From Calditrichota bacterium (lineage in GTDB: Bacteria; Zhuqueibacterota; Zhuqueibacteria; Zhuqueibacterales; Geothermadaptataceae): a DNA stretch of 64,000 nt. Below the pieces are notes generated by a model. It did not search any database and was not told where the DNA came from. It worked only from the letters and a program-made list of their open reading frames with translations. This document shows, piece after piece, positions 1-64,000 of the stretch. A program made the position numbers and the translations under genes. The DNA lies in assembly GCA_008501765.1 (NCBI GenBank), contig QQUE01000017.1:1-64000 (forward strand). The letters are read 5' to 3'. Each line of letters begins with the position of its first letter. The stretch's first letter is position 1.

Positions 1-111
1 ACCATCGCTCATATCGCTGTGTTGTTGGTAGCGCGAACAGCAAATAAAGCTGGATTCAAAGATAAAATCAGATTTGTGAAATCATTTGTACCAAAATTTC
101 TGAAAAATTAA
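1..111 (+). CDS. C-terminal end of an unidentified protein (partial)
   Basis: Frame 1 is open from the window edge to a TAA at 109-111 and encodes 36 residues ending in KSFVPKFLKN. The tail has a hydrophobic stretch (HIAVLLVAR) followed by basic residues. The start lies outside the window, so no family can be assigned. The reading frame could be fortuitous because only 36 codons are visible, but codon choice looks ordinary. A dispersed repeat begins a dozen bases after the stop. Confidence 0.45.
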   Translation, partial: TIAHIAVLLVARTANKAGFKDKIRFVKSFVPKFLKN

Positions 112-123
112 TTTTGTGAAGCC

Positions 124-264
124 CTATTATTCATAAAGCGCAGTGGATGTGCCTGGCACTTAGTTGACTTTTATAAATTTAACCAAACATAGTACCTTTT
201 AATGTCTTTCATAACTTGTTGAAGTGTCAGGCACATTTTTATCAATTTATGAATAGATCAGGCT
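124..264 (-). repeat. Dispersed repeat family R1, copy 1
   Basis: A segment of about 140 bp with imperfect inverted ends (CTATTATTCATAAAG at the left, TTTATGAATAGATCAGG at the right). Inside these is a second inverted pair, GTGCCTGGCACTT and AAGTGTCAGGCAC. Two further copies in the opposite orientation lie at 7197-7337 and 40718-40860. Copy 1 is the most diverged. No ORF is conserved among the copies, so this looks like a non-autonomous MITE/REP-type element. Confidence 0.85.
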
Positions 265-390
265 AAACGAGTTTATTTTGCTTGTAAAGTTGATAACTAA
301 TGGCATTCTTTGAAGGTGACAGAAAAGCATGAAAGTGAACCGTAGTTGATTTTAAGACACGAATAATCAGCAACCAGGATCGTAAGAAAA

Positions 391-1434
391 ATGAAAAATC
401 TCCGAAGAAAACCGGACTTCAATCAATTTCTCAAGGTCTTGAAACGGCAGGGAAAACCATCGTACCTTCCTTTTTATGAGCATATTGCCAGCCCTGGCTT
501 TATCGCGCGCAGAACTGAAACGAAGTTTGATAAAATGACTGTCACAGACGCGGACTATTGGAAAATTTATGTGGGTTTTTGGCTCGGTTTGGGATTCGAT
601 TGTATGCCAATGGAAATTCCTTTGAACTGTCCACTGGCAGATACACTGCAGGATTCCGCAGTAACGCATGGGAGCGAAGCCCTCGCCGTCTTCAAAAACA
701 GGGCGGAATTCGAAAAATATGAATGGCCTCCCCTTTCTTCACCGCTTGATTTTATCCATTTTGAAACCGTGGCGGAATTGTTGCCGGATGGTATGAAAAT
801 TGTCGGCGGTGTCTGCGGTGGGCCGTATGAATGGATTTCACAAATGATGGGCGTCCTCGGACTCTCATATGCGATAATGGAAGATCCTGAATTTGTGGAA
901 CATGCATTTCAGAAAATCGGCGCTTTGCATAACAGCGCACTGCAACAGATAGCAACGATGGAGGGGATTGGAGCGTTGCGGCAGGGCGACGATCTTGGAT
1001 TCAAAACATCCACATTTCTAAGTCCCGATCATCTGCGAAAATTTGTTTTCCCAATTTATAATGAAATGGCAGCGATTGCCCACGCACAGGAAAAGCCTTT
1101 TATCCTGCATTCCTGTGGAAATTTGGAAACCGTTTACGATGATTTAATCGATGATTGTAAAATTGATGCCAAGCATTCTTTTGAGGATATTATTCTGCCT
1201 GTGGGCGAATTTAAAAAGCAGTACGGCGAGCGGGTTACGCCATTGGGCGGCCTGGATGTCGATTTTATTTGCAGCAAAAGCCCACCGGAGCTGCGCACGT
1301 ACACGCGTCAGAAAATCGAAGCATGTTTCTACGATGGATTCTGGGCGCTCGGAACGGGCAATTCACTGACAGATTATATGCCTGTGGAAAACTATGTTAC
1401 TGTTCTCGAAGAAGCGATTTCTGTGACAGGGTAG
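391..1434 (+). CDS. Uroporphyrinogen decarboxylase (URO-D) superfamily protein, methyltransferase-like
   Basis: A 347-residue protein with the URO-D/MtaA-type TIM barrel (PF01208 family). The recognisable signature is FILHSCGNLETVYDDLI at about residues 234-250, followed by KHSFEDIILP and PLGGLDVDFI. The HxCG motif is the metal-binding half-site of the corrinoid:coenzyme methyltransferases of this superfamily. The C-terminal position that carries the third (Cys) ligand in MtaA-type enzymes reads GTGNSLTDYMP here, so that ligand seems absent. True HemE is unlikely because the heme-type N-terminal motif is missing. It is more probably a methyltransferase or a reaction of unknown substrate. It stands alone between repeats, and a second family member lies at 43088-44290. 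Family is confident, substrate unknown. Confidence 0.85.
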   Translation: MKNLRRKPDFNQFLKVLKRQGKPSYLPFYEHIASPGFIARRTETKFDKMTVTDADYWKIYVGFWLGLGFDCMPMEIPLNCPLADTLQDSAVTHGSEALAVFKNRAEFEKYEWPPLSSPLDFIHFETVAELLPDGMKIVGGVCGGPYEWISQMMGVLGLSYAIMEDPEFVEHAFQKIGALHNSALQQIATMEGIGALRQGDDLGFKTSTFLSPDHLRKFVFPIYNEMAAIAHAQEKPFILHSCGNLETVYDDLIDDCKIDAKHSFEDIILPVGEFKKQYGERVTPLGGLDVDFICSKSPPELRTYTRQKIEACFYDGFWALGTGNSLTDYMPVENYVTVLEEAISVTG

Positions 1435-1564
1435 CAGTTAAATTAGAATTTATTATTTATCGCCTGAATTATTCATAATTTTTTTATAAAACATGCTTAA
1501 CAAATTTATAAATATACATGTTGAATGTAGATTGATGAAAAAAGAGTTTTTAAAAAAAGCCCCC

Positions 1565-1849
1565 CACGCAGAGTCGCAAAGCTCGCAGAGTTTTGTTTAT
1601 TTATATCTTTAATCCGTTGTGCAAAATTAAAGAAATCTACTTAAAATTTCCAATTTTTGTCATCTTGCTGACGCCGGCCTACGGCTCCGAATGCTTTTAT
1701 CGGGGATCCAGTGCATGTACAATTATGGATTCCCGCTAAATACTTGCGGGAATGACAGGACGAGGAGACGAAAAGGGTAATTATAATCAATTTTGCACAA
1801 CGAGTTATATCTTTAAATCTTTTCTTTGCGGGCTTTGTGACTCTGCGTG
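1565..1849. repeat. Repeat family R2 (inverted ends), interrupted by another element
   Basis: The ends CACGCAGAGTCGCAAAGC (1565-1582) and GCTTTGTGACTCTGCGTG (1832-1849) are inverted repeats with one mismatch over 18 bp. A related, uninterrupted and more degenerate copy is seen at 7030-7116. The body is interrupted at 1612-1804 by a different element with its own inverted ends. Confidence 0.75.
1612..1804. mobile_element. MITE-like element family R3, copy 1, with target-site duplication
   Basis: 193 bp bounded by perfect 14-bp inverted repeats CGTTGTGCAAAATT (1615-1628) and AATTTTGCACAACG (1789-1802). It is flanked by the direct repeat TTATATCTTTA at 1601-1611 and 1805-1815, the footprint of an insertion. 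Inside is a hairpin GATTCCCGC...GCGGGAATGAC near 1729-1756. No protein is encoded. Related copies lie at 40134-40373 and, truncated, at 38833-38928. Confidence 0.8.
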
Positions 1850-2006
1850 AGAATTATTCAGGATAGATATTTAAGCTTAAATATTCGGATTTCAATTACG
1901 GGAGCGCTTTGCCTTTATGCAATGCAAAAAAATCCAAAAAGGGATTTTACTCCTGAATTAAGAACCACGAGAGCGTCGTAATATGTTTGTATTTTTTCAT
2001 GCAAAA

Positions 2007-2222
2007 TTATTCGTCCTCTGCCTCAAAGCACGATCGGTTAGTCTGGCAGTCTTCCGGAACAGCGAGTTTATTATCCGGGCCAGCAGTTGTCATCGTGCAC
2101 AAACACCAGTAATGCTGCACCGATGGATCGATGCTGTAATCTTCACCGGCATTCGAAAAATCAGGAACCATGATATTTTTTGAACGCAAGTGCTTGCACG
2201 GTGATTTAATTCTATTTTCCAT
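2007..2222 (-). CDS. Small cysteine-containing protein, unknown function
   Basis: 71 residues with five cysteines (positions 9, 40, 42, 59 and 65) and a compact C-terminal half containing YWCLCT, AGPDNK, PEDC and RSCFE. The spacing of Cys and aromatic residues resembles a small metal- or disulfide-stabilised domain, and I recall similar short C...YWC...GPD...C...R.C(Y/F)E proteins in other bacteria, but I cannot name a family. A GGGAG ribosome-binding site lies 9 bases before the ATG. The overlapping plus-strand frames lack such a site. No operon partner is evident. Confidence 0.6.
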   Translation of the reverse strand: MENRIKSPCKHLRSKNIMVPDFSNAGEDYSIDPSVQHYWCLCTMTTAGPDNKLAVPEDCQTNRSCFEAEDE

Positions 2223-2261
2223 ATATATTCTCCCAATATATCACAGATTGTTATCGCGTTG

Positions 2262-2352
2262 TTCAGGCCCTTGTGGTCTGACACATAATTTGCTTGGCCA
2301 TTTCGTAAGTAAAAAGTAATAAATTATGCGATCCACAAGGGATCGCACTACA
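2262..2352. repeat. Diverged single copy of the CAGGCCCTTGTGG repeat
   Basis: Contains TCAGGCCCTTGTGGTCTGA and, about 50 bp on, GATCCACAAGGGATCGCACTACA. This matches the layout of one monomer of the tandem array at 21021-21931 (CAGGCCCTTGTGGCCTGA ... GGGCGGACTACA) with a different middle. Confidence 0.55.
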
Positions 2353-2366
2353 TTTGAACTTGGGAG

Positions 2367-3362
2367 TTATGTTGCAAATGGATCGACACCGGCAGCCCAA
2401 CAAATTGTGCGATAAATAACCGCTTTAAAAACTGCGACTTTGTAGGCATTCTCCGATAAAGGCTTGGCATCCTTCATTGCCGCATCAGCCGCTTGTTTTG
2501 CCAATTTTATAGATATTGGTTTTCCTTGCAGAACTTGTTCAGCAGCCTTTACACGCCATGGAATTGGCGCAGCAGAGCCGAGAACTATGCGTGCGTCCTC
2601 ACATTGTTTGCCTTTCAATTTAAGTGAAACAGCGACATCTGCAATTGGCCAGTCAAAGGACTGTTTTTCCTGTTGTTTGAAATAAAAACTGCTTTCATTT
2701 TGCCGCGGTTTTGGCAGAATTATTTCAGTGATTAACTCACCGTGTTGCAGAATATTTTCTTTGGTAACGTCGTCTTCCGGGGTGACCCAGAAATCAGCAA
2801 GGGCAAGTTCACGCTTCTCTTTGTTTTTCGCAATAACCAGTCTGGCACCGAGAGCCATCAGCGCCACAGCGGTTCCGGATGGATGCACGACGACGCAATC
2901 ATCTTCATTTCCCAGAATTGCATGAAATCGATTTTCGCCATCTTCAGCGAAACAGGTGTCCCCGCCATTTCTCAGGCAGTGAAAATCTTCGCTGCGAAAA
3001 TACCAGCACCGCGGACGCTGGCATAAATTTCCACCGATTGTGGCAACATTTCGAATCTGCGGCGTGGCAATTGTGGCCGCCGCTTGCGCCAATGCCGGAT
3101 AAGCGGCTTTGATTGTTTTGCTGGATTCAATTTCCGCCAACGTTGTTGTTGCACCGATACGCAATTCGCCGTTTTCTCCTTTATTAATGAATCGCAAATC
3201 AGGAACGGAACGAATATTTACCAACCGTTTCGGGGCTTCCAGACCCTCTTTCATCAAATCCAGGACATCAATGCCGCCGGCTTTTATTTTCGAATCAGGT
3301 TCTTTCAAAAAATCGAAAGCGCCCTCGATATTTTTTGCAATGCCATATTCAAATTTATTCAT
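2367..3362 (-). CDS. FAD-binding subunit of a xanthine-dehydrogenase-family molybdoenzyme (PaoB/YagS-like)
   Basis: A 331-residue FAD_binding_5/CO_deh_flav_C-type subunit. Near residue 30 is the KAGGIDVLDLMK region, and ATIGGNLCQRPRCWYFRS follows at about 107-124. Downstream of NLCQRPRC comes an insertion with further cysteines (FHCLRNGGDTCF). In E. coli PaoB this same insertion holds a [4Fe-4S] cluster, and it is absent from ordinary CoxM-type subunits. The subunit relays electrons from the Fe-S protein to FAD. Its ATG overlaps the stop of the molybdopterin subunit by 4 bases (ATGA), indicating translational coupling. It is last in a three-gene operon, and the usual pao order (FeS, FAD, Mo) is rearranged to FeS, Mo, FAD. 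Confidence 0.9.
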   Translation of the reverse strand: MNKFEYGIAKNIEGAFDFLKEPDSKIKAGGIDVLDLMKEGLEAPKRLVNIRSVPDLRFINKGENGELRIGATTTLAEIESSKTIKAAYPALAQAAATIATPQIRNVATIGGNLCQRPRCWYFRSEDFHCLRNGGDTCFAEDGENRFHAILGNEDDCVVVHPSGTAVALMALGARLVIAKNKEKRELALADFWVTPEDDVTKENILQHGELITEIILPKPRQNESSFYFKQQEKQSFDWPIADVAVSLKLKGKQCEDARIVLGSAAPIPWRVKAAEQVLQGKPISIKLAKQAADAAMKDAKPLSENAYKVAVFKAVIYRTICWAAGVDPFAT

Positions 3363-5668
3363 GAACTCGCTCCTTTCATCGCTTCGAGTGCAATCAGCAC
3401 TTTGTCCGGTGTCATCGGGAGCTCCCGCACGCGCACGCCTGTCGCGTGAAATATTGCATTACCAACAGCGCCCGCCGTGGCCACCGTCGCTGGTTCACCG
3501 ATACCGATAGCGCCGGTACTGCTTTGTCCGTAGTGCACGTTGAGCACGACTGATTCTATTTCCGGGGTATCCAGCGCTCCGGCAATTTTATATTGCTCCA
3601 TGTTGGAATTTACCATGATTCCCGTGTTTCTGTCTAAAATCCGGTCTTCGAAAAGAGCATAGCTGATGCCCTGAATTATGCCACCATTAATTTGACTTTC
3701 CGTTGTGAGTAAATCCATGGGACGGCCACAGTCGTGCACAGCATAAACACGCTCAGCTTTCACGACTCCGGTTTCGGTGTCAACGGCAACTTCGATGATC
3801 TGCACACCGTGGATTGTGCCAATGTCCAATTTGTGATAATCTTCTTTGCGTTCACCGATTGCAATAAAATTATCACCGGGTATCTTTTTAGCGACTTGTT
3901 TCCAGCTCAGGCTTTTGTCCGGATTCTCTTTTATGAAAATTTTTCCATCAGCAGCGGCGAGTTTGTCTGCTGTTGTCTCGAGCATCGGCGCTGCAATTTC
4001 GAACATTTTCATTTTGGCTGCATACGCCGAGTCGCGCACCGCCGGACTCAGACCGCCCGTCGTCACACTGCCACCGCTTGCCGGGCCGTAACCGTATTCA
4101 GAATCGCCAATGGAAACTTGAATATCGGATGGTTTTAATCCCAATTCTTCGGCAGCAATTGTTACGATTACCGTGGTAATGCCGGTGCCAAGATCCTGCA
4201 CGCCGTTGGTAACTTTGACCGTGCCATCGTTATTTACCTGCGTCGAAACCTGAAAATTGCGGCCGTAAAAATAGTACCAGACTGAATTGGCGATCCCGAT
4301 TCCGCGTTTGATTGGACCTTTGTCAGCACCCGGATTCGGATTTCTGCGCGCCCAGCCCGATTTTTCAGCTGCGATTTTTAATTGCGCTTGCCGGATTTCA
4401 TTGTTTGGCGTATTTATTTTTCGAAATTCCAGTGGATCAATTTTTAATTTATAGGCCAATTCATCGATGGCCTGTTCCAGTGCAAATGCACCCTGCGGAT
4501 GCCCCGGAGCCCGAAATGCAGCCCCCGGACCGGCGTTGGTGAAAACATCCGATTCTTCTGAATAAAAATGGTCGTATTCATAAATATTTTTAGCAGGGCC
4601 GGAGGTGCCAGCACCTGTTCCGGTACCGGCCGTGCCGTAGGAAATCAGCTTGATGCCGGTCAATTTTCCATCATTGTCCGCCCCGATTTTCAGGGACTGC
4701 ACAGAGTCTGGTCTGTTGCCCACGCATAAATGTTCTTCCTTGCGATCCAGCATCAGCCGGACCGGGGCTTTTGCCTCACGCGCCAATTTTGCCGCCATAA
4801 CACCGTAAATTCCAACGCCGAATTTTGCACCAAATCCACCACCCATGTGTTTTGTGATTATGCGAACATTGGATTTTGGCAGTTTAAATGAGCCTGCAAG
4901 TTCATCGCGTACAGCGAAGACTGCCTGGGTCGATGCCCAGCATTTTAATTTATCCTCGGCAGTCCAATCAACGACGACACCGTGTGTTTCCATGGCCGAA
5001 TGGGTTTGTACCTGGGTGCGATAAGTCGCTTCGACAACGGCGAAGGAGCTGGCCAAAGCTGCATCTATTTTTTCAGGTGTGGCATCTTTTGGTGAGATAT
5101 TGGGACCGCGAACATTGCCTTTCTGAGTTACTTCACTGTGTTCCCCCGGTAAATCGCCTTCAGTAAGTTTTTCCTCAACCTGGGTATTGAAGACAGTGGG
5201 CGCGTTTTTTTCTTTGGCTAAATCTTTGTCGACAACAAATTTTCGGACATCGTAGGTCACCTCGATGAGTTTCAGGGCTTCGGCCGCTTGATGGGCAGTT
5301 TCTGCGGCAACCGCGAGAATTTCCTGACCGGCGAATCGTACGATCAGGGGCAGTTTATCTTGTACCGATAAAATCGCTTTTACGCCCGGATATTTTATTG
5401 CTTTGGAAGTGTCGATTTTGCGAATAACTGCCGCCGGGTATTTCGAGCGCAAAAATTTCGCATGCAGCATCCCCGGTAGCTGAATATCAAAAGTGAATTT
5501 GGCACGGCCGCTGGTTTTATCCCTGCCATCGACGCGCGGCACTCTTTTGCCGACATATTTCAAATCATCGCTGCCGTCCCACGGCCGCGGCGCATTGTCA
5601 GGAATTTCTACTATACGTTCTTTGAGGTTTTTTCCAACCCCGACTTTTAATGTGACTTCTCGTGGCAT
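3359..5668 (-). CDS. Molybdopterin-binding catalytic subunit, xanthine-dehydrogenase family (PaoC/YagR-like aldehyde oxidoreductase)
   Basis: A 769-residue large subunit. Visible motifs are RVPRVDGRDKTSGRAKF at the N-terminus, THGVVVDW, the molybdopterin loop GGGFGAKFG, AFRAPGHPQGAFALEQA, GVQDLGTG and, near the C-terminus, GIGEPATVATAGAVGNA, whose Glu is the catalytic base in this family. AFRAPG replaces the CoxL active-site loop, so CO dehydrogenase is ruled out. The PaoC/YagR group oxidises aromatic and other aldehydes in the periplasm. The substrate cannot be deduced here. GGGAG precedes the ATG. The catalytic subunit has no signal of its own and probably rides out with the Tat-signalled Fe-S subunit. 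Confidence 0.9.
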   Translation of the reverse strand: MPREVTLKVGVGKNLKERIVEIPDNAPRPWDGSDDLKYVGKRVPRVDGRDKTSGRAKFTFDIQLPGMLHAKFLRSKYPAAVIRKIDTSKAIKYPGVKAILSVQDKLPLIVRFAGQEILAVAAETAHQAAEALKLIEVTYDVRKFVVDKDLAKEKNAPTVFNTQVEEKLTEGDLPGEHSEVTQKGNVRGPNISPKDATPEKIDAALASSFAVVEATYRTQVQTHSAMETHGVVVDWTAEDKLKCWASTQAVFAVRDELAGSFKLPKSNVRIITKHMGGGFGAKFGVGIYGVMAAKLAREAKAPVRLMLDRKEEHLCVGNRPDSVQSLKIGADNDGKLTGIKLISYGTAGTGTGAGTSGPAKNIYEYDHFYSEESDVFTNAGPGAAFRAPGHPQGAFALEQAIDELAYKLKIDPLEFRKINTPNNEIRQAQLKIAAEKSGWARRNPNPGADKGPIKRGIGIANSVWYYFYGRNFQVSTQVNNDGTVKVTNGVQDLGTGITTVIVTIAAEELGLKPSDIQVSIGDSEYGYGPASGGSVTTGGLSPAVRDSAYAAKMKMFEIAAPMLETTADKLAAADGKIFIKENPDKSLSWKQVAKKIPGDNFIAIGERKEDYHKLDIGTIHGVQIIEVAVDTETGVVKAERVYAVHDCGRPMDLLTTESQINGGIIQGISYALFEDRILDRNTGIMVNSNMEQYKIAGALDTPEIESVVLNVHYGQSSTGAIGIGEPATVATAGAVGNAIFHATGVRVRELPMTPDKVLIALEAMKGASS

Positions 5669-5790
5669 CTTTTATCTCCCGTACAATTTTATGAGCTTAT
5701 GGAAATGGCACCTGGTATCGCGCCTAAATAATTGGCTTTGCGAGCACGGTGCGACTGCCTGTTTTTAAAAGGGAAAATGCTGAATAACCG

Positions 5791-6423
5791 TCATTTTCCA
5801 GCAGCTAAAATGGATTCGAAAACTTTCGGGTAAGTGCCACATCGGCAAATGTGACCGGAGACAGCTTTTTTGACTTCTTCGAGTTGTGGTTTGGGATTGG
5901 TGTCCAATAAATTTTTCGAGCTCATAATAATGCCGGGTGTGCAGAACCCGCATTGCAGCCCATCATTTTCGATGAAGGATTCCTGCAATTTTGAAAGCTT
6001 TCCGTCGGATTCGAGCCCTTCGATCGTCTCAATTTTTTGCCCGATGGCATCGACTGCCAGCGTCATGCAGGCGTTGATCGTTGCGCCCTCCATAATCACC
6101 GTGCACGCACCGCAGGCGCCACGTTCGCAACCGGTTTTGGTGCCGGTTAAACCCAAATTATCACGCAACACCTCAGCTAAAGTGATCCGTGGCTCAACTT
6201 TCACCTGATGGATTTTGCCGTTGATGTTCAAAGTCAGCGCAACTGCATTTTTGCCAAGTAAGGTGCCATTGGGCGAAGGCGCGTGTTCAAGTTTGGCTAA
6301 AAGCTCTGATTTTGAAGCAGCCGCGACTCCAAGGGAAGTAGCGCCAAGTCCCTTCAGAAATCCCCGCCGGGAAACACCCTTTGAAATGGGGCCGTTTTTT
6401 TTGACGTCCTTTGAGTGAGCCAT
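5791..6423 (-). CDS. Tat-exported [2Fe-2S] subunit of the molybdoenzyme (PaoA/YagT-like)
   Basis: 210 residues from the ATG at 6423, chosen over the longer frame because AAGGAG lies 5-6 bases upstream. The N-terminus carries a twin-arginine signal (SRRGFLKGLGATSLG, about residues 18-32). A plant-type ferredoxin domain follows with GCERGACGACT, then the second cluster domain with LQCGFCTPGII and HICRCGTYPK. Two [2Fe-2S] clusters pass electrons from the Mo site. It is the first gene of the operon with the Mo and FAD subunits, and 122 bp separate it from the next gene. Periplasmic location is inferred from the Tat motif. Confidence 0.92.
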   Translation of the reverse strand: MAHSKDVKKNGPISKGVSRRGFLKGLGATSLGVAAASKSELLAKLEHAPSPNGTLLGKNAVALTLNINGKIHQVKVEPRITLAEVLRDNLGLTGTKTGCERGACGACTVIMEGATINACMTLAVDAIGQKIETIEGLESDGKLSKLQESFIENDGLQCGFCTPGIIMSSKNLLDTNPKPQLEEVKKAVSGHICRCGTYPKVFESILAAGK

Positions 6424-6842
6424 ATTTTCTCCTTCGGATAAGTTTATGGATACAATTTTTTTCAAAATCAAAGAGATGATATCAATAATTTAAACAATCA
6501 GAATAAGAATAGTTTGATATTTGTGTGTGGCAATTTTTTTGCATTTTTACATTTAAATATCAATGAAATCAAAAGATAGGGTAAAATTAATGATAAGAAA
6601 ACATCTTACTTTCACAAGAGAAAAAGAAAATAGGCGTTAGAATTTTACCCGGATTCCTGTTTGGAAAAATTGCAGAACAGATTCCGGTTCGAAAAACTCA
6701 GGCCATTGAAATCAATTTATTTCTAAGTTTTAACGCCCAGACCAGAGAGCGTTTCACTTTAGCCTGCTTTATTCATATATATTTAACGTGAGTTCGATGT
6801 AAGCAGTAACATTCTTTACCAAGCATAATTATAATAGAGCGA

Positions 6843-6889
6843 AGGCGTCTCGCCGAGCATTTCGTGGGTTATCCTCGGCGGGACGCCTC
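6843..6889. repeat. Long hairpin, GGCGTCTCGCCGAG type
   Basis: Arms of 15 bp with one mismatch separated by 16 bases. GC-rich in an AT-rich surrounding, with no T-run on either side, so it is more likely a REP-type palindrome than a terminator. Confidence 0.6.
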
Positions 6890-7029
6890 GGACTATATTC
6901 TGTAATTAATTCGTTTTGTCCCAATTCTTCTTATATCGAACACACGTTATTTATTACAAGATTCTGAACCTATTGACAATTCGATATTTGAAAAAACGTT
7001 CAGAAAAACTTAATTTTCTATTAAAATTA

Positions 7030-7116
7030 TCTCTCGCAAAACCACAGAGCCCACAAAATTAAGTTTTATAAGTATTTAAATATTTTCTTTGCGGACTTAG
7101 TGCCTTTGCGTGAGAA
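7030..7116. repeat. Repeat family R2, degenerate uninterrupted copy
   Basis: Left arm TCTCGCAAAACCACAGAGCC, right arm TTTGCGGACTTAGTGCCTTTG followed by GTGAGAATTATTC, as in the copy ending at 1849-1862. The arms pair only imperfectly. It shows what the family looks like without the insertion seen at 1612-1804. Confidence 0.5.
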
Positions 7117-7196
7117 TTATTCGCTTTAGGTTTGTTCGTATGAATTCCAGCAATCGACACTTGTGCACAAAGTGGTGACAACCAATATCTAATTAT

Positions 7197-7337
7197 CCTG
7201 ATCGATTCATAAACGATAAAAATGTGCCTGGCCCTTCTACAAGTTATGAAAGCCCTTAAAAGCTACTTTGTTTAGCTAAATTTTTAAAAATCAACTAAGT
7301 GCCAGGCACATCCACTGCGCTTTATGAAGAATTCAGG
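7197..7337 (+). repeat. Dispersed repeat family R1, copy 2
   Basis: Runs from CCTGATCGATTCATAAAC to GCTTTATGAAGAATTCAGG, with the inner pair GTGCCTGGCCCTT / AAGTGCCAGGCAC. It is closely similar along its whole length to copy 3 (40718-40860), including the middle AAGTTATGAAAGC. Confidence 0.85.
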
Positions 7338-7641
7338 TTATAAAACGCGAGTTCTTTGTAAGAAATAGTTTTTATTAACCAAAATCACTATGCAGAATTA
7401 AATTGTAAAATATAAATTGGCCACCGACTCTCACTGATCAAACACAGATTTTATTAAAAAGAAATATAAAAAATCCGTGATAACCAGTCTCGATCTGTGG
7501 CTGAAACTATGCTGCTCTTGGTAAGGTTGCTTGGATCGAACCCAGATTACTTTATTTTATTCCTTTTGCATTGCGATTATTGTTTTCAGACTGTACCTTG
7601 GCAATTCTCGTTGCAAATAACTTTATCGTTTTTCGAAAATT

Positions 7642-8679
7642 ATGACCACAAAATTAAAAATTTCAGACTTTCTGGAACAGAGCATCGGCCACACTGTTTT
7701 TGATGTGCGCTCACCCAAAGAGTTCGAAAAAGGCCACATTCCCGGCGCGATAAATTTGCCGCTTTTCTCCGATGCTGAACGTGCTGAAATCGGTACGTTG
7801 TACAAGCAAAAAGGCCGCGAAAAAGCCATGTTGCGTGGACTTGAATTTGTGGGTCCGCAAATGCGGGGCTTTGTCGAAAAAGCACGTACCCAATGTAAAA
7901 GTGATCGCGTCTTTCTCCATTGCTGGCGCGGTGGACAGCGCAGCGAAAGTATGGCCTGGCTTTTGGGTTTTACCGGTTTACATTGTTTTGTTTTGGAGGG
8001 TGGCTACAAAGCATTTCGCCATTTTATTCGGGAGTGTTTTTCTGATCAAAAAAAGATAGCCATTTTGGGAGGCATGACCGGCACCGGCAAAACAGACATT
8101 TTGCTCGAGCTGGAAAAATTGGGTGAGCAAATCATCGATCTTGAGGATCTTGCACAGCACAAAGGATCCGCTTTTGGTGGAATCGAAGTCCCGCAGACAC
8201 GTACGCAGGAGCATTTTGAAAACTTGCTTGGGCTCGCCTGGCGCACGATTGATCCCGAAAAGACACTCTGGCTGGAGGACGAAAGTCAGCGCATTGGCAA
8301 TCTGCATATTCCTGCAGAAGTCTGGCAACAAATGAAATCAAGCCCGGTTTTTGCCCTTGAAATGCCTGCCGCATTGCGCCGGGAAAGGCTAATTATAGAA
8401 TACGCCGACCTCGATTTAGCCGAACTAAAAACGGCAACAAATCGAATTCAGCGCCGCCTCGGTGGTCTGGCAACAAAACAGACGCTGGAGGCGTTAAACT
8501 CCGGAGATATGGCGCAGGCCTGCGCAATTTTGCTCCCCTATTACGATAAGTTTTATTTGCAGGGATTGCAACGCCGTGATGAAAAACAAGTGTGGCAGAC
8601 CTCAACTGCGACAGTCGATCCGTGTGTTAATGCGACTTTGATGCGTGATTTTTATTATAAAAAAATTGATAAATTTTAA
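7642..8679 (+). CDS. mnmH: tRNA 2-selenouridine synthase
   Basis: 345 residues (E. coli SelU/MnmH has 364). An N-terminal rhodanese domain contains DVRSPKEFEKGHIPGA and the catalytic loop HCWRGGQRS (about residues 94-102), the hallmark of this family. A C-terminal P-loop domain contains ILGGMTGTGKTDIL (about 139-152). MnmH geranylates the wobble 2-thiouridine of Lys, Glu and Gln tRNAs and exchanges S for Se using selenophosphate. The selenophosphate synthetase gene selD, often adjacent, is not in this window. The ATG at 7642 lies 12 bases before the conserved part and lacks a strong Shine-Dalgarno. Monocistronic. Confidence 0.93.
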   Translation: MTTKLKISDFLEQSIGHTVFDVRSPKEFEKGHIPGAINLPLFSDAERAEIGTLYKQKGREKAMLRGLEFVGPQMRGFVEKARTQCKSDRVFLHCWRGGQRSESMAWLLGFTGLHCFVLEGGYKAFRHFIRECFSDQKKIAILGGMTGTGKTDILLELEKLGEQIIDLEDLAQHKGSAFGGIEVPQTRTQEHFENLLGLAWRTIDPEKTLWLEDESQRIGNLHIPAEVWQQMKSSPVFALEMPAALRRERLIIEYADLDLAELKTATNRIQRRLGGLATKQTLEALNSGDMAQACAILLPYYDKFYLQGLQRRDEKQVWQTSTATVDPCVNATLMRDFYYKKIDKF

Positions 8680-8912
8680 TCTCGAATCAGTATTTTCTCA
8701 CATTGCATCTTGTCTTCAAATATAGTATTTTTTACAAGATATATATTGGGGGAACCATTAAAACCACGAACTTATTTGTATCTGATCTTAAAAGTAAGAT
8801 AATCTTTAAATAGCATCCCGGGCAAATAATCAATATTCAGTACACATTCACTCTTCGGGTAATTAATAATTTTATCCCGGAAATAGTGGGACACAGAGAA
8901 GGAACGTGCAGG

Positions 8913-10733
8913 ATGCCAGCTTTAGTAAAAAAATTAAATAGTCTTGTATTATATAAAACTCGCCCGGCACGTATTGCAAGTCTTGGCGAAAAAATAGAAA
9001 TTATCGAGAGAGATGGTAAGAAACGCAATGTCCGCGACAAGGATGTTGAATTATTGCACCCGGGACCGTTCAATAATTTTTCTGAATTGCGGCCGGTCAA
9101 AGGTGATTTCAATACAGCGTGGGAATTGCTGGCTGGCGAAAAAACAACACTGACCGAGCTCGCCGATTTGATTTTTGATGAATTTACACCAGCCAGCGCA
9201 TGGGCAGCGTGGGAGTTGGTGGCAGAGGGACTCTATTTTTCAGGATCGCCGCAGGAGATTCAGGTTCATACAAAAAATGATGTTGAAACTGCACTAAAAA
9301 ATCAACAAGCAAAATCGGATAAAAAACAAGCCTGGGCAGAGTTTATTGAACGTGTGAAAAACCATTCGCTTGGGCCCGAGGATGCCGGTAACATGCAGGA
9401 AGTTGAGGCTGTTGCTTTTGGCAAATCGGAAACCAGTAAAATAATGTCGGACCTCGGAATACAAATCAGCCGGGAAAAAGCGCACGAGCTACTTTTAAAA
9501 ACAGGCCTTTGGGACAGTGCACAAAATCCCTACCCGCGCCGATTTGATTTGCATAAAGAACCAATGCGCCACCCTGTGCCGGATGTTCCTGATGAATCCC
9601 GTCTGGACTTAACCCATCTCCCTGCTTTTGCAATCGATGACGCTGGCAGCACCGATCCGGACGATGCCGTGAGCATCGAAGGCAGTACAATTTGGGTGCA
9701 TATTGCAGACGCCGGCGCTCTCATTTCACCGGATAGTGAACTGGATTTGGAGGCACGGGCAATCGGCGCCAATTTATATCTGCCGGAAAAAGTAACAACG
9801 ATGTTGCCGATTGAAACGACACTCAAGCTCGGCTTGGGTTTGCAGGAGGTTTCTCCGGCACTTTCGTTTGGCCTGCAAATCGATGAAAATGGTGAGATTT
9901 CACAATTGCAGATTAAACCGAGCTGCGTGAAAGTCACTCGACTGACCTATGCCGAAGCCAATGAACAATTGGATTCGGGCCCACTGGCTGAACTTTGGGA
10001 AGTAACGCAACGCTATCAAAAAAGACGATTGGCAGCCGGCGCAATTAATATCAATTTGCCGGAATCAAAAATTCGTGTAATCGATGGAAAAGTGGAAATT
10101 ACGCCGTTGGAAGAGCTGCGCAGCCGGGAATTGGTGACCGAAGCCATGCTCATGACAGGGGAAGCCGCAGCCCGCTTTGCGGATGAGAATGTGATTCAAA
10201 TTCCGTTTATTTCTCAACCACCGCCGGATGAACTTATCACCGGCAGCAGTTGGGCTGATAAATTTGCCTGCCTGAAAAAAATGAAACGCAGTGAAACCCG
10301 CACCAGTCCGGGCAGACATTCCGGTCTGGGATTAGATTTTTATACGCGGGTGACCAGCCCCCTGCGACGATTCACGGATCTTGTGGTGCACCAGCAGATT
10401 CGCGCTTATATTTTGGGAAAAGATCAATTGACTTACGAGCAGGTGCTGGAACGATTGGCCATGGCCGATACGGTGAGCGCAAATGTGCGCCAATGTGAGC
10501 GACAATCCAATCGCCACTGGACACTGGTTTATCTCGAAAAATCTTTGGATTGGCGTGAAAAAGCTATCGTTGTCGATCAGCGAGGGCACCGCGGGCAGAT
10601 TTTGATACCGGCACTTGGAACTGATGCGAGCGTGCATCTCGAAAAAACCTATCCACTCAATTCTGAGGTAGAAATCGAAGTATCGTCGCTGCGTTTTCCG
10701 GAGCTGGAAATGTTTTTTAAAGTTGTTGACTAA
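8913..10733 (+). CDS. RNase II/RNase R family 3'-5' exoribonuclease (RNB domain)
   Basis: 606 residues from the ATG at 8913. The GTG at 8886 is open but has no ribosome-binding site, whereas GAAGGA lies 9 bases before 8913. The N-terminal part has an OB-like stretch (PARIASLGEKIEII) and a helical region. The RNB catalytic domain starts near residue 240 with AFAIDDAGSTDPDDAVS, which carries the Mg-binding Asp cluster, and ends with SGLGLDFYTRVTSPLRRFTDLVVH. A short OB/S1-like tail closes the protein. It is shorter than RNase R and resembles the 600-residue RNB proteins of cyanobacteria and plastids. Role: processive decay of RNA from the 3' end. No operon partner. Confidence 0.9.
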   Translation: MPALVKKLNSLVLYKTRPARIASLGEKIEIIERDGKKRNVRDKDVELLHPGPFNNFSELRPVKGDFNTAWELLAGEKTTLTELADLIFDEFTPASAWAAWELVAEGLYFSGSPQEIQVHTKNDVETALKNQQAKSDKKQAWAEFIERVKNHSLGPEDAGNMQEVEAVAFGKSETSKIMSDLGIQISREKAHELLLKTGLWDSAQNPYPRRFDLHKEPMRHPVPDVPDESRLDLTHLPAFAIDDAGSTDPDDAVSIEGSTIWVHIADAGALISPDSELDLEARAIGANLYLPEKVTTMLPIETTLKLGLGLQEVSPALSFGLQIDENGEISQLQIKPSCVKVTRLTYAEANEQLDSGPLAELWEVTQRYQKRRLAAGAININLPESKIRVIDGKVEITPLEELRSRELVTEAMLMTGEAAARFADENVIQIPFISQPPPDELITGSSWADKFACLKKMKRSETRTSPGRHSGLGLDFYTRVTSPLRRFTDLVVHQQIRAYILGKDQLTYEQVLERLAMADTVSANVRQCERQSNRHWTLVYLEKSLDWREKAIVVDQRGHRGQILIPALGTDASVHLEKTYPLNSEVEIEVSSLRFPELEMFFKVVD

Positions 10734-10758
10734 AGTCTTCTGTGCATCAACAAGTGGA

Positions 10759-10891
10759 CGCTGGGCATGTCGAAGCGCCCTTTCGACAAGCTCAAGGAGC
10801 CAACTGTCGAGTATGGAAATGAAGGTGAGCTTGGATTTTCCTTCTATGTTCGCTGAGCATGTCGAAGCGCTTTTTCGACAAGTTCAAGGGG
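10759..10891. repeat. Pair of TTCGACAAGCTCAA-type palindromes
   Basis: Two similar units, 10759-10799 and 10850-10891. Each contains GCATGTCGAAGCGC followed by TTTCGACAAG(C/T)TCAAGG, so each can fold into a hairpin centred on TCGAAGCGC-TTTCGA. The same motif recurs inside 15570-15681 and, decayed, near 53829-53877. REP-like, non-coding. Confidence 0.7.
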
Positions 10892-10930
10892 CGTTAATTT
10901 TAGAAATAATCCAACCAAAGGGTATTCTCA

Positions 10931-12382
10931 ATGCATATTCTCGCCATCGATCAAGGCACAACCGGCACGACAACCATTCTCTTCGACGAAAAGGGCCAGA
11001 TTACTGGCCAGGCCTATCGTGAGTTTCCTCAAATTTATCCACAGCCAGGCTGGGTTGAGCACAATCCTGAAGAAATCTGGCAGACTGTGCAGGCGACCGT
11101 CGCCGAATTATTGAGCCAATATCCAGTGAAAATAGTCGCGGTGGGAATCACAAACCAACGGGAAACGACTGTTTTGTGGGACCGCCGAACCGGAAAACCA
11201 ATTCACAATGCGATTGTCTGGCAATGCCGCCGTACTGCAGATTTTTGCGAAAGTCTTCAGAACCAGGCTCCGCTATTCAGGCAAAAAACAGGATTACCGC
11301 TGGATGCCTATTTTAGTGGGACAAAAATAAAATGGCTGCTAGAAAATGTCCAGAATTGCGACCGGGAAAATATTCTCTTTGGCACAATCGATAGTTGGCT
11401 CATCTGGAAATTGACCAATGGAAAAGTGCACGCCACCGATTTCACCAATGCCTCCCGTACTTTGCTTTTTAACATCCACGAAAAGAAGTGGGACGAAGAG
11501 TTGTGTGATTTGCTTGATGTTCCGTTGTCAATTTTGCCACAGGTGAAAAAATCTGCAGCAGATTTTGGTATGATACAGGCGTTTCCTGAATTGAAAAACA
11601 CACCAATTTATGGCGTTGCCGGTGACCAGCAGACCGCCCTTTTCGGGCAAGCTTGTTTTAATCCGGGACAAATAAAAAATACTTACGGCACCGGCTGTTT
11701 TATCATGATGAACACCGGAAATTCCCCGATCACTTCGACTAATGGTTTGATTACTACGTTGGCTGTTGATGGTAATGGCGAACCCTGCTACGCGCTCGAA
11801 GGCGCGGTTTTTATTGCCGGGGCGGCCATCCAATGGCTGCGGGATGAGCTGCAGATTCTCAAAAACGCGGCAGATAGTGAGGCTGCGGCAATGGCGGTGG
11901 AAAATAACGGTGGCGTCTATCTGGTGCCTGCATTTGTCGGATTGGGCGCTCCGCACTGGAATTCGCAAGCACGGGGAACGCTTGTGGGATTGACACGCGG
12001 CACCAATCGCAATCACATTATCCGCGCTGCGCTCGAAGCGATGGCCTATCAGACCAACGATGTTTTGGAATTAATTGAACTCGAATCGGGTATAAAAACA
12101 ACTGAATTAGCCGTGGACGGCGGCGCCTGTTCCAACAATTTTCTCATGCAATTCCAGGCGGATATTTGCAAGAAAACCATCGTGCGACCGCGAGTTACAG
12201 AGTCCACAGCTTTGGGAGCAGCTTATTTGGCAGGGCTGCAGTCGGGTGTTTGGGAGAATACCGCGGAATTAACTGAACTGAGAACAATTGAGCGACGGTT
12301 TATTCCTGAGATGGGTAAAAATGAGAGAACCCAGTTGGTGAATGGCTGGCAGAAAGCGGTGCGGCAAGCGGTGGTTTTGTAG
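10931..12382 (+). CDS. glpK: Glycerol kinase
   Basis: 483 residues, close to the usual 490-500. FGGY-family features include the N-terminal ATP-site DQGTTGTTTILFD, the glycerol-binding NQRETTVLWD and IVWQCRRTAD, DAYFSGTKIKWL, the catalytic Asp in GVAGDQQTALFG, and a C-terminal GLGAPHWNSQARG. It phosphorylates glycerol to glycerol-3-phosphate in the cytoplasm. No glpF, glpD or regulator is adjacent, so the gene seems to stand alone. The sequence upstream (10759-10891) is repeat DNA, leaving about 40 bp for a leader. Confidence 0.96.
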   Translation: MHILAIDQGTTGTTTILFDEKGQITGQAYREFPQIYPQPGWVEHNPEEIWQTVQATVAELLSQYPVKIVAVGITNQRETTVLWDRRTGKPIHNAIVWQCRRTADFCESLQNQAPLFRQKTGLPLDAYFSGTKIKWLLENVQNCDRENILFGTIDSWLIWKLTNGKVHATDFTNASRTLLFNIHEKKWDEELCDLLDVPLSILPQVKKSAADFGMIQAFPELKNTPIYGVAGDQQTALFGQACFNPGQIKNTYGTGCFIMMNTGNSPITSTNGLITTLAVDGNGEPCYALEGAVFIAGAAIQWLRDELQILKNAADSEAAAMAVENNGGVYLVPAFVGLGAPHWNSQARGTLVGLTRGTNRNHIIRAALEAMAYQTNDVLELIELESGIKTTELAVDGGACSNNFLMQFQADICKKTIVRPRVTESTALGAAYLAGLQSGVWENTAELTELRTIERRFIPEMGKNERTQLVNGWQKAVRQAVVL

Positions 12383-12448
12383 CTTGTTCCCGGTCGATTG
12401 GGATTGCCAGTCCGTGAATTTGCAACCTATTACAAGCTGGAGGCTAGG

Positions 12449-12469
12449 TGTGTCGGTCTGCCGGACACA
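12449..12469 (+). terminator. Possible hairpin terminator after glpK
   Basis: TGTGTCGG-TCTG-CCGGACACA can pair with one bulged base and is followed by an A-rich stretch rather than a T-run. Weak evidence for termination. Confidence 0.3.
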
Positions 12470-12526
12470 AGAATAAAAATAATACATTTAAGTAAATAAA
12501 TTATTCAGCTATCAGGTTATCCGTTT

Positions 12527-13312
12527 TTATGCCTTTATCGATAATATTTTTGAAGAATCATTCATTTGGCTTTTTTCATGGCGACTTGCGAACCATAGAT
12601 GTATGAAATACGGAATATTTATAATGCCTAATAAAATATATATGTAGAGACAGAAATCGATTAAAAGTGATTCTTTAATTTTATATACATTATCCCAAAA
12701 CCAAAAAACCATTAAATAATAACAGACTAGTGGAAATAAAAATGAAGATAGCATGATTAAATTGACACTCACAATTCTTGCTAATAATCCCAAATCTTTT
12801 AAGGAAAGAATATCAATATCTTCTTTTATTGGAAATAAAAAAATATTGAACTTATCTGAATTATCCCTAATCCTAATATCATTCCATAAATTTTTTAATT
12901 CGTATCCCGCTTCTTTGAATTTTTCACCGTAAAGAATTGTGCATACTTGCTGGAATCGTCGGAATGATCTTAAGTTATGCCTACAAATATATAAATACCG
13001 GTTAAATAAAAAGGACATAATTATGGGTAAAGTACCGAAAATAAGTTGTATATTAATTTTTGTAGCAATCATTGGAATGTTGATGGACTCTACATGTGAA
13101 ATCCACAGAATTAAAAATAGACTTATTAATCCATAGAATAAATTGAACGTTCTCCGCCTTCTTTGGTCAAGTTTTTCGTAAGAATTCCACAATTTTTCTA
13201 ATAGAAAAATTTTCGCGTTATCGCTTAAGCCAAATATTTCGCTTGAGTGATGAGGAATTGTTAGCGAATGAGATTCACGCTTTTCCACAACGGGTTTTCT
13301 TGATTTTAACAT
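12527..13312 (-). CDS. Multi-pass membrane protein, unknown
   Basis: 261 residues with a charged N-terminal 50, a first pair of hydrophobic segments (LFYGLISLFLILWISHV and IQLIFGTLPIIMSFLF, about residues 58-110), a cytosolic-looking 75-residue loop rich in Arg and Trp, then two more segments (LIMLSSFLFPLVCYYLMVFWF and LIDFCLYIYILLGIINIPYF) before a polar tail. I do not recognise the family. Base composition is clearly more AT-rich than neighbours (many AAA, ATT, TTT codons), which suggests acquisition from elsewhere. It is a lone gene with no strong Shine-Dalgarno. Confidence 0.65.
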   Translation of the reverse strand: MLKSRKPVVEKRESHSLTIPHHSSEIFGLSDNAKIFLLEKLWNSYEKLDQRRRRTFNLFYGLISLFLILWISHVESINIPMIATKINIQLIFGTLPIIMSFLFNRYLYICRHNLRSFRRFQQVCTILYGEKFKEAGYELKNLWNDIRIRDNSDKFNIFLFPIKEDIDILSLKDLGLLARIVSVNLIMLSSFLFPLVCYYLMVFWFWDNVYKIKESLLIDFCLYIYILLGIINIPYFIHLWFASRHEKSQMNDSSKILSIKA

Positions 13313-13567
13313 AGCACCCCACAGTCATTTTTTTCAATTAAAGTAAAATTATATGATCTTTAAATGCAAGATAAATAGGACGAATTTAATTTATAAAATT
13401 AATATCAAGAGTTACCAAGCGCGGTGCAGCAGAGTAGAACTGCTCAAACCTCATGTTCTGAATTAAACCTTCACTCATTCTTCAGCGCGAACATTTTTCC
13501 AGATATTTTTCAGTATGTAGAGTGTTGTAATGCATTTCACTTTTTAGTAGTATACCTTGTGTTTTAC

Positions 13568-13676
13568 CTTTTGAATTCCAATCAATTCCCCAATAATTTA
13601 GCTTCTTTTGATCATAATAAACCTTCCAGGTTTCCAAAACCTGGAAGGTTTTATGCGATATATTGTTAGGAGCACA
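13568..13676 (+). repeat. Repeat R4, copy 1 (duplicate of the prfC upstream leader)
   Basis: Resembles 15505-15734 in order: CTTTTGAATTC, AGCTTCTTTTGAT, AAACCTTCC, CAAAACCTGGAAGG, TTATGCGATA and TTAGGAG. The centre is a clean hairpin, AAACCTTCCAGGTTT / AAACCTGGAAGGTTT. The last part corresponds to the ribosome-binding site of prfC in the other copy, but no gene follows here. Confidence 0.7.
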
Positions 13677-13780
13677 AATATAAATTTGAGAATCCAGATC
13701 GAGAGCGCCTCGCTGCGATTTTCAGGGCTGGATAAGTTCTTCAACAGAGTGGGTGAATAGAGGTGATGAGATGTGGAGGT

Positions 13781-13822
13781 ACCTGGCATTTGCTCTTTGG
13801 CTAAGTTGTACAAATGCCAGGT
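13781..13822. repeat. Inverted repeat ACCTGGCATTTG / CAAATGCCAGGT
   Basis: Perfect 12-bp arms (13781-13792, 13811-13822) around an 18-base loop. The CTGGCA core recalls the inner pair of family R1, but the flanks differ, so kinship is uncertain. Confidence 0.65.
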
Positions 13823-13935
13823 TATTTCCGTTCAAAGTAGGTGACACATCTTTTTTTCTCAACAAATATGCATTCCCAGGACACTGAGCATTGAATCGTG
13901 TTTCATCGCTGGAAAAGATTACGAAAGTAGGTGTA

Positions 13936-15252
13936 CTACTTACGAAATCCGATAGATTTTCCATAAGTCAGGAAACGCCAAAACCACTCTGCAGGACCAT
14001 AGCGGAAACGCTCGAGCCACCACGTGCTGTAGTAGAGTTGAATAATCCAAATTGCAACGACGAACAGCATTTGCGCCGGCCGGTCGATGCTTCCGTAAAG
14101 TCCAAGCCCGTAGCCATAAAATATTGTTGTGCAGATAATTGATTGCATCAAATAATTGGTAAACGCCATCCGCCCGACAGCTGCAAATCGTTTTTCGAGT
14201 TTTGTGAACCACTTGCCTTTCACAGCGAGCATGATCAATGATACATGCCCCAGTGCCACGAGTACACTGCCGACATAGTTCCAATGCACGCCGGCTTGTT
14301 GAAAAAAGAAGAAACTCCAATCATGGGCAGCCAATTGCCAGGCAGAAACCGCGACGAGCGGCAGGCCCAATCCATAACACCAAATCAGTAATCGGCGGTA
14401 AAATCCGGTTTCTTTTTGAGCTGAAAATACACCTGCTTTCATGAGTCCCATGCCTATCAACATCAGGCCACCCATACGCCACAGTCCGAAGAAGAAGAGC
14501 CCCATCGTTTGCATCATCAACACAGTTGGCGCCCGGTGTTTAACGGCGTCTGCATAACTTCCGAGATAGGCATCGATGTCCTTTTTGAGATCTTCGGCAG
14601 TTGGAGCGGCCATGGGGCGCATGCCCTTCCATTGTTGCAGCATCGCCGTTTCTTTATCCGAAAGTTCTTCTTCTGCCTGTACTTTGGTCTCGATCTTCGT
14701 TGCCTCGACGCCTAATTTCTGCATAAAAAATCCACCCGCAGAGGAGAGACCCAATGCAACTAGCATCCAGATTGAACCGAAAATAATGAGAGTCTTTGCT
14801 TTTTTTCGTCGCAGCGGATAAATCAGCAAACCCAGAAAGGCATAGGTGAAAAGAATATCGCCAAACCAGATTAAATAGCCATGCAATGCGCCGATGACTA
14901 AAAGCCACAGCGTACGGCGGTACCAGGTTCCGGCAAATTTTCCGGTTTCCGAGCGTTCAAACATCAAGATGAGCCCGGCGCCAAAAAGCATGGAAAAAAT
15001 CGGCAGAAATTTCTGATCAAAAATGATATGAGTGAAAAACCAGATAAATTTTGAAAAAGCGTCAGTACCGCCCCAGATAAGTGGATTGTTGTAGGCTGAA
15101 AATGGCATTGTAAAGGCATAAATATTCATTGCCAGAATGCCAAGTATAGCTACGCCACGCAGCACATCGATTGATTCGATGCGGTTTTTTTCCGCTACCG
15201 GCGTAAGACGTTTGGAAACAGCAGAAGTTGGAGATAATTCCTGATTAGTCAT
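13936..15252 (-). CDS. DUF418 family membrane protein (YeiB-like)
   Basis: 438 residues. After a polar N-terminus the diagnostic RIESIDVLRGVAILGILAMNI appears at about 24-44, followed by FLPIFSMLFGAGLILMFER. Two further blocks are typical of the DUF418/YeiB family: RRTLWLLVIGALHGYLIWFGDIL in the first half, and at the C-terminus GRMAFTNYLMQSIICT and GPAEWFWRFLTYG. About nine to ten membrane segments are apparent. The family is related to acyltransferase-3-like membrane proteins, and its function is not established. AGGA lies upstream of the ATG. Monocistronic. Confidence 0.88.
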   Translation of the reverse strand: MTNQELSPTSAVSKRLTPVAEKNRIESIDVLRGVAILGILAMNIYAFTMPFSAYNNPLIWGGTDAFSKFIWFFTHIIFDQKFLPIFSMLFGAGLILMFERSETGKFAGTWYRRTLWLLVIGALHGYLIWFGDILFTYAFLGLLIYPLRRKKAKTLIIFGSIWMLVALGLSSAGGFFMQKLGVEATKIETKVQAEEELSDKETAMLQQWKGMRPMAAPTAEDLKKDIDAYLGSYADAVKHRAPTVLMMQTMGLFFFGLWRMGGLMLIGMGLMKAGVFSAQKETGFYRRLLIWCYGLGLPLVAVSAWQLAAHDWSFFFFQQAGVHWNYVGSVLVALGHVSLIMLAVKGKWFTKLEKRFAAVGRMAFTNYLMQSIICTTIFYGYGLGLYGSIDRPAQMLFVVAIWIIQLYYSTWWLERFRYGPAEWFWRFLTYGKSIGFRK

Positions 15253-15504
15253 AAGATTACTAGTCCTTTCATTCTCCGGGATCAGATCCCTTTGTAAACT
15301 TCAAAAATCCGGAATTGAATACAACTATTTAACGGAAAAACCATGAATTTATACAGATACTGATTTACACTAAAGATGTTTCATCGTTTTAATTCATGTG
15401 TTCTCAAATGATTTTGGTTGTATTGGAATGATGAGACAAGCATGAAAATTGACCGGGTGTTGATTGATTATGCTTTCGCCATTCAGATGAATCCAGTATT
15501 TTTC

Positions 15505-15734
15505 CCCTTTGAATTCAAATCTGGAATTCTATATTTGAGCTTCTTTTGATTATAAGAAACCTTCCGAGGCTGTCGAAAATCCAGAAAATTTGGACCATGA
15601 GCTTGTCGAAGGGCCCAAATTTGGGGGTAACGCCGGGCGCTTCGGCAAGCTCAGCGACCGGTTCTCACACTTTTTCGACAGTCTCTCCAGATTTCCAAAA
15701 CCTGGAAGGTTTATGCGATAAATTTTTAGGAGTA
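15505..15734 (+). repeat. Repeat R4, copy 2, containing the prfC ribosome-binding site and a nested insertion
   Basis: Same landmarks as 13568-13676, but the hairpin arm is split by 112 bp at 15570-15681. The final TTAGGAG (15726-15732) is the Shine-Dalgarno of prfC, whose TTG start is 6 bases on. The repeat therefore supplies the translation signal of an essential-class gene. Confidence 0.7.
15570..15681. repeat. Nested palindromic element within R4
   Basis: 112 bp with perfect 10-bp inverted ends CTGTCGAAAA and TTTTCGACAG, and an internal inverted pair GAGCTTGTCGAAG / CTTCGGCAAGCTC. The homologous site in R4 copy 1 is uninterrupted, so this is an insertion. It shares the TTCGACAAGCTC core with 10759-10891. 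Confidence 0.75.
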
Positions 15735-15738
15735 CCAC

Positions 15739-17325
15739 TTGAATTCAAAATTAAAAACAGAAGTCGATAAAAGACGTAATTTTGCCATCATCAGTCACCC
15801 GGACGCGGGCAAAACGACGCTCACGGAGAAATTGCTGCTCTTCGGTGGTGCCATCCAAATGGCAGGCGCAGTGAAATCGCGTAAGGCAGCGCGCCACGCC
15901 ACCAGCGACTGGATGTCGATCGAAAAAGAGCGCGGCATTTCCGTCACCAGTTCGGTGATGAAATTCAACTACCGCAATTTCGAGATCAATCTGCTCGATA
16001 CGCCCGGCCACCAGGATTTTTCCGAGGATACTTACCGCGTGCTCACGGCGGTGGATAGCGCCATCATGGTCATCGACAATGCCAAAGGAGTGGAACCGCA
16101 AACGCGCAAATTGATGGAAATCTGCCGCATGCGCAACACGCCGATCATAACATTCATTAACAAGCTCGACCGTGAGGGACTTGAGCCACTGGATGTAATG
16201 CACGATATCGAAGAAAAATTGCAGATCGAATGCACGCCGTTGACCTGGCCCATCGGCATGGGCAAGCGGTTTCGCGGGGTGTACAGCCTGTACAAAAAAC
16301 AACTCAAACTTTTTCAGCCCGGCCAGGAAACACGAGATTTCGAGGCGATGACGATTTCTGATCTTGCCGATTCCCGCCTCGATGCCGCGCTCGACCAACA
16401 AGCGCAGCAGTTGCGCGACGACATCGAATTGTTGCAGGAAGCGGCCAATCCGCTGGAACTGTCCCACTATTTAAAAGCCAATCAAACCCCCGTTTTTTTT
16501 GGCAGCGCCATCAATAATTTTGGTGTTCAGGAAATGTTGGACGCATTCGTTGAAATGTCGCCGCCTCCAAAAGAGCACGAGACGACAAGCCGGGTTGTAT
16601 CGCCATACGAAAAAGAGTTCAGTGGTTTTGCCTTCAAAATTCAGGCAAATATGGACCCGGCGCACCGCGACCGCATCGCATTCGTGCGCATTTGCTCAGG
16701 CAAGTTTACTCGCGGCATGAAAGTGCGCCACCACCGTATCGGCAAGGAAGTGACGCTCGCCAATGCGACGATTTTTATGGCACAAGACCGTTCAGCGGTT
16801 GAAGAAGCCTATCCCGGCGATATTATCGGTTTGCATAACCACGGCACTATAAAAATCGGCGATACATTTACTGAAAAAGAAGAACTGAAATTTACTGGCA
16901 TCCCCAATTTTGCACCGGAGCATTTCCGTCGCGTGCGGCTGAAAAATCCCATTAAATTCAAACAATTGCAAAAAGGATTGCAGCAGCTTTCCGAAGAGGG
17001 CGCGGTGCAGGTTTTTAAGCCGCTCGCCGGCAGCGATTACATTCTCGGCGCTGTGGGTTTATTACAGTTTGAAGTGACAATGGCACGCTTAAAAACAGAG
17101 TACGGCGCTGATGCTGTTTATGAACCAATCGATTACGCCACAGCCCGCTGGGTGACCGCCACCGATCCAAAAAAGTTAGCCGAATTCGAAAAAGCGAAAA
17201 ACGCCGACCTCGCCCGCGATGCTGAAGGGCATCTGACTTTTCTCGCCAGCAGCCAGTGGCGTCTGGAATTTGAAGCTGAAAAGTGGCCGGATATTGTGTT
17301 TCACAAAACGCGGGAGTTTGATTAA
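15739..17325 (+). CDS. prfC: Peptide chain release factor 3
   Basis: 528 residues, the usual length. It is a translational GTPase. G1 is [12 protein letters not shown] (about 20-31), G3 [14 protein letters not shown] and G4 NKLDRE. RF3-specific stretches include [31 protein letters not shown] and [20 protein letters not shown]3 removes RF1/RF2 from the ribosome after termination. The start is a TTG with AGGAG 6 bases upstream, and the conserved [14 protein letters not shown] begins soon after, which supports it. The leader is repeat R4. The last 150 bp of the gene are present a second time at 18119-18271, beyond a toxin-antitoxin pair. Confidence 0.96.
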
Positions 17326-17365
17326 GGAGATGCGCAAACCTATTCAATATCGCTGAAATTGTCGA

Positions 17366-17784
17366 TTATCGGGTAACGTCAATCAGTTCGATTTCTGAGA
17401 TGTTTTTAAAATCTTTACTGTTCCCGGTTGCCAGGAATTCTATCCCGTTTGAAATTGCAATACTGGCGATTTCAAAATCGTGAATTTTCAATCCTTTGGG
17501 CTGATACTTTATTAGTAAGTTTGAAACAGCAAAAATGAACCGGTTGAAGGAAATAGAATATTGATAAACGAGGTAAATTCATTAATTATTACTAAGGCTT
17601 GGCGGGCTGATAAAGTAGAATGCTGGCTCCTTGTCATCACAACTAAAAATTCAGACAGATTTTTAGAAGTGGTAAAAAGTTCATTGCTATTTTCGAATAG
17701 AATGCACTGTGATGTTTCGTGATATTGTGAGTCTTTATCCACCGAATAAACCAATATGTTGGTATCGATAAGAACTTTACTCAT
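17366..17784 (-). pseudogene. VapC-family PIN-domain toxin broken by a frameshift
   Basis: The first 90 codons from the ATG at 17784 give a PIN-domain start (SKVLIDTNILVYSVDKDSQ with the first acidic residue, then NLSEFLVVMTR) and run into a stop after LLFQTY. Immediately downstream, in the -1 frame, the sequence continues as LLIKYQPKGLKIHDFEIAS, then ATGNSKDF, to a TAA at 17366-17368. This is exactly the missing C-terminal half with the HDFEIAS acidic motif. One lost T in ACTTA restores the frame, giving about 139 residues. Intact VapC enzymes are Mg-dependent RNases that cut tRNA or rRNA. The single-base lesion could be genuine inactivation or a sequencing error. Confidence 0.85.
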
Positions 17785-17956
17785 AAGCTTCTGCCCGAAT
17801 ATTCAAATTGTCGAATTTTCCTTCTAAATGATATGTCTTCAATAAAGCCTTATTTGGTTTCTTCGATTTTATCAACTTCAAGTATTGATAGATTTCTTCG
17901 ATAAGATCATCTGGTAATTTATCGATTTCTTGTTTAAGCTTTGTTTTTGAATTCAT
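17777..17956 (-). CDS. Putative VapB-type antitoxin
   Basis: 59 residues from the ATG at 17956. A GTG at 17968 is also open. The N-terminal half is helical and charged (LKQEIDKLPDDLIEEIYQYLKLIKS), like short antitoxins of the DUF2281/VapB group. The C-terminal half (LEGKFDNLNIRAEAYE) is a plausible toxin-wrapping tail. The stop overlaps the start of the PIN toxin by 8 bases, the normal arrangement. It should neutralise the toxin and repress the operon, but the toxin is frameshifted. The pair sits between two copies of the prfC 3' end. Confidence 0.7.
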   Translation of the reverse strand: MNSKTKLKQEIDKLPDDLIEEIYQYLKLIKSKKPNKALLKTYHLEGKFDNLNIRAEAYE

Positions 17957-18118
17957 GACATTTCTCACATAAGCTGAAAATTACGTAGTTTGGTTATGAT
18001 TATATATAAATTCAAATCCAGAAACAAGTTTTTTAACAAGCTACAATGAATTAGGAAAAATAAAATGCTTCACCCGGTTATGCCACTGCTCGTTAGGTCA
18101 GAGCTGATGATTCGAGAC

Positions 18119-18271
18119 AAGTTAGCCGAATTCGAAAGAGCGAAAAACGCTGACCTCGCCCGCGATGCTGAAGGGCATCTGACTTTTCTCGCCAGCAGCC
18201 AATGGTGTCTGGAATTTGAAGCAGAAAAATGGCCGGATGTTGTGTTTCATAAAATCAGTGAGCACAATTAA
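18119..18271 (+). pseudogene. Second copy of the prfC 3' end
   Basis: Encodes [19 protein letters not shown] and on to VVFHKISEHN, matching the last 50 residues of RF3 (17172-17325). The two DNA copies differ at only about 8 positions in the first 130 bases, mostly synonymous, and then diverge over the last 6 codons. Both end in TAA. The segment lacks every GTPase motif and no start signal precedes it, so it is a fragment. It lies in direct orientation about 0.8 kb downstream of prfC with vapBC in between. Confidence 0.9.
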
Positions 18272-18489
18272 TTACCATTGCATTTTTAAGTGCAGCAGGC
18301 TAGCTTTTGCCACACTTTGTTTGAACCACTTTCCTTCTTTTGAGGTATTTCATCACAACAACTTTAAAATGAACTGGAAAGAAAGTGTCAAGCAATTGTT
18401 TTTAAGGTAATCAAATTATAGGGCAGAAATAATATTCAAATAGTACGAATGCACAGAAAATATAGCTTCCCAACTTTATGAGGTGAACT

Positions 18490-19059
18490 ATGAAAAATCC
18501 AATTCAACTTGGTGCTGTTGCCGGTGTCGTCTATTTAATTTCACTCTTACCTGAATTAACGCTTGAGGTTGCAGCTTCGGAACTGGGGCTGGATTGGAAA
18601 ACCCATACTTTGTATATTTTAGTCCATCTCGTTTGCATGCTTTCAGCGATCCTGTTTTATCGTGCTTTTATGCTTATGGGCACGCAGTATTACAACAATT
18701 CTCTCTATCTCGGCGCACTGATGACCCTCGTGACAATTATTATTTACCACGGACTAAAAATAGTTTATGCATCGGCTCCGGAAGACGTGCATAAAATTAT
18801 GGGATTGGGTTATCTATTGGTAATCGGTGGCAGCGCGTTGGTTTTTGGTTACGGTTTGATGCAATTAGCGGGGAAGTTCGGTAGTCTGGCAAAAATGACC
18901 GGCATTTTGGAAATTATTACTGGCATCACTTGCGTGAGTGTCGTGCTTGCTCTATTTGCTTTGATTTTAACTGTGCCTGTAATTGTACTGGAAATTATGC
19001 TTTTGTTGCGATTTAAACCAGAGTATCTTGGCCGTGTAAACGTTGAGCAACCAGGGTAG
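18490..19059 (+). CDS. Small multi-pass membrane protein, unknown
   Basis: 189 residues with about six hydrophobic segments: GAVAGVVYLISLL, LYILVHLVCMLSAILFY, LYLGALMTLVTIIIYHGL, MGLGYLLVIGGSALVFGYGLM, GILEIITGITCVSVVLALFALIL and VPVIVLEIMLLL. A short basic tail follows. GAGGTG lies 6 bases before the ATG, so expression is likely. The layout resembles small DUF4386-like integral proteins but I cannot confirm a family. It converges on ybiT, with a shared hairpin between them. Confidence 0.7.
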   Translation: MKNPIQLGAVAGVVYLISLLPELTLEVAASELGLDWKTHTLYILVHLVCMLSAILFYRAFMLMGTQYYNNSLYLGALMTLVTIIIYHGLKIVYASAPEDVHKIMGLGYLLVIGGSALVFGYGLMQLAGKFGSLAKMTGILEIITGITCVSVVLALFALILTVPVIVLEIMLLLRFKPEYLGRVNVEQPG

Positions 19060-19103
19060 TGAAATAAACATAAACTCGATATGATTTACAGTTAATTTAA
19101 ATA

Positions 19104-19124
19104 CAGCCACTATCGCAGTGGCTG
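19104..19124. terminator. Hairpin between convergent genes
   Basis: CAGCCACT-ATCGC-AGTGGCTG: perfect 8-bp stem with a 5-base loop midway between the convergent stops at 19059 and 19136. It is followed by AT-rich DNA on both strands but no long T-run. Probably a shared terminator. Confidence 0.55.
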
Positions 19125-19135
19125 CAAATATAAAA

Positions 19136-20740
19136 TCACACCAACACGCCCTCACCCTGGCGTAGTAAATAATCTTCATAATTGCCTGTGAAATCAATGA
19201 CTTCATCGTTTCTGATTTCGATGATACGTGTGGCAATGGAAGAAACAAACTCACGATCGTGGCTGACAAAAAACACGGTGCCGGGATAAAGTTCCAAGGC
19301 GGTATTTAGCGATTCGATTGATTCCATATCCAGGTGATTGGTCGGCTCATCCAGAATCAGAATATTGGGCAATTGCATCATTAATTTGCCGAACATCATG
19401 CGTCCCTTTTCGCCTCCGGAAATGACTTTGGTGGATTTATCGATTTCGTGCTGCGAAAACAAAAGTCGGCCCAAAACGGAGCGAACTTTCTGTTCATCAT
19501 CGTCCGGTTTTTTCCAGCGCGTTATCCAGTCAAACAGATTTGTATCTTCTTCAAATTCCGCCGCCGTATCCTGCGCCATGTAACCGATTTTTGCATTATC
19601 CGACCACTTAATTGTGCCGGTGTCCGGTTTTAACTGGTTCATCAGGCAGCGTAAAAAGGTGGTTTTGCCAACGCCGTTTTGCCCGATAATGGCGACTTTT
19701 TCACCCGCACTGAAAAGCATGTTTAAGTTATTAAATAACGGTGCATCGCTTTCATATCCTTTGGTTAAGCCCGTCGTCTCCAAAATAACCCGGAACAGCT
19801 TTTTTTCCTGATCAAAGCGAATGTACGGATACACCCGGCTAGATGGCTTCACCTCTTCAAGCTGAATTTTATCCAGTTGATTTTGCCGCGATGTTGCCTG
19901 CCGTGCCTTGGAAGCATTGGCCGAGAACCGGCTAACAAAAGCCTGCAGTTCCGCTATCTGGGCTTTCTTTTTTGAATTTTCCTGCTGGATTCTCGCTTTG
20001 GCCTGGGACGCAGCAGTCATATATTCATCATAATTGCCGGGAAACATGCGCAATTCCCCGTAATCGAGATCGGCCATGTGGGTACAAACGCTGTTGAGAA
20101 AATGGCGATCGTGGGAAATGATAATCATGATGCTGTTCATGCGGGTGATAATCTCTTCCAGCCAGCGAATGGCGTTGATATCAAGGTTGTTTGTTGGCTC
20201 GTCGAGCAACAAAATTTCGGGGTTGGAAAACAGAGCCTGCGCCAGCAAAACGCGCAATTTCCAGCCTGGGGCGACCGCACTCATCGGGCCTTCGTGTTGT
20301 TCGACTGGAATTTCGAGGCCGAGCAACAATTCTCCAGCGCGGGATTCGGCCGTATAGCCGTCCATTTCCGCAAATTCCATTTCGAGATCTGCTACTTTTA
20401 TGCCGTCTTCTTCGCTCATATTCGGCAAAGCATAAATTCGGTCACGTTCTTTTTTTACATTCCATAATTTGAGATTTCCCATTATCACTGTATCGATAAC
20501 CGAGTATTTTTCAAAGGCAAATTGGTCCTGTTTTAGTACACCAAGCCGGTCATTTTCAGAAATAACCACTGTGCCGGATGTCGGTTTCATATCACCGGAA
20601 AGTATTTTCATCAGGGTCGATTTGCCGCTGCCGTTGGCCCCGATTAATCCGTAACGATTGCCTTCCGTAAATTTGACAGATACGTTTTCAAATAATGTTC
20701 TGCCGCCAAATTGCATTGTTAAGTTTGATGTTGCTATCAA
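19136..20740 (-). CDS. ybiT: ABC-F family ATPase, YbiT type
   Basis: 534 residues (E. coli YbiT has 530), very similar to the enterobacterial protein along its length. Two ABC domains: Walker [10 protein letters not shown] (about 34-42), the unusual first signature [18 protein letters not shown], Walker [13 protein letters not shown]; second Walker [10 protein letters not shown], signature [15 protein letters not shown], Walker [13 protein letters not shown]. The linker holds [20 protein letters not shown]. There are no membrane segments. ABC-F proteins act on ribosomes, and YbiT is implicated in resolving stalled translation. The start is TTG at 20740 with AAGGAG 8 bases upstream. A terminator hairpin ends 8 bases before that site, suggesting attenuation. 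Confidence 0.95.
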
Positions 20741-20760
20741 AATAAAAGCTCCTTATTACC

Positions 20761-20814
20761 AAAAAAAAATCAGGCCTGAATGCCTGATGGATTTAGCTTT
20801 GCGTATAGCAAAGC
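20761..20814 (-). promoter_or_regulatory. Leader hairpins with intrinsic terminator before ybiT (possible attenuator)
   Basis: On the minus strand GCTTTGC-TATAC-GCAAAGC (20814-20796) is followed 7 bases later by ATCAGGC-ATTCAG-GCCTGAT and nine Ts (20788-20761). The second is a textbook Rho-independent terminator. It sits between a likely promoter (20911-20939) and the ybiT ribosome-binding site, so transcripts should often stop after about 140 nt unless it is overridden. Alternatively the unit encodes a short RNA. Confidence 0.65.
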
Positions 20815-20910
20815 CAGATCTATTGTTTCTTTATAAATTCTTTATTGAATTGGATAAATTAAGTCGGGCAGGATTAAAGGGATTGAAGTAGACCCAAAAA
20901 TCAAGCATGC

Positions 20911-20939
20911 ATTATAATGTATTCAATTCGAAAATCCAA
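20911..20939 (-). promoter_or_regulatory. Likely sigma-70-type promoter for ybiT leader
   Basis: A perfect TATAAT (20916-20911) with TTGGAT 17 bases upstream (20939-20934). The -35 matches only half of the consensus. Predicted start near 20904, giving a leader of about 160 nt. Confidence 0.5.
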
Positions 20940-21020
20940 GCATGTTTTTTGAAATAGTGGAAATTAAAATTGTATAATTTGCAAGGGGCAGGACGGTTTC
21001 CAATCACCCAATAATAAATT

Positions 21021-21931
21021 CCCCGTAGCCCAGGCCCTTGTGGCCTGAAACAGACACAATTTTATGTTCCAATATATGCCGCCCCACCAGGGGGCGGACT
21101 ACAATTTGTGGTCGTTGGGTAAATATGAGTGTTCCGATTCTATTGCGGTTTGGATGAATTGATGTTTTTCTTAAATAATGAATTTTCCCCGTAGCCCAGG
21201 CCCTTGTGGCCTGAAAAACACAGCATGTTATTTCCAGAAAAGAGGCGCCCCACGAGGGGGCGGACTACAATTTGTGGTCATTTGGTAAATATGAGTGTTC
21301 CGATTCTATTGCGGTTTGGGTGAATTGATGTTTTTCTTAAATAATGAATTTTCCCCGTAGCCCAGGCCCTTGTGGCCTGAAACAGACACAATTTTATGTT
21401 CCAATATATGCCGCCCCACCAGGGGGCGGACTACAATTTGTGGTCATTGGGTAAATATGAGTGTTCTGATTCTAATGCGGTTTGGATGAATTGATGTTTT
21501 TCTTAAATAATGAATTTTCGCCGTGGCCCAGGCCCTTGTGGCCTGAAACAGACACAATTCGATGTTCCAATATATGCCGCCCCACCAGGGGGCGGACTAC
21601 AATTTGTGGTCATTTGGTAAATATGAGTGTTCCGATTCTATTGCGGTTTGGATGAATTGATGTTTTTCTTAAATAATGAATTTTCCTCGTAGCCCAGGCC
21701 CTTGTGGCCTGAAAACACAGCATGTTATTTCCAGAAAAGAGACGCCCCACCAGGGGGCGGGCTACAATTTGTGGTCATTGGGTAATTATGAGTGTTCTGA
21801 TTCTATTGCGGTTTGGATGAATTGATGTTTTTCTTAAATAATGAATTTTCCCCGTAGCCCAGGCCCTTGTGGCCTGAAACAGACACAATTCGATTTTCCA
21901 ATATATGCCGCCCCACCAGGGGGCGGACTAC
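21021..21931. repeat. Tandem array, six units of about 166 bp
   Basis: Units begin at 21021, 21188, 21353, 21519, 21685 and 21850 (spacing 165-167). The last is cut short at 21931. Each starts GTAGCCCAGGCCCTTGTGG and contains a GC-rich palindrome CCGCCCCACCAGGGGGCGG ending GACTACA, followed by an AT-rich spacer with GATGTTTTTCTTAAATAATG. Two alternative 30-base middles occur in the order A, B, A, A, B, A (A: CAGACACAATT...ATATATG; B: ACACAGCATGTTATTTCC). The array lies between the 3' end of trpB2 and the ybiT promoter. There are no unique spacers, so it is not CRISPR, and no ORF runs through it. Confidence 0.95.
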
Positions 21932-22001
21932 AGAATAAATTTATATTCTTGTACGAAAACGAAGTCAGTAAAAGGATTGGTAAGGTATTGACGCACATCG
22001 A

Positions 22002-23369
22002 TTATGCAATGGTGGGCGTATCCAATTCTTTCAAGTTCGTTTTTAAATCTTCATCCGTAAAATGATGGTTGTCCAATTTTCCATCGAAATAATCCGCGTA
22101 TGCACCCATATCAAAATGCCCATGGCCGCTTAAATTAAACAGGATAGTTTCGGAAACGCCTTCTTTTTTGCAGCGTTCGGCTTCGTTGATGACAGCGGCA
22201 ATGCCGTGGGTGGATTCCGGCGCTGGAATAATTCCCTCGGTTTTTGCGAACAGCACACCAGCTTCAAAACAGGGAATTTGCTGGAAAGCCTGGGCTTCGA
22301 CGAGGCCGTCTTTGAGCAATTGGCTCACCAAAGCACTGGCACCGTGGTAGCGCAATCCGCCCGCATGAATTGGCGCAGAGACAAAATTATGACCCAAAGT
22401 GTACATGGGAATTAATGGCGTCATGCCGGTAGTATCGCCAAAATCATAGCGAAATTCGCCTTTTGTTAATTTGGGGCAGGAGGCCGGTTCGATGGCGATG
22501 CAGCGAATATTTTTGCCCGCAGTGAAATTTTGGTGCAAAAAGGGAAAAGCAATACCGGCAAAGTTGGAGCCGCCGCCCAAAGGTGCAATCACGATATCCG
22601 GAGAATCGCCGGCTTTTTCCATTTGTTTGATCGCTTCGAGTCCAATAACCGTCTGGTGCATGAGCACGTGATTGAGTACACTGCCGAGGGAATATTTTGC
22701 ATCTCCGGATGTTACGCAACGCTCAATCGCTTCAGAAATTGCAATGCCAAGACTGCCTGGATTATCCGGATTTTCGGCTAAAATTTTCCGCCCTGCTTCG
22801 GTTTTATCGGTTGGAGATGGATGAACCTGCGCTCCCCACATATTCATCAGCATTTTGCGGTAAGGTTTTTGTTGGAAACTCACCTTCACCATAAAAACTT
22901 CAAGCTCGATGCCAAACAGTTGGCAGGCGAAACTTAATGCGCTGCCCCACTGACCGGCGCCGGTTTCTGTGGTTATGCGCTTAACACCTTCCTGTTGATT
23001 ATAATAAGCCTGCGCAACTGCCGTGTTCGGTTTATGGGATCCCGCCGGGCTGACGCCTTCATTTTTAAAGTAAATTTTTGCTGGTGTGTCCAGCGCTTTT
23101 TCGAGATTATGGGCCCGGATGAGCGGAGTCGGACGCCAGAGTTTATACACTTCCTGAATTTTTTCCGGAATCTCGATCCAGCGTTCCTGCGAAACTTCCT
23201 GTTTGATCAATTCCATTGGAAATAGCGGGGCGAGATCCTCTGGCCCGACAGGCTGTTTTGTGCCCGGATGCAATGGTGGATGCATGGGATTAGGCATGTC
23301 TGCCTGAATATTATACCATTGTTTCGGGCTCTCGTCTTCGGTCAGGAAAATTTTTTTGGCATCTGGCAT
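22002..23369 (-). CDS. trpB: Tryptophan synthase beta-like protein, TrpB2 type
   Basis: 455 residues, about 50 longer than TrpB1 because of the N-terminal extension ([19 protein letters not shown]) that marks the TrpB2 group. The pyridoxal-phosphate lysine is in [13 protein letters not shown], the phosphate loop in [10 protein letters not shown], and [14 protein letters not shown] forms the substrate site. TrpB2 enzymes condense indole with serine (some use phosphoserine) and couple poorly with TrpA. No trpA or other trp gene is near, so indole salvage is a reasonable role. The start ATG at 23369 has GGAG (in CAGGAGACG) upstream. Monocistronic. Confidence 0.93.
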
Positions 23370-23662
23370 CGATCGGCGTCTCCTGTTGCATTTTTAATAA
23401 TTTCGGTCATTATTGGTTGGCTCATAAAAAAGAACAATCTGAGCTAATTGTCAAGATACAAATTGAAATATTTGAAATTTTATGCAATTTGTTGTATTGT
23501 TTTACAGTTTTACTGAGATCAAACGAGTGTAAAAATGAAGACCCAGGCTTTCGAAGAAATAGATGATTTGAATAGGATATCGAGGAGAGAAATTTTTAGA
23601 GTACTTTAACCAAAGTTTTCACTTGATGTGCCGTGCACTTTTGTATTTATTTTATTGATTAG

Positions 23663-23928
23663 GACCTTAGCTCCGTTGAATAAATTTTAAGGCTCTGATT
23701 ATTAACGTTTTATGCATTTTCTTTTTTGCTTGATCAAAAAAGAAACAAAAAAATCAAGGCTGACGAAAAATCGGCTAAAATTTTGGACAATTTCCTGAAT
23801 CATTTTGAACTCGCTTCGCTCAAACAGAAAAAGATTCTTAACGGAAATTATCCAAAATTTCTTAACGCCATTTTTCGAAGGCCACTTTTTAGGAAAAATG
23901 CGGAGTTAAAGGCACAATCAATTATTTT
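23663..23928 (+). repeat. Repeat R5, copy A (inverted relative to 30676-30865)
   Basis: Shares with copy B, in the same order: GACCTTAGCTCCG, ATGCATTTTCTTTTTTGC, a 30-base A/T-rich stretch around GAAACAAAAAAATCAAGGC, CTTAACGCCATTTTTCG, AAGGCCAC and AATGCGGAGTTA...CACAATCAATTA. Copy A is longer because of a 70-bp insertion at 23784-23853. Confidence 0.85.
23784..23853. mobile_element. 70-bp palindrome-ended insertion in R5 copy A
   Basis: Ends GGACAATTTCC and GGAAATTATCC are inverted with one mismatch. The insertion is flanked by the direct repeat AAAATTT (23777-23783 and 23854-23860). Copy B of R5 shows the empty site with a single AAAATTT (minus strand, around 30741-30754). Too short to encode anything. 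Confidence 0.8.
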
Positions 23929-24064
23929 AAAGAATGGGCATGATAATTAGATTCTCAATTTTATTAAAATCAGAAAAGAGCGCGACACATTTTCCGACCA
24001 CTTTTTCATTGATGCAAATAAAGAGCTCAACCGAATCACTGATGAGCTCTTTTTGTGAATTAAA

Positions 24065-27000
24065 TTATTTTGACCGCACATAAACGATGCGATACATGGC
24101 CGGGACAACGATGAGTGTAAGAAAAGTTGCGAACGCCAGCCCTAAAATTATCGTCCACGCCAATGGATTCCAGAAAGCGACATTGTCGCCGCCAAAATAT
24201 ATTTGTGGATCCAGATCAGTGAACAAAGTCAAAAAATTAATGTTGATCCCGATAGCCAAAGGCATAAGCCCGAGAATTGTCGAAAGTGCGGTGAGCATAA
24301 CCGGCGTTAAACGTGTCGCACCCGCGTCGACAATTGCCTGAATTTTATCGCTCGCCCCATCCATTTTTTGATCGGTATAGTCGATAAGAATGATCGCGTT
24401 TTTTACGACGATTCCCGCTACCGCGATAATGCCCATGCCTGTCATCATTATTGAAATATCAATTTGAAATGCAATAAATCCGAGCAATACACCGATGATA
24501 CTGAATATAATCTGGGTTGCGATAATGAGCGGTTTGCCGATGGAATTGAACTGGGCGACAAGAATAATTAGAATTAACGCCACAGCGATGAACAGCGCTT
24601 TTACCATAAAATCACCAATTTCATTTTGCATTTCCTGCTCGCCGGCAAATTGCATAGTGTAGCCATCGGGCAATGAAAAACGGGGCAGTTGTTTATTGAT
24701 TTTAGCGATAATTTCGTTGGCATTATAGCCAGTAATTAAATTTGAGGATAACGTAATGGTACGTTCGTTATCCAACCGGTTTAACGAGCCGTAGGTTGAA
24801 ATGAGACTCATATCCGCGACGGCAGAGATGGGAATATTGCTGGCCGGGTCACCATTTCGGCCCGGCACATTTAATTCCTGACTCAGCAATACCTCGAGAT
24901 CGTTTCGGTGGGCTTCTTTTAGTCGCAATTGAATTTCATATTCATCCTCGCCATCCCGGAAAGTAGAAATCTCGGTGCCCCAGAGTGCTGTTCGGATCGT
25001 TGATCCAATTTGGCCTGTACTCACACCAAGTTTTGCTGCTTTATCGCGAAAAATGTTAAGTGCAATTTCAGGCTTGTTTGTTACCATGTTCGAACTCAAT
25101 TCTTCAATGCCTGGAATTTGCAAATCGTCGATGAATATTTTCAGTTTATCTGAAATCTCCACCAGTTCTTCGATATTTTCTCCTCGAATTTCGATACTGA
25201 TGGGTTTGCCCGGTGGCGGCCCCATGACATCACGATCGACCTCAATATCGGCTCCGGCAATGCCTTGAACCGCAGCGCGGATGTCCTCCAGATAGTCCAG
25301 ACTCGAGCGCAATTGGCGAAATTTGTACTCGACAAAAGTAATCGTTACTTTGGCTTTCTTTGCCTGCGTTGCCCGATCAAAAAGCCCCGACCCGGCATTC
25401 ACGGCGACATTGGCAACCACAGATTCCACATCCGGATTGTTTTCACCTAACACGTCCATCACTTTTTGTTCAACATATTGTGTCACGGTATTCGTTTGTT
25501 CAACGTCGGTGCCCTCGGGCATGGAAATATAAATGATTACGTTGTTGGGATCACCGCTCGGCATGAAAACGACTTTCGGGGCAGCAACACCCATCAGGAA
25601 AATAGTGAAAAAAAGCAGGAAAACTGTCGCGCCGATAATGGCGTGCGGGCGTTTGCCTTTTAATGCAAAAGCCAGTGTGTTGCGATAAGAATTCATAAAA
25701 GATGGCAGGATGTGATCTTGAAAATAGTCGATAAATCGCACCATTATCGTTTTTAAAAATATATAGGCTATCAATGAAAATGTTATGATGTTAGCAATTG
25801 CCAATGCACGAAATAAATATAATATGATGGCAAAAACGAACAGAGCGCCGATAAATTTCCAGTTTTTCTTGCTGATTTTGCCGTGGCCGGCTGCTGTTTT
25901 GTCGGGTTCATGTTTCATGAAGGATACCGCGAATACCGGATTCATGAAATAAGCAACCAGAATGGAGGCCGCAAGGGTGATGATCAAAGTAATCGGCAAA
26001 TAAGAAATAAATTTACCCATAATTCCGGGCATAAAAATTAATGGGAAGAAAGGGGCGATCGTAGTTAATGTACCGGTAAAAACAGGGATGGCGACTTCCC
26101 CCAGAGCTGCCCGTGTTGATTTTTCAATAGAAGCGCCGCGGTCTTCTTTAAAATGCCGGTAGATATTTTCGACAACGACGATGGAATTATCGACGACGAT
26201 GCCAAGCACAAGGATGAATGCAAACAATACAATCATGTTCATCGTGAAATTTATTGACGGTAAAACGGCAAATGCAATCAGCATCGAAAGGGGAATCGCC
26301 ACACCGACAAAAATCGCGTCCAGCTCACCCATAAAAAACATCAGCACAATGACAACCACGAGAAATCCAAGGATGATGGTATTGAACAAATCGCTGACCG
26401 AGTTGCGCGTTTGTGTGCTGGTATCGCCGGTGATGGATACCTGCAGGTTCTCTGCGGCTTTATCCTGAAATTTGGCAACTAACGTGCGGATTTTATCAAC
26501 AGATTCGATGAGGTTTTCACCACTTTTTTTAATGATGGAAAGTGAAATAACATCCCGCTGATTGAGGCGTGCATAACTTTCACGGTCCTTAAAACCGTCG
26601 ATCACATCGGCGATATCTTTCACATAAATGCCATCTTTAAGCATAATGTTCGCAATCTGTTCTACTTTATCAAATTCACCCACAACGCGCAGGTTTCGTT
26701 CGATGCCATCTGTTGGAACCAATCCTCCTGAGATTGTCAGGTTTTCAGCTGCAATCGTGCCTTGAATTTGATTGAAAGTGATCCCGGCTGCTTGCATTTT
26801 ATACAAATCAACATTTATTTGAATTTCCCTGTCCAAAGCTCCAACAATATCAACACGCGTTATTTCAGTGAGCGCTTCAATTTTGTCCTGCAAATCATCG
26901 GCATAATCTTTCAGTTTGACCAAACCTAAATCACCGAACAAGTTAACAAATAATATCGGGATTTCTGACACATCGATTTGTTTGAGCTCCGGTTCCTGAT

Positions 27001-27379
27001 ACAAGTCTGATGGTAGTTCAGCTTTGGCATCATCGACGGCTTTTTTTACATCGAGATAGGCCTGCATTTCATCGGCATTGACATCAAATTCCACCACGAC
27101 GAGGGATATATCCTGCAGGCTCTGGCTCGATAATTTTTTAATATTACTTATGCTTTTCAATTCTTTTTCGATCGGCCGCGTTATTAAATTTTCGACGTCA
27201 GCGGGTGAAGTGCCGGGCTGTATAGTTGTAACCATAAAATAGGGGAACACAACATCTGGAAATTTTTCCTTTGGTGTCGCGAAGTATTGCATGATGCCGT
27301 ACAAAGTGAGCAGTACGATGAACACATAAACAGTTGTGCGATTCTGAATCGCACTATTTGAAAGTTTAAATTCCTTCAT
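24065..27379 (-). CDS. RND-family efflux pump inner-membrane subunit (AcrB-like)
   Basis: 1104 residues in two similar halves, each with one N-terminal helix, a large periplasmic loop and a bundle of helices. The proton-relay region reads VLGIVVDNSIVVVENIYR, keeping AcrB Asp407 but with Asn at the Asp408 position, as in many hydrophobe/amphiphile pumps of this phylum. The matching Lys is in AGIVVKNAIILIDY (AcrB Lys940). The trimer takes substrates from the periplasm or outer leaflet and drives them to TolC with proton import. It is last of four genes (tetR, tolC, adaptor, pump). Substrate unknown; no heavy-metal (CusA) Met cluster is evident. Confidence 0.95.
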   Translation of the reverse strand: MKEFKLSNSAIQNRTTVYVFIVLLTLYGIMQYFATPKEKFPDVVFPYFMVTTIQPGTSPADVENLITRPIEKELKSISNIKKLSSQSLQDISLVVVEFDVNADEMQAYLDVKKAVDDAKAELPSDLYQEPELKQIDVSEIPILFVNLFGDLGLVKLKDYADDLQDKIEALTEITRVDIVGALDREIQINVDLYKMQAAGITFNQIQGTIAAENLTISGGLVPTDGIERNLRVVGEFDKVEQIANIMLKDGIYVKDIADVIDGFKDRESYARLNQRDVISLSIIKKSGENLIESVDKIRTLVAKFQDKAAENLQVSITGDTSTQTRNSVSDLFNTIILGFLVVVIVLMFFMGELDAIFVGVAIPLSMLIAFAVLPSINFTMNMIVLFAFILVLGIVVDNSIVVVENIYRHFKEDRGASIEKSTRAALGEVAIPVFTGTLTTIAPFFPLIFMPGIMGKFISYLPITLIITLAASILVAYFMNPVFAVSFMKHEPDKTAAGHGKISKKNWKFIGALFVFAIILYLFRALAIANIITFSLIAYIFLKTIMVRFIDYFQDHILPSFMNSYRNTLAFALKGKRPHAIIGATVFLLFFTIFLMGVAAPKVVFMPSGDPNNVIIYISMPEGTDVEQTNTVTQYVEQKVMDVLGENNPDVESVVANVAVNAGSGLFDRATQAKKAKVTITFVEYKFRQLRSSLDYLEDIRAAVQGIAGADIEVDRDVMGPPPGKPISIEIRGENIEELVEISDKLKIFIDDLQIPGIEELSSNMVTNKPEIALNIFRDKAAKLGVSTGQIGSTIRTALWGTEISTFRDGEDEYEIQLRLKEAHRNDLEVLLSQELNVPGRNGDPASNIPISAVADMSLISTYGSLNRLDNERTITLSSNLITGYNANEIIAKINKQLPRFSLPDGYTMQFAGEQEMQNEIGDFMVKALFIAVALILIILVAQFNSIGKPLIIATQIIFSIIGVLLGFIAFQIDISIMMTGMGIIAVAGIVVKNAIILIDYTDQKMDGASDKIQAIVDAGATRLTPVMLTALSTILGLMPLAIGININFLTLFTDLDPQIYFGGDNVAFWNPLAWTIILGLAFATFLTLIVVPAMYRIVYVRSK

Positions 27380-27413
27380 TCAATTATCCTTATTCGAAAT
27401 GGCAATCAGTCGA

Positions 27414-28556
27414 TTATTGCTTATTTTCTTGGGTACGTGAGAGAGCAACCTGTTGACCGTGGGTCAAATCCTGGAATCCAACAGTGACGACGTTTTCTCC
27501 AGGCTGCAGGCCATCCAATATTTCGATAACCGTGCTATTATATAATCCAGCTTTAATTGTGCGTTTTTTTACAATATATATGTTGGCTTTGCTATCTGAT
27601 TCCGCTGTAAAAATAAAATGTTCTGTTCCTGTGTTTTGCAAAACCCGAAGGGGAATAGTAATGGCTTCACTGTTGTGATAATCATTTATCGTTAAAACTG
27701 TGAGCATATTTGGTTTTATCATTTTGAACCTGTCCGGCACACTAATTTCAATTGGAAAAGTGCGGTTTTTCGGGTCGATCACCTGGGATACAGAGCGAAT
27801 CGTGGAAGCGAAAGTTTTTTCGAGCATCGGCAGCTCGACGGTAACCGAGTCACCAACATGCACATTGTCGATATTTTTTTCGGATAGCATGGCTTCGATT
27901 TTTAGATTTGATAACTGAACCACACGAATGCCGCCGAGCCCGGCCGCTGTTGCTTCACCCTCTTTAAGTTTGATTTGATCCACTGTGCCGCTGATCGGCG
28001 CAATAAATTTTGTCAACCGGTATTGCTCCTCAACGGAGGCCAACCGGTTTTCCAGCGATTGCTTGTTTGTTTTCGCCTGCAGGTACTGCACTTCACTGCC
28101 GATTTTTTGTTTCCACAAGCGTTCCTGACGTTCGAATAATGTGCGAGCTAAATCGAGATTGGTCTTTAACTCTTCCAGGTTGCGTTCATAAATCGCACCG
28201 TCAAGTTCGGCGAGCAGCTGCCCTTTTCGCACTTGTTCGCCTTCTTTGACATAAATTCGTTTCACCAGACCGCTGGCTTGCGCAGGAACCATAATGTTGT
28301 TGTCTGAAGTGACTGTGCCCTGAATTCTGACAAAGTGTTGAAATAATTGTGGTGATACTTTTTCCAGTTCTACATATTTGATGACAGAGGGCAGCATTTC
28401 GCCACGTTCCGCGGCAATTTCATCGCGAAGCGTTTCAATTTTTGCGTTAATTTCATCGCGTTCGGCGGTTAGTTGCGATAATTCAGCCTGCTTGTCAGCT
28501 TCACTGCATGCTATTGCAAATATGAATGTTAAGGGGAGAATAGATTTATATTTCAT
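27414..28556 (-). CDS. Periplasmic adaptor (membrane-fusion) lipoprotein of the RND pump
   Basis: 380 residues. The signal ends in the lipobox FAIACS (Cys near 17). A coiled coil follows directly (LSQLTAERDEINAKIETLRDEIAAE). The core adaptor has the biotinyl-lipoyl half VTSDNNIMVPAQASGLVKRIYVKEGEQV and hairpin helices (NLEELKTNLDLARTLFERQERLW). Then come the second half-motif APISGTVDQIKLKEGEA and a beta-barrel. The extra N-terminal coiled coil is found in a subset of adaptors. It bridges pump and TolC-like channel. It lies 34 bases before the pump gene and 58 after the channel gene. Confidence 0.92.
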   Translation of the reverse strand: MKYKSILPLTFIFAIACSEADKQAELSQLTAERDEINAKIETLRDEIAAERGEMLPSVIKYVELEKVSPQLFQHFVRIQGTVTSDNNIMVPAQASGLVKRIYVKEGEQVRKGQLLAELDGAIYERNLEELKTNLDLARTLFERQERLWKQKIGSEVQYLQAKTNKQSLENRLASVEEQYRLTKFIAPISGTVDQIKLKEGEATAAGLGGIRVVQLSNLKIEAMLSEKNIDNVHVGDSVTVELPMLEKTFASTIRSVSQVIDPKNRTFPIEISVPDRFKMIKPNMLTVLTINDYHNSEAITIPLRVLQNTGTEHFIFTAESDSKANIYIVKKRTIKAGLYNSTVIEILDGLQPGENVVTVGFQDLTHGQQVALSRTQENKQ

Positions 28557-28614
28557 CGTACTTTCCTGTTCGTATAATATTTGATTTTGAAAATCATTAA
28601 TTTAATTGCGGGAT

Positions 28615-29970
28615 TTATTCAGAGTCCAGTAATTTATCCAGGGTGTTCTGCGCGTTCAGCACTTCCGAAACGGCATTTAAGTATTCCGATTCACTTTGTA
28701 AATATTGGTTGTGACTTTGGATCAAATCCAGGCTGGAAACAATACCTTCTTTATATTTAATCAAATTTATTTCGTAAATATCCTTTGCCAAATTACGACT
28801 TTCCTGCGTGTTACTAAATTTTTTATGGGCTGATTGCAACCCGAGCCGTGCCTGGTTATAACTGAGTTGCAAACCTTGTTCAGCCTGTTTGCGGCTCAAC
28901 TCAGCCTGTTGCAATTCAGCTTTTGCTTTTTGCATGCGAAATACTTTGGCGCCGCCGCTGAAAATCGGCCATGTCATTTCCACACCCACCAGTGTTGTCG
29001 GATACCATTTTTCTGCGCCATCAAAAATATTGAATTCCAGGCGCATGGCATTTTGCGAAGTCTGTGCGAAAGCTGCAAATGACGGGAGAAAACTGACCAT
29101 TTCATTTTTTACATTCAGATCTGCCAATTTTTCCTGCGTCTTCAACAACCTGAAACTTACATTTTCCGCGAGCACAAATTCCCGGTCCAGGCGCGACTCT
29201 ATATTTATTTTTTTAAGTTGATCCGTCAGGTTTTCATTGAGTGCAACTTCGGTCTGAAAATCAACACCGAGTTGCATCTTTAACAGTTGATAGGAAATCT
29301 CGACCTGTCTGTCGAGCGTAAAAATGCTGTTTTCCAATCCGCTGAGAGAAATGCGCAATTGCTTCACGTCGGTTTCCTCGACGAATCCTTCTTTAAACAT
29401 GGCGCTGATTTCCGTGTGTGTTTTTTGCAGGTTTTCATAACTCTGCTGCAACACGCGGCGATTTTCCTCGGCTGTCAAAATTAGATAACAGGTTTGGGCA
29501 ATTGTTTCGCGCACATTTTGTTCGGTGCTGTGGGCGCTTAGCTTCGAAAGTTGCTGGTAAATGGTCGATGCACGAAGTCCGACCAAATAACTTCCGCTAA
29601 AAATAAGCTGCGACACCGAGATGCCGTAATTGGCATTGTGGGGCAAACCGAAATTGGCCTCGAGTAGCGTGCCTGCAGGAGCCCCAAAAGCTTCGCCGGG
29701 AATTAATTGCGTCGGCAAATCGATGTATTTCATGTATTGGGCAGTTGCCTCAATTTGCGGCAGCCCGGCTGCTGTCACTTCCCAGCGTTGTTTATCGGCA
29801 ACCTTGATGCTGAGCCGTGCATTTTTTATATCGTAGTTGTGTTCAATGGCATAATTTTGGGCGTCCTGAATACTAAATTCCATTTTTTCCTGTGCTGACA
29901 ACAGCGGGGCGAAAACGATAATTATTCCAATTTTCCATCGCTGTCTGCGGCACTTTTTCAACATGTTCAT
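28615..29970 (-). CDS. TolC-family outer-membrane efflux channel
   Basis: 451 residues with a signal peptide (basic start, IGIIIVFAPLLSAQE). Two outer-membrane-efflux repeats follow, rich in Leu/Gln heptads. The first starts FSIQDAQNYAIEHNYDIKNARL. The second contains AKAELQQAELSRKQAEQGLQ, and DIYEINLIKYKEGIVSSLDLIQ is the classic conserved C-terminal block. It forms the trimeric exit duct for the adjacent pump. It begins 4 bases after tetR stops, so it is transcribed with the regulator. Confidence 0.92.
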   Translation of the reverse strand: MNMLKKCRRQRWKIGIIIVFAPLLSAQEKMEFSIQDAQNYAIEHNYDIKNARLSIKVADKQRWEVTAAGLPQIEATAQYMKYIDLPTQLIPGEAFGAPAGTLLEANFGLPHNANYGISVSQLIFSGSYLVGLRASTIYQQLSKLSAHSTEQNVRETIAQTCYLILTAEENRRVLQQSYENLQKTHTEISAMFKEGFVEETDVKQLRISLSGLENSIFTLDRQVEISYQLLKMQLGVDFQTEVALNENLTDQLKKINIESRLDREFVLAENVSFRLLKTQEKLADLNVKNEMVSFLPSFAAFAQTSQNAMRLEFNIFDGAEKWYPTTLVGVEMTWPIFSGGAKVFRMQKAKAELQQAELSRKQAEQGLQLSYNQARLGLQSAHKKFSNTQESRNLAKDIYEINLIKYKEGIVSSLDLIQSHNQYLQSESEYLNAVSEVLNAQNTLDKLLDSE

Positions 29971-29974
29971 ACGT

Positions 29975-30583
29975 TTACTTTCTGGTTTTTAGTCCGTTTA
30001 ATGCTAAATCCAATGTCATTAATAAATCATCTTTTAAAATTTGAAAATCCACTTCTTTATTTCTGTCTTGCAAGGAATTATATAGAAATTCAATCCTGCG
30101 TGCTTCGAGAAAAGAGTGCAGCAATTTGCCAAGCGATTTATGTTCTCCTTGCGCAAATTCACCACTTTTTATGCCTTCCTTAATTGTCTCTGAAAAAAAT
30201 TCGATACTGCTGCAATTTATCTGCGATCGTATTTTTTGAATAATCGCGTTATTTTCGACTACTGTGGATAAATTTAATTCGAAGAATTCTTTTCTATTGC
30301 CGAAATGATCTACCATTGTATCAATATACATGTGCATTTTATCCGTGCATGTTTTGGTGTTGATTAATTTTTTCTCCATCTGCGCTTTGGCAGCAAGCAC
30401 ATCGCGTTCAATGGCATCAATGAAAATAGCTTCTTTGTTTTTATAGTAATAATAGAGCGAAGCCTTTTTCATCCCCAGCACATGGGCAATGTCATCCATC
30501 GTTGATTTTTGTAAGCCAAAGCGGGAAAAGCACTGCATGGCCGCATCTAATATTTGTTCTTTTTTTGATCCTTCTTTTTCCAT
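29975..30583 (-). CDS. TetR-family repressor of the efflux operon
   Basis: 202 residues. The N-terminal helix-turn-helix reads ILDAAMQCFSRFGLQKSTMDDIAHVLGMKK and SLYYYYKNKEAIF (about residues 10-55), characteristic of TetR regulators. The C-terminal ligand domain is not assignable to a subfamily. First gene of the efflux operon, it most likely represses its own promoter just upstream (30584-30675) until an inducing compound binds. I do not see an unambiguous palindromic operator in that short interval. Confidence 0.92.
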   Translation of the reverse strand: MEKEGSKKEQILDAAMQCFSRFGLQKSTMDDIAHVLGMKKASLYYYYKNKEAIFIDAIERDVLAAKAQMEKKLINTKTCTDKMHMYIDTMVDHFGNRKEFFELNLSTVVENNAIIQKIRSQINCSSIEFFSETIKEGIKSGEFAQGEHKSLGKLLHSFLEARRIEFLYNSLQDRNKEVDFQILKDDLLMTLDLALNGLKTRK

Positions 30584-31096
30584 CTGTACTCCTGACTTTT
30601 CTAATTTTCGACTAATCTAATAAAAAGTTTGAAGAATCCAAGAAATTTATTGATTTTTTTTGAGGTGAGCATAAAAAATATAATTGATTGTGACTCTAAC
30701 TCCGCATTTTTGATAATGAGTGGCCTTCGAAAAATGGCGTTAAGAAATTTTAGCCAATTTTTTGTCAGCCTTGATTTTTTTGTTTCTTTTTTGATCAAGC
30801 AAAAAAGAAAATGCATAACACATTAAAAAATTTGCAATTAGATTAAGTACAGCGGAGCTAAGGTCACAATCAAAAATATAAATTGTCCGAAAATTCAAAG
30901 TGTATGGTTGAAGTTTTGTCTCTCTGCGAAATGAAAGAGGAGTGGAACTATCGGAGGATGCTGAAATTCTAAAATGCGCAGCCAGTGAATTTGCTGAGCT
31001 CCACAATACGCGAATTTTAAATATATCTTGGTAAATCGTGTGAGTAATTGTACATTCAACGACAGATAAATTACCCGTTATTTCTGGAACTTGCAT
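30584..31096. other. Intergenic region between divergent genes, with repeat R5 copy B
   Basis: Apart from R5 at 30676-30865 nothing gene-like is seen. The 71-codon minus frame at 30601-30816 lies in the repeat. Promoters for tetR and for the hemolysin III gene must be here, but no clear boxes stand out. Confidence 0.5.
30676..30865 (-). repeat. Repeat R5, copy B
   Basis: Reverse-complement copy of 23663-23928 without the 70-bp insertion. Copies A and B face each other and enclose the whole efflux operon (24065-30583). Confidence 0.85.
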
Positions 31097-31738
31097 ATGA
31101 ACAGGAAATCAGCTCAATACGGATCATTTGGAGAAGAACTCGCCAATAGTATCAGTCACGGCTTTGGGGTGGTGTTGAGCATTGCCGGACTGGTCGTGCT
31201 CATTATTGCCGCCGCAACCCATGGCACCGTTTGGCACCTCGTCAGTTTTTCAATTTTTGGCAGCACGTTGATTATTTTATATCTTGCCTCAACATTATAT
31301 CACAGCATTCCAAAACTTGCTTGGAAAAGAATATTAAAAAAGTTCGATCACGCGGCTATTTTTCTGCTGATTGCCGGATCATACACACCATTTATGTTGG
31401 TTAATCTTCGCGGCGCCTGGGGCTGGAGTATGTTTGGGGTGATTTGGGGATTGGCGATAACAGGTGTCGTATTAAAAATGTTTTTTGCACACAAATACGC
31501 TAAAATATCCACCGCCATTTATGTAATTATGGGGTGGTTGTGTGTGATTGCGTTCAAGCAGATGCTGATGCATGTTCCGGTGTTTAGCCTGAAATTATTG
31601 ATTGCGGGCGGGCTTTCATATACTGGCGGCGTCGTTTTTTATGTGTGGAAAAGATTGCCCTACAATCACGCTATTTGGCACGGCTTCGTTTTAGGCGGGA
31701 GTATTTTACATTTCTTTTCCGTATTGAATATTGTTTGA
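31097..31738 (+). CDS. Hemolysin III / PAQR-family membrane protein
   Basis: 213 residues from the ATG at 31097. A TTG two codons earlier is also open, but the ATG is better placed after CTGGA. Seven hydrophobic segments. The family motifs are NSISHGFGVVLSI near the N-terminus, LYLASTLYHS, KFDHAAIFLLIAGSYTPF, and the C-terminal GGVVFYVWKR...NHAIWHGFVLGGSILHF. The SH, S...HS, D and H...H residues form the metal site typical of this superfamily. Bacterial members (YqfA, hemolysin III) affect membrane energetics. True hemolytic activity is doubtful. Confidence 0.9.
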   Translation: MNRKSAQYGSFGEELANSISHGFGVVLSIAGLVVLIIAAATHGTVWHLVSFSIFGSTLIILYLASTLYHSIPKLAWKRILKKFDHAAIFLLIAGSYTPFMLVNLRGAWGWSMFGVIWGLAITGVVLKMFFAHKYAKISTAIYVIMGWLCVIAFKQMLMHVPVFSLKLLIAGGLSYTGGVVFYVWKRLPYNHAIWHGFVLGGSILHFFSVLNIV

Positions 31739-31819
31739 TTCGCTTATTCCAAGGGAAACTGTGCGATGCAATCACTCAAAGTGATAGCATCGCTAAATCG
31801 GTTTTCTTAGCAGGTAATT

Positions 31820-33589
31820 TTACTGCACCTCACCAATAAAATACCCGAATGCGGGCAGTTGAAAAGAATCTTCGTTCATTTTCAAATCGCCCACTAATGG
31901 ATTAATATTTTCAGATTTCACCGGCAAACTAAACGATGCAGCCACGTTTTTCACATTGACCACAACGAGCAGTTTTTGCGCGTCCAAAATTCGGTAAAAA
32001 GCAATAATTTCGCTCTCTGCACCGGTGGCAACATAATTGATTTGGCCCTGGGTAAACGCAGCAAATTGGCGACGAACCTGCGCCAGTTGCGAGTAAAGTT
32101 CAGTCATATTTTGCGTATCTTGCGACCAGTCAATTTTTATAGCTTCGAACAATTTTAATGTTTTTGGATTGCTCACTTCCTGGCCGTTATAAATAAGCGG
32201 CACGCCGGGAAACGTAAACGACAGAACTGCGGCGGCTTTCATCCCTTGCTCACCATACATTTCAGGCGAAGGGGATTGCCAGGCATTTTCATCGTGATTT
32301 GAAGAAAAATGCAGAATGGCACTGTTTTGCGGGAATTTATTCCGTTCGCTGTTCTCCGCAAAAACGAGGTGATCCGCTGGAAAATCTTGCTCAAAAACAT
32401 GGCGTCCTGCGTGATAAACCGACCACGAATAGGTCATATCAAAAGCATGCATCTGCAATTCTGGTGCGGCCCCTTCCGCCAACATAATAATTGGTTTAAT
32501 CAGATCAAGTTCACTGCGCACAGTTTCCCAGAAATCCAGTGGCACCATTTCAGCCACGTCGCAGCGGAAACCGTCGAGATCGATCTCGCGAATCCACCAG
32601 GCCAGCATATCTGCCATATATTTTCGTAATTCTGGGACATCGTAATTGAGATCGGCCACGTCCGTCCAGTCGGTGCCGACGGGGTGGGTGATTTCGCCTT
32701 TTTTGTTTTTTGTGTACCATTCCGGGTGCTCTTCGAACATCGGGCCATCCCAGGCAGTGTGGTTGGCAACGATGTCGATGATGATGCGCATGCCGAGATC
32801 GTGGGTGGCTTTCACCAAATCTTTGAAATCCTGCATAGTACCGAAATGGGGATTGACCGCATAAAAATCGCGCACAGCGTAGGGCGAGCCAAGCAATCCT
32901 TTGTGATTTTTATAACCCACGGGATGAACCGGCATCAGCCAGACTACCGAAACGCCCAGTTTTTTTAAGCGCGGCAGTTGCTTTTCAACGCCCTTGAATG
33001 TGCCCTCGGGCGAAAAGCTGCGCACAAAAACTTCATAAATGACAGCGTCTTTTACCCACGGTTCGCTCTGCCGCGCAATGGATTTGTGCAGTGGGCCTTT
33101 GAGCTGGTGAATTTTTTCGTCGTAGCGTTCGAGATAAATTTTTCCGGGAATGGTTCCGGGCTTTTCACCTTTGCTTATGCGTAAAGTCAAATTATTCAAA
33201 CCCTGGTGGGCGCCGCTGGAAATATTTAAGGCAAATTTTTTCATCTCGCCTTTATCATGTCCGACATAACGTCCGTTTACCCAGATTTCTGCTTTGCCAT
33301 CGATGGCTTCGAAAACCAGAACCAGGCGCGGATCCGGCAATGGTGGAATCTGAAACTGAGTAAAATACCAGCCGGCTCCTTTTTCCTTGAGGTCTTTTAA
33401 ATTGGTGGAAAATGGCTTTAAAGCGCTGTTTGCAGGCGAATTCTGAAACCATTTCGATTTGAGACCCTCGTCATTGCTGTCAAGAGTGAAAAAAAATGTA
33501 GCGGGAATTTCGGCTTTGTACGGTTTTTCCATTTGGCAATTTACCAGATTTAGACTTATGAATAGAAAAAGAAAAATGCGGTGTAACAT
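31820..33589 (-). CDS. GH13 alpha-amylase-family lipoprotein
   Basis: 589 residues. The signal ends in lipobox LVNCQ (Cys 19), so the protein should be anchored to a membrane facing the periplasm or outside. Residues of about 40-165 form a beta-sandwich with VWVNGRYVGH-like character (EIWVNGRYVGHDKG), as in carbohydrate-binding sandwich domains. The GH13 barrel follows: VIYEVFVRSFSPEG, DIVANHTAWD, nucleophile GFRCDVAEM, acid/base IIMLAEGAAP and HFSSNHDENAW. All three catalytic acids (Asp, Glu, Asp) are present. A C-terminal beta domain ends the chain. Likely an alpha-glucan-active hydrolase (neopullulanase/cyclomaltodextrinase-like). AGGAG lies 7 bases before the ATG. Monocistronic. Confidence 0.93.
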   Translation of the reverse strand: MLHRIFLFLFISLNLVNCQMEKPYKAEIPATFFFTLDSNDEGLKSKWFQNSPANSALKPFSTNLKDLKEKGAGWYFTQFQIPPLPDPRLVLVFEAIDGKAEIWVNGRYVGHDKGEMKKFALNISSGAHQGLNNLTLRISKGEKPGTIPGKIYLERYDEKIHQLKGPLHKSIARQSEPWVKDAVIYEVFVRSFSPEGTFKGVEKQLPRLKKLGVSVVWLMPVHPVGYKNHKGLLGSPYAVRDFYAVNPHFGTMQDFKDLVKATHDLGMRIIIDIVANHTAWDGPMFEEHPEWYTKNKKGEITHPVGTDWTDVADLNYDVPELRKYMADMLAWWIREIDLDGFRCDVAEMVPLDFWETVRSELDLIKPIIMLAEGAAPELQMHAFDMTYSWSVYHAGRHVFEQDFPADHLVFAENSERNKFPQNSAILHFSSNHDENAWQSPSPEMYGEQGMKAAAVLSFTFPGVPLIYNGQEVSNPKTLKLFEAIKIDWSQDTQNMTELYSQLAQVRRQFAAFTQGQINYVATGAESEIIAFYRILDAQKLLVVVNVKNVAASFSLPVKSENINPLVGDLKMNEDSFQLPAFGYFIGEVQ

Positions 33590-33823
33590 GATTTATCTCC
33601 TGTGGCTTAAAAGCGGTTCCAAAGTTGAGATAAAATAAACAATTTGGGTGAAAGTGCAAGGGGTTTGTCATTTGTCTAAGTGACTGGAATTGGATGCAGG
33701 TGCGACGTACTTTTTACAAGATGAATAATGGTCTATGGAGCAAAATAAGGAATCTGAACGAAGTGCGTCACCCCTTTGCTCCGTCAGTCCGGCCTTTGGT
33801 GAATCCGACTACTGTTGGGTAAA

Positions 33824-33852
33824 ACCTTTCAGGTTTCCAAAACCTGAAAGGT
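33824..33852 (-). terminator. Hairpin terminator after the PorV-like operon
   Basis: 13-bp arms ACCTTTCAGGTTT / AAACCTGAAAGGT. Read on the minus strand it follows the stop of the T9SS-tailed lipoprotein by 10 bases and is trailed by TTTTA. Related in sequence to the R4 hairpin. Confidence 0.65.
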
Positions 33853-33861
33853 ATACAACGG

Positions 33862-34266
33862 TTATTTCACCATTTTCATCCGCTTGACTTGAGTAATTCC
33901 ATCAGCGGATAAAGTATAGAAATAATCACCGCTGGGTAATATTTCACCAGCATCGTTACGACCATCAAATACCACTCCGTGATGACCAAATACCAATAAA
34001 CGATCAATTAATGTAGCTACCTTTTGCCAGTCTTCGGTATAAACTTCCATTTTATAATGCGACTCTTTTCCTACCTGATATTGAATTGTTGTCTCTGGAT
34101 TAAACGGGTTTGGGTAGTTTTGTTCAAGCCGAAAAGGAACAAGTGCATTCTCGCCCATCTCATCCCCACTTTCGATGGATGCAAGAAGTGTTACTTCATC
34201 AGAACAGGAAAGTAATAGAAAACATGTGGCGATAAATATGAGCGTGATTATGTGTTTAAATTTCAT
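33862..34266 (-). CDS. Short lipoprotein with a T9SS-type sorting tail
   Basis: 134 residues. A lipoprotein signal (LIFIATCFLLLSCSDE, Cys about 21) is followed by 20 linker residues. Then comes a complete type-A sorting domain: LEQNYPNPFNPETTIQYQV, VFDGRNDAGEILPSGDYFY and a final KRMKMVK. Nothing else is present, so the protein consists of a lipid anchor plus a T9SS tail with no cargo. The tail is normally recognised by the type IX apparatus and cleaved, so coupling it to a lipobox is odd. Its start overlaps the stop of the PorV-like gene by 4 bases (ATGA). Confidence 0.85.
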   Translation of the reverse strand: MKFKHIITLIFIATCFLLLSCSDEVTLLASIESGDEMGENALVPFRLEQNYPNPFNPETTIQYQVGKESHYKMEVYTEDWQKVATLIDRLLVFGHHGVVFDGRNDAGEILPSGDYFYTLSADGITQVKRMKMVK

Positions 34267-35309
34267 TTTACCTCCATTGAAAGGGACGCATCAAAATGCC
34301 ACGCGGGCTGCAATCCGCGATTGTAGCGGGCTAAATTGATTGAAAAATATTTGGTTTGCAAGCCTGCGCCGATTGTTTTGTAGGATGTGTGGGGTTCAAA
34401 AGTATCCAGGAAATATCCTGCTCTGATAGTGATCATATCCATTATTAATAATTCTTGACCTAAATGAATGTAATCCAGTGTGGCGTCATTAAAAAACTGC
34501 TTTTCAAAATCAGTAAGCAGTGTGAGTGATGCATTTTTTGAAATATAAGGCGTATATCCGAAACCAAGCGTTAAATATGTGGGTGGATTATCATTTTGCC
34601 GTTTATCTATGAATTGGATTTTTGGACCCAAATTATGCATGGCAAGACCAATACTGAGCCCATTTTTCAAGTCATGATTTTGAAATGAAGCTGGAGTTGA
34701 TCCTGTTACTGTTATTTGGGGAAATAAATTGTGGTATAGAAAACCTGCACTAAACAACATTGTATTGGATTTGCCATCTCCTTTCTGACTTGTATTGTTT
34801 AAATAATCGAAGAGCATAATTTTTTGGAAAGTAGTACTAGCTCCGACGACCATATTTTCGTTCAATTTTGTACCGAATGATAGTTTAGCATCCCAATGGC
34901 TTGGATTAATAAAGTCGTTTTTTTCTCTGGAAATTCCTGTTGGAATGGGTGAATGTTCGCTGGTAATTGCCTGTCCTTCAATCCAGTAGCGATTGGTCGA
35001 TAAAGCCAGTACACCAATATTAGGAATTGGAATTGTGACTCCTGTAAATGAATAGACCGTATTGGGCATAAACGGATAGGGTCGACCAAAGGAGCCTGTC
35101 GCTTGGTAGTGTGTGCTTTGTACCCCAAGCAATGCTGGATTATAATAGGATGCAAAGGAATTATCGACTATGGCAACTCCAGCACCGCCTAAGGCAATTG
35201 AGCGAGCGGATGGTTGCCAAAACAAAAAACGAGCAGTTGCATTTTGGGCAGAACTTTGGCTTAAAAAGGATAAAGTGAGAAGAAAAATAAAAAACCAGTA
35301 GACCTTCAT
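34263..35309 (-). CDS. PorV/PorQ-family outer-membrane protein
   Basis: 348 residues with a signal peptide (FIFLLTLSFLSQSSAQ). The mature start has ARSIALGGAGVAIVDNSFASYYNPALLG, the conserved N-terminal plug/hatch motif of PorV/PorQ and FadL-like barrels. Repeated amphipathic strands run to the C-terminus (FDASLSMEVK). PorV shuttles T9SS cargo to the attachment complex. The coupled downstream gene encodes a protein carrying a T9SS tail, which supports a role in that system. A strong GGAGGG precedes the ATG. It could also be a generic porin of the UPF0164 group. Confidence 0.8.
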   Translation of the reverse strand: MKVYWFFIFLLTLSFLSQSSAQNATARFLFWQPSARSIALGGAGVAIVDNSFASYYNPALLGVQSTHYQATGSFGRPYPFMPNTVYSFTGVTIPIPNIGVLALSTNRYWIEGQAITSEHSPIPTGISREKNDFINPSHWDAKLSFGTKLNENMVVGASTTFQKIMLFDYLNNTSQKGDGKSNTMLFSAGFLYHNLFPQITVTGSTPASFQNHDLKNGLSIGLAMHNLGPKIQFIDKRQNDNPPTYLTLGFGYTPYISKNASLTLLTDFEKQFFNDATLDYIHLGQELLIMDMITIRAGYFLDTFEPHTSYKTIGAGLQTKYFSINLARYNRGLQPAWHFDASLSMEVK

Positions 35310-35453
35310 ATCATCCCTCCGGATTAGGGTTGAAAAATTTGTCGATTACAGATAGAAATACATGCAACAACTCAATATTGCGATTTCTTTTCAGCAAGAG
35401 TGCAGATAGATTATTGGGATTTACTTTGAAACTGTTCCCCAGATTCTTGCAGG

Positions 35454-35794
35454 CTAAAATTTATCGCATATTTCTACCAAATCATCACCGTCATCAAGGA
35501 TGGATTTTGCCTTTGCAAGTGTTGTTTTAAGTAATGATTTTAAATAAACGTTCGAAGTATTGCCACAGGTGATCCAAATTATTTTTGGTGGAGCCCCTTT
35601 TTGTTCCAGCGCCTTGGAAAATCACCATCCTTCGTCAGGACAGTGACATCCTCTTTTCGTGCAGCCTCAAATATTTGCTCGTCTGTTGCGTCTCTTAGCC
35701 CTAGATCCCTAACTGCTTTTGCGGAAATTCCGAATTCGCTTATTATCCATTTCGCTAACGCAGGCGATAGTTGGGCATCAATCCAAATTTTCAC
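35454..35794 (-). pseudogene. DUF5615 PIN-like toxin broken by a frameshift
   Basis: From the ATG at 35794 the frame reads KIWIDAQLSPALAKWI, AVRDLGLRDATDEQIFEAAR and VLTKDGDF, the DUF5615 signature with its acidic residues. It then derails into RRWNKKGLHQK and a stop at 35579. In the -1 frame SKALEQKGAPPKIIWITCGN continues with the normal C-terminus to a TAG at 35454-35456. Restoring one T in GATTTTCC yields an intact 113-residue toxin. DUF5615 proteins are Mut7-C/PIN-type nucleases paired with DUF433 antitoxins. This is either real decay or a homopolymer sequencing error. Confidence 0.88.
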
Positions 35795-36015
35795 GCTACA
35801 AGAACCGCATGATTGACTTTTCGGCTTGCGTATTGAAGACAGGCTTGCAAATCCTCTTTTTCAAGGTCAGGCAGTTCTTCAAGAATTTGCTCCGAGGTTA
35901 GATTCTGCGCATAAAGGTCAAGCACATCTGTAACTCGAATACGCATTCCACGAATACAAGGTCGTCCGCCACACTGCTCCGGATTTAATGTAACGCGTTC
36001 CATGAGGTTTTTCAT
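35791..36015 (-). CDS. DUF433 antitoxin
   Basis: 74 residues. The motif NPEQCGGRPCIRGMRIRVTDVLDLYAQN is diagnostic of DUF433, a winged-helix-like DNA-binding domain, and SEQILEELPDLEKEDLQACL completes it. It pairs with the DUF5615 toxin, overlapping it by 4 bases (ATGA). GGAAGA lies before the ATG. It presumably represses the operon and covers the toxin. The partner is frameshifted, so the antitoxin may be an orphan now. Confidence 0.9.
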   Translation of the reverse strand: MKNLMERVTLNPEQCGGRPCIRGMRIRVTDVLDLYAQNLTSEQILEELPDLEKEDLQACLQYASRKVNHAVLVA

Positions 36016-36217
36016 ATTTCTTCCATCGTTTTCAATAAAATTTCCAGTAGCAAAATACAGTTAAATTGTATTTAAGGCAATATATTTCATTTATGCTGGA
36101 CTATAAAGCAGTTTGTGGAATTGGGCTTATTTGATTGTGCATTGATTTCAGAGTTCAAACGTACTGGTAATCCATGCCTGCCGAGCGATAACATCACAAA
36201 AAAAGTGATCTCATCGC

Positions 36218-38725
36218 TTATTTTTTATAAAACACCTTTCCCGCCTCAATCAAATTAACAAATAACCGGTACGCTCCGGGCACACCAGCGGGCAGTTCAC
36301 GAAAAAAGGACAGGCCGGTGTAAATAAACACGCCTTTGCCGTATTTTGTATAGAGCAGGCTGCCTTTTGTTGGGGCTTCTCCGGGATCATTGCAGGCGAT
36401 GAGTGGGCGGTAGCGTTCATCCCATTGGTTGGGGAAATAAAGGCCGCGTTCCTGTACCCAGCCGCTGAAATCCTCCGCGGTAATTTTGTTGGGTTGGTGA
36501 AAAATCGGGTGATTTTTGTCGAGCAACGTCATTGGTGCGTCTTCCAGCGTGACCCGGTCGCGGGATATTTTGAATGGATACGGACCAATCTCCTCGGTGA
36601 TCAAAGCGTAGCTGGTATTGTACTGCACAACGTAGGTACCACCATTTTTCACATAATCCAGCAGGCGGCTGTTTTTTTGTTTTAGTTCCGGGCGCGTATT
36701 GTAGGCCCGCACTCCTGCGATAATTGCGTCAAATCTGGTGAGATCACCTTTGTCCAAATCAATTGCATTCAGCATTTCGACTTCATAGCCAATAGAGCGC
36801 AAATTACCGGGGATTTCGTCACCGGCACCGGCGATGTAACCGATTCGTTTGCTGCGTATTTTAAGCGGAATTCGCACGGCTTTGAGTTCAGCCGGCAGTA
36901 AAACCGTCTGCACCGGGATGTGATCGTATTCGATTTTTATGCTGGTTTGAATGTACACTTTACCTTGAAAACTCGCTATCGCATGTATCGCTGCGACGTC
37001 AGTATTCCGAGGTGGGTGCACAGTAAAAATTAAACTTTGTTCCGCGTATTTTGCGTTGATCTCAAAATTCTGACTTGGTGAAATTTGCCAGTCAGATGGT
37101 CCTGTTAAACTCACATCTCCAGTGGCTCGTTCCAAGTTTGAGGTTACGGTGATCCGTATATTTGCAGCTTCATTTTTTGGAAAAATCCGTACTTTTTCGT
37201 CAAAATGGACTGTTACCGGTGGAACGATGGACACAGTTCGAAACTTGTCACCATCACGCTGATCCAGCCATTTGTACTGCACCGGGACTCTGTAGCCAAT
37301 TTCCGTCCCATTGAATGAAAATATAAATCGTGCTTGCAACCTGGGATTCGATTCTGACATTCCGGTAAGTGCGTGATCGACAACGGCATAAATCCCTTTC
37401 TCCGCCTTGCGTTGCATCCAGTACGGCTGCGAATATCCCGCATCGTTTTTTATGGTGATTTGTTTTGATGTGCGCAGAACGCGATTGAAATGCAAATCAG
37501 ATTTTTGGATTAAAGAAATGTCGGGTTCTATCAGTCCTGCTTTTTCGATCGCAATTGTGCTCGAACTGCGAGAAACTACTGATGCCGTAATTTCGAGCTG
37601 ATTTCCAGGGGCGACAATATAATCGTTGGATATCGCTGAAAATTGCAGCCCGGCACATTCACGGATTATTTCAGCCAGTCGGTTTTTCTTATGCGAAAGC
37701 CAGTGTGATTCAGGCAGGTTTTGCATTGCTTTGTAGGCGGCAATCAAATCCGGCAGCATTTTATCCCGATTTTGCGGATCGAATTTCGCCAGGGCGTTTT
37801 GAATGTAGGTTTCAACTTTCTCACTGTTGGGAATGCGGCGCCACGAGGTTTCGACATCATCGAGCAGACCACGGCGAACCGGCAGGCCTTTGAGCTGCAG
37901 AAAATAGTTGGGCCATTCACCAAAACGCTTGGCTGTACCCATGGCCTGGCTTTTGTGCTCGCTGCGGCTTTCGGCGCCGAGTTCAGTGTAAGATTTCCCC
38001 AACGAAGAATTGTATGTTCCGGCATCGACAACCGGAACCGTTGCCAAGTCCACACCTTTGGCCAGCAGCACCTGCTCCCACGCATTCCAAAACAAACGCT
38101 TTGGCTGCCAGGGTGAAACATACTGTAATTGTTCCGGAAAACGGTCGTAATCTCCGGCTGCTTCAAAAGCCTCTTCTGCGATGATTGCTGAAGCGGTGTG
38201 TTGCCCGTGGCGTCCTTCACCGGTGGTGGGAAAGCGGGTGATTATGATATCCGGCTGAAATTTTCGAATGACAAATACCGCGTCTCCGAGTACTTTTTCG
38301 TGATCCCAAATTTCAAGGGTTTCGTGCTCACTTTTCGTATAACCAAAATCAATGGCGCGGCTAAAATATTGTTCTGTGCCTTCGATTTGCCGGGCTTTGA
38401 GCAATTCCTGAGTTCGAATGAGCCCGATCAAAGCGCCTTTTTCAGTGCCGATGAGATTTTGCCCGCCATCGCCGCGCGTCAGTGAGAGATAGCCGGTGCG
38501 CAGTTTCATCTCCCGGGAAAAATAGCTGAGCAGGGCGTTGTTTTCATCATCGGGGTGGGCGGCAAAATAGAGTACGCTCCCAAATGTATTCAATTTTGTG
38601 ATTTCAAAATACAGTTCAGCAGCATTCATCGTGCGGTGCTGGGCCGAAAGAGGAAGATTAAAAATTGAAGAAGTAATGAGGCACGTTATATAAAATAGAA
38701 ATCGCGTTTTTATTCGGGCTGGCAT
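36218..38725 (-). CDS. Secreted PIG-L family deacetylase with C-terminal amidotransferase-like domain
   Basis: 835 residues with a signal peptide (FYITCLITSSIFNLPLSAQ). The PIG-L/LmbE domain (about 45-300) has the zinc motif YFAAHPDDENNA and the second ligand in GRHGQHTASA. A long middle section has beta-rich, NPCBM/CARDB-like features. Around residues 640-800 comes a class-I-amidotransferase-like Rossmann domain (FDAIIAGVRAYNTRPEL, NGGTYVVQYNTS) without an obvious catalytic Cys. Such multidomain PIG-L proteins are common in Bacteroidota-type organisms and presumably deacetylate N-acetylated sugars outside the cytoplasm. Substrate unknown. CAGGAAGG precedes the ATG. Confidence 0.88.
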   Translation of the reverse strand: MPARIKTRFLFYITCLITSSIFNLPLSAQHRTMNAAELYFEITKLNTFGSVLYFAAHPDDENNALLSYFSREMKLRTGYLSLTRGDGGQNLIGTEKGALIGLIRTQELLKARQIEGTEQYFSRAIDFGYTKSEHETLEIWDHEKVLGDAVFVIRKFQPDIIITRFPTTGEGRHGQHTASAIIAEEAFEAAGDYDRFPEQLQYVSPWQPKRLFWNAWEQVLLAKGVDLATVPVVDAGTYNSSLGKSYTELGAESRSEHKSQAMGTAKRFGEWPNYFLQLKGLPVRRGLLDDVETSWRRIPNSEKVETYIQNALAKFDPQNRDKMLPDLIAAYKAMQNLPESHWLSHKKNRLAEIIRECAGLQFSAISNDYIVAPGNQLEITASVVSRSSSTIAIEKAGLIEPDISLIQKSDLHFNRVLRTSKQITIKNDAGYSQPYWMQRKAEKGIYAVVDHALTGMSESNPRLQARFIFSFNGTEIGYRVPVQYKWLDQRDGDKFRTVSIVPPVTVHFDEKVRIFPKNEAANIRITVTSNLERATGDVSLTGPSDWQISPSQNFEINAKYAEQSLIFTVHPPRNTDVAAIHAIASFQGKVYIQTSIKIEYDHIPVQTVLLPAELKAVRIPLKIRSKRIGYIAGAGDEIPGNLRSIGYEVEMLNAIDLDKGDLTRFDAIIAGVRAYNTRPELKQKNSRLLDYVKNGGTYVVQYNTSYALITEEIGPYPFKISRDRVTLEDAPMTLLDKNHPIFHQPNKITAEDFSGWVQERGLYFPNQWDERYRPLIACNDPGEAPTKGSLLYTKYGKGVFIYTGLSFFRELPAGVPGAYRLFVNLIEAGKVFYKK

Positions 38726-38832
38726 AAAAATCCTTCCTGATTCGCTGTGGAATATGTTTTGTGCAAGAGACTGAGATTGAAAAAAGATGTTTATTCATTA
38801 TTAAAATAACAAGAGAAAAATTTGGCATTAAG

Positions 38833-38928
38833 CCGTTGTGCAAAATAAAATTAAAAGTAGATTCCCGGTAAAAGTGTTCGGGAATGAAAATTTATTGGTT
38901 TTTCAGGGAACAGGTTAATTTTGCAAAA
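38833..38928. repeat. R3 family, truncated copy
   Basis: Begins CCGTTGTGCAAAAT and has the internal hairpin GATTCCCGG...TTCGGGAATGA. The right end AATTTTGCA stops short of the full inverted repeat. Roughly half the length of the other copies. Confidence 0.6.
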
Positions 38929-39039
38929 TGGATGACATTCAATTGTTCTACAAATGGAAAGGGGCAATCACAGGCAGTAATTTCGATCAGAATATTTTTT
39001 TTGTTGGTTTTGGCTTCACTGGAAAAAAGTCCATATAAA

Positions 39040-39073
39040 ACAAAGAAGGCCCAAATTGGACCTTCTTTGTTGA
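39040..39073 (-). terminator. Rho-independent terminator of cheV
   Basis: Minus strand: ACAAAGAAGGTCC-AATTT-GGGCCTTCTTTGT, a stem of 13 pairs (one G-T), followed by TTTATAT. It lies 76 bases past the cheV stop. Confidence 0.8.
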
Positions 39074-39148
39074 GGAGGAGAGGAGAAGTTATGCATTTAT
39101 TTTCTTGTTCACTCTAACCCTCGAAACAGGGCATTGTTCCATAAAATT

Positions 39149-40111
39149 TTATGCAGCCTCGGTTTTTTCATCACGCTTTTTAATTATATCTTCAATGTCA
39201 GCAATAATAGAATTAATTTGCGGCTTTGCGTATTGAGCGTCTGCACCGATTGACTGGCCTTTATGCCTGGCATCGTCGGTAATCATCGAAGAAAAAATGA
39301 TGACCGGGAGATTGGTGAGCAACGGGTGTGTTTTGATATTTTTGGTTAAACTGTATCCATCCATTTTTGGCATCTCGATGTCCGTAATGACCAAATCATA
39401 AATCTCAAAAACTTCTGCTGCACTTTTAACATTAGCAACGGTATCCTGCAGGTGTTCCCATGCTGCCAACCCATCGTGAAAAGAGGTGATATTGAATCCA
39501 GCTTTGTGGAGTTTATCGCACAGCATGTTGCGAATTACCACTGAATCTTCGGCAAGGAGTATGTTATGATTTTGTTGCGATTTGGCGACATTATCATTCA
39601 TGTTAATTATGCCGAGTTCAGGATTGAGTTCTGCGAGAATTTTTTCGATATCGAGCATCAAAATTATTTTCTCATCTAATTTTATAATCCCGACAACAGA
39701 AGAATTCTCTATATCCATATTGTTGACACTGTCCGGAGACTCGACCTGGGCCCACGAGAGCCGGTGAATTCGATTGACATCATGGACGATGAAGCCGACT
39801 TTTATCAAATTAAATTCAGCGACAATGAGTTTCTGCTTATCATTCAGGGCATCGTAATTGTAAAGCCAGTCGGAAAGATTCAGAATGGGGATTAGTTCGT
39901 CCCGTAACGTGCAGATTCCAAGAATTGACGCGTGTTGGCTGGGTAATTTTGTGATCTGCGGAATTCGGATAATTTCACGTACTTTTGCCACATTAATTCC
40001 AAATGTTTGCAAGAGCATTTTGCCGTGCTCGTCGGGAAATTTTAAAGAGAATTCAACAACTTCGAGTTCATTGGTTCCTGCTTCCAATAAAATTTCTGAT
40101 TCTGCAGCCAT
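39149..40111 (-). CDS. cheV: Chemotaxis coupling protein CheV (CheW domain plus receiver)
   Basis: 320 residues. The N-terminal CheW-like domain (about 15-165) has FGINVAKVREIIRIPQITKLP, RDELIPILNLSDWL and KIILMLDIEKIL. The receiver domain (about 182-310) begins NILLAEDSVVIRNML, with the phospho-acceptor in YDLVITDIEMPKMDG and the switch Lys in AQYAKPQ. CheV links chemoreceptors to CheA and may act as a phosphate sink for adaptation. No other che or flagellar genes are near, so it must serve an array encoded elsewhere. GGAG precedes the ATG, and its own terminator follows. Confidence 0.93.
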   Translation of the reverse strand: MAAESEILLEAGTNELEVVEFSLKFPDEHGKMLLQTFGINVAKVREIIRIPQITKLPSQHASILGICTLRDELIPILNLSDWLYNYDALNDKQKLIVAEFNLIKVGFIVHDVNRIHRLSWAQVESPDSVNNMDIENSSVVGIIKLDEKIILMLDIEKILAELNPELGIINMNDNVAKSQQNHNILLAEDSVVIRNMLCDKLHKAGFNITSFHDGLAAWEHLQDTVANVKSAAEVFEIYDLVITDIEMPKMDGYSLTKNIKTHPLLTNLPVIIFSSMITDDARHKGQSIGADAQYAKPQINSIIADIEDIIKKRDEKTEAA

Positions 40112-40133
40112 GCATACTCCATTTTTCTATTTT

Positions 40134-40373
40134 AATCCGTTGTGCATAATTCAATTGGATTCTAAGCTTGGGGGAATTTTTCCTGTCATTCCTTCATTCT
40201 TTTAGCCGAACCCAAGTTCGGCGAAGCAATCGCGAAGCGAGCTGGTAGTCGCAAATCCACAATTGTGATAGCATGGATTCCCAATAAAAGCATTTGGGAA
40301 TGACGAAAATATGGAATGAACTTAAAAATTGTAATTTAAACCTGACAAAAGTTCTATTATGGCACAACGGATT
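40134..40373. repeat. R3 family, copy 2
   Basis: Perfect 12-bp inverted ends AATCCGTTGTGC (40134-40145) and GCACAACGGATT (40362-40373), with a GATTCCCAA...TTGGGAATGAC hairpin near 40269-40304. It carries about 50 bp of extra sequence (AGCCGAACCCAAGTTCGG ...) compared with copy 1. No convincing target duplication. Confidence 0.75.
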
Positions 40374-40500
40374 ATTTAAATAAATCTTCACTTAACCAAG
40401 CACTATGTATTTCTGATCAATCGACTCATTTTTGATCTCTTTGCACTATTTTCTTAAAAAAAGTAAGAACGGATGCGATGTTTTAATTAACCTGATCTAT

Positions 40501-40717
40501 CTCGGTTATCCAGTTAACTCAGCTTTGCACAAACCCACCCCTGATATGCTGCAAAACGCTACGCTTTTTCGCATATCGCCCCCTCCCGGGAGGGGATTTG
40601 AAAACCGTCTCAGGCTAAATCCCATCCTGGGAGGGGACAGAACGATGCGAACGGCAAAGCCGATGAGCAGCGAACAGGGGTGGGTTCCTATTTAGCTGAG
40701 TTAACTGGATAACCAGG
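40501..40717. mobile_element. 217-bp MITE-like element R6 with 21-bp inverted ends and 9-bp target duplication
   Basis: Perfect 21-bp inverted repeats at 40504-40524 and 40694-40714 (left one starts GGTTATCCAGTTAACTCAG). A second nested pair is CCCACCCCTG / CAGGGGTGGG, and the centre has CCTCCCGGGAGGGG. The direct repeat CTGATCTAT flanks it (40492-40500 and 40718-40726). The right copy is the first part of R1 copy 3, so R6 landed in the end of R1. R1 copies 1 and 2 show the uninterrupted site. Confidence 0.88.
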
Positions 40718-40860
40718 CTGATCTATTCATAAACTGATAAAAATGTGCCTGGCACTTCTACAAGTTATGAAAGCTCTTAAAAGCTACCTTGTTTAGTTGA
40801 ATTTATAAAAATCAACTAAGTGCCAGGCACATCCACTGCGCTTTATGAATAATTCAGGTT
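40718..40860 (+). repeat. Dispersed repeat family R1, copy 3
   Basis: Runs CTGATCTATTCATAAAC to CTTTATGAATAATTCAGG, with the inner pair GTGCCTGGCACTT / AAGTGCCAGGCAC intact. It is the best-preserved copy and nearly the same as 7197-7337. Confidence 0.9.
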
Positions 40861-41050
40861 AACGAATAATTGTATTTTATCTTTCGGCTAAAGTCCACCG
40901 GTGCAAAAGAAAAAACACATTTTTATCAGAAAATCCTTATTATTTAGAATGATTTGAGCCAGGTCTCATTTGTACCTTGCTTCTATTTCATATTGGCGGC
41001 TGTCGATCGAAGTTTTTTTAACGCTACTCTCCTTAAAAGAGAAATGTCTC

Positions 41051-41920
41051 ATGCGAAATCGGCTTCTCCTGCGCAATCAAATTCCAATCTTACTTTCCCT
41101 GTTTTTAAACAAATCTACCCCTGCTCAACTCCAACAGGAAGACGCGATAACCTACAATTTGCCTCTGGGATTTCAGCGGGTCAAAATATTCTCGAAAACC
41201 GCACCTGACTCCGGAGCGCTCATCGCCACATTTTTTAAGATGGAAAACTCACCTGCCGGCAAAATCAAATTTATCAGTCGAAAAACTTTTCAGGGTGTGT
41301 TTGGATTTCGTGCTATCGAAGATCAGTGTCGGCGGAATAATCAGCAGATAGTGTTACAGGTAGCCGCTGCTTTTACGCCCGACTGGAAAGTTATCGAAGG
41401 ATTTGCCCTGCAAAAAGGCAAACGCGTCGGGCAAGATGCTTTTATCGGACAAAATACGCGACTCATTTATCAAGGAATAATGCGCATCAAAAACGGAAAA
41501 CCGGGCTTGTTCCACTCTGAAAAAATTGAAAATATGATGCGTTTTGTTAGCGATGCAATACGGGACAGTTGCGATTTATTTCAACAGGCGTTCGCAATAA
41601 TCGATGGTGAAATTAATAAAAAAATGGACCTGCCTGGTGTGCGCAAGCGACGGTTTTTTATCGAAATTATCGAAGGTGATATAGTAAAGTTTGGCGTTGT
41701 CAGCTTTCTCGGGAGAATGCTGTTCGCAGATGCCGTAGCCGTGTTAAAATCGATGGAAAATGAAAAAGTACAGGTCAAAAATGCTATTTATCTGGATATG
41801 GGGTCTGTCGCAGAAGGCTACTTTTATGATGCGCAAGGGCGACGATATTTAACCGGAAATGCTGGAAAAGATATCAATCGTTACACAAATTTTTTGGTGT
41901 TTTACAAAGATTTGAATTAA
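41051..41920 (+). CDS. Exported protein, possibly phosphodiester glycosidase (NAGPA)-like
   Basis: 289 residues from the ATG at 41051, chosen because it gives a basic, hydrophobic leader (MRNRLLLRNQIPILLSLFL) and AAAAGAGA lies upstream. The longer frame from 40970 has no start signal. The pattern AAAFTPDWKVIEGFALQKGK, FIGQNTRLIYQGIMRIKNG, then near the end NAIYLDMGSVAEGYFYD and RYTNFLVFYKDLN is reminiscent of the NAGPA phosphodiester-glycosidase fold, but the match is from memory and weak. First gene of a four-gene cluster with GH172, URO-D-family and GH67-like genes, 19 bases before the next. Confidence 0.6.
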   Translation: MRNRLLLRNQIPILLSLFLNKSTPAQLQQEDAITYNLPLGFQRVKIFSKTAPDSGALIATFFKMENSPAGKIKFISRKTFQGVFGFRAIEDQCRRNNQQIVLQVAAAFTPDWKVIEGFALQKGKRVGQDAFIGQNTRLIYQGIMRIKNGKPGLFHSEKIENMMRFVSDAIRDSCDLFQQAFAIIDGEINKKMDLPGVRKRRFFIEIIEGDIVKFGVVSFLGRMLFADAVAVLKSMENEKVQVKNAIYLDMGSVAEGYFYDAQGRRYLTGNAGKDINRYTNFLVFYKDLN

Positions 41921-41939
41921 GTAATAAGAGGAGAACAGA

Positions 41940-43091
41940 ATGCGAAATTTATTGTATTTAATCCTGTCATTTGCAATGGTGCAGCCAATTCTTTTTGCTC
42001 AGGGAAACAGTATGAAAAATCTATTCAAATTATCCGATGCCAAAACGCGATCCATCAGTCCTGAAAATTTTACCGGTGAAAAAGGCAAAGGTGGCATGGC
42101 TACATTGAAGGAAGGAAGCGCGGCAAAAGCAGCGCGCAAGTTGGGGCGGGGATGGAAAGTCAATCCCTATATTAGAATTGAAGCTGGCGAGACATTCACG
42201 TTGGGTGAAATGAGCGGGCCCGGAATTATCAATCATATCTGGATGACGCCGGTCGGTGATTATCGTCTGATGATTTTGCGCTTTTACTGGGATGACGAAA
42301 AAGAACCGTCAATCGAAGTGCCGGTGGGTGATTTTTTCGCTGCGGGCTGGGGGATGAAAAACGAACCGGTCATTTCGTCCTTTGCGGTGTGCGTCAATCC
42401 GCGCAGTGGCTTCAATTCTTACTGGCAGATGCCATTCCGGAAAAAATGTAAAGTTACCATGGAAAATCGGAGCAGCAAAAGGGCGACACTTTACTATCAG
42501 ATTGACTACTCGCTGGAAAATGTTGAACCGGATGCACCCTATTTTCACGCTCAATTCCGCCGGGTGAACCACTTGCCATTTAAAGAAGTTTTTACGATTG
42601 TCGACGGCATAAAAGGCAAAGGCCAGTACGTCGGAACGTACCTGGCCCACGGTGCGCGCAGTCCGGGCTGGTGGGGCGAAGGCGAAATTAAATTTTTTAT
42701 GGATGGCGATGATGAATTCCCGACAATTTGCGGCACCGGGGAAGAAGATTATTTCTGCGGCTCCTACGGCTACAATGACCGGGAAATTGATGGCAAAATG
42801 TATTACACGGAGTTCAGCAGCTTGTACACAGGATTTTATGAGGTCAAAGATTCGACGCAGAAAGATTTGCTTGGAATTTTTGGTCAATACCGCTGGCATA
42901 TCGTCGATCCCATCCGCTTTGACAGCGATCTGAAAGTGACGATTCAAAGTCTGGGCTGGGGACCCGACGGTTATTTGCCGCTGCAGGATGATCTGGCTTC
43001 GGTGGCTTATTGGTATCAACTGGAGCCGCACAATGCATTTCCAGATTTACCGGCAAACGAAGAATTGCTGTTGAAGAAAAATAAAAAATGA
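41940..43091 (+). CDS. GH172 (DUF2961) glycoside hydrolase
   Basis: 383 residues with a signal peptide (MRNLLYLILSFAMVQPILFAQ). DUF2961 features are MSGPGIINHIWMTP, FYWDDEKEPSIEVPVGDFFA, GTYLAHGARSPGWWGEGEIKFFMDGD and GTGEEDYFCGSYGYND. The last holds acidic residues of the GH172 active site. Family members act on fructofuranosyl or arabinofuranosyl linkages. The export signal implies periplasmic or surface action. GAGGAGAA precedes the ATG. Its end overlaps the start of the URO-D-family gene (ATGA), so the two are translationally coupled. Confidence 0.92.
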   Translation: MRNLLYLILSFAMVQPILFAQGNSMKNLFKLSDAKTRSISPENFTGEKGKGGMATLKEGSAAKAARKLGRGWKVNPYIRIEAGETFTLGEMSGPGIINHIWMTPVGDYRLMILRFYWDDEKEPSIEVPVGDFFAAGWGMKNEPVISSFAVCVNPRSGFNSYWQMPFRKKCKVTMENRSSKRATLYYQIDYSLENVEPDAPYFHAQFRRVNHLPFKEVFTIVDGIKGKGQYVGTYLAHGARSPGWWGEGEIKFFMDGDDEFPTICGTGEEDYFCGSYGYNDREIDGKMYYTEFSSLYTGFYEVKDSTQKDLLGIFGQYRWHIVDPIRFDSDLKVTIQSLGWGPDGYLPLQDDLASVAYWYQLEPHNAFPDLPANEELLLKKNKK

Positions 43092-44290
43092 ATTCACGGG
43101 AAAGAGTCTGCGCAACACTGCGCCACGAAGAACCGGATAAAGTGCCCATCGATTTGGGGGGCATGGGCTCAACCGGCATCATGGCCATGGCGTATAACAG
43201 GATGAAAAATCATCTCGGGCTTTCAACAAAACCGACCCGCATTTCTGATATGCAGCAGCAGTTGGCTGAGATTGAACAGGAAATTATCGACTATTTTCAG
43301 GTCGATGTCATTTCATTGGAAAACACATTTAGCGGGGCTTCGAACGCGTGGGAAGCATGGCGCCTGCCTGACGGATCACCAGTGCAAATTCATAATTCAC
43401 AACGGCCTGTGAAAAAGGGTGAAAGTTGGGTATTAATGGACGGTGATCGTGTAAAAGCACACATGCCGCCGTCGTGTTTGTATTTTGAGACCTACAATCC
43501 GCCGCTTGAAACCGCCACTTCAATTCGGGATTTGGAAAAGTATTCCTGGCCCTATTTCACTGAAGAAAAATTACGGCAACTGGAAGAAAAAGCGAAAAGG
43601 TTGTTTGAGGAAACCGATTACGCCATCATGGGAAATTTCGGCGGCAGCATCGTTGAATACGCAGAAACCCTGCGTGGCTGGTCGAGCTTTATGCTCGATT
43701 TGGTGGCCAATCCCGATTTTGCCACGGCATTAATGGACAAGTTGGCTGATATGCATCTGAAAAATTTAGAGGGGTATCTGCAGGCAGTGGGGCCGTACAT
43801 TCAGATAATTCAAATGGGTGACGATCTCGGAACCCAGGACGGCCCGCAGTTCTCTCCGGATATTTATCGCGCACTAATCCAGCCATACCACAAAAAACTT
43901 TACCAAGAGGTAAAGCAAAGCTCCGATATATTTGTTTTTTTTCATAGCTGTGGTTCGGTTTATGATTTCATGCCAGACCTGATTGATGCAGGAATTGATA
44001 TTTTAAATCCGGTTCAATTTACGGCTGCTAAAATGGATTCGTTAAAATTGAAAAAGGAATTCGGTGACCAGATAACTTATTGGGGCGGGGGAGTGGATAC
44101 GCAGCAGCTTTTGCCCAACGGCACACCGCAGGATATCGCCAGACAGGTTGAGAATCAAATAAAAATATTCGCTCCCGGTGGTGGATTCGTTTTCGCTGCT
44201 GTGCACAATATTCAATCGAATGTGCCGGTGGAAAATATTCTGGCATTGTACGAAACAGCGAATAAAACCGGAGTTTATCACGCTGTGTAA
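43088..44290 (+). CDS. URO-D superfamily protein, methyltransferase-like
   Basis: 400 residues. The N-terminus has the family start RERVCATLRHEEPDKVPIDLG, then MGDDLGTQDGPQFSPDIYRA, FFHSCGSVYDFMPDLIDAG with the HxCG half-site, and ITYWGGGVDTQQLLPNGTP. At the C-terminus AAVHNIQSNVPVENIL occupies the position of the third metal ligand, which is not Cys here. It is cytosolic (no signal). Coupled by ATGA overlap to the GH172 gene, it may remove a methyl group from a released O-methyl sugar or process another product of that pathway. That role is inference. It is distantly related to the gene at 391-1434. Confidence 0.85.
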   Translation: MNSRERVCATLRHEEPDKVPIDLGGMGSTGIMAMAYNRMKNHLGLSTKPTRISDMQQQLAEIEQEIIDYFQVDVISLENTFSGASNAWEAWRLPDGSPVQIHNSQRPVKKGESWVLMDGDRVKAHMPPSCLYFETYNPPLETATSIRDLEKYSWPYFTEEKLRQLEEKAKRLFEETDYAIMGNFGGSIVEYAETLRGWSSFMLDLVANPDFATALMDKLADMHLKNLEGYLQAVGPYIQIIQMGDDLGTQDGPQFSPDIYRALIQPYHKKLYQEVKQSSDIFVFFHSCGSVYDFMPDLIDAGIDILNPVQFTAAKMDSLKLKKEFGDQITYWGGGVDTQQLLPNGTPQDIARQVENQIKIFAPGGGFVFAAVHNIQSNVPVENILALYETANKTGVYHAV

Positions 44291-44367
44291 TGCCAATTGA
44301 AATCAAAAATTTCATCCTGATTTTAATCGATGGAGCTGACAAAATTTATTTATGAAAAGGTCTCATT

Positions 44368-46794
44368 ATGCGTACAAAATGGTTTTTCGCGTTAATTGGA
44401 TTTTTTATGCTGAATTTGAGCACGAACGTATTTGGTTCTCAAGTGAAAAAATGGTCAATTTATGTCAATGAAGAACGTGCCAAAGATGAAGCAGTAAAAC
44501 TGGCTATTGCAGATTTACGAGCGGCAGGGTTCGTTTTCAATCTGGTAGATGATAAGACAAGAATATCCGCGAAATCAATTCTGGTTGGGTCGCCAGAGCG
44601 GAATAAGCTGGTGGCGAAGTTGGCTAAATCCAAAAACATCGAGCTGCAAAAACTCGATGATCCGCAGGGGTACCAATTAATCACGACACGCGTAAATGGC
44701 AATAAAATACTCGTTGTTTCCGGCGGCTCCATTTTAGGCGATGTGTACGGCTTGTATTGGATTTGGGACAGATTCAAGGTTTTTGGCGAAATCCCGGAAA
44801 TGAATACTGTGCGCACCCCGAAATTAAAAAACAGATTCACCTCCGGAAATTCGAAAGCGGCGATGCAAAATGCCCTGCGCTACAGTGCGAATTGGGTTTG
44901 GGGTGGTCCATCGATCAATCAACTTGTCCCCTGGGATAACGAGCCGGAGCGTAGCGCAAATGCGAAAAACAGAAATAATCTCAAAGAATTGATCGATTAC
45001 GCGCACAAGTTGCACTTGAAGTTTTTTGTTTATGAAGACGAATTTTCTTACCACCCATCCTTGATGCAGGAGTTCCGTGCGAAAGCCACCCCGAGTGATC
45101 CAGCGTTCTGGGATGCAGTGCAGGCGAAATACAGGCGATTATTGCAGGTTCTGCCGGAAATCGATGGCGTGCGCATTCGCACCGGCGAGGCTACTCGCGT
45201 TGGTGGTAATTTCGAAGCGTTGGATGTTATGCACGATGGCGAGAATTGTGACTGGAGTCTGGCGAAACGGTACCGAACATACGTTAAAAAAATGTACAAC
45301 GTTATCGTCGGTGAATTCGATAAAATTTACTATCAGCGAACATGGGTGACCAGCGCCCACGAACAACATTCCATGGCCACCGTTTACAAGGATATTTTTA
45401 CCGATGATATCCCGGTGAAAAACCTGTATCTTTCGCCATATTTGAGTACCACTGACCGCTATTTTCACCAGCCGTACAACCCGACTTTCAATTTAACGCC
45501 ACACAACATGTTTGTGCTTTTGGCCACGTTGGATTACCACGGGCAGGCAGGTGTCAATATTTGCCCGACCTATCCCGGGTCTTATTTTCAAGGGGGATTG
45601 CAAACTATTCTTGCCCCCAAAAATAGCAATTTGCGGGGCGCCGATTTTGGTGTACCGGGAAAAACTGACTGGAGCACACAAGCCGTAACGGCCTATTCCA
45701 TTTACCGTTTGGCATGGGACCCGGATGAAAATGTCCGGGGAATTGCTCGCGACTATGCGGCGATGGTTTTCGGCCAGCAGGCTGCAGAACCGCTGGCGGA
45801 TATTTTAATGGCTTCAGCAAAAGCCTATAAATACGGCATTTATATCGAACCTGCAGCACATGGCGATTTTCGTTCGTTGCCACATTTGCGATTGACAACA
45901 TTTGCCGCCAAGGGACTCCCCCGTCTCGATAATGGCAAAAAACACGTCGATTTTCTGTACAATCTTTATCTGCGCTGCAAGCCCTGGCTGGAAGAAACAA
46001 TTCTTTACCTCGACTACGGATTAGATGTCGCGGAGAAAATGGCTGCGAAATTCGATTCGGCAAAACCTTTAATTGCAAATTCAGATTTAGCAAAAAAGGC
46101 AGGCGACTCTGTCAACCTCACTTTTCAGCTAATTAAAACCAATAATTTGTATGTGAAAACATTTTTGTCTTATTTTGCTTACCGGGAAAATCCTATCGCT
46201 GAAAAGAAAAATAATCTTGAGAAATTAAGCATAAGATTGACCGAATCGATGCGAGAATTTAGCGCAGCTCCGGGTTGCGTTTACCGACTCGATGGCATGA
46301 AACAACTTTTAGTAAATGTCGATCAGGTTTTGCAGGATTTGCCCTTGGCTGAAATGAAATTGCGTTCTGCTCCTGACGATATCGGGGTAAAAAAACTGAT
46401 CGCCGAGCAGCAGGAGAAATCGGCTGCAGTCTTGCGCCAATATTCAAATTCAGCGGTCAAACTCTTGCACTGGAAAGCCCGCGTTGATGGGCGTGATTTG
46501 TTAAAAGTGAAGGCCAATAATCTGGAAATCGAACCTTTGCGCTTCGATCCCATCGCAGAGATGACTTATGAAATTGCCAACCCTTTACCCGGCGAAGCAG
46601 TAACAGTTATTCCTGTCAATATCAAATCCAGATCGTTTGGCCCATTTGTACTGGAACAACCCACAAGTGAAAATGATTTTACAGCGGTTATCTATTTATC
46701 TGATTTTCCGCGCCATGGGTATAGCTGGTGGGAATTGGAGTTGTACTATATCGAACAATCGCCTGAGGAATTGGGCCTGGCGGTGCCGTGGTAA
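44368..46794 (+). CDS. Secreted glycoside-hydrolase-like protein (GH67/GH20-type architecture)
   Basis: 808 residues with signal peptide (FFALIGFFMLNLSTNVFGS). Residues of about 28-135 form an alpha/beta domain (KDEAVKLAIADLRAAGFVF ... SILVGSPERNKL ... GDVYGLYWIWDRF) like the N-terminal domains that precede GH67, GH20 and GH84 barrels. A TIM-barrel-like middle follows, with LKFFVYEDEFSYHPS, VRIRTGEATRVGG and TYPGSYFQGG, then a long helical and beta C-terminus. The precise family and catalytic acids cannot be fixed by eye. Alpha-glucuronidase-like or hexosaminidase-like are options. It closes the GH172 operon and is followed at once by the GIY-YIG unit. Confidence 0.75.
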   Translation: MRTKWFFALIGFFMLNLSTNVFGSQVKKWSIYVNEERAKDEAVKLAIADLRAAGFVFNLVDDKTRISAKSILVGSPERNKLVAKLAKSKNIELQKLDDPQGYQLITTRVNGNKILVVSGGSILGDVYGLYWIWDRFKVFGEIPEMNTVRTPKLKNRFTSGNSKAAMQNALRYSANWVWGGPSINQLVPWDNEPERSANAKNRNNLKELIDYAHKLHLKFFVYEDEFSYHPSLMQEFRAKATPSDPAFWDAVQAKYRRLLQVLPEIDGVRIRTGEATRVGGNFEALDVMHDGENCDWSLAKRYRTYVKKMYNVIVGEFDKIYYQRTWVTSAHEQHSMATVYKDIFTDDIPVKNLYLSPYLSTTDRYFHQPYNPTFNLTPHNMFVLLATLDYHGQAGVNICPTYPGSYFQGGLQTILAPKNSNLRGADFGVPGKTDWSTQAVTAYSIYRLAWDPDENVRGIARDYAAMVFGQQAAEPLADILMASAKAYKYGIYIEPAAHGDFRSLPHLRLTTFAAKGLPRLDNGKKHVDFLYNLYLRCKPWLEETILYLDYGLDVAEKMAAKFDSAKPLIANSDLAKKAGDSVNLTFQLIKTNNLYVKTFLSYFAYRENPIAEKKNNLEKLSIRLTESMREFSAAPGCVYRLDGMKQLLVNVDQVLQDLPLAEMKLRSAPDDIGVKKLIAEQQEKSAAVLRQYSNSAVKLLHWKARVDGRDLLKVKANNLEIEPLRFDPIAEMTYEIANPLPGEAVTVIPVNIKSRSFGPFVLEQPTSENDFTAVIYLSDFPRHGYSWWELELYYIEQSPEELGLAVPW

Positions 46795-46819
46795 AATAGC
46801 CGTTTGCACGCAAACAGAA

Positions 46820-46985
46820 GTCATCCCGGTTTGCATTTTTTGCAATACCGGGAGCTCCCGAAAATGTGCTCAGACGAGAAGATTCCGGTATTCTTTTGCT
46901 TCTGTAATTCAAGTTATATGCATTTCAACGACAGAATTATTTTGGAAGCGTACTTAATTTCCAAGACAAAAGAAACCGGAATGAC
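46820..46985 (+). repeat. Repeat R7, left copy
   Basis: 166 bp with 13-bp inverted ends GTCATCCCGGTTT / AAACCGGAATGAC (one mismatch). It is in direct orientation with 47404-47570. Long identical blocks are shared: GCAATACCGGGAGCTCCCGA and a 34-base block CTCAGACGAG...TTGCTTCT. The middle (46911-46955) differs. Confidence 0.92.
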
Positions 46986-47070
46986 GATTCATTTTTTATT
47001 TTCTACGGGAAAAGATTTTCAGGTTCTGGAATTTAACGAGAGAATATCAAGTGTATAGGGGAATGCTCCA

Positions 47071-47370
47071 ATGAACACTTATTTTGTTTATATCATGACC
47101 AACAAACACCATACAGTTCTCTATATTGGTGTCACTAACAATTTGATTCGCCGGGTTTATGAGCATAAAACGGGTGCAGCGGATGGATTTACGAAAAAGT
47201 ACAATTGCCATAAGTTGGTGTGGTATGAAGAAATTCCAGATGTCAGAATCGCGATTGAACATGAAAAACGTATGAAAAAGTGGAAGAAAAAGTTCAAACA
47301 GAATTTAATCAACAGTCTAAATCCTGACTGGCGTGATTTATATGGGGATATCGTAAATACTAATACCTGA
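47071..47370 (+). CDS. GIY-YIG nuclease, short UPF0213/YhbQ-like family
   Basis: 99 residues, entirely a GIY-YIG domain. The first motif is YFVYIMT, the second LYIGVTNNLIRRVYEHK with the catalytic Arg and His, and the metal-binding Glu is in AIEHEKRMKKWKK. The conserved ending FKQNLINSLNPDWRDLYG follows. GGGGA lies 9 bases before the ATG. These small nucleases are often present in many copies per genome, and the biological role of most is unknown. Here the gene is bracketed by direct copies of an R7 repeat, which suggests that nuclease and repeats form one unit. Confidence 0.93.
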   Translation: MNTYFVYIMTNKHHTVLYIGVTNNLIRRVYEHKTGAADGFTKKYNCHKLVWYEEIPDVRIAIEHEKRMKKWKKKFKQNLINSLNPDWRDLYGDIVNTNT

Positions 47371-47403
47371 ACCAAGCTTGGCAACATACTTCTGAAACTG
47401 GCT

Positions 47404-47570
47404 GTCATCCCGGTTTGCGGTTTATGCAATACCGGGAGCTCCCGAAATAGTACTCAGACGAGAAGATTCCGGTATTCTTTTGCTTCTGCAATTCAAATTA
47501 TTTGAATTGCACGGACTGAAAAATTTTAGGAATATGATTTAATTTCCAAGACAAAAAAAACCGGAATGAC
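47404..47570 (+). repeat. Repeat R7, right copy
   Basis: 167 bp, ends GTCATCCCGGTTT / AAACCGGAATGAC, direct copy of 46820-46985. Confidence 0.92.
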
Positions 47571-47587
47571 AATCGGGGGCGATGGCT

Positions 47588-48562
47588 TTAAAACAGTCTA
47601 TCTAAAATTTGTTTTTTCGTTTCTTGCCAGTGCGCATGTTTTTTCAGGTTGAGTGTGACTGCACCCACTTTATAGTCTGCATAATTTTGCTGCATATCCT
47701 TAATCCCCGTTATAATGCCAGGCACCGAATTGTCCACATGCACTGCACCGGTGGGGAAATTTTTCTGTAAAATAGGCCAGTCAGAAACGATAACCGGCGT
47801 CTTTTGATATATAGCCTCCCAGGCGCCGCGCAGCATGGTGTGATCGCGGGTTGTGAGGGTAATCACGGCATTTGCGTTTGAAATGAGATCGCCATAAAGC
47901 GCATCTGAGATGAATCCAGTCAAGTGCACATTATCGGGTTTTTTTGCCAGTATTTCAGGTTTGAGGTGTTTGGGATTGCCGGTCATGTAAAATTGGATAT
48001 TTCCCAGTTTTTTTGCAGCGTGGAAAAGCTCTTTTATCGGCTCGTCATAATTAAATGAACACACAGCCGCAATACTGAATTGACCATTTAATGAGAATTT
48101 TTCATTACCTGAAAAATGAACAGGAACATCCCGGACAATGGTGGCGTGGGCGCCATTTTTTCGCACAATTTCTGCGAGATGTTCGTTATGCACGATGGTT
48201 GTTGCCGCCTGTCGGCTGAGCCAGTGCTGCAGCCATTGCAGGTGTTTCCAACGCGGCATCAGCAAAGCGGCGGTGTGGGTGTCGATCACGAACGGTGTGC
48301 CGGTGAAAATTTTATAAATCCAGGCAGGAAGCGCGGCAAAAATGGGAGGCGACATCACAAAAATGGCATCTGGTTTTTCACGTAGAATTATACGCAGGGT
48401 TTTAATAAACTGCCCACTATATTTAAAGAGAATAGTTGACGGCTTACTACCCAGATTGGGCAGATAAATCATATGCGAAATGCCACCGAGCTCGCGCGCC
48501 GTGTGATCGCTGCGACTGCAGTTTTCAGCCCAGGAAATGTAGCAGATATTTTTCATTTTCAT
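47588..48562 (-). CDS. Glycosyltransferase (GT4-like)
   Basis: 324 residues, GT-B type. The N-terminal half has HTARELGGISHMIYLPNLGS and PDAIFVMSPPIFAALPAWIY. The C-terminal nucleotide-sugar half has FYMTGNPKHLK, VHLTGFISDALYGDLISNANAVITLTTRDHTMLRGAWEA and VIVSDWP. The acidic residue of the EX7E motif is reduced. It should transfer a sugar during polymer assembly at the inner membrane. Last gene of the operon with dehydrogenase, second glycosyltransferase and heparinase-like protein, 95 bp from the next gene. The start is uncertain between 48562 and the second ATG at 48556. Confidence 0.82.
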   Translation of the reverse strand: MKMKNICYISWAENCSRSDHTARELGGISHMIYLPNLGSKPSTILFKYSGQFIKTLRIILREKPDAIFVMSPPIFAALPAWIYKIFTGTPFVIDTHTAALLMPRWKHLQWLQHWLSRQAATTIVHNEHLAEIVRKNGAHATIVRDVPVHFSGNEKFSLNGQFSIAAVCSFNYDEPIKELFHAAKKLGNIQFYMTGNPKHLKPEILAKKPDNVHLTGFISDALYGDLISNANAVITLTTRDHTMLRGAWEAIYQKTPVIVSDWPILQKNFPTGAVHVDNSVPGIITGIKDMQQNYADYKVGAVTLNLKKHAHWQETKKQILDRLF

Positions 48563-48657
48563 TTAGATAAGTTACCAGCGATTTGAATTTAATGAAGAAA
48601 CAAGCCCCATAATAAAATTGTGGATAGTTCAGGGGAGAATCCCTGAACTAAAACACG

Positions 48658-49962
48658 TTACACAATTTTCTCGCTCTCAGCCGGTGCCCAATCCGCGATG
48701 TATTCCAAATCCAATACGAATTGGTGCTCTTCAAACATACCGCAAATTTCGTCCATATTTTTCAGGCGCTTGCCGATGATGATCGTTTCAGCATCTTTTA
48801 ACGCGCCTTCGACATCACTGGTGAGAAGCTCGCTGATGTGTGGCAAGGAACGCTCGATATATTCCTTGTTCTTGCCAAAAATATTGGAGAGAATTACCTC
48901 TTCGTCGTAAATTTTTAATTTATATCCTTTGCCAATCAGGGTTTCAGCAACCGTCACCAATGGACTTTCACGCAGATCATCTGTTCCCGGTTTGAAACTG
49001 AGTCCGAGCATAACAACATGGCGATTGCCGCGCTCAAGGACTTTGCGGACAGCCCGTTCGATATGATTTTCATTACTTGGCAAAATGGAATCGAGCAGCG
49101 GTGTGTGCACATCGCGGTGTTTTGCTGCATAACTCAATGCGCGCACATCTTTTGGCAGGCATGAGCCACCGAAGGCAAAACCCGGCCGCAAATAAGTTTT
49201 GGAAATATTCAAGCTGCGGTCTTCACAAAAAACACGCATGACCTGCTGGCTGTCAATATCCAATTGATTGCAAACCGCGCCAATTTCATTGGCAAAAGCA
49301 ACTTTGAGTGCATGAAAATTATTGCTGGCATATTTCACCATCGAAGCAGCATCCGGTTCTGTTCGAAAAACCGGGCGATCTATCGGAGCATAAGCTTCAG
49401 CCAAACGATCGCCGCTGCGTTGGTCGAACTGACCGATGAGTGTGAAAGGTGGATTTTGGAAATCATCGATTGCAGAGCTTTCACGCAGGAATTCAGGATT
49501 GACACAGACGCCAAAATCCTCACCGGCGGTTTTGCCGCTGGTCTGCTCCAGCAACGGGATGATGTATTCTTTGGCCACACCCGGTAATAAGGTGCTGCGA
49601 ATTGTCACAACGTGATAGTGCTCGATTGATTTTAAGGTCGCTCCGATTTGCTCCATAACACGCAATAGAAAATGGGTATCCAGACTGCCGTTTTGTTTAC
49701 TCGGCGTGCCGACGCAAACCATGGAAATATCACTGTTTTTGATGGCATATTCTGCACTGTCAGTTACTTGCAGCGCTCCTGTTTTTATAACCTGGGCGAG
49801 CAGTTCATCAAGGCCCGGTTCGATGATCGGCGATTGCCCTTTTTTAATCAAGTCCAGTTTCTGTAGATTCACATCGACGCCAATAATTTCGTGGTGCATA
49901 TCAGCAAAACAAGCGGCGGAAACACAGCCAACATATCCCATTCCAAAAACAGAAATTCTCAT
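48658..49962 (-). CDS. GDP-mannose/UDP-glucose 6-dehydrogenase (AlgD-like)
   Basis: 434 residues. The NAD-binding start is ISVFGMGYVGCVSAACFA, then CVGTPSKQNGSLD, VNPEFLRESSAIDDF, the substrate-binding YASNNFHALKVAFANEIG and the catalytic Cys in RPGFAFGGSCLPKDVRAL. The ISKTYLRPGFAFGGSC block resembles AlgD more than Ugd. It oxidises a nucleotide hexose to the uronic acid (GDP-mannuronate if AlgD-type). GGAAGGAA precedes the ATG. The neighbouring glycosyltransferases and an alginate-lyase-like protein point to a uronic-acid exopolysaccharide. Substrate choice between GDP-mannose and UDP-glucose remains open. Confidence 0.88.
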   Translation of the reverse strand: MRISVFGMGYVGCVSAACFADMHHEIIGVDVNLQKLDLIKKGQSPIIEPGLDELLAQVIKTGALQVTDSAEYAIKNSDISMVCVGTPSKQNGSLDTHFLLRVMEQIGATLKSIEHYHVVTIRSTLLPGVAKEYIIPLLEQTSGKTAGEDFGVCVNPEFLRESSAIDDFQNPPFTLIGQFDQRSGDRLAEAYAPIDRPVFRTEPDAASMVKYASNNFHALKVAFANEIGAVCNQLDIDSQQVMRVFCEDRSLNISKTYLRPGFAFGGSCLPKDVRALSYAAKHRDVHTPLLDSILPSNENHIERAVRKVLERGNRHVVMLGLSFKPGTDDLRESPLVTVAETLIGKGYKLKIYDEEVILSNIFGKNKEYIERSLPHISELLTSDVEGALKDAETIIIGKRLKNMDEICGMFEEHQFVLDLEYIADWAPAESEKIV

Positions 49963-49979
49963 TTTATTCCTTCCGAAGT

Positions 49980-51110
49980 TTATGCCTGAGACAGGCTTTT
50001 TTTTGTATTTATTTTTAAATTTGTGCTGGTATCGGCTAATTTGCCATTTGCCAAAACGTCGATTTCTTCCCCAATTGTGTCCGGCACTATGGGTTTAATG
50101 ACCGCTGCCCGGGCTTTTTCAAAATTTTCGATGACCGATAAAACTTTGGATACCATATCATTAATATTTGAATTTTCATAAGTTATTACACTTTCAGGCC
50201 GGGTGTTGTTTTCACTGGCCACGACGGGTACCTGCAATGACAAAGCTTCGAGAACAGAGGAAGCAACACCATCTTTTACCGGTGTGCGCCAGTAAAGCTG
50301 CGACCGGCTCATTATACTTAAAAATGCGTCGTGATCCTGGTCGCCGACAAACAAAACATGATCCGAAATCTTCAATTCTTCAACCAGTTTTTTCTGCGGC
50401 TCCGATCCGAGATCAGAACCGAGAATTATCAATCCAAAATTTGCATTTTTTTCAAGGATGGATGCTGTTGCAATTAACATATCGTCGATGAAAAATTCAG
50501 GACGAAAAAAAACGTAGCTGCAGGCGATATGCTTGTATTTCTGAAAAAATGTTTCCGTTGCCTGTGGCAATTGAACATCCTCAAATTGCAAATATTGGCG
50601 ACTAAACGCTTGAATCGGCACGATTTTTTGTGGATCAATGCCGTACCCAACGATGGCTTTTTTTACCAACAAATTATTGCAAATAATGTGACGTGGCGCC
50701 GTGAAAATAAATTTATACAGCAGATTAAGGCGCGGCGCTCGCGATTGTGGAAAATAGTGCTGTAACGGTCCCGCGTGAAATGTAATCACGGCGCGTTTAA
50801 AGGTCAATAAACTTATCAGCAAAGCGAGCGAGGTGAGAACAAATCCTTTCGGAGAATCGCCGTTTAAATGCATGTGCACTGTGAATCCTTTTAGGCAATA
50901 TTTGAAGACTTTTTTCACGAAATCGAATCCGCTGAACACAGGCTCAAAATCACGTCCGGTGAGAAATCGGCCCTTGCCGGTATTGAGAACAGTGCATATA
51001 TCACCGCGTTTTTCCAGTTCTTTTTTAAGAAAATAGACCCGCATGCCCCAACCGGCGCGTGGTGGCGGATAACTGGATATTTCTAAAATTTTTAAGGGTT
51101 TAGTTTGCAA
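49980..51110 (-). CDS. Glycosyltransferase family 4
   Basis: 376 residues. The N-terminal KILEISSYPPPRAGWGMRVYFLKKEL is the acceptor-domain start of GT4 enzymes. The C-terminal donor half has NFGLIILGSDLGSEPQK, VLFVGDQDHDAFLSIMSRSQLYWRTPVKDGVASSVLEALSLQVPVVASENN, containing the E...E region. The start is a TTG at 51110 without a strong Shine-Dalgarno, but the conserved region begins 6 codons later, so the frame must begin nearby. It is 17 bp from the dehydrogenase gene. Likely builds the repeat unit of the same polysaccharide. Confidence 0.87.
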   Translation of the reverse strand: MQTKPLKILEISSYPPPRAGWGMRVYFLKKELEKRGDICTVLNTGKGRFLTGRDFEPVFSGFDFVKKVFKYCLKGFTVHMHLNGDSPKGFVLTSLALLISLLTFKRAVITFHAGPLQHYFPQSRAPRLNLLYKFIFTAPRHIICNNLLVKKAIVGYGIDPQKIVPIQAFSRQYLQFEDVQLPQATETFFQKYKHIACSYVFFRPEFFIDDMLIATASILEKNANFGLIILGSDLGSEPQKKLVEELKISDHVLFVGDQDHDAFLSIMSRSQLYWRTPVKDGVASSVLEALSLQVPVVASENNTRPESVITYENSNINDMVSKVLSVIENFEKARAAVIKPIVPDTIGEEIDVLANGKLADTSTNLKINTKKSLSQA

Positions 51111-51198
51111 AAGTAAGTTTGCCCGTGTTGAAATATAAGTATTTAATTGTTTAGAATTCTATCATCCTGCTCCGAGTATTTCAAATTGCCGCATTGGA

Positions 51199-53550
51199 TT
51201 AAATTTTGATAATGGGAGCCGTCGGATAACCATTTTTTCTGTCCTGCTCCGGAATGCTTTGCAGCATGAGCGATTGTTCCATTTTTTCAGCTAATCTGGT
51301 TATTTTCACACCTGTGGTACTGCCTGATTTTTCATCATTATTCTCAGATGACGTGAATTCTATTTTATAATCAGAATCCGAGGTGCTGACAGAAAAACCG
51401 TGTTGTTTTTTTCTGATTTTAATTTGGGAAGGCGCTCCCAATTTTTCCGGTAAATACAATCCAATCATTTCGAAAGGGAAATCACAACTTGTTGAAAGCG
51501 TGGCAATTTGAGCTGGTCTTCTTTCTCGATAAGTTGGGGAAATCCAACCCTTTTCCGGTGTGTCCCCACCGCGTTCGGTTGCTCCGCTAATCTCTTCATT
51601 GTTCCTGGTGAGAAAATGCATCTGCAAACTGGCTTTCTCACCCAATATAATTATCGAATTTGGATCTTTGCTGCTGAGTTGAATTTCAGCATAATCAACG
51701 GTGTGAAAATGAGCTTTGACTGCGTGTTTTGCTCGATTTTCCTTGCGTAACCCGGATTGTAAAATATCGAAGGTAACCCAGAATTTGTTATCGATGAATA
51801 AGAAGTAGCGGCGATGTACGGCTTTTGCGGGCAGCCTTTTAAAACCATGGTGTTCCCCGACAAAGGCGTTGCAAAAATCGCCTGAAAAGCGTTGTAGCGG
51901 GAAAAATTCCGGTGCATGGCTCCAACTTAAAATTCCTGCCTGCTCGAGTTGCGATTGCCCGTCGATTGTGATTGTATTGTGCGCTTCTGTGCTGCGAAAA
52001 TATTTGTGCCAGGCGATATCGCCGCGATAATTGGAAAATCCCGGATCGATGAGCAGATTTTCGCCGAATGCAGCGATTTCAAAATGCAGCAAATCTGCGT
52101 GCCCATGTGCTGCAGAGGGCGTCCCGTCTTTGAAAATCCCCTCTGCGATAGGTCCGCAATCGATGTAACTGAAGTGGCTGTCCGGTTGCCAACCGCTGCG
52201 CATGACTGTGTAACCGGAGCTACCCAGGGTATAAAAATTATGCTCGAGATGTTGTTCCGGCATTGCATTATAGGCTTCAATTTCAGAAGGAGAGAGAAAC
52301 CAGTAAGCATCTTCTCCCAACTTTCCGGCTGCGGCTTTCATTTCGCTCCGGTTAAACCAAACAGCCCCGATTCCCTGGAAACTGGTGAAATTCCAATTGG
52401 CTGGATCGCTGAAATAAATGGACCGTGCCGTGTCGATATCGCCGATCCAGGGGAGGGTTTTGTCGGGCCGCATCATTTGCATGGAAAATTCGATCGACCG
52501 TTCGCATTGATTCAAAATTCGTTGGGAAATTGGATCGCCGTTCAATTTTTTGGCGTTGGCGCATTGCAAGTAAAATCCCAGGGTGAAATGATGATAAAAT
52601 GTTGCCTGCTCAACAGTACCACCATCCGCACTGAACTGCTTTTCAACCTGATCGTCGAGAATATTCCAGGCTTCTTTGTGCCAATCGTTGGCATTTTTCA
52701 AGATGGGAAATTGGTAGCCAATCATAAATAGCGCCGCCACTTCGCCGATCAAATGATTGTAGGGGCTGAAATAGAACGACAAGTTTTCTTTGATATAAAC
52801 GCCGCTGAGATACAGTAATTTAAGAATGGTGAAAAAAACTTCGGCTGATTGTTTTCTCGAAGCAAAGTAAAAATTCAGCACCCAGATTAGTGAGAAAGCC
52901 CGCATCCCGACTTCAAGAGCGCTTGTCCAGTTTACCCCGGTTTTAAATGGATTTTTTTCGACCCAATCCAGAATGAGCGCTTCGAGTTTTACACGATATT
53001 TTTCGTCATCTGTGAGATAATAGGCTTTGGCAATTTCGATCAGGAATTGCAAGCGGTTAATCTCCCAAACGTGTTTGATATCCTGGCCCTCGCGGTTTTT
53101 AAAAATTTCAATATCGCGATAAAACCCGGTTGGATATTCTTGCAGTGAAAGTGGATCGGACTGCCATGGAATGCTATCTGGAAATTCACATTCGATGCCC
53201 ATAAATTTAAATTTCCCTGCGAGAAAACCATCGGCGCGGTCGATGCTGCGAATGAATTCGTGTGGGTAAAGCAATTGAAACAACATGCCTTTTTGGCTAT
53301 TTTGCGGGGTGGGAAACAGGCGTTTTGCACTTTGGGATTGAATAAATTCCCGTGCATCCTTTCTACCGAATTGCCGCCAGAAGTCTTCGAATCCCGAGGC
53401 GAAGAAATTAAAATCGTCTGCAGTCACTTCAGTAAGTTCGGTCTGATAGTTTTTCCGTTCTTGCTGGATATCGAGATATTCTTTTGCCCGATGACGCCAC
53501 TCTCCCGGCGACATCCGCACAATTTTTTTAGCTTTTAATACGACTGACAT
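51199..53550 (-). CDS. Heparinase II/III family protein (alginate-lyase-like)
   Basis: 783 residues from the ATG at 53550. A start at 53592 would add 14 residues, and neither has a clear ribosome-binding site. The homologous region begins KKIVRMSPGEWRHRAKEYLD. The alpha-toroid (about 60-420) has GVNWTSALEVGMRAFSLIWV and YFSPYNHLIGEVAALFMIG with the catalytic-type NH. The beta-sandwich has HADLLHFEIAAFGENLLIDPG and FRSTEAHNTITIDGQSQ. Polysaccharide lyases of this group cleave uronic-acid polymers. Members encoded in biosynthesis operons (as in alginate-like or Wzy clusters) trim or edit the nascent chain. No signal peptide is obvious. Confidence 0.86.
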   Translation of the reverse strand: MSVVLKAKKIVRMSPGEWRHRAKEYLDIQQERKNYQTELTEVTADDFNFFASGFEDFWRQFGRKDAREFIQSQSAKRLFPTPQNSQKGMLFQLLYPHEFIRSIDRADGFLAGKFKFMGIECEFPDSIPWQSDPLSLQEYPTGFYRDIEIFKNREGQDIKHVWEINRLQFLIEIAKAYYLTDDEKYRVKLEALILDWVEKNPFKTGVNWTSALEVGMRAFSLIWVLNFYFASRKQSAEVFFTILKLLYLSGVYIKENLSFYFSPYNHLIGEVAALFMIGYQFPILKNANDWHKEAWNILDDQVEKQFSADGGTVEQATFYHHFTLGFYLQCANAKKLNGDPISQRILNQCERSIEFSMQMMRPDKTLPWIGDIDTARSIYFSDPANWNFTSFQGIGAVWFNRSEMKAAAGKLGEDAYWFLSPSEIEAYNAMPEQHLEHNFYTLGSSGYTVMRSGWQPDSHFSYIDCGPIAEGIFKDGTPSAAHGHADLLHFEIAAFGENLLIDPGFSNYRGDIAWHKYFRSTEAHNTITIDGQSQLEQAGILSWSHAPEFFPLQRFSGDFCNAFVGEHHGFKRLPAKAVHRRYFLFIDNKFWVTFDILQSGLRKENRAKHAVKAHFHTVDYAEIQLSSKDPNSIIILGEKASLQMHFLTRNNEEISGATERGGDTPEKGWISPTYRERRPAQIATLSTSCDFPFEMIGLYLPEKLGAPSQIKIRKKQHGFSVSTSDSDYKIEFTSSENNDEKSGSTTGVKITRLAEKMEQSLMLQSIPEQDRKNGYPTAPIIKI

Positions 53551-54189
53551 TAATTTAAAAACAAAGTCCAAAGTTAATTTATACGCCCACATGGAGGGAA
53601 GTCGGCACGCTGAAAATTCAAAATAATTTACTGATAAAATGTTGAAGTATATTTGGAATTAGTTACATGCAACGTGGTGCGTTTGAAGAGAAAAGTTAGC
53701 AGGCTGCGTTGGTTGGCGGGATTTTTAAAGTATTTACTTAATGATCGATTCTCAGCGCTTGGTAGCAGTTTCTTCCGACCTGTGATTCTCAAAGTATAAA
53801 ATATTGAGTTAAAAACCTGGTGATTGTTGGTTGATCTTGCCTTCGACAAGCGCAGGTGCCCAATGGAGACTGAGCTTGACAAAGCATTTACACCCTCGTC
53901 TATTTACATTTTAAAGCTTTATAAACCACTAAAAGTCTATTATTAATTTTTATAAATGCCATAAAAGGTTGCATTTAATCAAAATGTAATTAATATTGAA
54001 TAACATTCAGGGTGAATTCTTCTTTCTATTTCTTACAGGGACGCTTTTTTTTCGGATTATTCATTGCACATATTTTAGGATACTCATTAAGTATTTGCAG
54101 TCATGGTATAACAATTCTATAGGCTGAAATTTTCCGGAAAACACATTCTTTTTTCTCATTTTTTCAATTATTAATGGAGGGCTGGGCTA
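53551..54189. other. Divergent intergenic region, no gene seen
   Basis: AT-rich. A decayed TTCGACAAG...GAGCTTGACAAAG palindrome lies at 53829-53877. A GGAGG ribosome-binding site for the next gene is at 54176-54180. Promoters for both flanking operons are expected, but I cannot point to convincing boxes. Confidence 0.5.
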
Positions 54190-57100
54190 ATGGTGCATTA
54201 CCTATGTTTTTATGTACGTAGCTGGAAACCGTTTTCATTGGGTGTTGGGCTTCTATTGTTTGTATTTCATTTTGTTTTTGCACAAGAGATTGATGTTTCA
54301 GTAAAGGCTGCGGATGATCAAAAATTACACGTGAAATGGTACACGCAAGCTCAGAATGAACGCTTTCAAGTCGTGCTTACCAATCTGCAAACACAAAAGG
54401 AAACTACGCATGTCATTTCCGGTTCACGGGAATTGGAAGTTGAGAATATTGATACTCAGGTTGATTACAGCATAACAGTGAATAGCCTGGATGACAGGGG
54501 TATGGTTCTATCATTTGGGAAGGAGGAATTTCAGGGCATATCGTCTCTGCAAGCGTATACAAGAAATATGGCTGCTAAAATAACGCCCAAAAACATTGCA
54601 GCGAATTTACAAATATCGATGCAATCTTTGAATGCACAGAGTTTTCCGTTTATTTATTCAACTATTGATGTCTCGGACGGAATTGCAGGTATCGATAATC
54701 TTACGGTTAACGATTTTAAAGCCTATGAAGATGGTGTCCGTCAACTGGATTTTTTCAATGTTACGCCTGCAGGCACCGGCGGTGGCACCCGCATTCTCGA
54801 TATGATTTTTCTCATCGATGATAGCGGGAGCATGGGTGAAGAACAGCAGGCTGTTGTTGACAATGTTAATCATTTTGTCGATCAATTGGTACTTAAGAAT
54901 ATAGATTTCCGCCTGGGGCTTGTTCGTTTTGGGCACGGTATTTCCCATGAAATTGTTTTGATGAATAACGCGAATTTCACCTCAAATGTTGAATATTTCA
55001 AACAAATGCTTAATACTTTCACGGTAAGTGGTGGCTACGAACATGGGCTGCAAGCTGTTTATAATGCTGCCGTTGGTTTCAGTTTCCGGCCTGCGAGTCA
55101 GCGTCATTTTTTGCTTATAACAGATGAAGACAGCAACGGCGATGATTTGGCTTCTGCTATCAATGTTTGCAACAACAATGGCATTATCGTACACACTGCC
55201 GTTGATTGTGCTTATGGTGTTTCACAAACGGATTATTGTGGTCCCAACAGTATTCGTGGCCAGACTGGTGGAATTCTAAAATCAGTCATCGGACCTTACG
55301 ATGACATCCTCGATGCCATTTTGCAGGATGTTGCCAGTTCTTACATCGTGCAGTACCGCACGACCAATGATGTCATAACCAGCGGCCAGCGTGAGGTGAA
55401 AATCAATGTTGATGCACTGGGGCAAAACAAAAATGTTATTGGTTATTATGGATTTGGATGGCCAATCATTACACTGACGACCGCCACTGCCAACTTGAGC
55501 AATACTGCGCAAATTCAGAGCGTTCCCATCGTAATTCGGGCCAAGGTCACCGATTCGAGCCAACCCTTTGTTCAATCGGTATTATGTTATTACAGAAGAA
55601 CCGGTACTGCCACATACAATTCAATGACAATGATAGATACTGGAAATAATATTTTTGAAGCAACTATCCCTGGAAACGTTGTTTTGGAACCGGGTGTCGA
55701 TTATTATATTAAAGCAACGGATGGGCAAACGACATCGACATATCCTGAGCTTGATCCGAGTATTTATCCTGTGCAAATCGCTGTGTTACCAAACCAGCCT
55801 CCGTTGATTTCTCACACACCGGTTCTCTCCGGTACAGTCGGGGCCTCGGTCAGCATCAATGCTGTTGTTACAGATTACACGAATTCGGTAGCTGCAGTTA
55901 AATTATTCTATCGAAAATATGGAACATTGATTTATACTTCAGTTGCAATGACATTATCAGGCGGTACTTATTCTGCAAATATTCCTGGTAGTATTATCAC
56001 AACAAATGGCGTAGAATATTACATACGGGCCGTGGATGATCTCGGCATAGCCTCAATAAATGGTGTGCACTTGCTTGAGACGAACGGCGGTGGCACCGGT
56101 AACTGTCCACCAGACCTGGCGGATAATTTCGAAGATGGTAACGCAAATGGCTGGTCACCCTTAAATCCCGGGCGTTGGGAAGTTGCTCAAGAAGGTGCAT
56201 ATTATTATTATGGTATCAATACGACATTATTTGATCCAATCGGTACCGAAGCATTAGGGGAATTATCTGTATTAAATTCACAAAATTATGAAGATTTCAA
56301 GCTCTCGGTTTATGCAAAATCGTCAGAGAACCTCAATACAAATGCATTTGCAGATTTTGCAGTTGTATTCGGCTATGTCGATGCGCAGAATTATCATTAT
56401 CTCATGATTAATGGCACGCGGGATTGGAGTCAGGTATTTCAGATAGAGAATAACGTGCGCACAACATTATTCGATCTGAATACCCAAATTGACGATAATA
56501 GTTTTCATCTGATTCACCTTGAAAAGAAAGGTACCACCCTCGATGTCTATTACGATGGATTTCTCGTGGGAAGTCACACAAATATCATCATTCCAGCAGG
56601 GAGAATGGGCGTTGGCTCCTATAATGATGGTGCCTATTTTGATGATTTTCAAATCACAACCGATTGTACGCCGACGAATAATCTACCCCCGGTTATTCAT
56701 CATTCGCCGATCACAACGGCAGCTCCCGGGAGCGTTATCAATATTGCTGCATCTGTGACAGATCACACCGATTATGTTGATTATGTTCGGCTCTATTATC
56801 GCAAAAAGGGGACAGCACAATATACCTTGGCGAACATGCCGCTTTCCGGTAGTAAATATGTGACGACGATCCCGGCCTCGGCTGTGGCCACTAGCGGCGT
56901 CGAATATTTTATCGCTGCCACGGACAATCTTGGGCTCTCGGCACAGACAGCTGTTTATACAATTAACGTTATTGCAGGCACCAATTGCCCTGCTGATTTT
57001 ACGGATGCTTTCGAAGATGGCAATGCAAGCGAATGGACGCTTTATAATCCGAGTCGTTGGTCGTTTCAAAATGATAATGGCAATATGAAATTCTACATTA

Positions 57101-60024
57101 ACACCACTCAGTACCTCTCACCCGATGGACACCGGTTAGGGGAATTTGCAGTGGTTAATGGGAAGTATTATGGGGATTTTACATTGAAATGTGCGGCTAA
57201 AACCGAAACAGCGGGACCCACTAATTATTTTGCAGATCTGGCAATTATCTTCGGTTTTCAGGATGAATTCAATTATTACTACGTCGGTTACAACAGCAAA
57301 GAAGAATATACCGGATTGCACGTAATCCAAAATGGAATTCGCACTGAATTAGCAATCTATGACCCGGCCACTATGGGAGATGGTGCTTATCACGATGTGC
57401 AGATTACACGAACCGGCAGTACCATTTATATCTATTATGATGGCCAAGTTATCATAACAGCGGAAAACCAGATATTTGGCATCGGGCAAGTGGGTATTGG
57501 GTCGTATAATGATCAAGCATGGTTCGATAATTTTACCGTGGAAGCATGCGGTAGCAGTGGCAACAGCCCTCCACAGATTATGCATACACCTGTCGCTACC
57601 GCTTCTGCCGGAGCATCTATTCCAATTTCTGCAACTATCACGGATGTTACAGATTATGTCTTAGATGCAAAATTACATTTCCGCTCCAAGGGCGTTGCAA
57701 GTTTTGTTGTGACCGGAATGAATGCCAACGGTTCGACATATTCGGCAATGATTCCACACACATATTTGACGGATGCAGGGTTGGAATACTTCATTGATGC
57801 TTTTGATAACCTCGGGTTGTCATCGACTACACCGATCCACCATATTCGTAAACTCTTGCCACCTTGCAATGGTGATTTTTCCGATGACTTCGAAGATGGC
57901 AATGCTGATGGTTGGCAACCTGTCACTCCTGCTTACTGGGAAGTCAGTTATGTTGATGGCTCGAATGTTTACAACCTGCATACAGCTTCCAGCGGCGATG
58001 AATGGAGTCTGCTCTCTGCTAAAAAATGGGGTGATTTCGCCATCGAATTTGACGCCCGTTCCACGGCGGCTATCAATAAGAATTATACTTTGCTTTTTGC
58101 TGTGCCAACCCTGGCCGATGGCAACGATAATGGTTACTACCTCAAATTTGGTGTCAATTCTGTCGAGCTCTACAGGCTGGTGAACGGTTCTGGAACTCCA
58201 ATTAAATCTGTTGGTCAGGATTATGTTAATGATAATTACTATCATCATCTCCGTGTCGAGCGTGATGGAGCTATAATTAGAGTACGAGCCGATGGTAATT
58301 TGCTTTTTGAGCATACCGATAATACCTGGCAAAGCGGGTATATTGGATTGAATGTCTTTAAAAGCACTTCGCGTTTTGACAACATCTGCATAACGGCATT
58401 GCAACCGGAAGCCACTATCACAATGCCTGGAAATGCCGATGTTAGTCCTGGACAAAATGTGATTATCCCGGTGAAATTATCCACCGCACAAAATATAAGT
58501 TTTCTTCAACTTACTTTTGATTATGATAGCAATTTGTTGAATTTTGTCGGTGCTGATATCGGTGCAGGAGTACCCGGATTCACAATTGGTGAAATAAATG
58601 CGAATCCTTCTTTCCCGCCATATACTCCGGGCACGAACAAAAATGTTATCGTGCAGTTATCAGGGGGCGGTACGAATTCCGTCTCTGGTAATGATATTCA
58701 TATTTTGAATCTGGAATTTTTAGCTGTTGGTTCTATTAATACTTTCTCACCACTTGAAATAGATAAGGATTGTACCCATTCTTTCCTGACGACGAGCGAT
58801 CCATTTGATATGTGCGGCAATACATTACATACCAACCGCTGCAACGTTGTCATCTCTCAATCCAACTCTATCTCGGGAACGATTTCTTATTATACACAAG
58901 GCAAACCTGTTACCAACACGACGGTCGAACTACGTGAAAATAATCAGTTTGTCAAGAGCGTTATTTCGGATTCATCAGGTGTGTATAAATTAAGCAACCT
59001 CGCTACGGTGCCTTATGTAATCAATGCTTCCAAATCCGGCAATATTGGTTCGGCTATCACGGGTTCAGACGTGCTTTTGGCCATGCGTGCTATTGCATTC
59101 ATTATCAATCTCGATCCGGGTCAAAAAATCGCTGCAGACGTAGATAAAAATGATAGAGTCACCGGGGCCGATGTTGTGGCAATTTTGCGCTATCTTGCTT
59201 TTGTGCAAACAGGAATTGCAGAATGCGGCACCTGGCGGTTTATGCCTGAAAACGGCCAGATCAACCCAGGTAATACAAACCAGTACAATTTTGCTGGGCA
59301 CATTCTTGGCGATATTAACGGCAGTTGGCAGGGCAATAATGCGCCTAAAATCGGCTCACCAGCACGGTTAGCCTGGGATGTGCGTATAAATGATGGCGAT
59401 AATTTAACGTTCGCGCTCCACGTCGCAGGGCAAAGTATTGTGCACACCGGTCAAATTTCTTTGGATTGGGAAATTGAACCGAAAACCGTTCCCGTCTTTA
59501 TCCCTGCCGGCGATGCTCTGGCAGCTTCATCAAAACTTGTCGATGGCAAAATGCACTTTGCTTTCGCGAGTCTCGAGGGCTTTCGGGATGGCGAAAAAAT
59601 CGGAGAATTCCAAGTGCAGGTACCGAAACAGAATATGGAATTGCCCCTATTTCTGCGCGTCGCCAAAGCAGTTGTAAATGATTTTCCAGGAGATCTGCCG
59701 GATGTGGAACAACAAACAATTCAATCTGTGCTTCCAGAGAAAGTGGAGCTTTATGCCAACTATCCTAATCCATTTAATATCAAAACCCGGATTAAATTCT
59801 ATCTGCCAAGTGCCTATTCCGGACAAAACGTGTACTTGCAAATGTACACGATCACGGGTAAGAAAATCAGGGACTTGCTGCAGCAAGAAATTGAAAGCGG
59901 TGTACACGAAGTAATCTGGGATGGCCGGGATGCTCGTGGTGAGGTTGTGAGCTCAGGAGTCTACCTGTATCGATTACAAGTTGGCTCGGTATCTCAAACC
60001 AAAAAACTTATGCTGTTGAAATAA
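54190..60024 (+). CDS. Giant T9SS-secreted protein with VWA, repeated Ig/laminin-G-like modules, cohesin and dockerin
   Basis: 1944 residues. Signal peptide (SLGVGLLLFVFHFVFAQ), then a fibronectin-like stretch. A von Willebrand A domain (about 200-400) has an intact MIDAS start FLIDDSGSMGEE. Three alternations follow of an Ig-like module (PPLISHTPV, PPVIHHSPI and PPQIMHTPV at about 538, 833 and 1127) and a laminin-G-like module opening NFEDGNANGW, AFEDGNASEW or DFEDGNADGW (about 640, 936, 1228). Then a cohesin-type domain (about 1408-1555), a carboxypeptidase-regulatory-like domain (SISGTISYYTQGKPV), a dockerin-like pair of helices (second loop ADVDKNDRVTGADVV intact, first degenerate) and a T9SS tail with NYPNPFN and WDGRDARGE. 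Adhesive or scaffold role likely. Confidence 0.9.
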   Translation: MVHYLCFYVRSWKPFSLGVGLLLFVFHFVFAQEIDVSVKAADDQKLHVKWYTQAQNERFQVVLTNLQTQKETTHVISGSRELEVENIDTQVDYSITVNSLDDRGMVLSFGKEEFQGISSLQAYTRNMAAKITPKNIAANLQISMQSLNAQSFPFIYSTIDVSDGIAGIDNLTVNDFKAYEDGVRQLDFFNVTPAGTGGGTRILDMIFLIDDSGSMGEEQQAVVDNVNHFVDQLVLKNIDFRLGLVRFGHGISHEIVLMNNANFTSNVEYFKQMLNTFTVSGGYEHGLQAVYNAAVGFSFRPASQRHFLLITDEDSNGDDLASAINVCNNNGIIVHTAVDCAYGVSQTDYCGPNSIRGQTGGILKSVIGPYDDILDAILQDVASSYIVQYRTTNDVITSGQREVKINVDALGQNKNVIGYYGFGWPIITLTTATANLSNTAQIQSVPIVIRAKVTDSSQPFVQSVLCYYRRTGTATYNSMTMIDTGNNIFEATIPGNVVLEPGVDYYIKATDGQTTSTYPELDPSIYPVQIAVLPNQPPLISHTPVLSGTVGASVSINAVVTDYTNSVAAVKLFYRKYGTLIYTSVAMTLSGGTYSANIPGSIITTNGVEYYIRAVDDLGIASINGVHLLETNGGGTGNCPPDLADNFEDGNANGWSPLNPGRWEVAQEGAYYYYGINTTLFDPIGTEALGELSVLNSQNYEDFKLSVYAKSSENLNTNAFADFAVVFGYVDAQNYHYLMINGTRDWSQVFQIENNVRTTLFDLNTQIDDNSFHLIHLEKKGTTLDVYYDGFLVGSHTNIIIPAGRMGVGSYNDGAYFDDFQITTDCTPTNNLPPVIHHSPITTAAPGSVINIAASVTDHTDYVDYVRLYYRKKGTAQYTLANMPLSGSKYVTTIPASAVATSGVEYFIAATDNLGLSAQTAVYTINVIAGTNCPADFTDAFEDGNASEWTLYNPSRWSFQNDNGNMKFYINTTQYLSPDGHRLGEFAVVNGKYYGDFTLKCAAKTETAGPTNYFADLAIIFGFQDEFNYYYVGYNSKEEYTGLHVIQNGIRTELAIYDPATMGDGAYHDVQITRTGSTIYIYYDGQVIITAENQIFGIGQVGIGSYNDQAWFDNFTVEACGSSGNSPPQIMHTPVATASAGASIPISATITDVTDYVLDAKLHFRSKGVASFVVTGMNANGSTYSAMIPHTYLTDAGLEYFIDAFDNLGLSSTTPIHHIRKLLPPCNGDFSDDFEDGNADGWQPVTPAYWEVSYVDGSNVYNLHTASSGDEWSLLSAKKWGDFAIEFDARSTAAINKNYTLLFAVPTLADGNDNGYYLKFGVNSVELYRLVNGSGTPIKSVGQDYVNDNYYHHLRVERDGAIIRVRADGNLLFEHTDNTWQSGYIGLNVFKSTSRFDNICITALQPEATITMPGNADVSPGQNVIIPVKLSTAQNISFLQLTFDYDSNLLNFVGADIGAGVPGFTIGEINANPSFPPYTPGTNKNVIVQLSGGGTNSVSGNDIHILNLEFLAVGSINTFSPLEIDKDCTHSFLTTSDPFDMCGNTLHTNRCNVVISQSNSISGTISYYTQGKPVTNTTVELRENNQFVKSVISDSSGVYKLSNLATVPYVINASKSGNIGSAITGSDVLLAMRAIAFIINLDPGQKIAADVDKNDRVTGADVVAILRYLAFVQTGIAECGTWRFMPENGQINPGNTNQYNFAGHILGDINGSWQGNNAPKIGSPARLAWDVRINDGDNLTFALHVAGQSIVHTGQISLDWEIEPKTVPVFIPAGDALAASSKLVDGKMHFAFASLEGFRDGEKIGEFQVQVPKQNMELPLFLRVAKAVVNDFPGDLPDVEQQTIQSVLPEKVELYANYPNPFNIKTRIKFYLPSAYSGQNVYLQMYTITGKKIRDLLQQEIESGVHEVIWDGRDARGEVVSSGVYLYRLQVGSVSQTKKLMLLK

Positions 60025-60034
60025 GGACGGGGTT

Positions 60035-60067
60035 AAACCTTCCAGTTATTCAATATCTGGAAGGTTT
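60035..60067 (+). terminator. Hairpin after the giant protein gene
   Basis: AAACCTTCCAG / CTGGAAGGTTT, 11-bp perfect arms, 11-base loop, 10 bases after the stop codon and followed by ATTA. Same sequence family as the R4 hairpin. Confidence 0.6.
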
Positions 60068-60178
60068 ATTACCTGTAATAGCTGGATTTTCCTGCTTTGG
60101 AATCCCGTATTAAATTTTAATTCAACTCGGGGTTATATTCGCGGGGTGTGTTGTTCGTTCTTTAATGGGTGAAAAATA

Positions 60179-60901
60179 ATGAGACCAGTTTATTCAAAAT
60201 TTTCGAAGCACATGCGATGGGCAGTGATAGCACGCCGGTATTTCATTGCCATCCGTGATGGCATGCTGGCACCAAAAAAATCATACGCGCAGTATGGTGA
60301 GGACATGCAGATTGAAAACCTAATGGCCGATTTGGATCTTGACAGTGGAATCTACATCGATGTAGGTGCTAACCATCCAACCCTGAATTCAAATACTTAT
60401 TTATTCTACCGGAAAAACCTCAGGGGAGTTCTCGTTGAGCCTGACAGCTCTAACTATCAGCTGTTACATCGCTTTCGCAAAAAAGATATTAGTGTTCGAA
60501 CCCTGATCGGATCAAATATGCAGTTGAATCAGTTTAACCATGCTTTTAATTCGGCGTTGAGTTCGGTGATGTCGCTCCCTGCTGCTCATATCCAAAAACA
60601 GGAATACATCCCGCAAATTACGCTGGATGAACTCACTCGATGCATCGATCCAAAGTGGATTTTTTTCTTGAGTATCGATGCGGAAGGGGCGGACTTACAA
60701 ATTTTGCATGGTGCAATTGAAACACTGAAACGCACTTATCTTCTTTGTGTGGAATGCCCGGACGATGGCCAGGCCGAGCTCGATATTTTTATGCACCAAA
60801 ATAAATTTACCGAAGTCGGCTTGACAAATTCGAATAAAATTTACTGCAATACGATATTCAAATGTCCCAAAAAACAGGGGATGAATTGCAGTGAATCCTG
60901 A
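60179..60901 (+). CDS. FkbM-family methyltransferase
   Basis: 240 residues. SYAQYGEDMQIENLM, then the SAM-binding loop GIYIDVGANHPTLNSNTYLFY, LRGVLVEPDSSNYQLL, and FFLSIDAEGADLQILHGAIETL are the FkbM signatures. Such enzymes O-methylate sugars or small molecules. No signal peptide, so cytosolic. It sits between two T9SS cargo genes that share the cohesin-dockerin layout. It may methylate a glycan attached to those proteins or belong to the surface polysaccharide pathway. This is inferred from location only. Confidence 0.88.
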   Translation: MRPVYSKFSKHMRWAVIARRYFIAIRDGMLAPKKSYAQYGEDMQIENLMADLDLDSGIYIDVGANHPTLNSNTYLFYRKNLRGVLVEPDSSNYQLLHRFRKKDISVRTLIGSNMQLNQFNHAFNSALSSVMSLPAAHIQKQEYIPQITLDELTRCIDPKWIFFLSIDAEGADLQILHGAIETLKRTYLLCVECPDDGQAELDIFMHQNKFTEVGLTNSNKIYCNTIFKCPKKQGMNCSES

Positions 60902-60952
60902 TATGAAAATGGGCAAAAAAATAATCTAAACAAAAAACAATAAGGAATAAGA

Positions 60953-63412
60953 ATGAATTTGAAAAAGCAACTTCAAAAGACGCTGATCACCAGCCTGTTT
61001 TTTGTCTCATCGGCACTGTGGGCTCAGCATAAAATTGAAATTGGCAACATAACGGCTGCACCGGGCGATACAATCGAGGTGCCGGTGCTGTTATCCAGTG
61101 ATTTGGGAATTGCCTTTATTCAGATTACAGTTGAATACGATTCATCCCAATTGGAATTGGTCCCTCCGCATGTACTGCAAGGCGCAGGTGCCGGCGGTCT
61201 GCAATTGGGTGTTATCAATACAAACTTCAACAAAGAACCGGAAAGCCCGACAGCGAATACACAAGTGCTCTTTCAGCTTTCAGGTGGGGGTACGCAATCG
61301 ATCACAGGTGAAAACCTGGAAATTGCAAAACTTGTTTTTGTAAAAACCGATTCGATTGGTAGTTCCAGTATTCATCCGGATACACGAGCCGCCCATAGTT
61401 TTTTGACAACAACTGATTTAGTTGATCTTTATGGCTCACAGATCGATTTTATCGATGGGGAAGTTAGTATGAGTGACAGAGTATCACCCATCTGTCAAAT
61501 TACCTTTCCAAAAGATAGTTCGGAACATAATATTGGCCTTATTATAGTGACGGGAAGTGCTGCGGATTTCGGGGGTTCTGGCGTTGATACCGTGGAAATA
61601 AGTCTGGATGGTGGTGTTTCCTGGCAAGCCGTCATGCCCGTCAACGGCACTTTTGAACAATGGCAATACGATTGGCTGCCCACGGCTCCGGGTGATTATA
61701 TTTTGGTTGCCAGGGCAACAGACAAGGAATTAAATGTGGGTTATTCATTCCCACCGCTGCAGTTGAGGGTGCTCTCACCGCCGATGGAATTATTTCTCCC
61801 TTCAAATAATCAGGCACAAATCGGGGCTCGAATTGATATTCCGGTGCTACTAAATAATGCAGAAAATGTCAGCTTTATCCAAACAACGGTTGAGTGGGAC
61901 ACGAGTGCCCTAAAACTCCGAGATGTGCTCATCGGCTCCAGCGCCAGCGGTTTTTCCATTTCTCAAATAAACCGGGATCTTCCGTTTGAGACAACATCTG
62001 GTTTAACCAATGATAATGTGCTGTTCCAGGTGACTGGCGACGGTATTGCAGCGCTCTCCGGCTCATCTCTTGAAATCGCGATATTGCAGTTTGAAGCAGT
62101 CGGTCTCGCCGATTCGATTACACCGGTGCTTTTCGATTCGCTCTGCACACACACATACATTTCCACTGCGGATTTGCAGGACATTTGTAGCCCCGTGATG
62201 GAACTTATTGATGGCAAAGTTCTGATGATTGCTAAAGATAAAATTGATGGACATGTGACCTATTATGCCAGCAACCAGCCTGTTGGTGATGTCCTTGTAT
62301 CCATTAGTGGCCCTGAATTTCGAACAGTGCAGACCGATCAAACCGGGGGGTATCTCATCGATGAGCTCATTCGTGGTCAATATACCATCGCACCCCAAAA
62401 AACCGGTGAAATCAACGATGCAATCACAGCCTCCGATGCGCTTGCAATTATGCAAACCGTGGCCTTCGTCCGGCAATTAACAGCGGTCCAGATTTTGGCT
62501 GCCGATGTGGATAAAAACGGGCTGCTTTCCGGCGCTGATGCCGTTGCTGTGTTGCGACATGTCGCCTATTTTGAAGCAGGAACTATGGCCACGGGGCAAT
62601 GGGGATTTGATCCTGCGAACAAGGTCATCGACCTGGAAAGTTTATACACACAAGACTTTTCTGCTTATATTTTGGGTGATGTAACTGGCAACTGGCACAA
62701 CAGCGGACTTCCAAAAATCGCTAAAATCCAGGCCCTGGCAATTCATCCTGCCATCGATGGCGATGGAAAAATTAACCTGTCTTTAAATGTGGCGCAAAAA
62801 GTCGCTGGATTAAATTCTTTATGCCTTTCACTGAACTGGCATGGAACACCCCCGTTGTCAGTTGCGTTTGCGCCGGCTAAACAACAATCTTTTGTACTCA
62901 ATAACATGGATGCCAACCAAACGCATATTGCAATTGCCTGTATTGCAGGATTTTCTGCTGGTGAAAAAATTGGTGAGTTCGTTTTGGAAACTGCGTCACA
63001 ACCACAAATGGGACAGAATATTGCGACAGCAGCAAAAATCACCGTGGACGATTCCGTGGCTCCTGATTTTTCGATTGTCATGCAACCAACATCAATTGAA
63101 AATGAGAATGAAAATCAAAGCCCGGAAACACTGCGTTTGTATCACAATTATCCCAATCCCTTCAACATGGAAACGATTATTCGTTTTGATTTACCAGAAA
63201 AATTGAATGGCGCTCAGGTGACTCTGGCAATTTATAACTTCAACGGACAAAAAATTAAACTACTGTATAGTGGAATAGCGTCGGCAGGAGTCCAAACTGT
63301 TAAATGGGATGGAACAGATGAAACGGGCGCTGTTGTCAGTTCCGGGACCTATCTCTACAGATTTCAAGCTGGGGAAAATGTAAAAACTGCTAAACTAACA
63401 TTGTTGAAATAA
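60953..63412 (+). CDS. T9SS-secreted protein with two cohesin-type domains and a dockerin-like module
   Basis: 819 residues, signal peptide (LITSLFFVSSALWAQ). First cohesin-type domain about 25-172 (APGDTIEVPVLLSSDLGIAF, VEYDSSQLEL, FQLSGGGTQSITG). An Ig-like domain follows (about 178-275). Second cohesin-type domain about 277-424 (ARIDIPVLLNNAENVSFIQT, FQVTGDGIAALSG). Then a carboxypeptidase-regulatory-like domain (IDGHVTYYASNQPVGDVLV), a dockerin-like module (NDAITASDALAIMQTV; ADVDKNGLLSGADAVAVLRHV) and a T9SS tail (LYHNYPNPFNMETIIRF, WDGTDETGAVVSSGTYLYRF). The last 400 residues parallel the end of the 1944-residue neighbour, so the two are paralogues in that region. The ATG follows AAGGAATAAGA. 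Confidence 0.9.
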   Translation: MNLKKQLQKTLITSLFFVSSALWAQHKIEIGNITAAPGDTIEVPVLLSSDLGIAFIQITVEYDSSQLELVPPHVLQGAGAGGLQLGVINTNFNKEPESPTANTQVLFQLSGGGTQSITGENLEIAKLVFVKTDSIGSSSIHPDTRAAHSFLTTTDLVDLYGSQIDFIDGEVSMSDRVSPICQITFPKDSSEHNIGLIIVTGSAADFGGSGVDTVEISLDGGVSWQAVMPVNGTFEQWQYDWLPTAPGDYILVARATDKELNVGYSFPPLQLRVLSPPMELFLPSNNQAQIGARIDIPVLLNNAENVSFIQTTVEWDTSALKLRDVLIGSSASGFSISQINRDLPFETTSGLTNDNVLFQVTGDGIAALSGSSLEIAILQFEAVGLADSITPVLFDSLCTHTYISTADLQDICSPVMELIDGKVLMIAKDKIDGHVTYYASNQPVGDVLVSISGPEFRTVQTDQTGGYLIDELIRGQYTIAPQKTGEINDAITASDALAIMQTVAFVRQLTAVQILAADVDKNGLLSGADAVAVLRHVAYFEAGTMATGQWGFDPANKVIDLESLYTQDFSAYILGDVTGNWHNSGLPKIAKIQALAIHPAIDGDGKINLSLNVAQKVAGLNSLCLSLNWHGTPPLSVAFAPAKQQSFVLNNMDANQTHIAIACIAGFSAGEKIGEFVLETASQPQMGQNIATAAKITVDDSVAPDFSIVMQPTSIENENENQSPETLRLYHNYPNPFNMETIIRFDLPEKLNGAQVTLAIYNFNGQKIKLLYSGIASAGVQTVKWDGTDETGAVVSSGTYLYRFQAGENVKTAKLTLLK

Positions 63413-63425
63413 AATTATTTGTCAA

Positions 63426-63459
63426 CATCGCAGACTGTTTTCATAAGCAGTCTGCGATG
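63426..63459 (+). terminator. Strong hairpin after the cohesin protein gene
   Basis: CATCGCAGACTG / CAGTCTGCGATG, 12-bp perfect arms with a 10-base loop, 14 bases after the stop. No T-run follows, so it may act as an mRNA 3'-end stabiliser rather than a terminator. Confidence 0.6.
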
Positions 63460-63702
63460 CATTAAGCCTTCCACTGAATTCCTCATTTCAATTCGTTTTT
63501 CCAACGTAACTCTGTGATTGAAAACTTCTTTGCAGTTGTGATTTTATTCTACCCCAAAATCGTTTGACAATTTTTCAATCCTGCCCGGCTGAAAGGCATT
63601 ACATTTTTTTGTCACTTTGTCCAAAAAATAATATATTAACGTGATTGTTGAATTCACGTTTTAACAAATGAACAAATTTCAATTAAACGGGAGAGGTGAT
63701 TC

Positions 63703-64000
63703 ATGGCTGGTAATAGAAAAGTTTGGTTTATAAGTGCCGCAATTCTGGTTTTTCTTTTTGGACACATTCCACTATCCAACGCCCAACCTCGCGGAAAAGC
63801 GTTGTATGAATTGCTCAAAGATAGAAAAGAAATGAGCCGCTTAATCAAATTTGAGGGGGCACAAAATGTCTGGTGGGCTCCGGATGGAAGATCTTATATA
63901 ATAAATGAAGATAGTACATTCAAACAAGTCGATGCAGTGAGCGGTGAAAAATCGAATTTTTTTGAGGATGAAAAAATAATCGGGCAGTACAACAGAATTA
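63703..64000 (+). CDS. Start of a secreted S9 (dipeptidyl-peptidase IV-like) protein (partial)
   Basis: The first 99 codons of a gene cut by the window edge. GGGAGAGG lies 7 bases before the ATG. A signal peptide (VWFISAAILVFLFGHIPLSNAQ) is followed by ALYELLKDRKEMSRLIKFEG, then QNVWWAPDGRSYIINED and FKQVDAVSGEKSNFF, which look like the first blades of the beta-propeller of S9 peptidases (WxPDG). The catalytic hydrolase domain would lie beyond 64000. An inverted repeat AACGTGA / TCACGTT at 63638-63660 precedes it and could be an operator. Assignment is tentative. Confidence 0.6.
   Translation, partial: MAGNRKVWFISAAILVFLFGHIPLSNAQPRGKALYELLKDRKEMSRLIKFEGAQNVWWAPDGRSYIINEDSTFKQVDAVSGEKSNFFEDEKIIGQYNRI

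Follow-up and report, generated by a model that had tools for sequence, protein, structure and literature searches.

Palindromic repeats with a CGTC or TGTC tag, stems that open with AT and CCA tails were described by Di Nocera et al. (2013; PMC3733652), and the REP superfamily delineated in that paper includes dRS3 of Neisseria and RPE-4 and RPE-6 of Rickettsia. None of these repeats is tied there to transposase genes, and a dedicated transposase was apparently lacking. In RAYT/REP systems (REPtrons), a single nuclease-type gene is boxed by REPs, many solo REPs are present and the enzyme clade is tied to the REP class; RAYTs are HUH/Y1 tyrosine transposases and their REPs are tagged with GTAG. 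GIY-YIG nucleases are known to cut branched DNA and cruciforms, the related nuclease ANKLE1 among them (cruciforms; PMC10287932). Searches of the open-access PMC literature turned up no report of an association between GIY-YIG genes and repeats of the REP type.

The locus described here lies in a stretch of 64,000 nucleotides, referred to below as the window. It resembles RAYT/REP in gene arrangement, solo repeats and clade–class linkage and differs from it by a GIY-YIG enzyme and a GTC tag. The system works along RAYT/REP lines but, having no HUH transposase, falls outside that group. With the CGTC/TGTC-tagged REPs, as matched to the consensus given in the text of the paper, it shares short (C/T)GTC-tagged palindromes and paired copies, and elements such as that on contig C14 of the same genome also have the AT-opening stem and the CCA tail. 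Whereas no associated transposase gene is reported there, the gene that keeps recurring beside the repeats here encodes a GIY-YIG protein.

Results

Organization of the nuclease gene and its repeats

The following features were located in the window:

46820 to 46985, + strand: R7 copy 1, the left of the two dimers, with outer ends GTCATCCCGG and CCGGAATGAC; first hairpin at about 46824-46853, second at about 46882-46982; fold z -6.0
47071 to 47370, + strand: predicted GIY-YIG nuclease, 99 amino acids; putative catalytic Y7, Y18, R28, H32, E65 and N84 conserved in the family; AlphaFold pLDDT 93.6
47404 to 47570, + strand: R7 copy 2, the right of the two dimers, in direct orientation and with 86% identity to the left one; first hairpin at about 47408-47437, second at about 47466-47567; fold z -5.7
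40185 to 40304, no single strand: GTCAT pair without a gene, GTCATTCC... on the + strand at 40185 and GTCATTCCCAAATGCTTTTATTGGGAAT on the - strand at 40277-40304; from the hairpin scan
1729 to 1756, - strand: single GTCATTCCCGCAAGTATTTAGCGGGAAT hairpin of GTCAT class CCCG, without a gene; from the hairpin scan

The open reading frame matched PF01541 (E 2.6e-16; 60.1 bits vs a cut-off of 22.6). This domain match and the conserved putative catalytic residues, which we take to correspond to those of I-TevI, identify the predicted protein as a member of the GIY-YIG nuclease superfamily. Among 15 relatives, Y18, R28, H32 and N84 were invariant and Y7 and E65 were conserved in at least 90%. The structure was predicted with confidence, and the nearest solved folds were UPF0213 BH0048, the N-terminus of UvrC and Slx1. 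BH0048 (PDB 1ZG2), one of the small UPF0213 or GIY-YIG_SLX1-like proteins, was the best structural match with the same size and fold, but identity was 23% over the structural alignment and the papers found on this group mention no association with repeats. As judged from dN/dS ratios of 0.01–0.15 in most pairs, the gene is under purifying selection; among Sphingobium pairs, where the estimate is based on seven changes, the ratio reached 0.37.

The 86% identity of the two R7 copies extends over their whole length. Each copy consists of two successive hairpins, and folding with DNA parameters was far better than that of dinucleotide shuffles for both. The sequence-only reading had described a 99-residue GIY-YIG nuclease between direct repeats with inverted ends; this description held, with one mismatch between the ends GTCATCCCGGTTT and AAACCGGAATGAC. 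The GIY-YIG gene is the only gene inside the 751-bp block, so that no HUH tyrosine transposase of the RAYT/REPtron type is present in it. Three of the four R7 ends read CGTC or TGTC and one reads AGTC, and by this measure R7 carries the (C/T)GTC outer tag of the superfamily. Only hairpin 2 has a stem opening with AT. Compared with the repeats in PMC3733652, R7 is longer and has no CCA tail.

Paralogues and solo repeats in the source genome

The genome encodes four stand-alone GIY-YIG proteins in addition to UvrC. All four stand-alone genes lie within palindromic repeats of differing families, and uvrC lies outside such repeats. The genes on contigs C14 and C10 each lie within a single element with hairpin ends GTCATTCCC/GTCATCCCC, the C3 gene is surrounded by tandem copies of a different palindrome, and the gene on C21, the window contig, lies between the R7 copies. 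The C14 element GTCATTCCCGAATGCTTTAATCGGGAATCCA has the AT-opening stem, the short stem and loop and the CCA tail.

Full-length R7 occurs in the genome just as the two window copies, and its first hairpin was found at about 15 further places without a GIY-YIG gene. R7 copies away from GIY-YIG genes had been named as evidence against a link between the two; such hairpins do exist, and they are equally expected of gene-less derivatives. The pattern GTCATTSC..GSAATC occurred 126 times compared with 2 occurrences of a reversed control. The sequence-only reading had linked the nuclease to R7; the association is not specific to R7, which belongs to a large family of GTCAT-tagged repeats.

Two further observations concern the same genome. 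The C10 paralogue (L004, G000:C10:70807-71079) contains an in-frame TGA and looks degenerate, and its GTCAT-type ends are kept. R7-like hairpins (L010, L012, L014, L018, L020, L023) are often located within a larger element. Its ends resemble CCCGTTGTGCAAAAT...ATTTTGCACAACGGG, and it has the look of a MITE in its own right.

Association of GIY-YIG genes with GTCAT hairpins across bacteria

A five-sequence alignment retrieved at least 568 relatives, the best 80 of which span more than 20 named phyla. The upstream and downstream 300 bp matched each other at 60 of 73 GIY-YIG loci (82%) but at only 7 of 284 small open reading frames (2.5%) drawn as controls from the same loci (Fisher p 6e-47). With such a control frequency, a repeat match as strong as that in the window is not due to chance. 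The matching flanks were direct in 34 pairs and inverted in 26. Among all 1024 pentamers, GTCAT ranked first as an outward-facing word shared by both flanks (51 of 77 loci), and at positions shifted by 2–3 kb it was found on both sides in 0–4 of approximately 60 loci. With an explicit hairpin required on each side, outward GTCAT flanked 23 of 75 loci and none of 567 control open reading frames. The same gene-in-repeats anatomy is present on complete plasmids.

At the annotated loci examined, neighbouring genes vary and the repeats alone recur, and these loci do not share the single conserved target site of a homing endonuclease. A gene boxed by REPs together with solo copies in the genome, as in REPtrons, was found. 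Four taxa listed as CGTC-positive in PMC3733652 have a GIY-YIG gene among GTC-tagged repeats; the tag is GTCAT in Neisseria, Azospirillum lipoferum and S. meliloti and GTCG in N. aromaticivorans. The proposed analogy to RAYT/REP is supported by the bacteria-wide association, the tracking of repeat class with protein clade and the abundance of solo repeats; its restriction to R7 was not.

Many matches to the pattern GTCATTSC..GSAATC face each other: by eye, 14 of the 25 listed for relative G024 make up seven such pairs, with the two members on opposite strands and about 20-30 bp between them. On plasmid p1 of Planktothrix agardhii (L149), a GIY-YIG gene and many GTCATTCTGAG repeats are located between a type IIL restriction enzyme gene and DISARM drmA.

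Repeat class, protein clade and host genome

Repeats were classified by the stem letters that follow GTCAT. On the protein tree, which is poorly resolved with its 95 columns, repeat class required 29 changes compared with 46.3 in free shuffles and 39.5 in within-phylum shuffles, and none of 2000 shuffles was as low. The window and C14 proteins, the two proteins of the source genome on this tree, group with different repeat classes, each matching its own flanks. The link between clade and class could also arise without recognition, if gene and repeats are passed on together as a unit.

Three hairpin classes were counted genome-wide in 36 host genomes, and the flank class is the most abundant solo class of the host in 27 of them, compared with 12.8 expected and a maximum of 24 in 20,000 permutations; the two classes disagree in the other nine. 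Among 60 relatives, gene presence correlated weakly with the number of repeats of the class (Spearman 0.35, p 0.006), and a rank test for window-type genes gave p 0.13. Genome G032 has 326 GTCAT hairpin matches with UvrC and no stand-alone GIY-YIG gene detected, and G004 has 240 matches and encodes, besides UvrC, one longer protein with the GIY-YIG domain and a GIY-YIG fragment of 42 aa. Gene loss or broken assemblies could account for such repeat-rich genomes without a detected gene.

Sites with and without the gene

In the search for an empty site at the window locus, its upstream neighbour had no match in 14 relatives. Elsewhere, sites lacking the gene were present in relatives at three loci, contrary to the possibility, raised as a refutation, that empty sites are missing. 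Six relatives retain the uvrC-NHL order and have no GIY-YIG gene or GTCAT repeat there. Between sufB and sufC, A. lipoferum has a dimer-gene-dimer arrangement; neither gene nor repeat is present in A. oryzae and A. ramasamyi, with approximately 94% identity around the site. In the fnrL-fixJ gap of Sphingobium plasmids, some strains carry GTCACCCCGGGC-gene-GCCCGGGGTGAC, and in two strains a 27-bp solo repeat stands in place of the gene, with outer ends identical to those of the gene-bearing form. Strain TYG72 has neither gene nor solo repeat at this place and TYG65 has a different palindrome.

No target-site duplication was found at the uvrC-NHL, sufB-sufC and fnrL-fixJ sites, whose empty junctions are too diverged to resolve one, and a search of four 50-kb regions of Sphingobium for such duplications detected the gene toggle alone. 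No repeat indel separated two Sphingobium megaplasmids with 97% identity across 50 kb, the Rhizobium plasmids searched yielded no resolved empty site, and no transposition event was seen in these site comparisons. In sister genomes L037 and L038, the GIY-YIG gene is at the same site with one amino-acid change (dS 0.34), and the number of repeat copies in the arrays on its flanks is not the same.

Discussion

The block in the window is probably a single copy of a minimal mobile element in which GTCAT-tagged hairpins bound a small GIY-YIG gene, with the gene-less hairpins ('CGTC/TGTC-tagged' REPs) as its non-autonomous derivatives. We put this reading forward on the anatomy, the bacteria-wide association, the tag and its orientation, the class–clade linkage, the presence/absence polymorphism with exact outer ends and the purifying selection on the nuclease, as documented by sequence comparison; that the enzyme recognises, cleaves and mobilises the repeats is what we infer. 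GTCAT hairpins would be extruded as cruciforms or form on single-stranded DNA in replication, and the nuclease would bind the GTC tag and the branch point and nick or cut there. Repair of the break may then place a copy of the hairpin unit, or the unit itself, at a new site, either together with the gene or alone. GIY-YIG enzymes are hydrolytic nucleases that are not known to join strands, and joining would thus fall to host repair. Further points against this reading are that no target-site duplication or transposition event was seen at the sites compared, that some genomes rich in GTCAT hairpins have no detected stand-alone GIY-YIG gene, that gene presence correlates weakly with repeat number, that co-inheritance could account for the link of clade and class, and that the classes disagree in nine of the 36 host genomes.

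An unlikely alternative is that resident REPs were spread by other means and that the nuclease cuts gene-less REPs, repair from a gene-bearing copy inserting the gene between the repeats; the gene would then move independently of the repeats. GIY-YIG is a classical homing-endonuclease domain, and selfish spread by DNA cutting, as in free-standing GIY-YIG homing endonucleases, is a possible mode here. The abundance of gene-less repeats, the Sphingobium solo repeat at the place of the gene-bearing form and the agreement of the flank class with the abundant class of the host all suit such a homing parasite. In contrast to free-standing homing endonucleases, there is no fixed target gene here, and the constant neighbour is a repeat and not a host gene. 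Against the homing parasite, sister species lack any repeat at uvrC-NHL and sufB-sufC, so that repeats and gene look gained together, and the repeat class follows the protein clade across phyla, which suggests that repeats travel with the gene.

A role for the host, in which the nuclease trims or resolves cruciforms of these repeats or is itself regulated by the flanking hairpins without any part in mobility, is less probable still. Purifying selection and a fold close to the nuclease domains of Slx1 and UvrC would fit it; the patchy presence of the gene, close relatives having the sites without it, and the paralogue in this genome that is interrupted by a stop and looks degenerate would not, and we see no reason why a host gene should have these repeats on both sides in direct as well as inverted arrangements. 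Small dispensable genes might also simply pile up in repeat-rich intergenic DNA, and MAG assemblies do break at repeats, with GIY-YIG genes lying between other genes. Such hitchhiking or artefact is very improbable and is already contradicted by the controls, since small open reading frames of the same loci had matching flanks far more rarely and were never boxed by outward GTCAT hairpins; complete plasmids, moreover, share the anatomy.

With its recurrence beside such repeats in more than 20 bacterial phyla, the GIY-YIG nuclease is the first good candidate for the spreading of a widespread repeat class without a known mobilising enzyme. In the description by Di Nocera et al., CGTC-tagged REPs apparently had no dedicated transposase, and a recurrent, constrained nuclease gene boxed by REPs across phyla makes this question directly testable. 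Confirmation would mean that the enzymes driving the spread of bacterial repeats can include a hydrolytic GIY-YIG nuclease. It would also explain why small genes with the frequent annotation GIY-YIG nuclease or excinuclease ABC subunit C occur scattered through genomes with no clear role. More tentatively, and as a possibility rather than a probability, this may be a new kind of bacterial mobile element with a GIY-YIG nuclease as its sole enzyme, which made and still spreads GTCAT palindromes across most bacterial phyla, sister subfamilies doing likewise for TTCGA-type palindromes and tRNA-derived repeats.

Other GIY-YIG subfamilies

Genes of a subfamily with the motif GQTNNLxRRLxEHxxGxSPYT are located near tRNA genes, mostly tRNA-Lys(CTT), and between partial tRNA copies (L188-L196; also L045, L046, L049, L050). 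A tRNA gene was present in eight of the nine loci L188-L196, whereas the 37 loci from the other two subfamilies had none. A different type of palindrome, TTCGA...TCGAA or CCCCTCGATAC..., encloses the UPF0213-like GIY-YIG genes at the six readable loci (L001/L225, L218, L220, L222, L223, L226).
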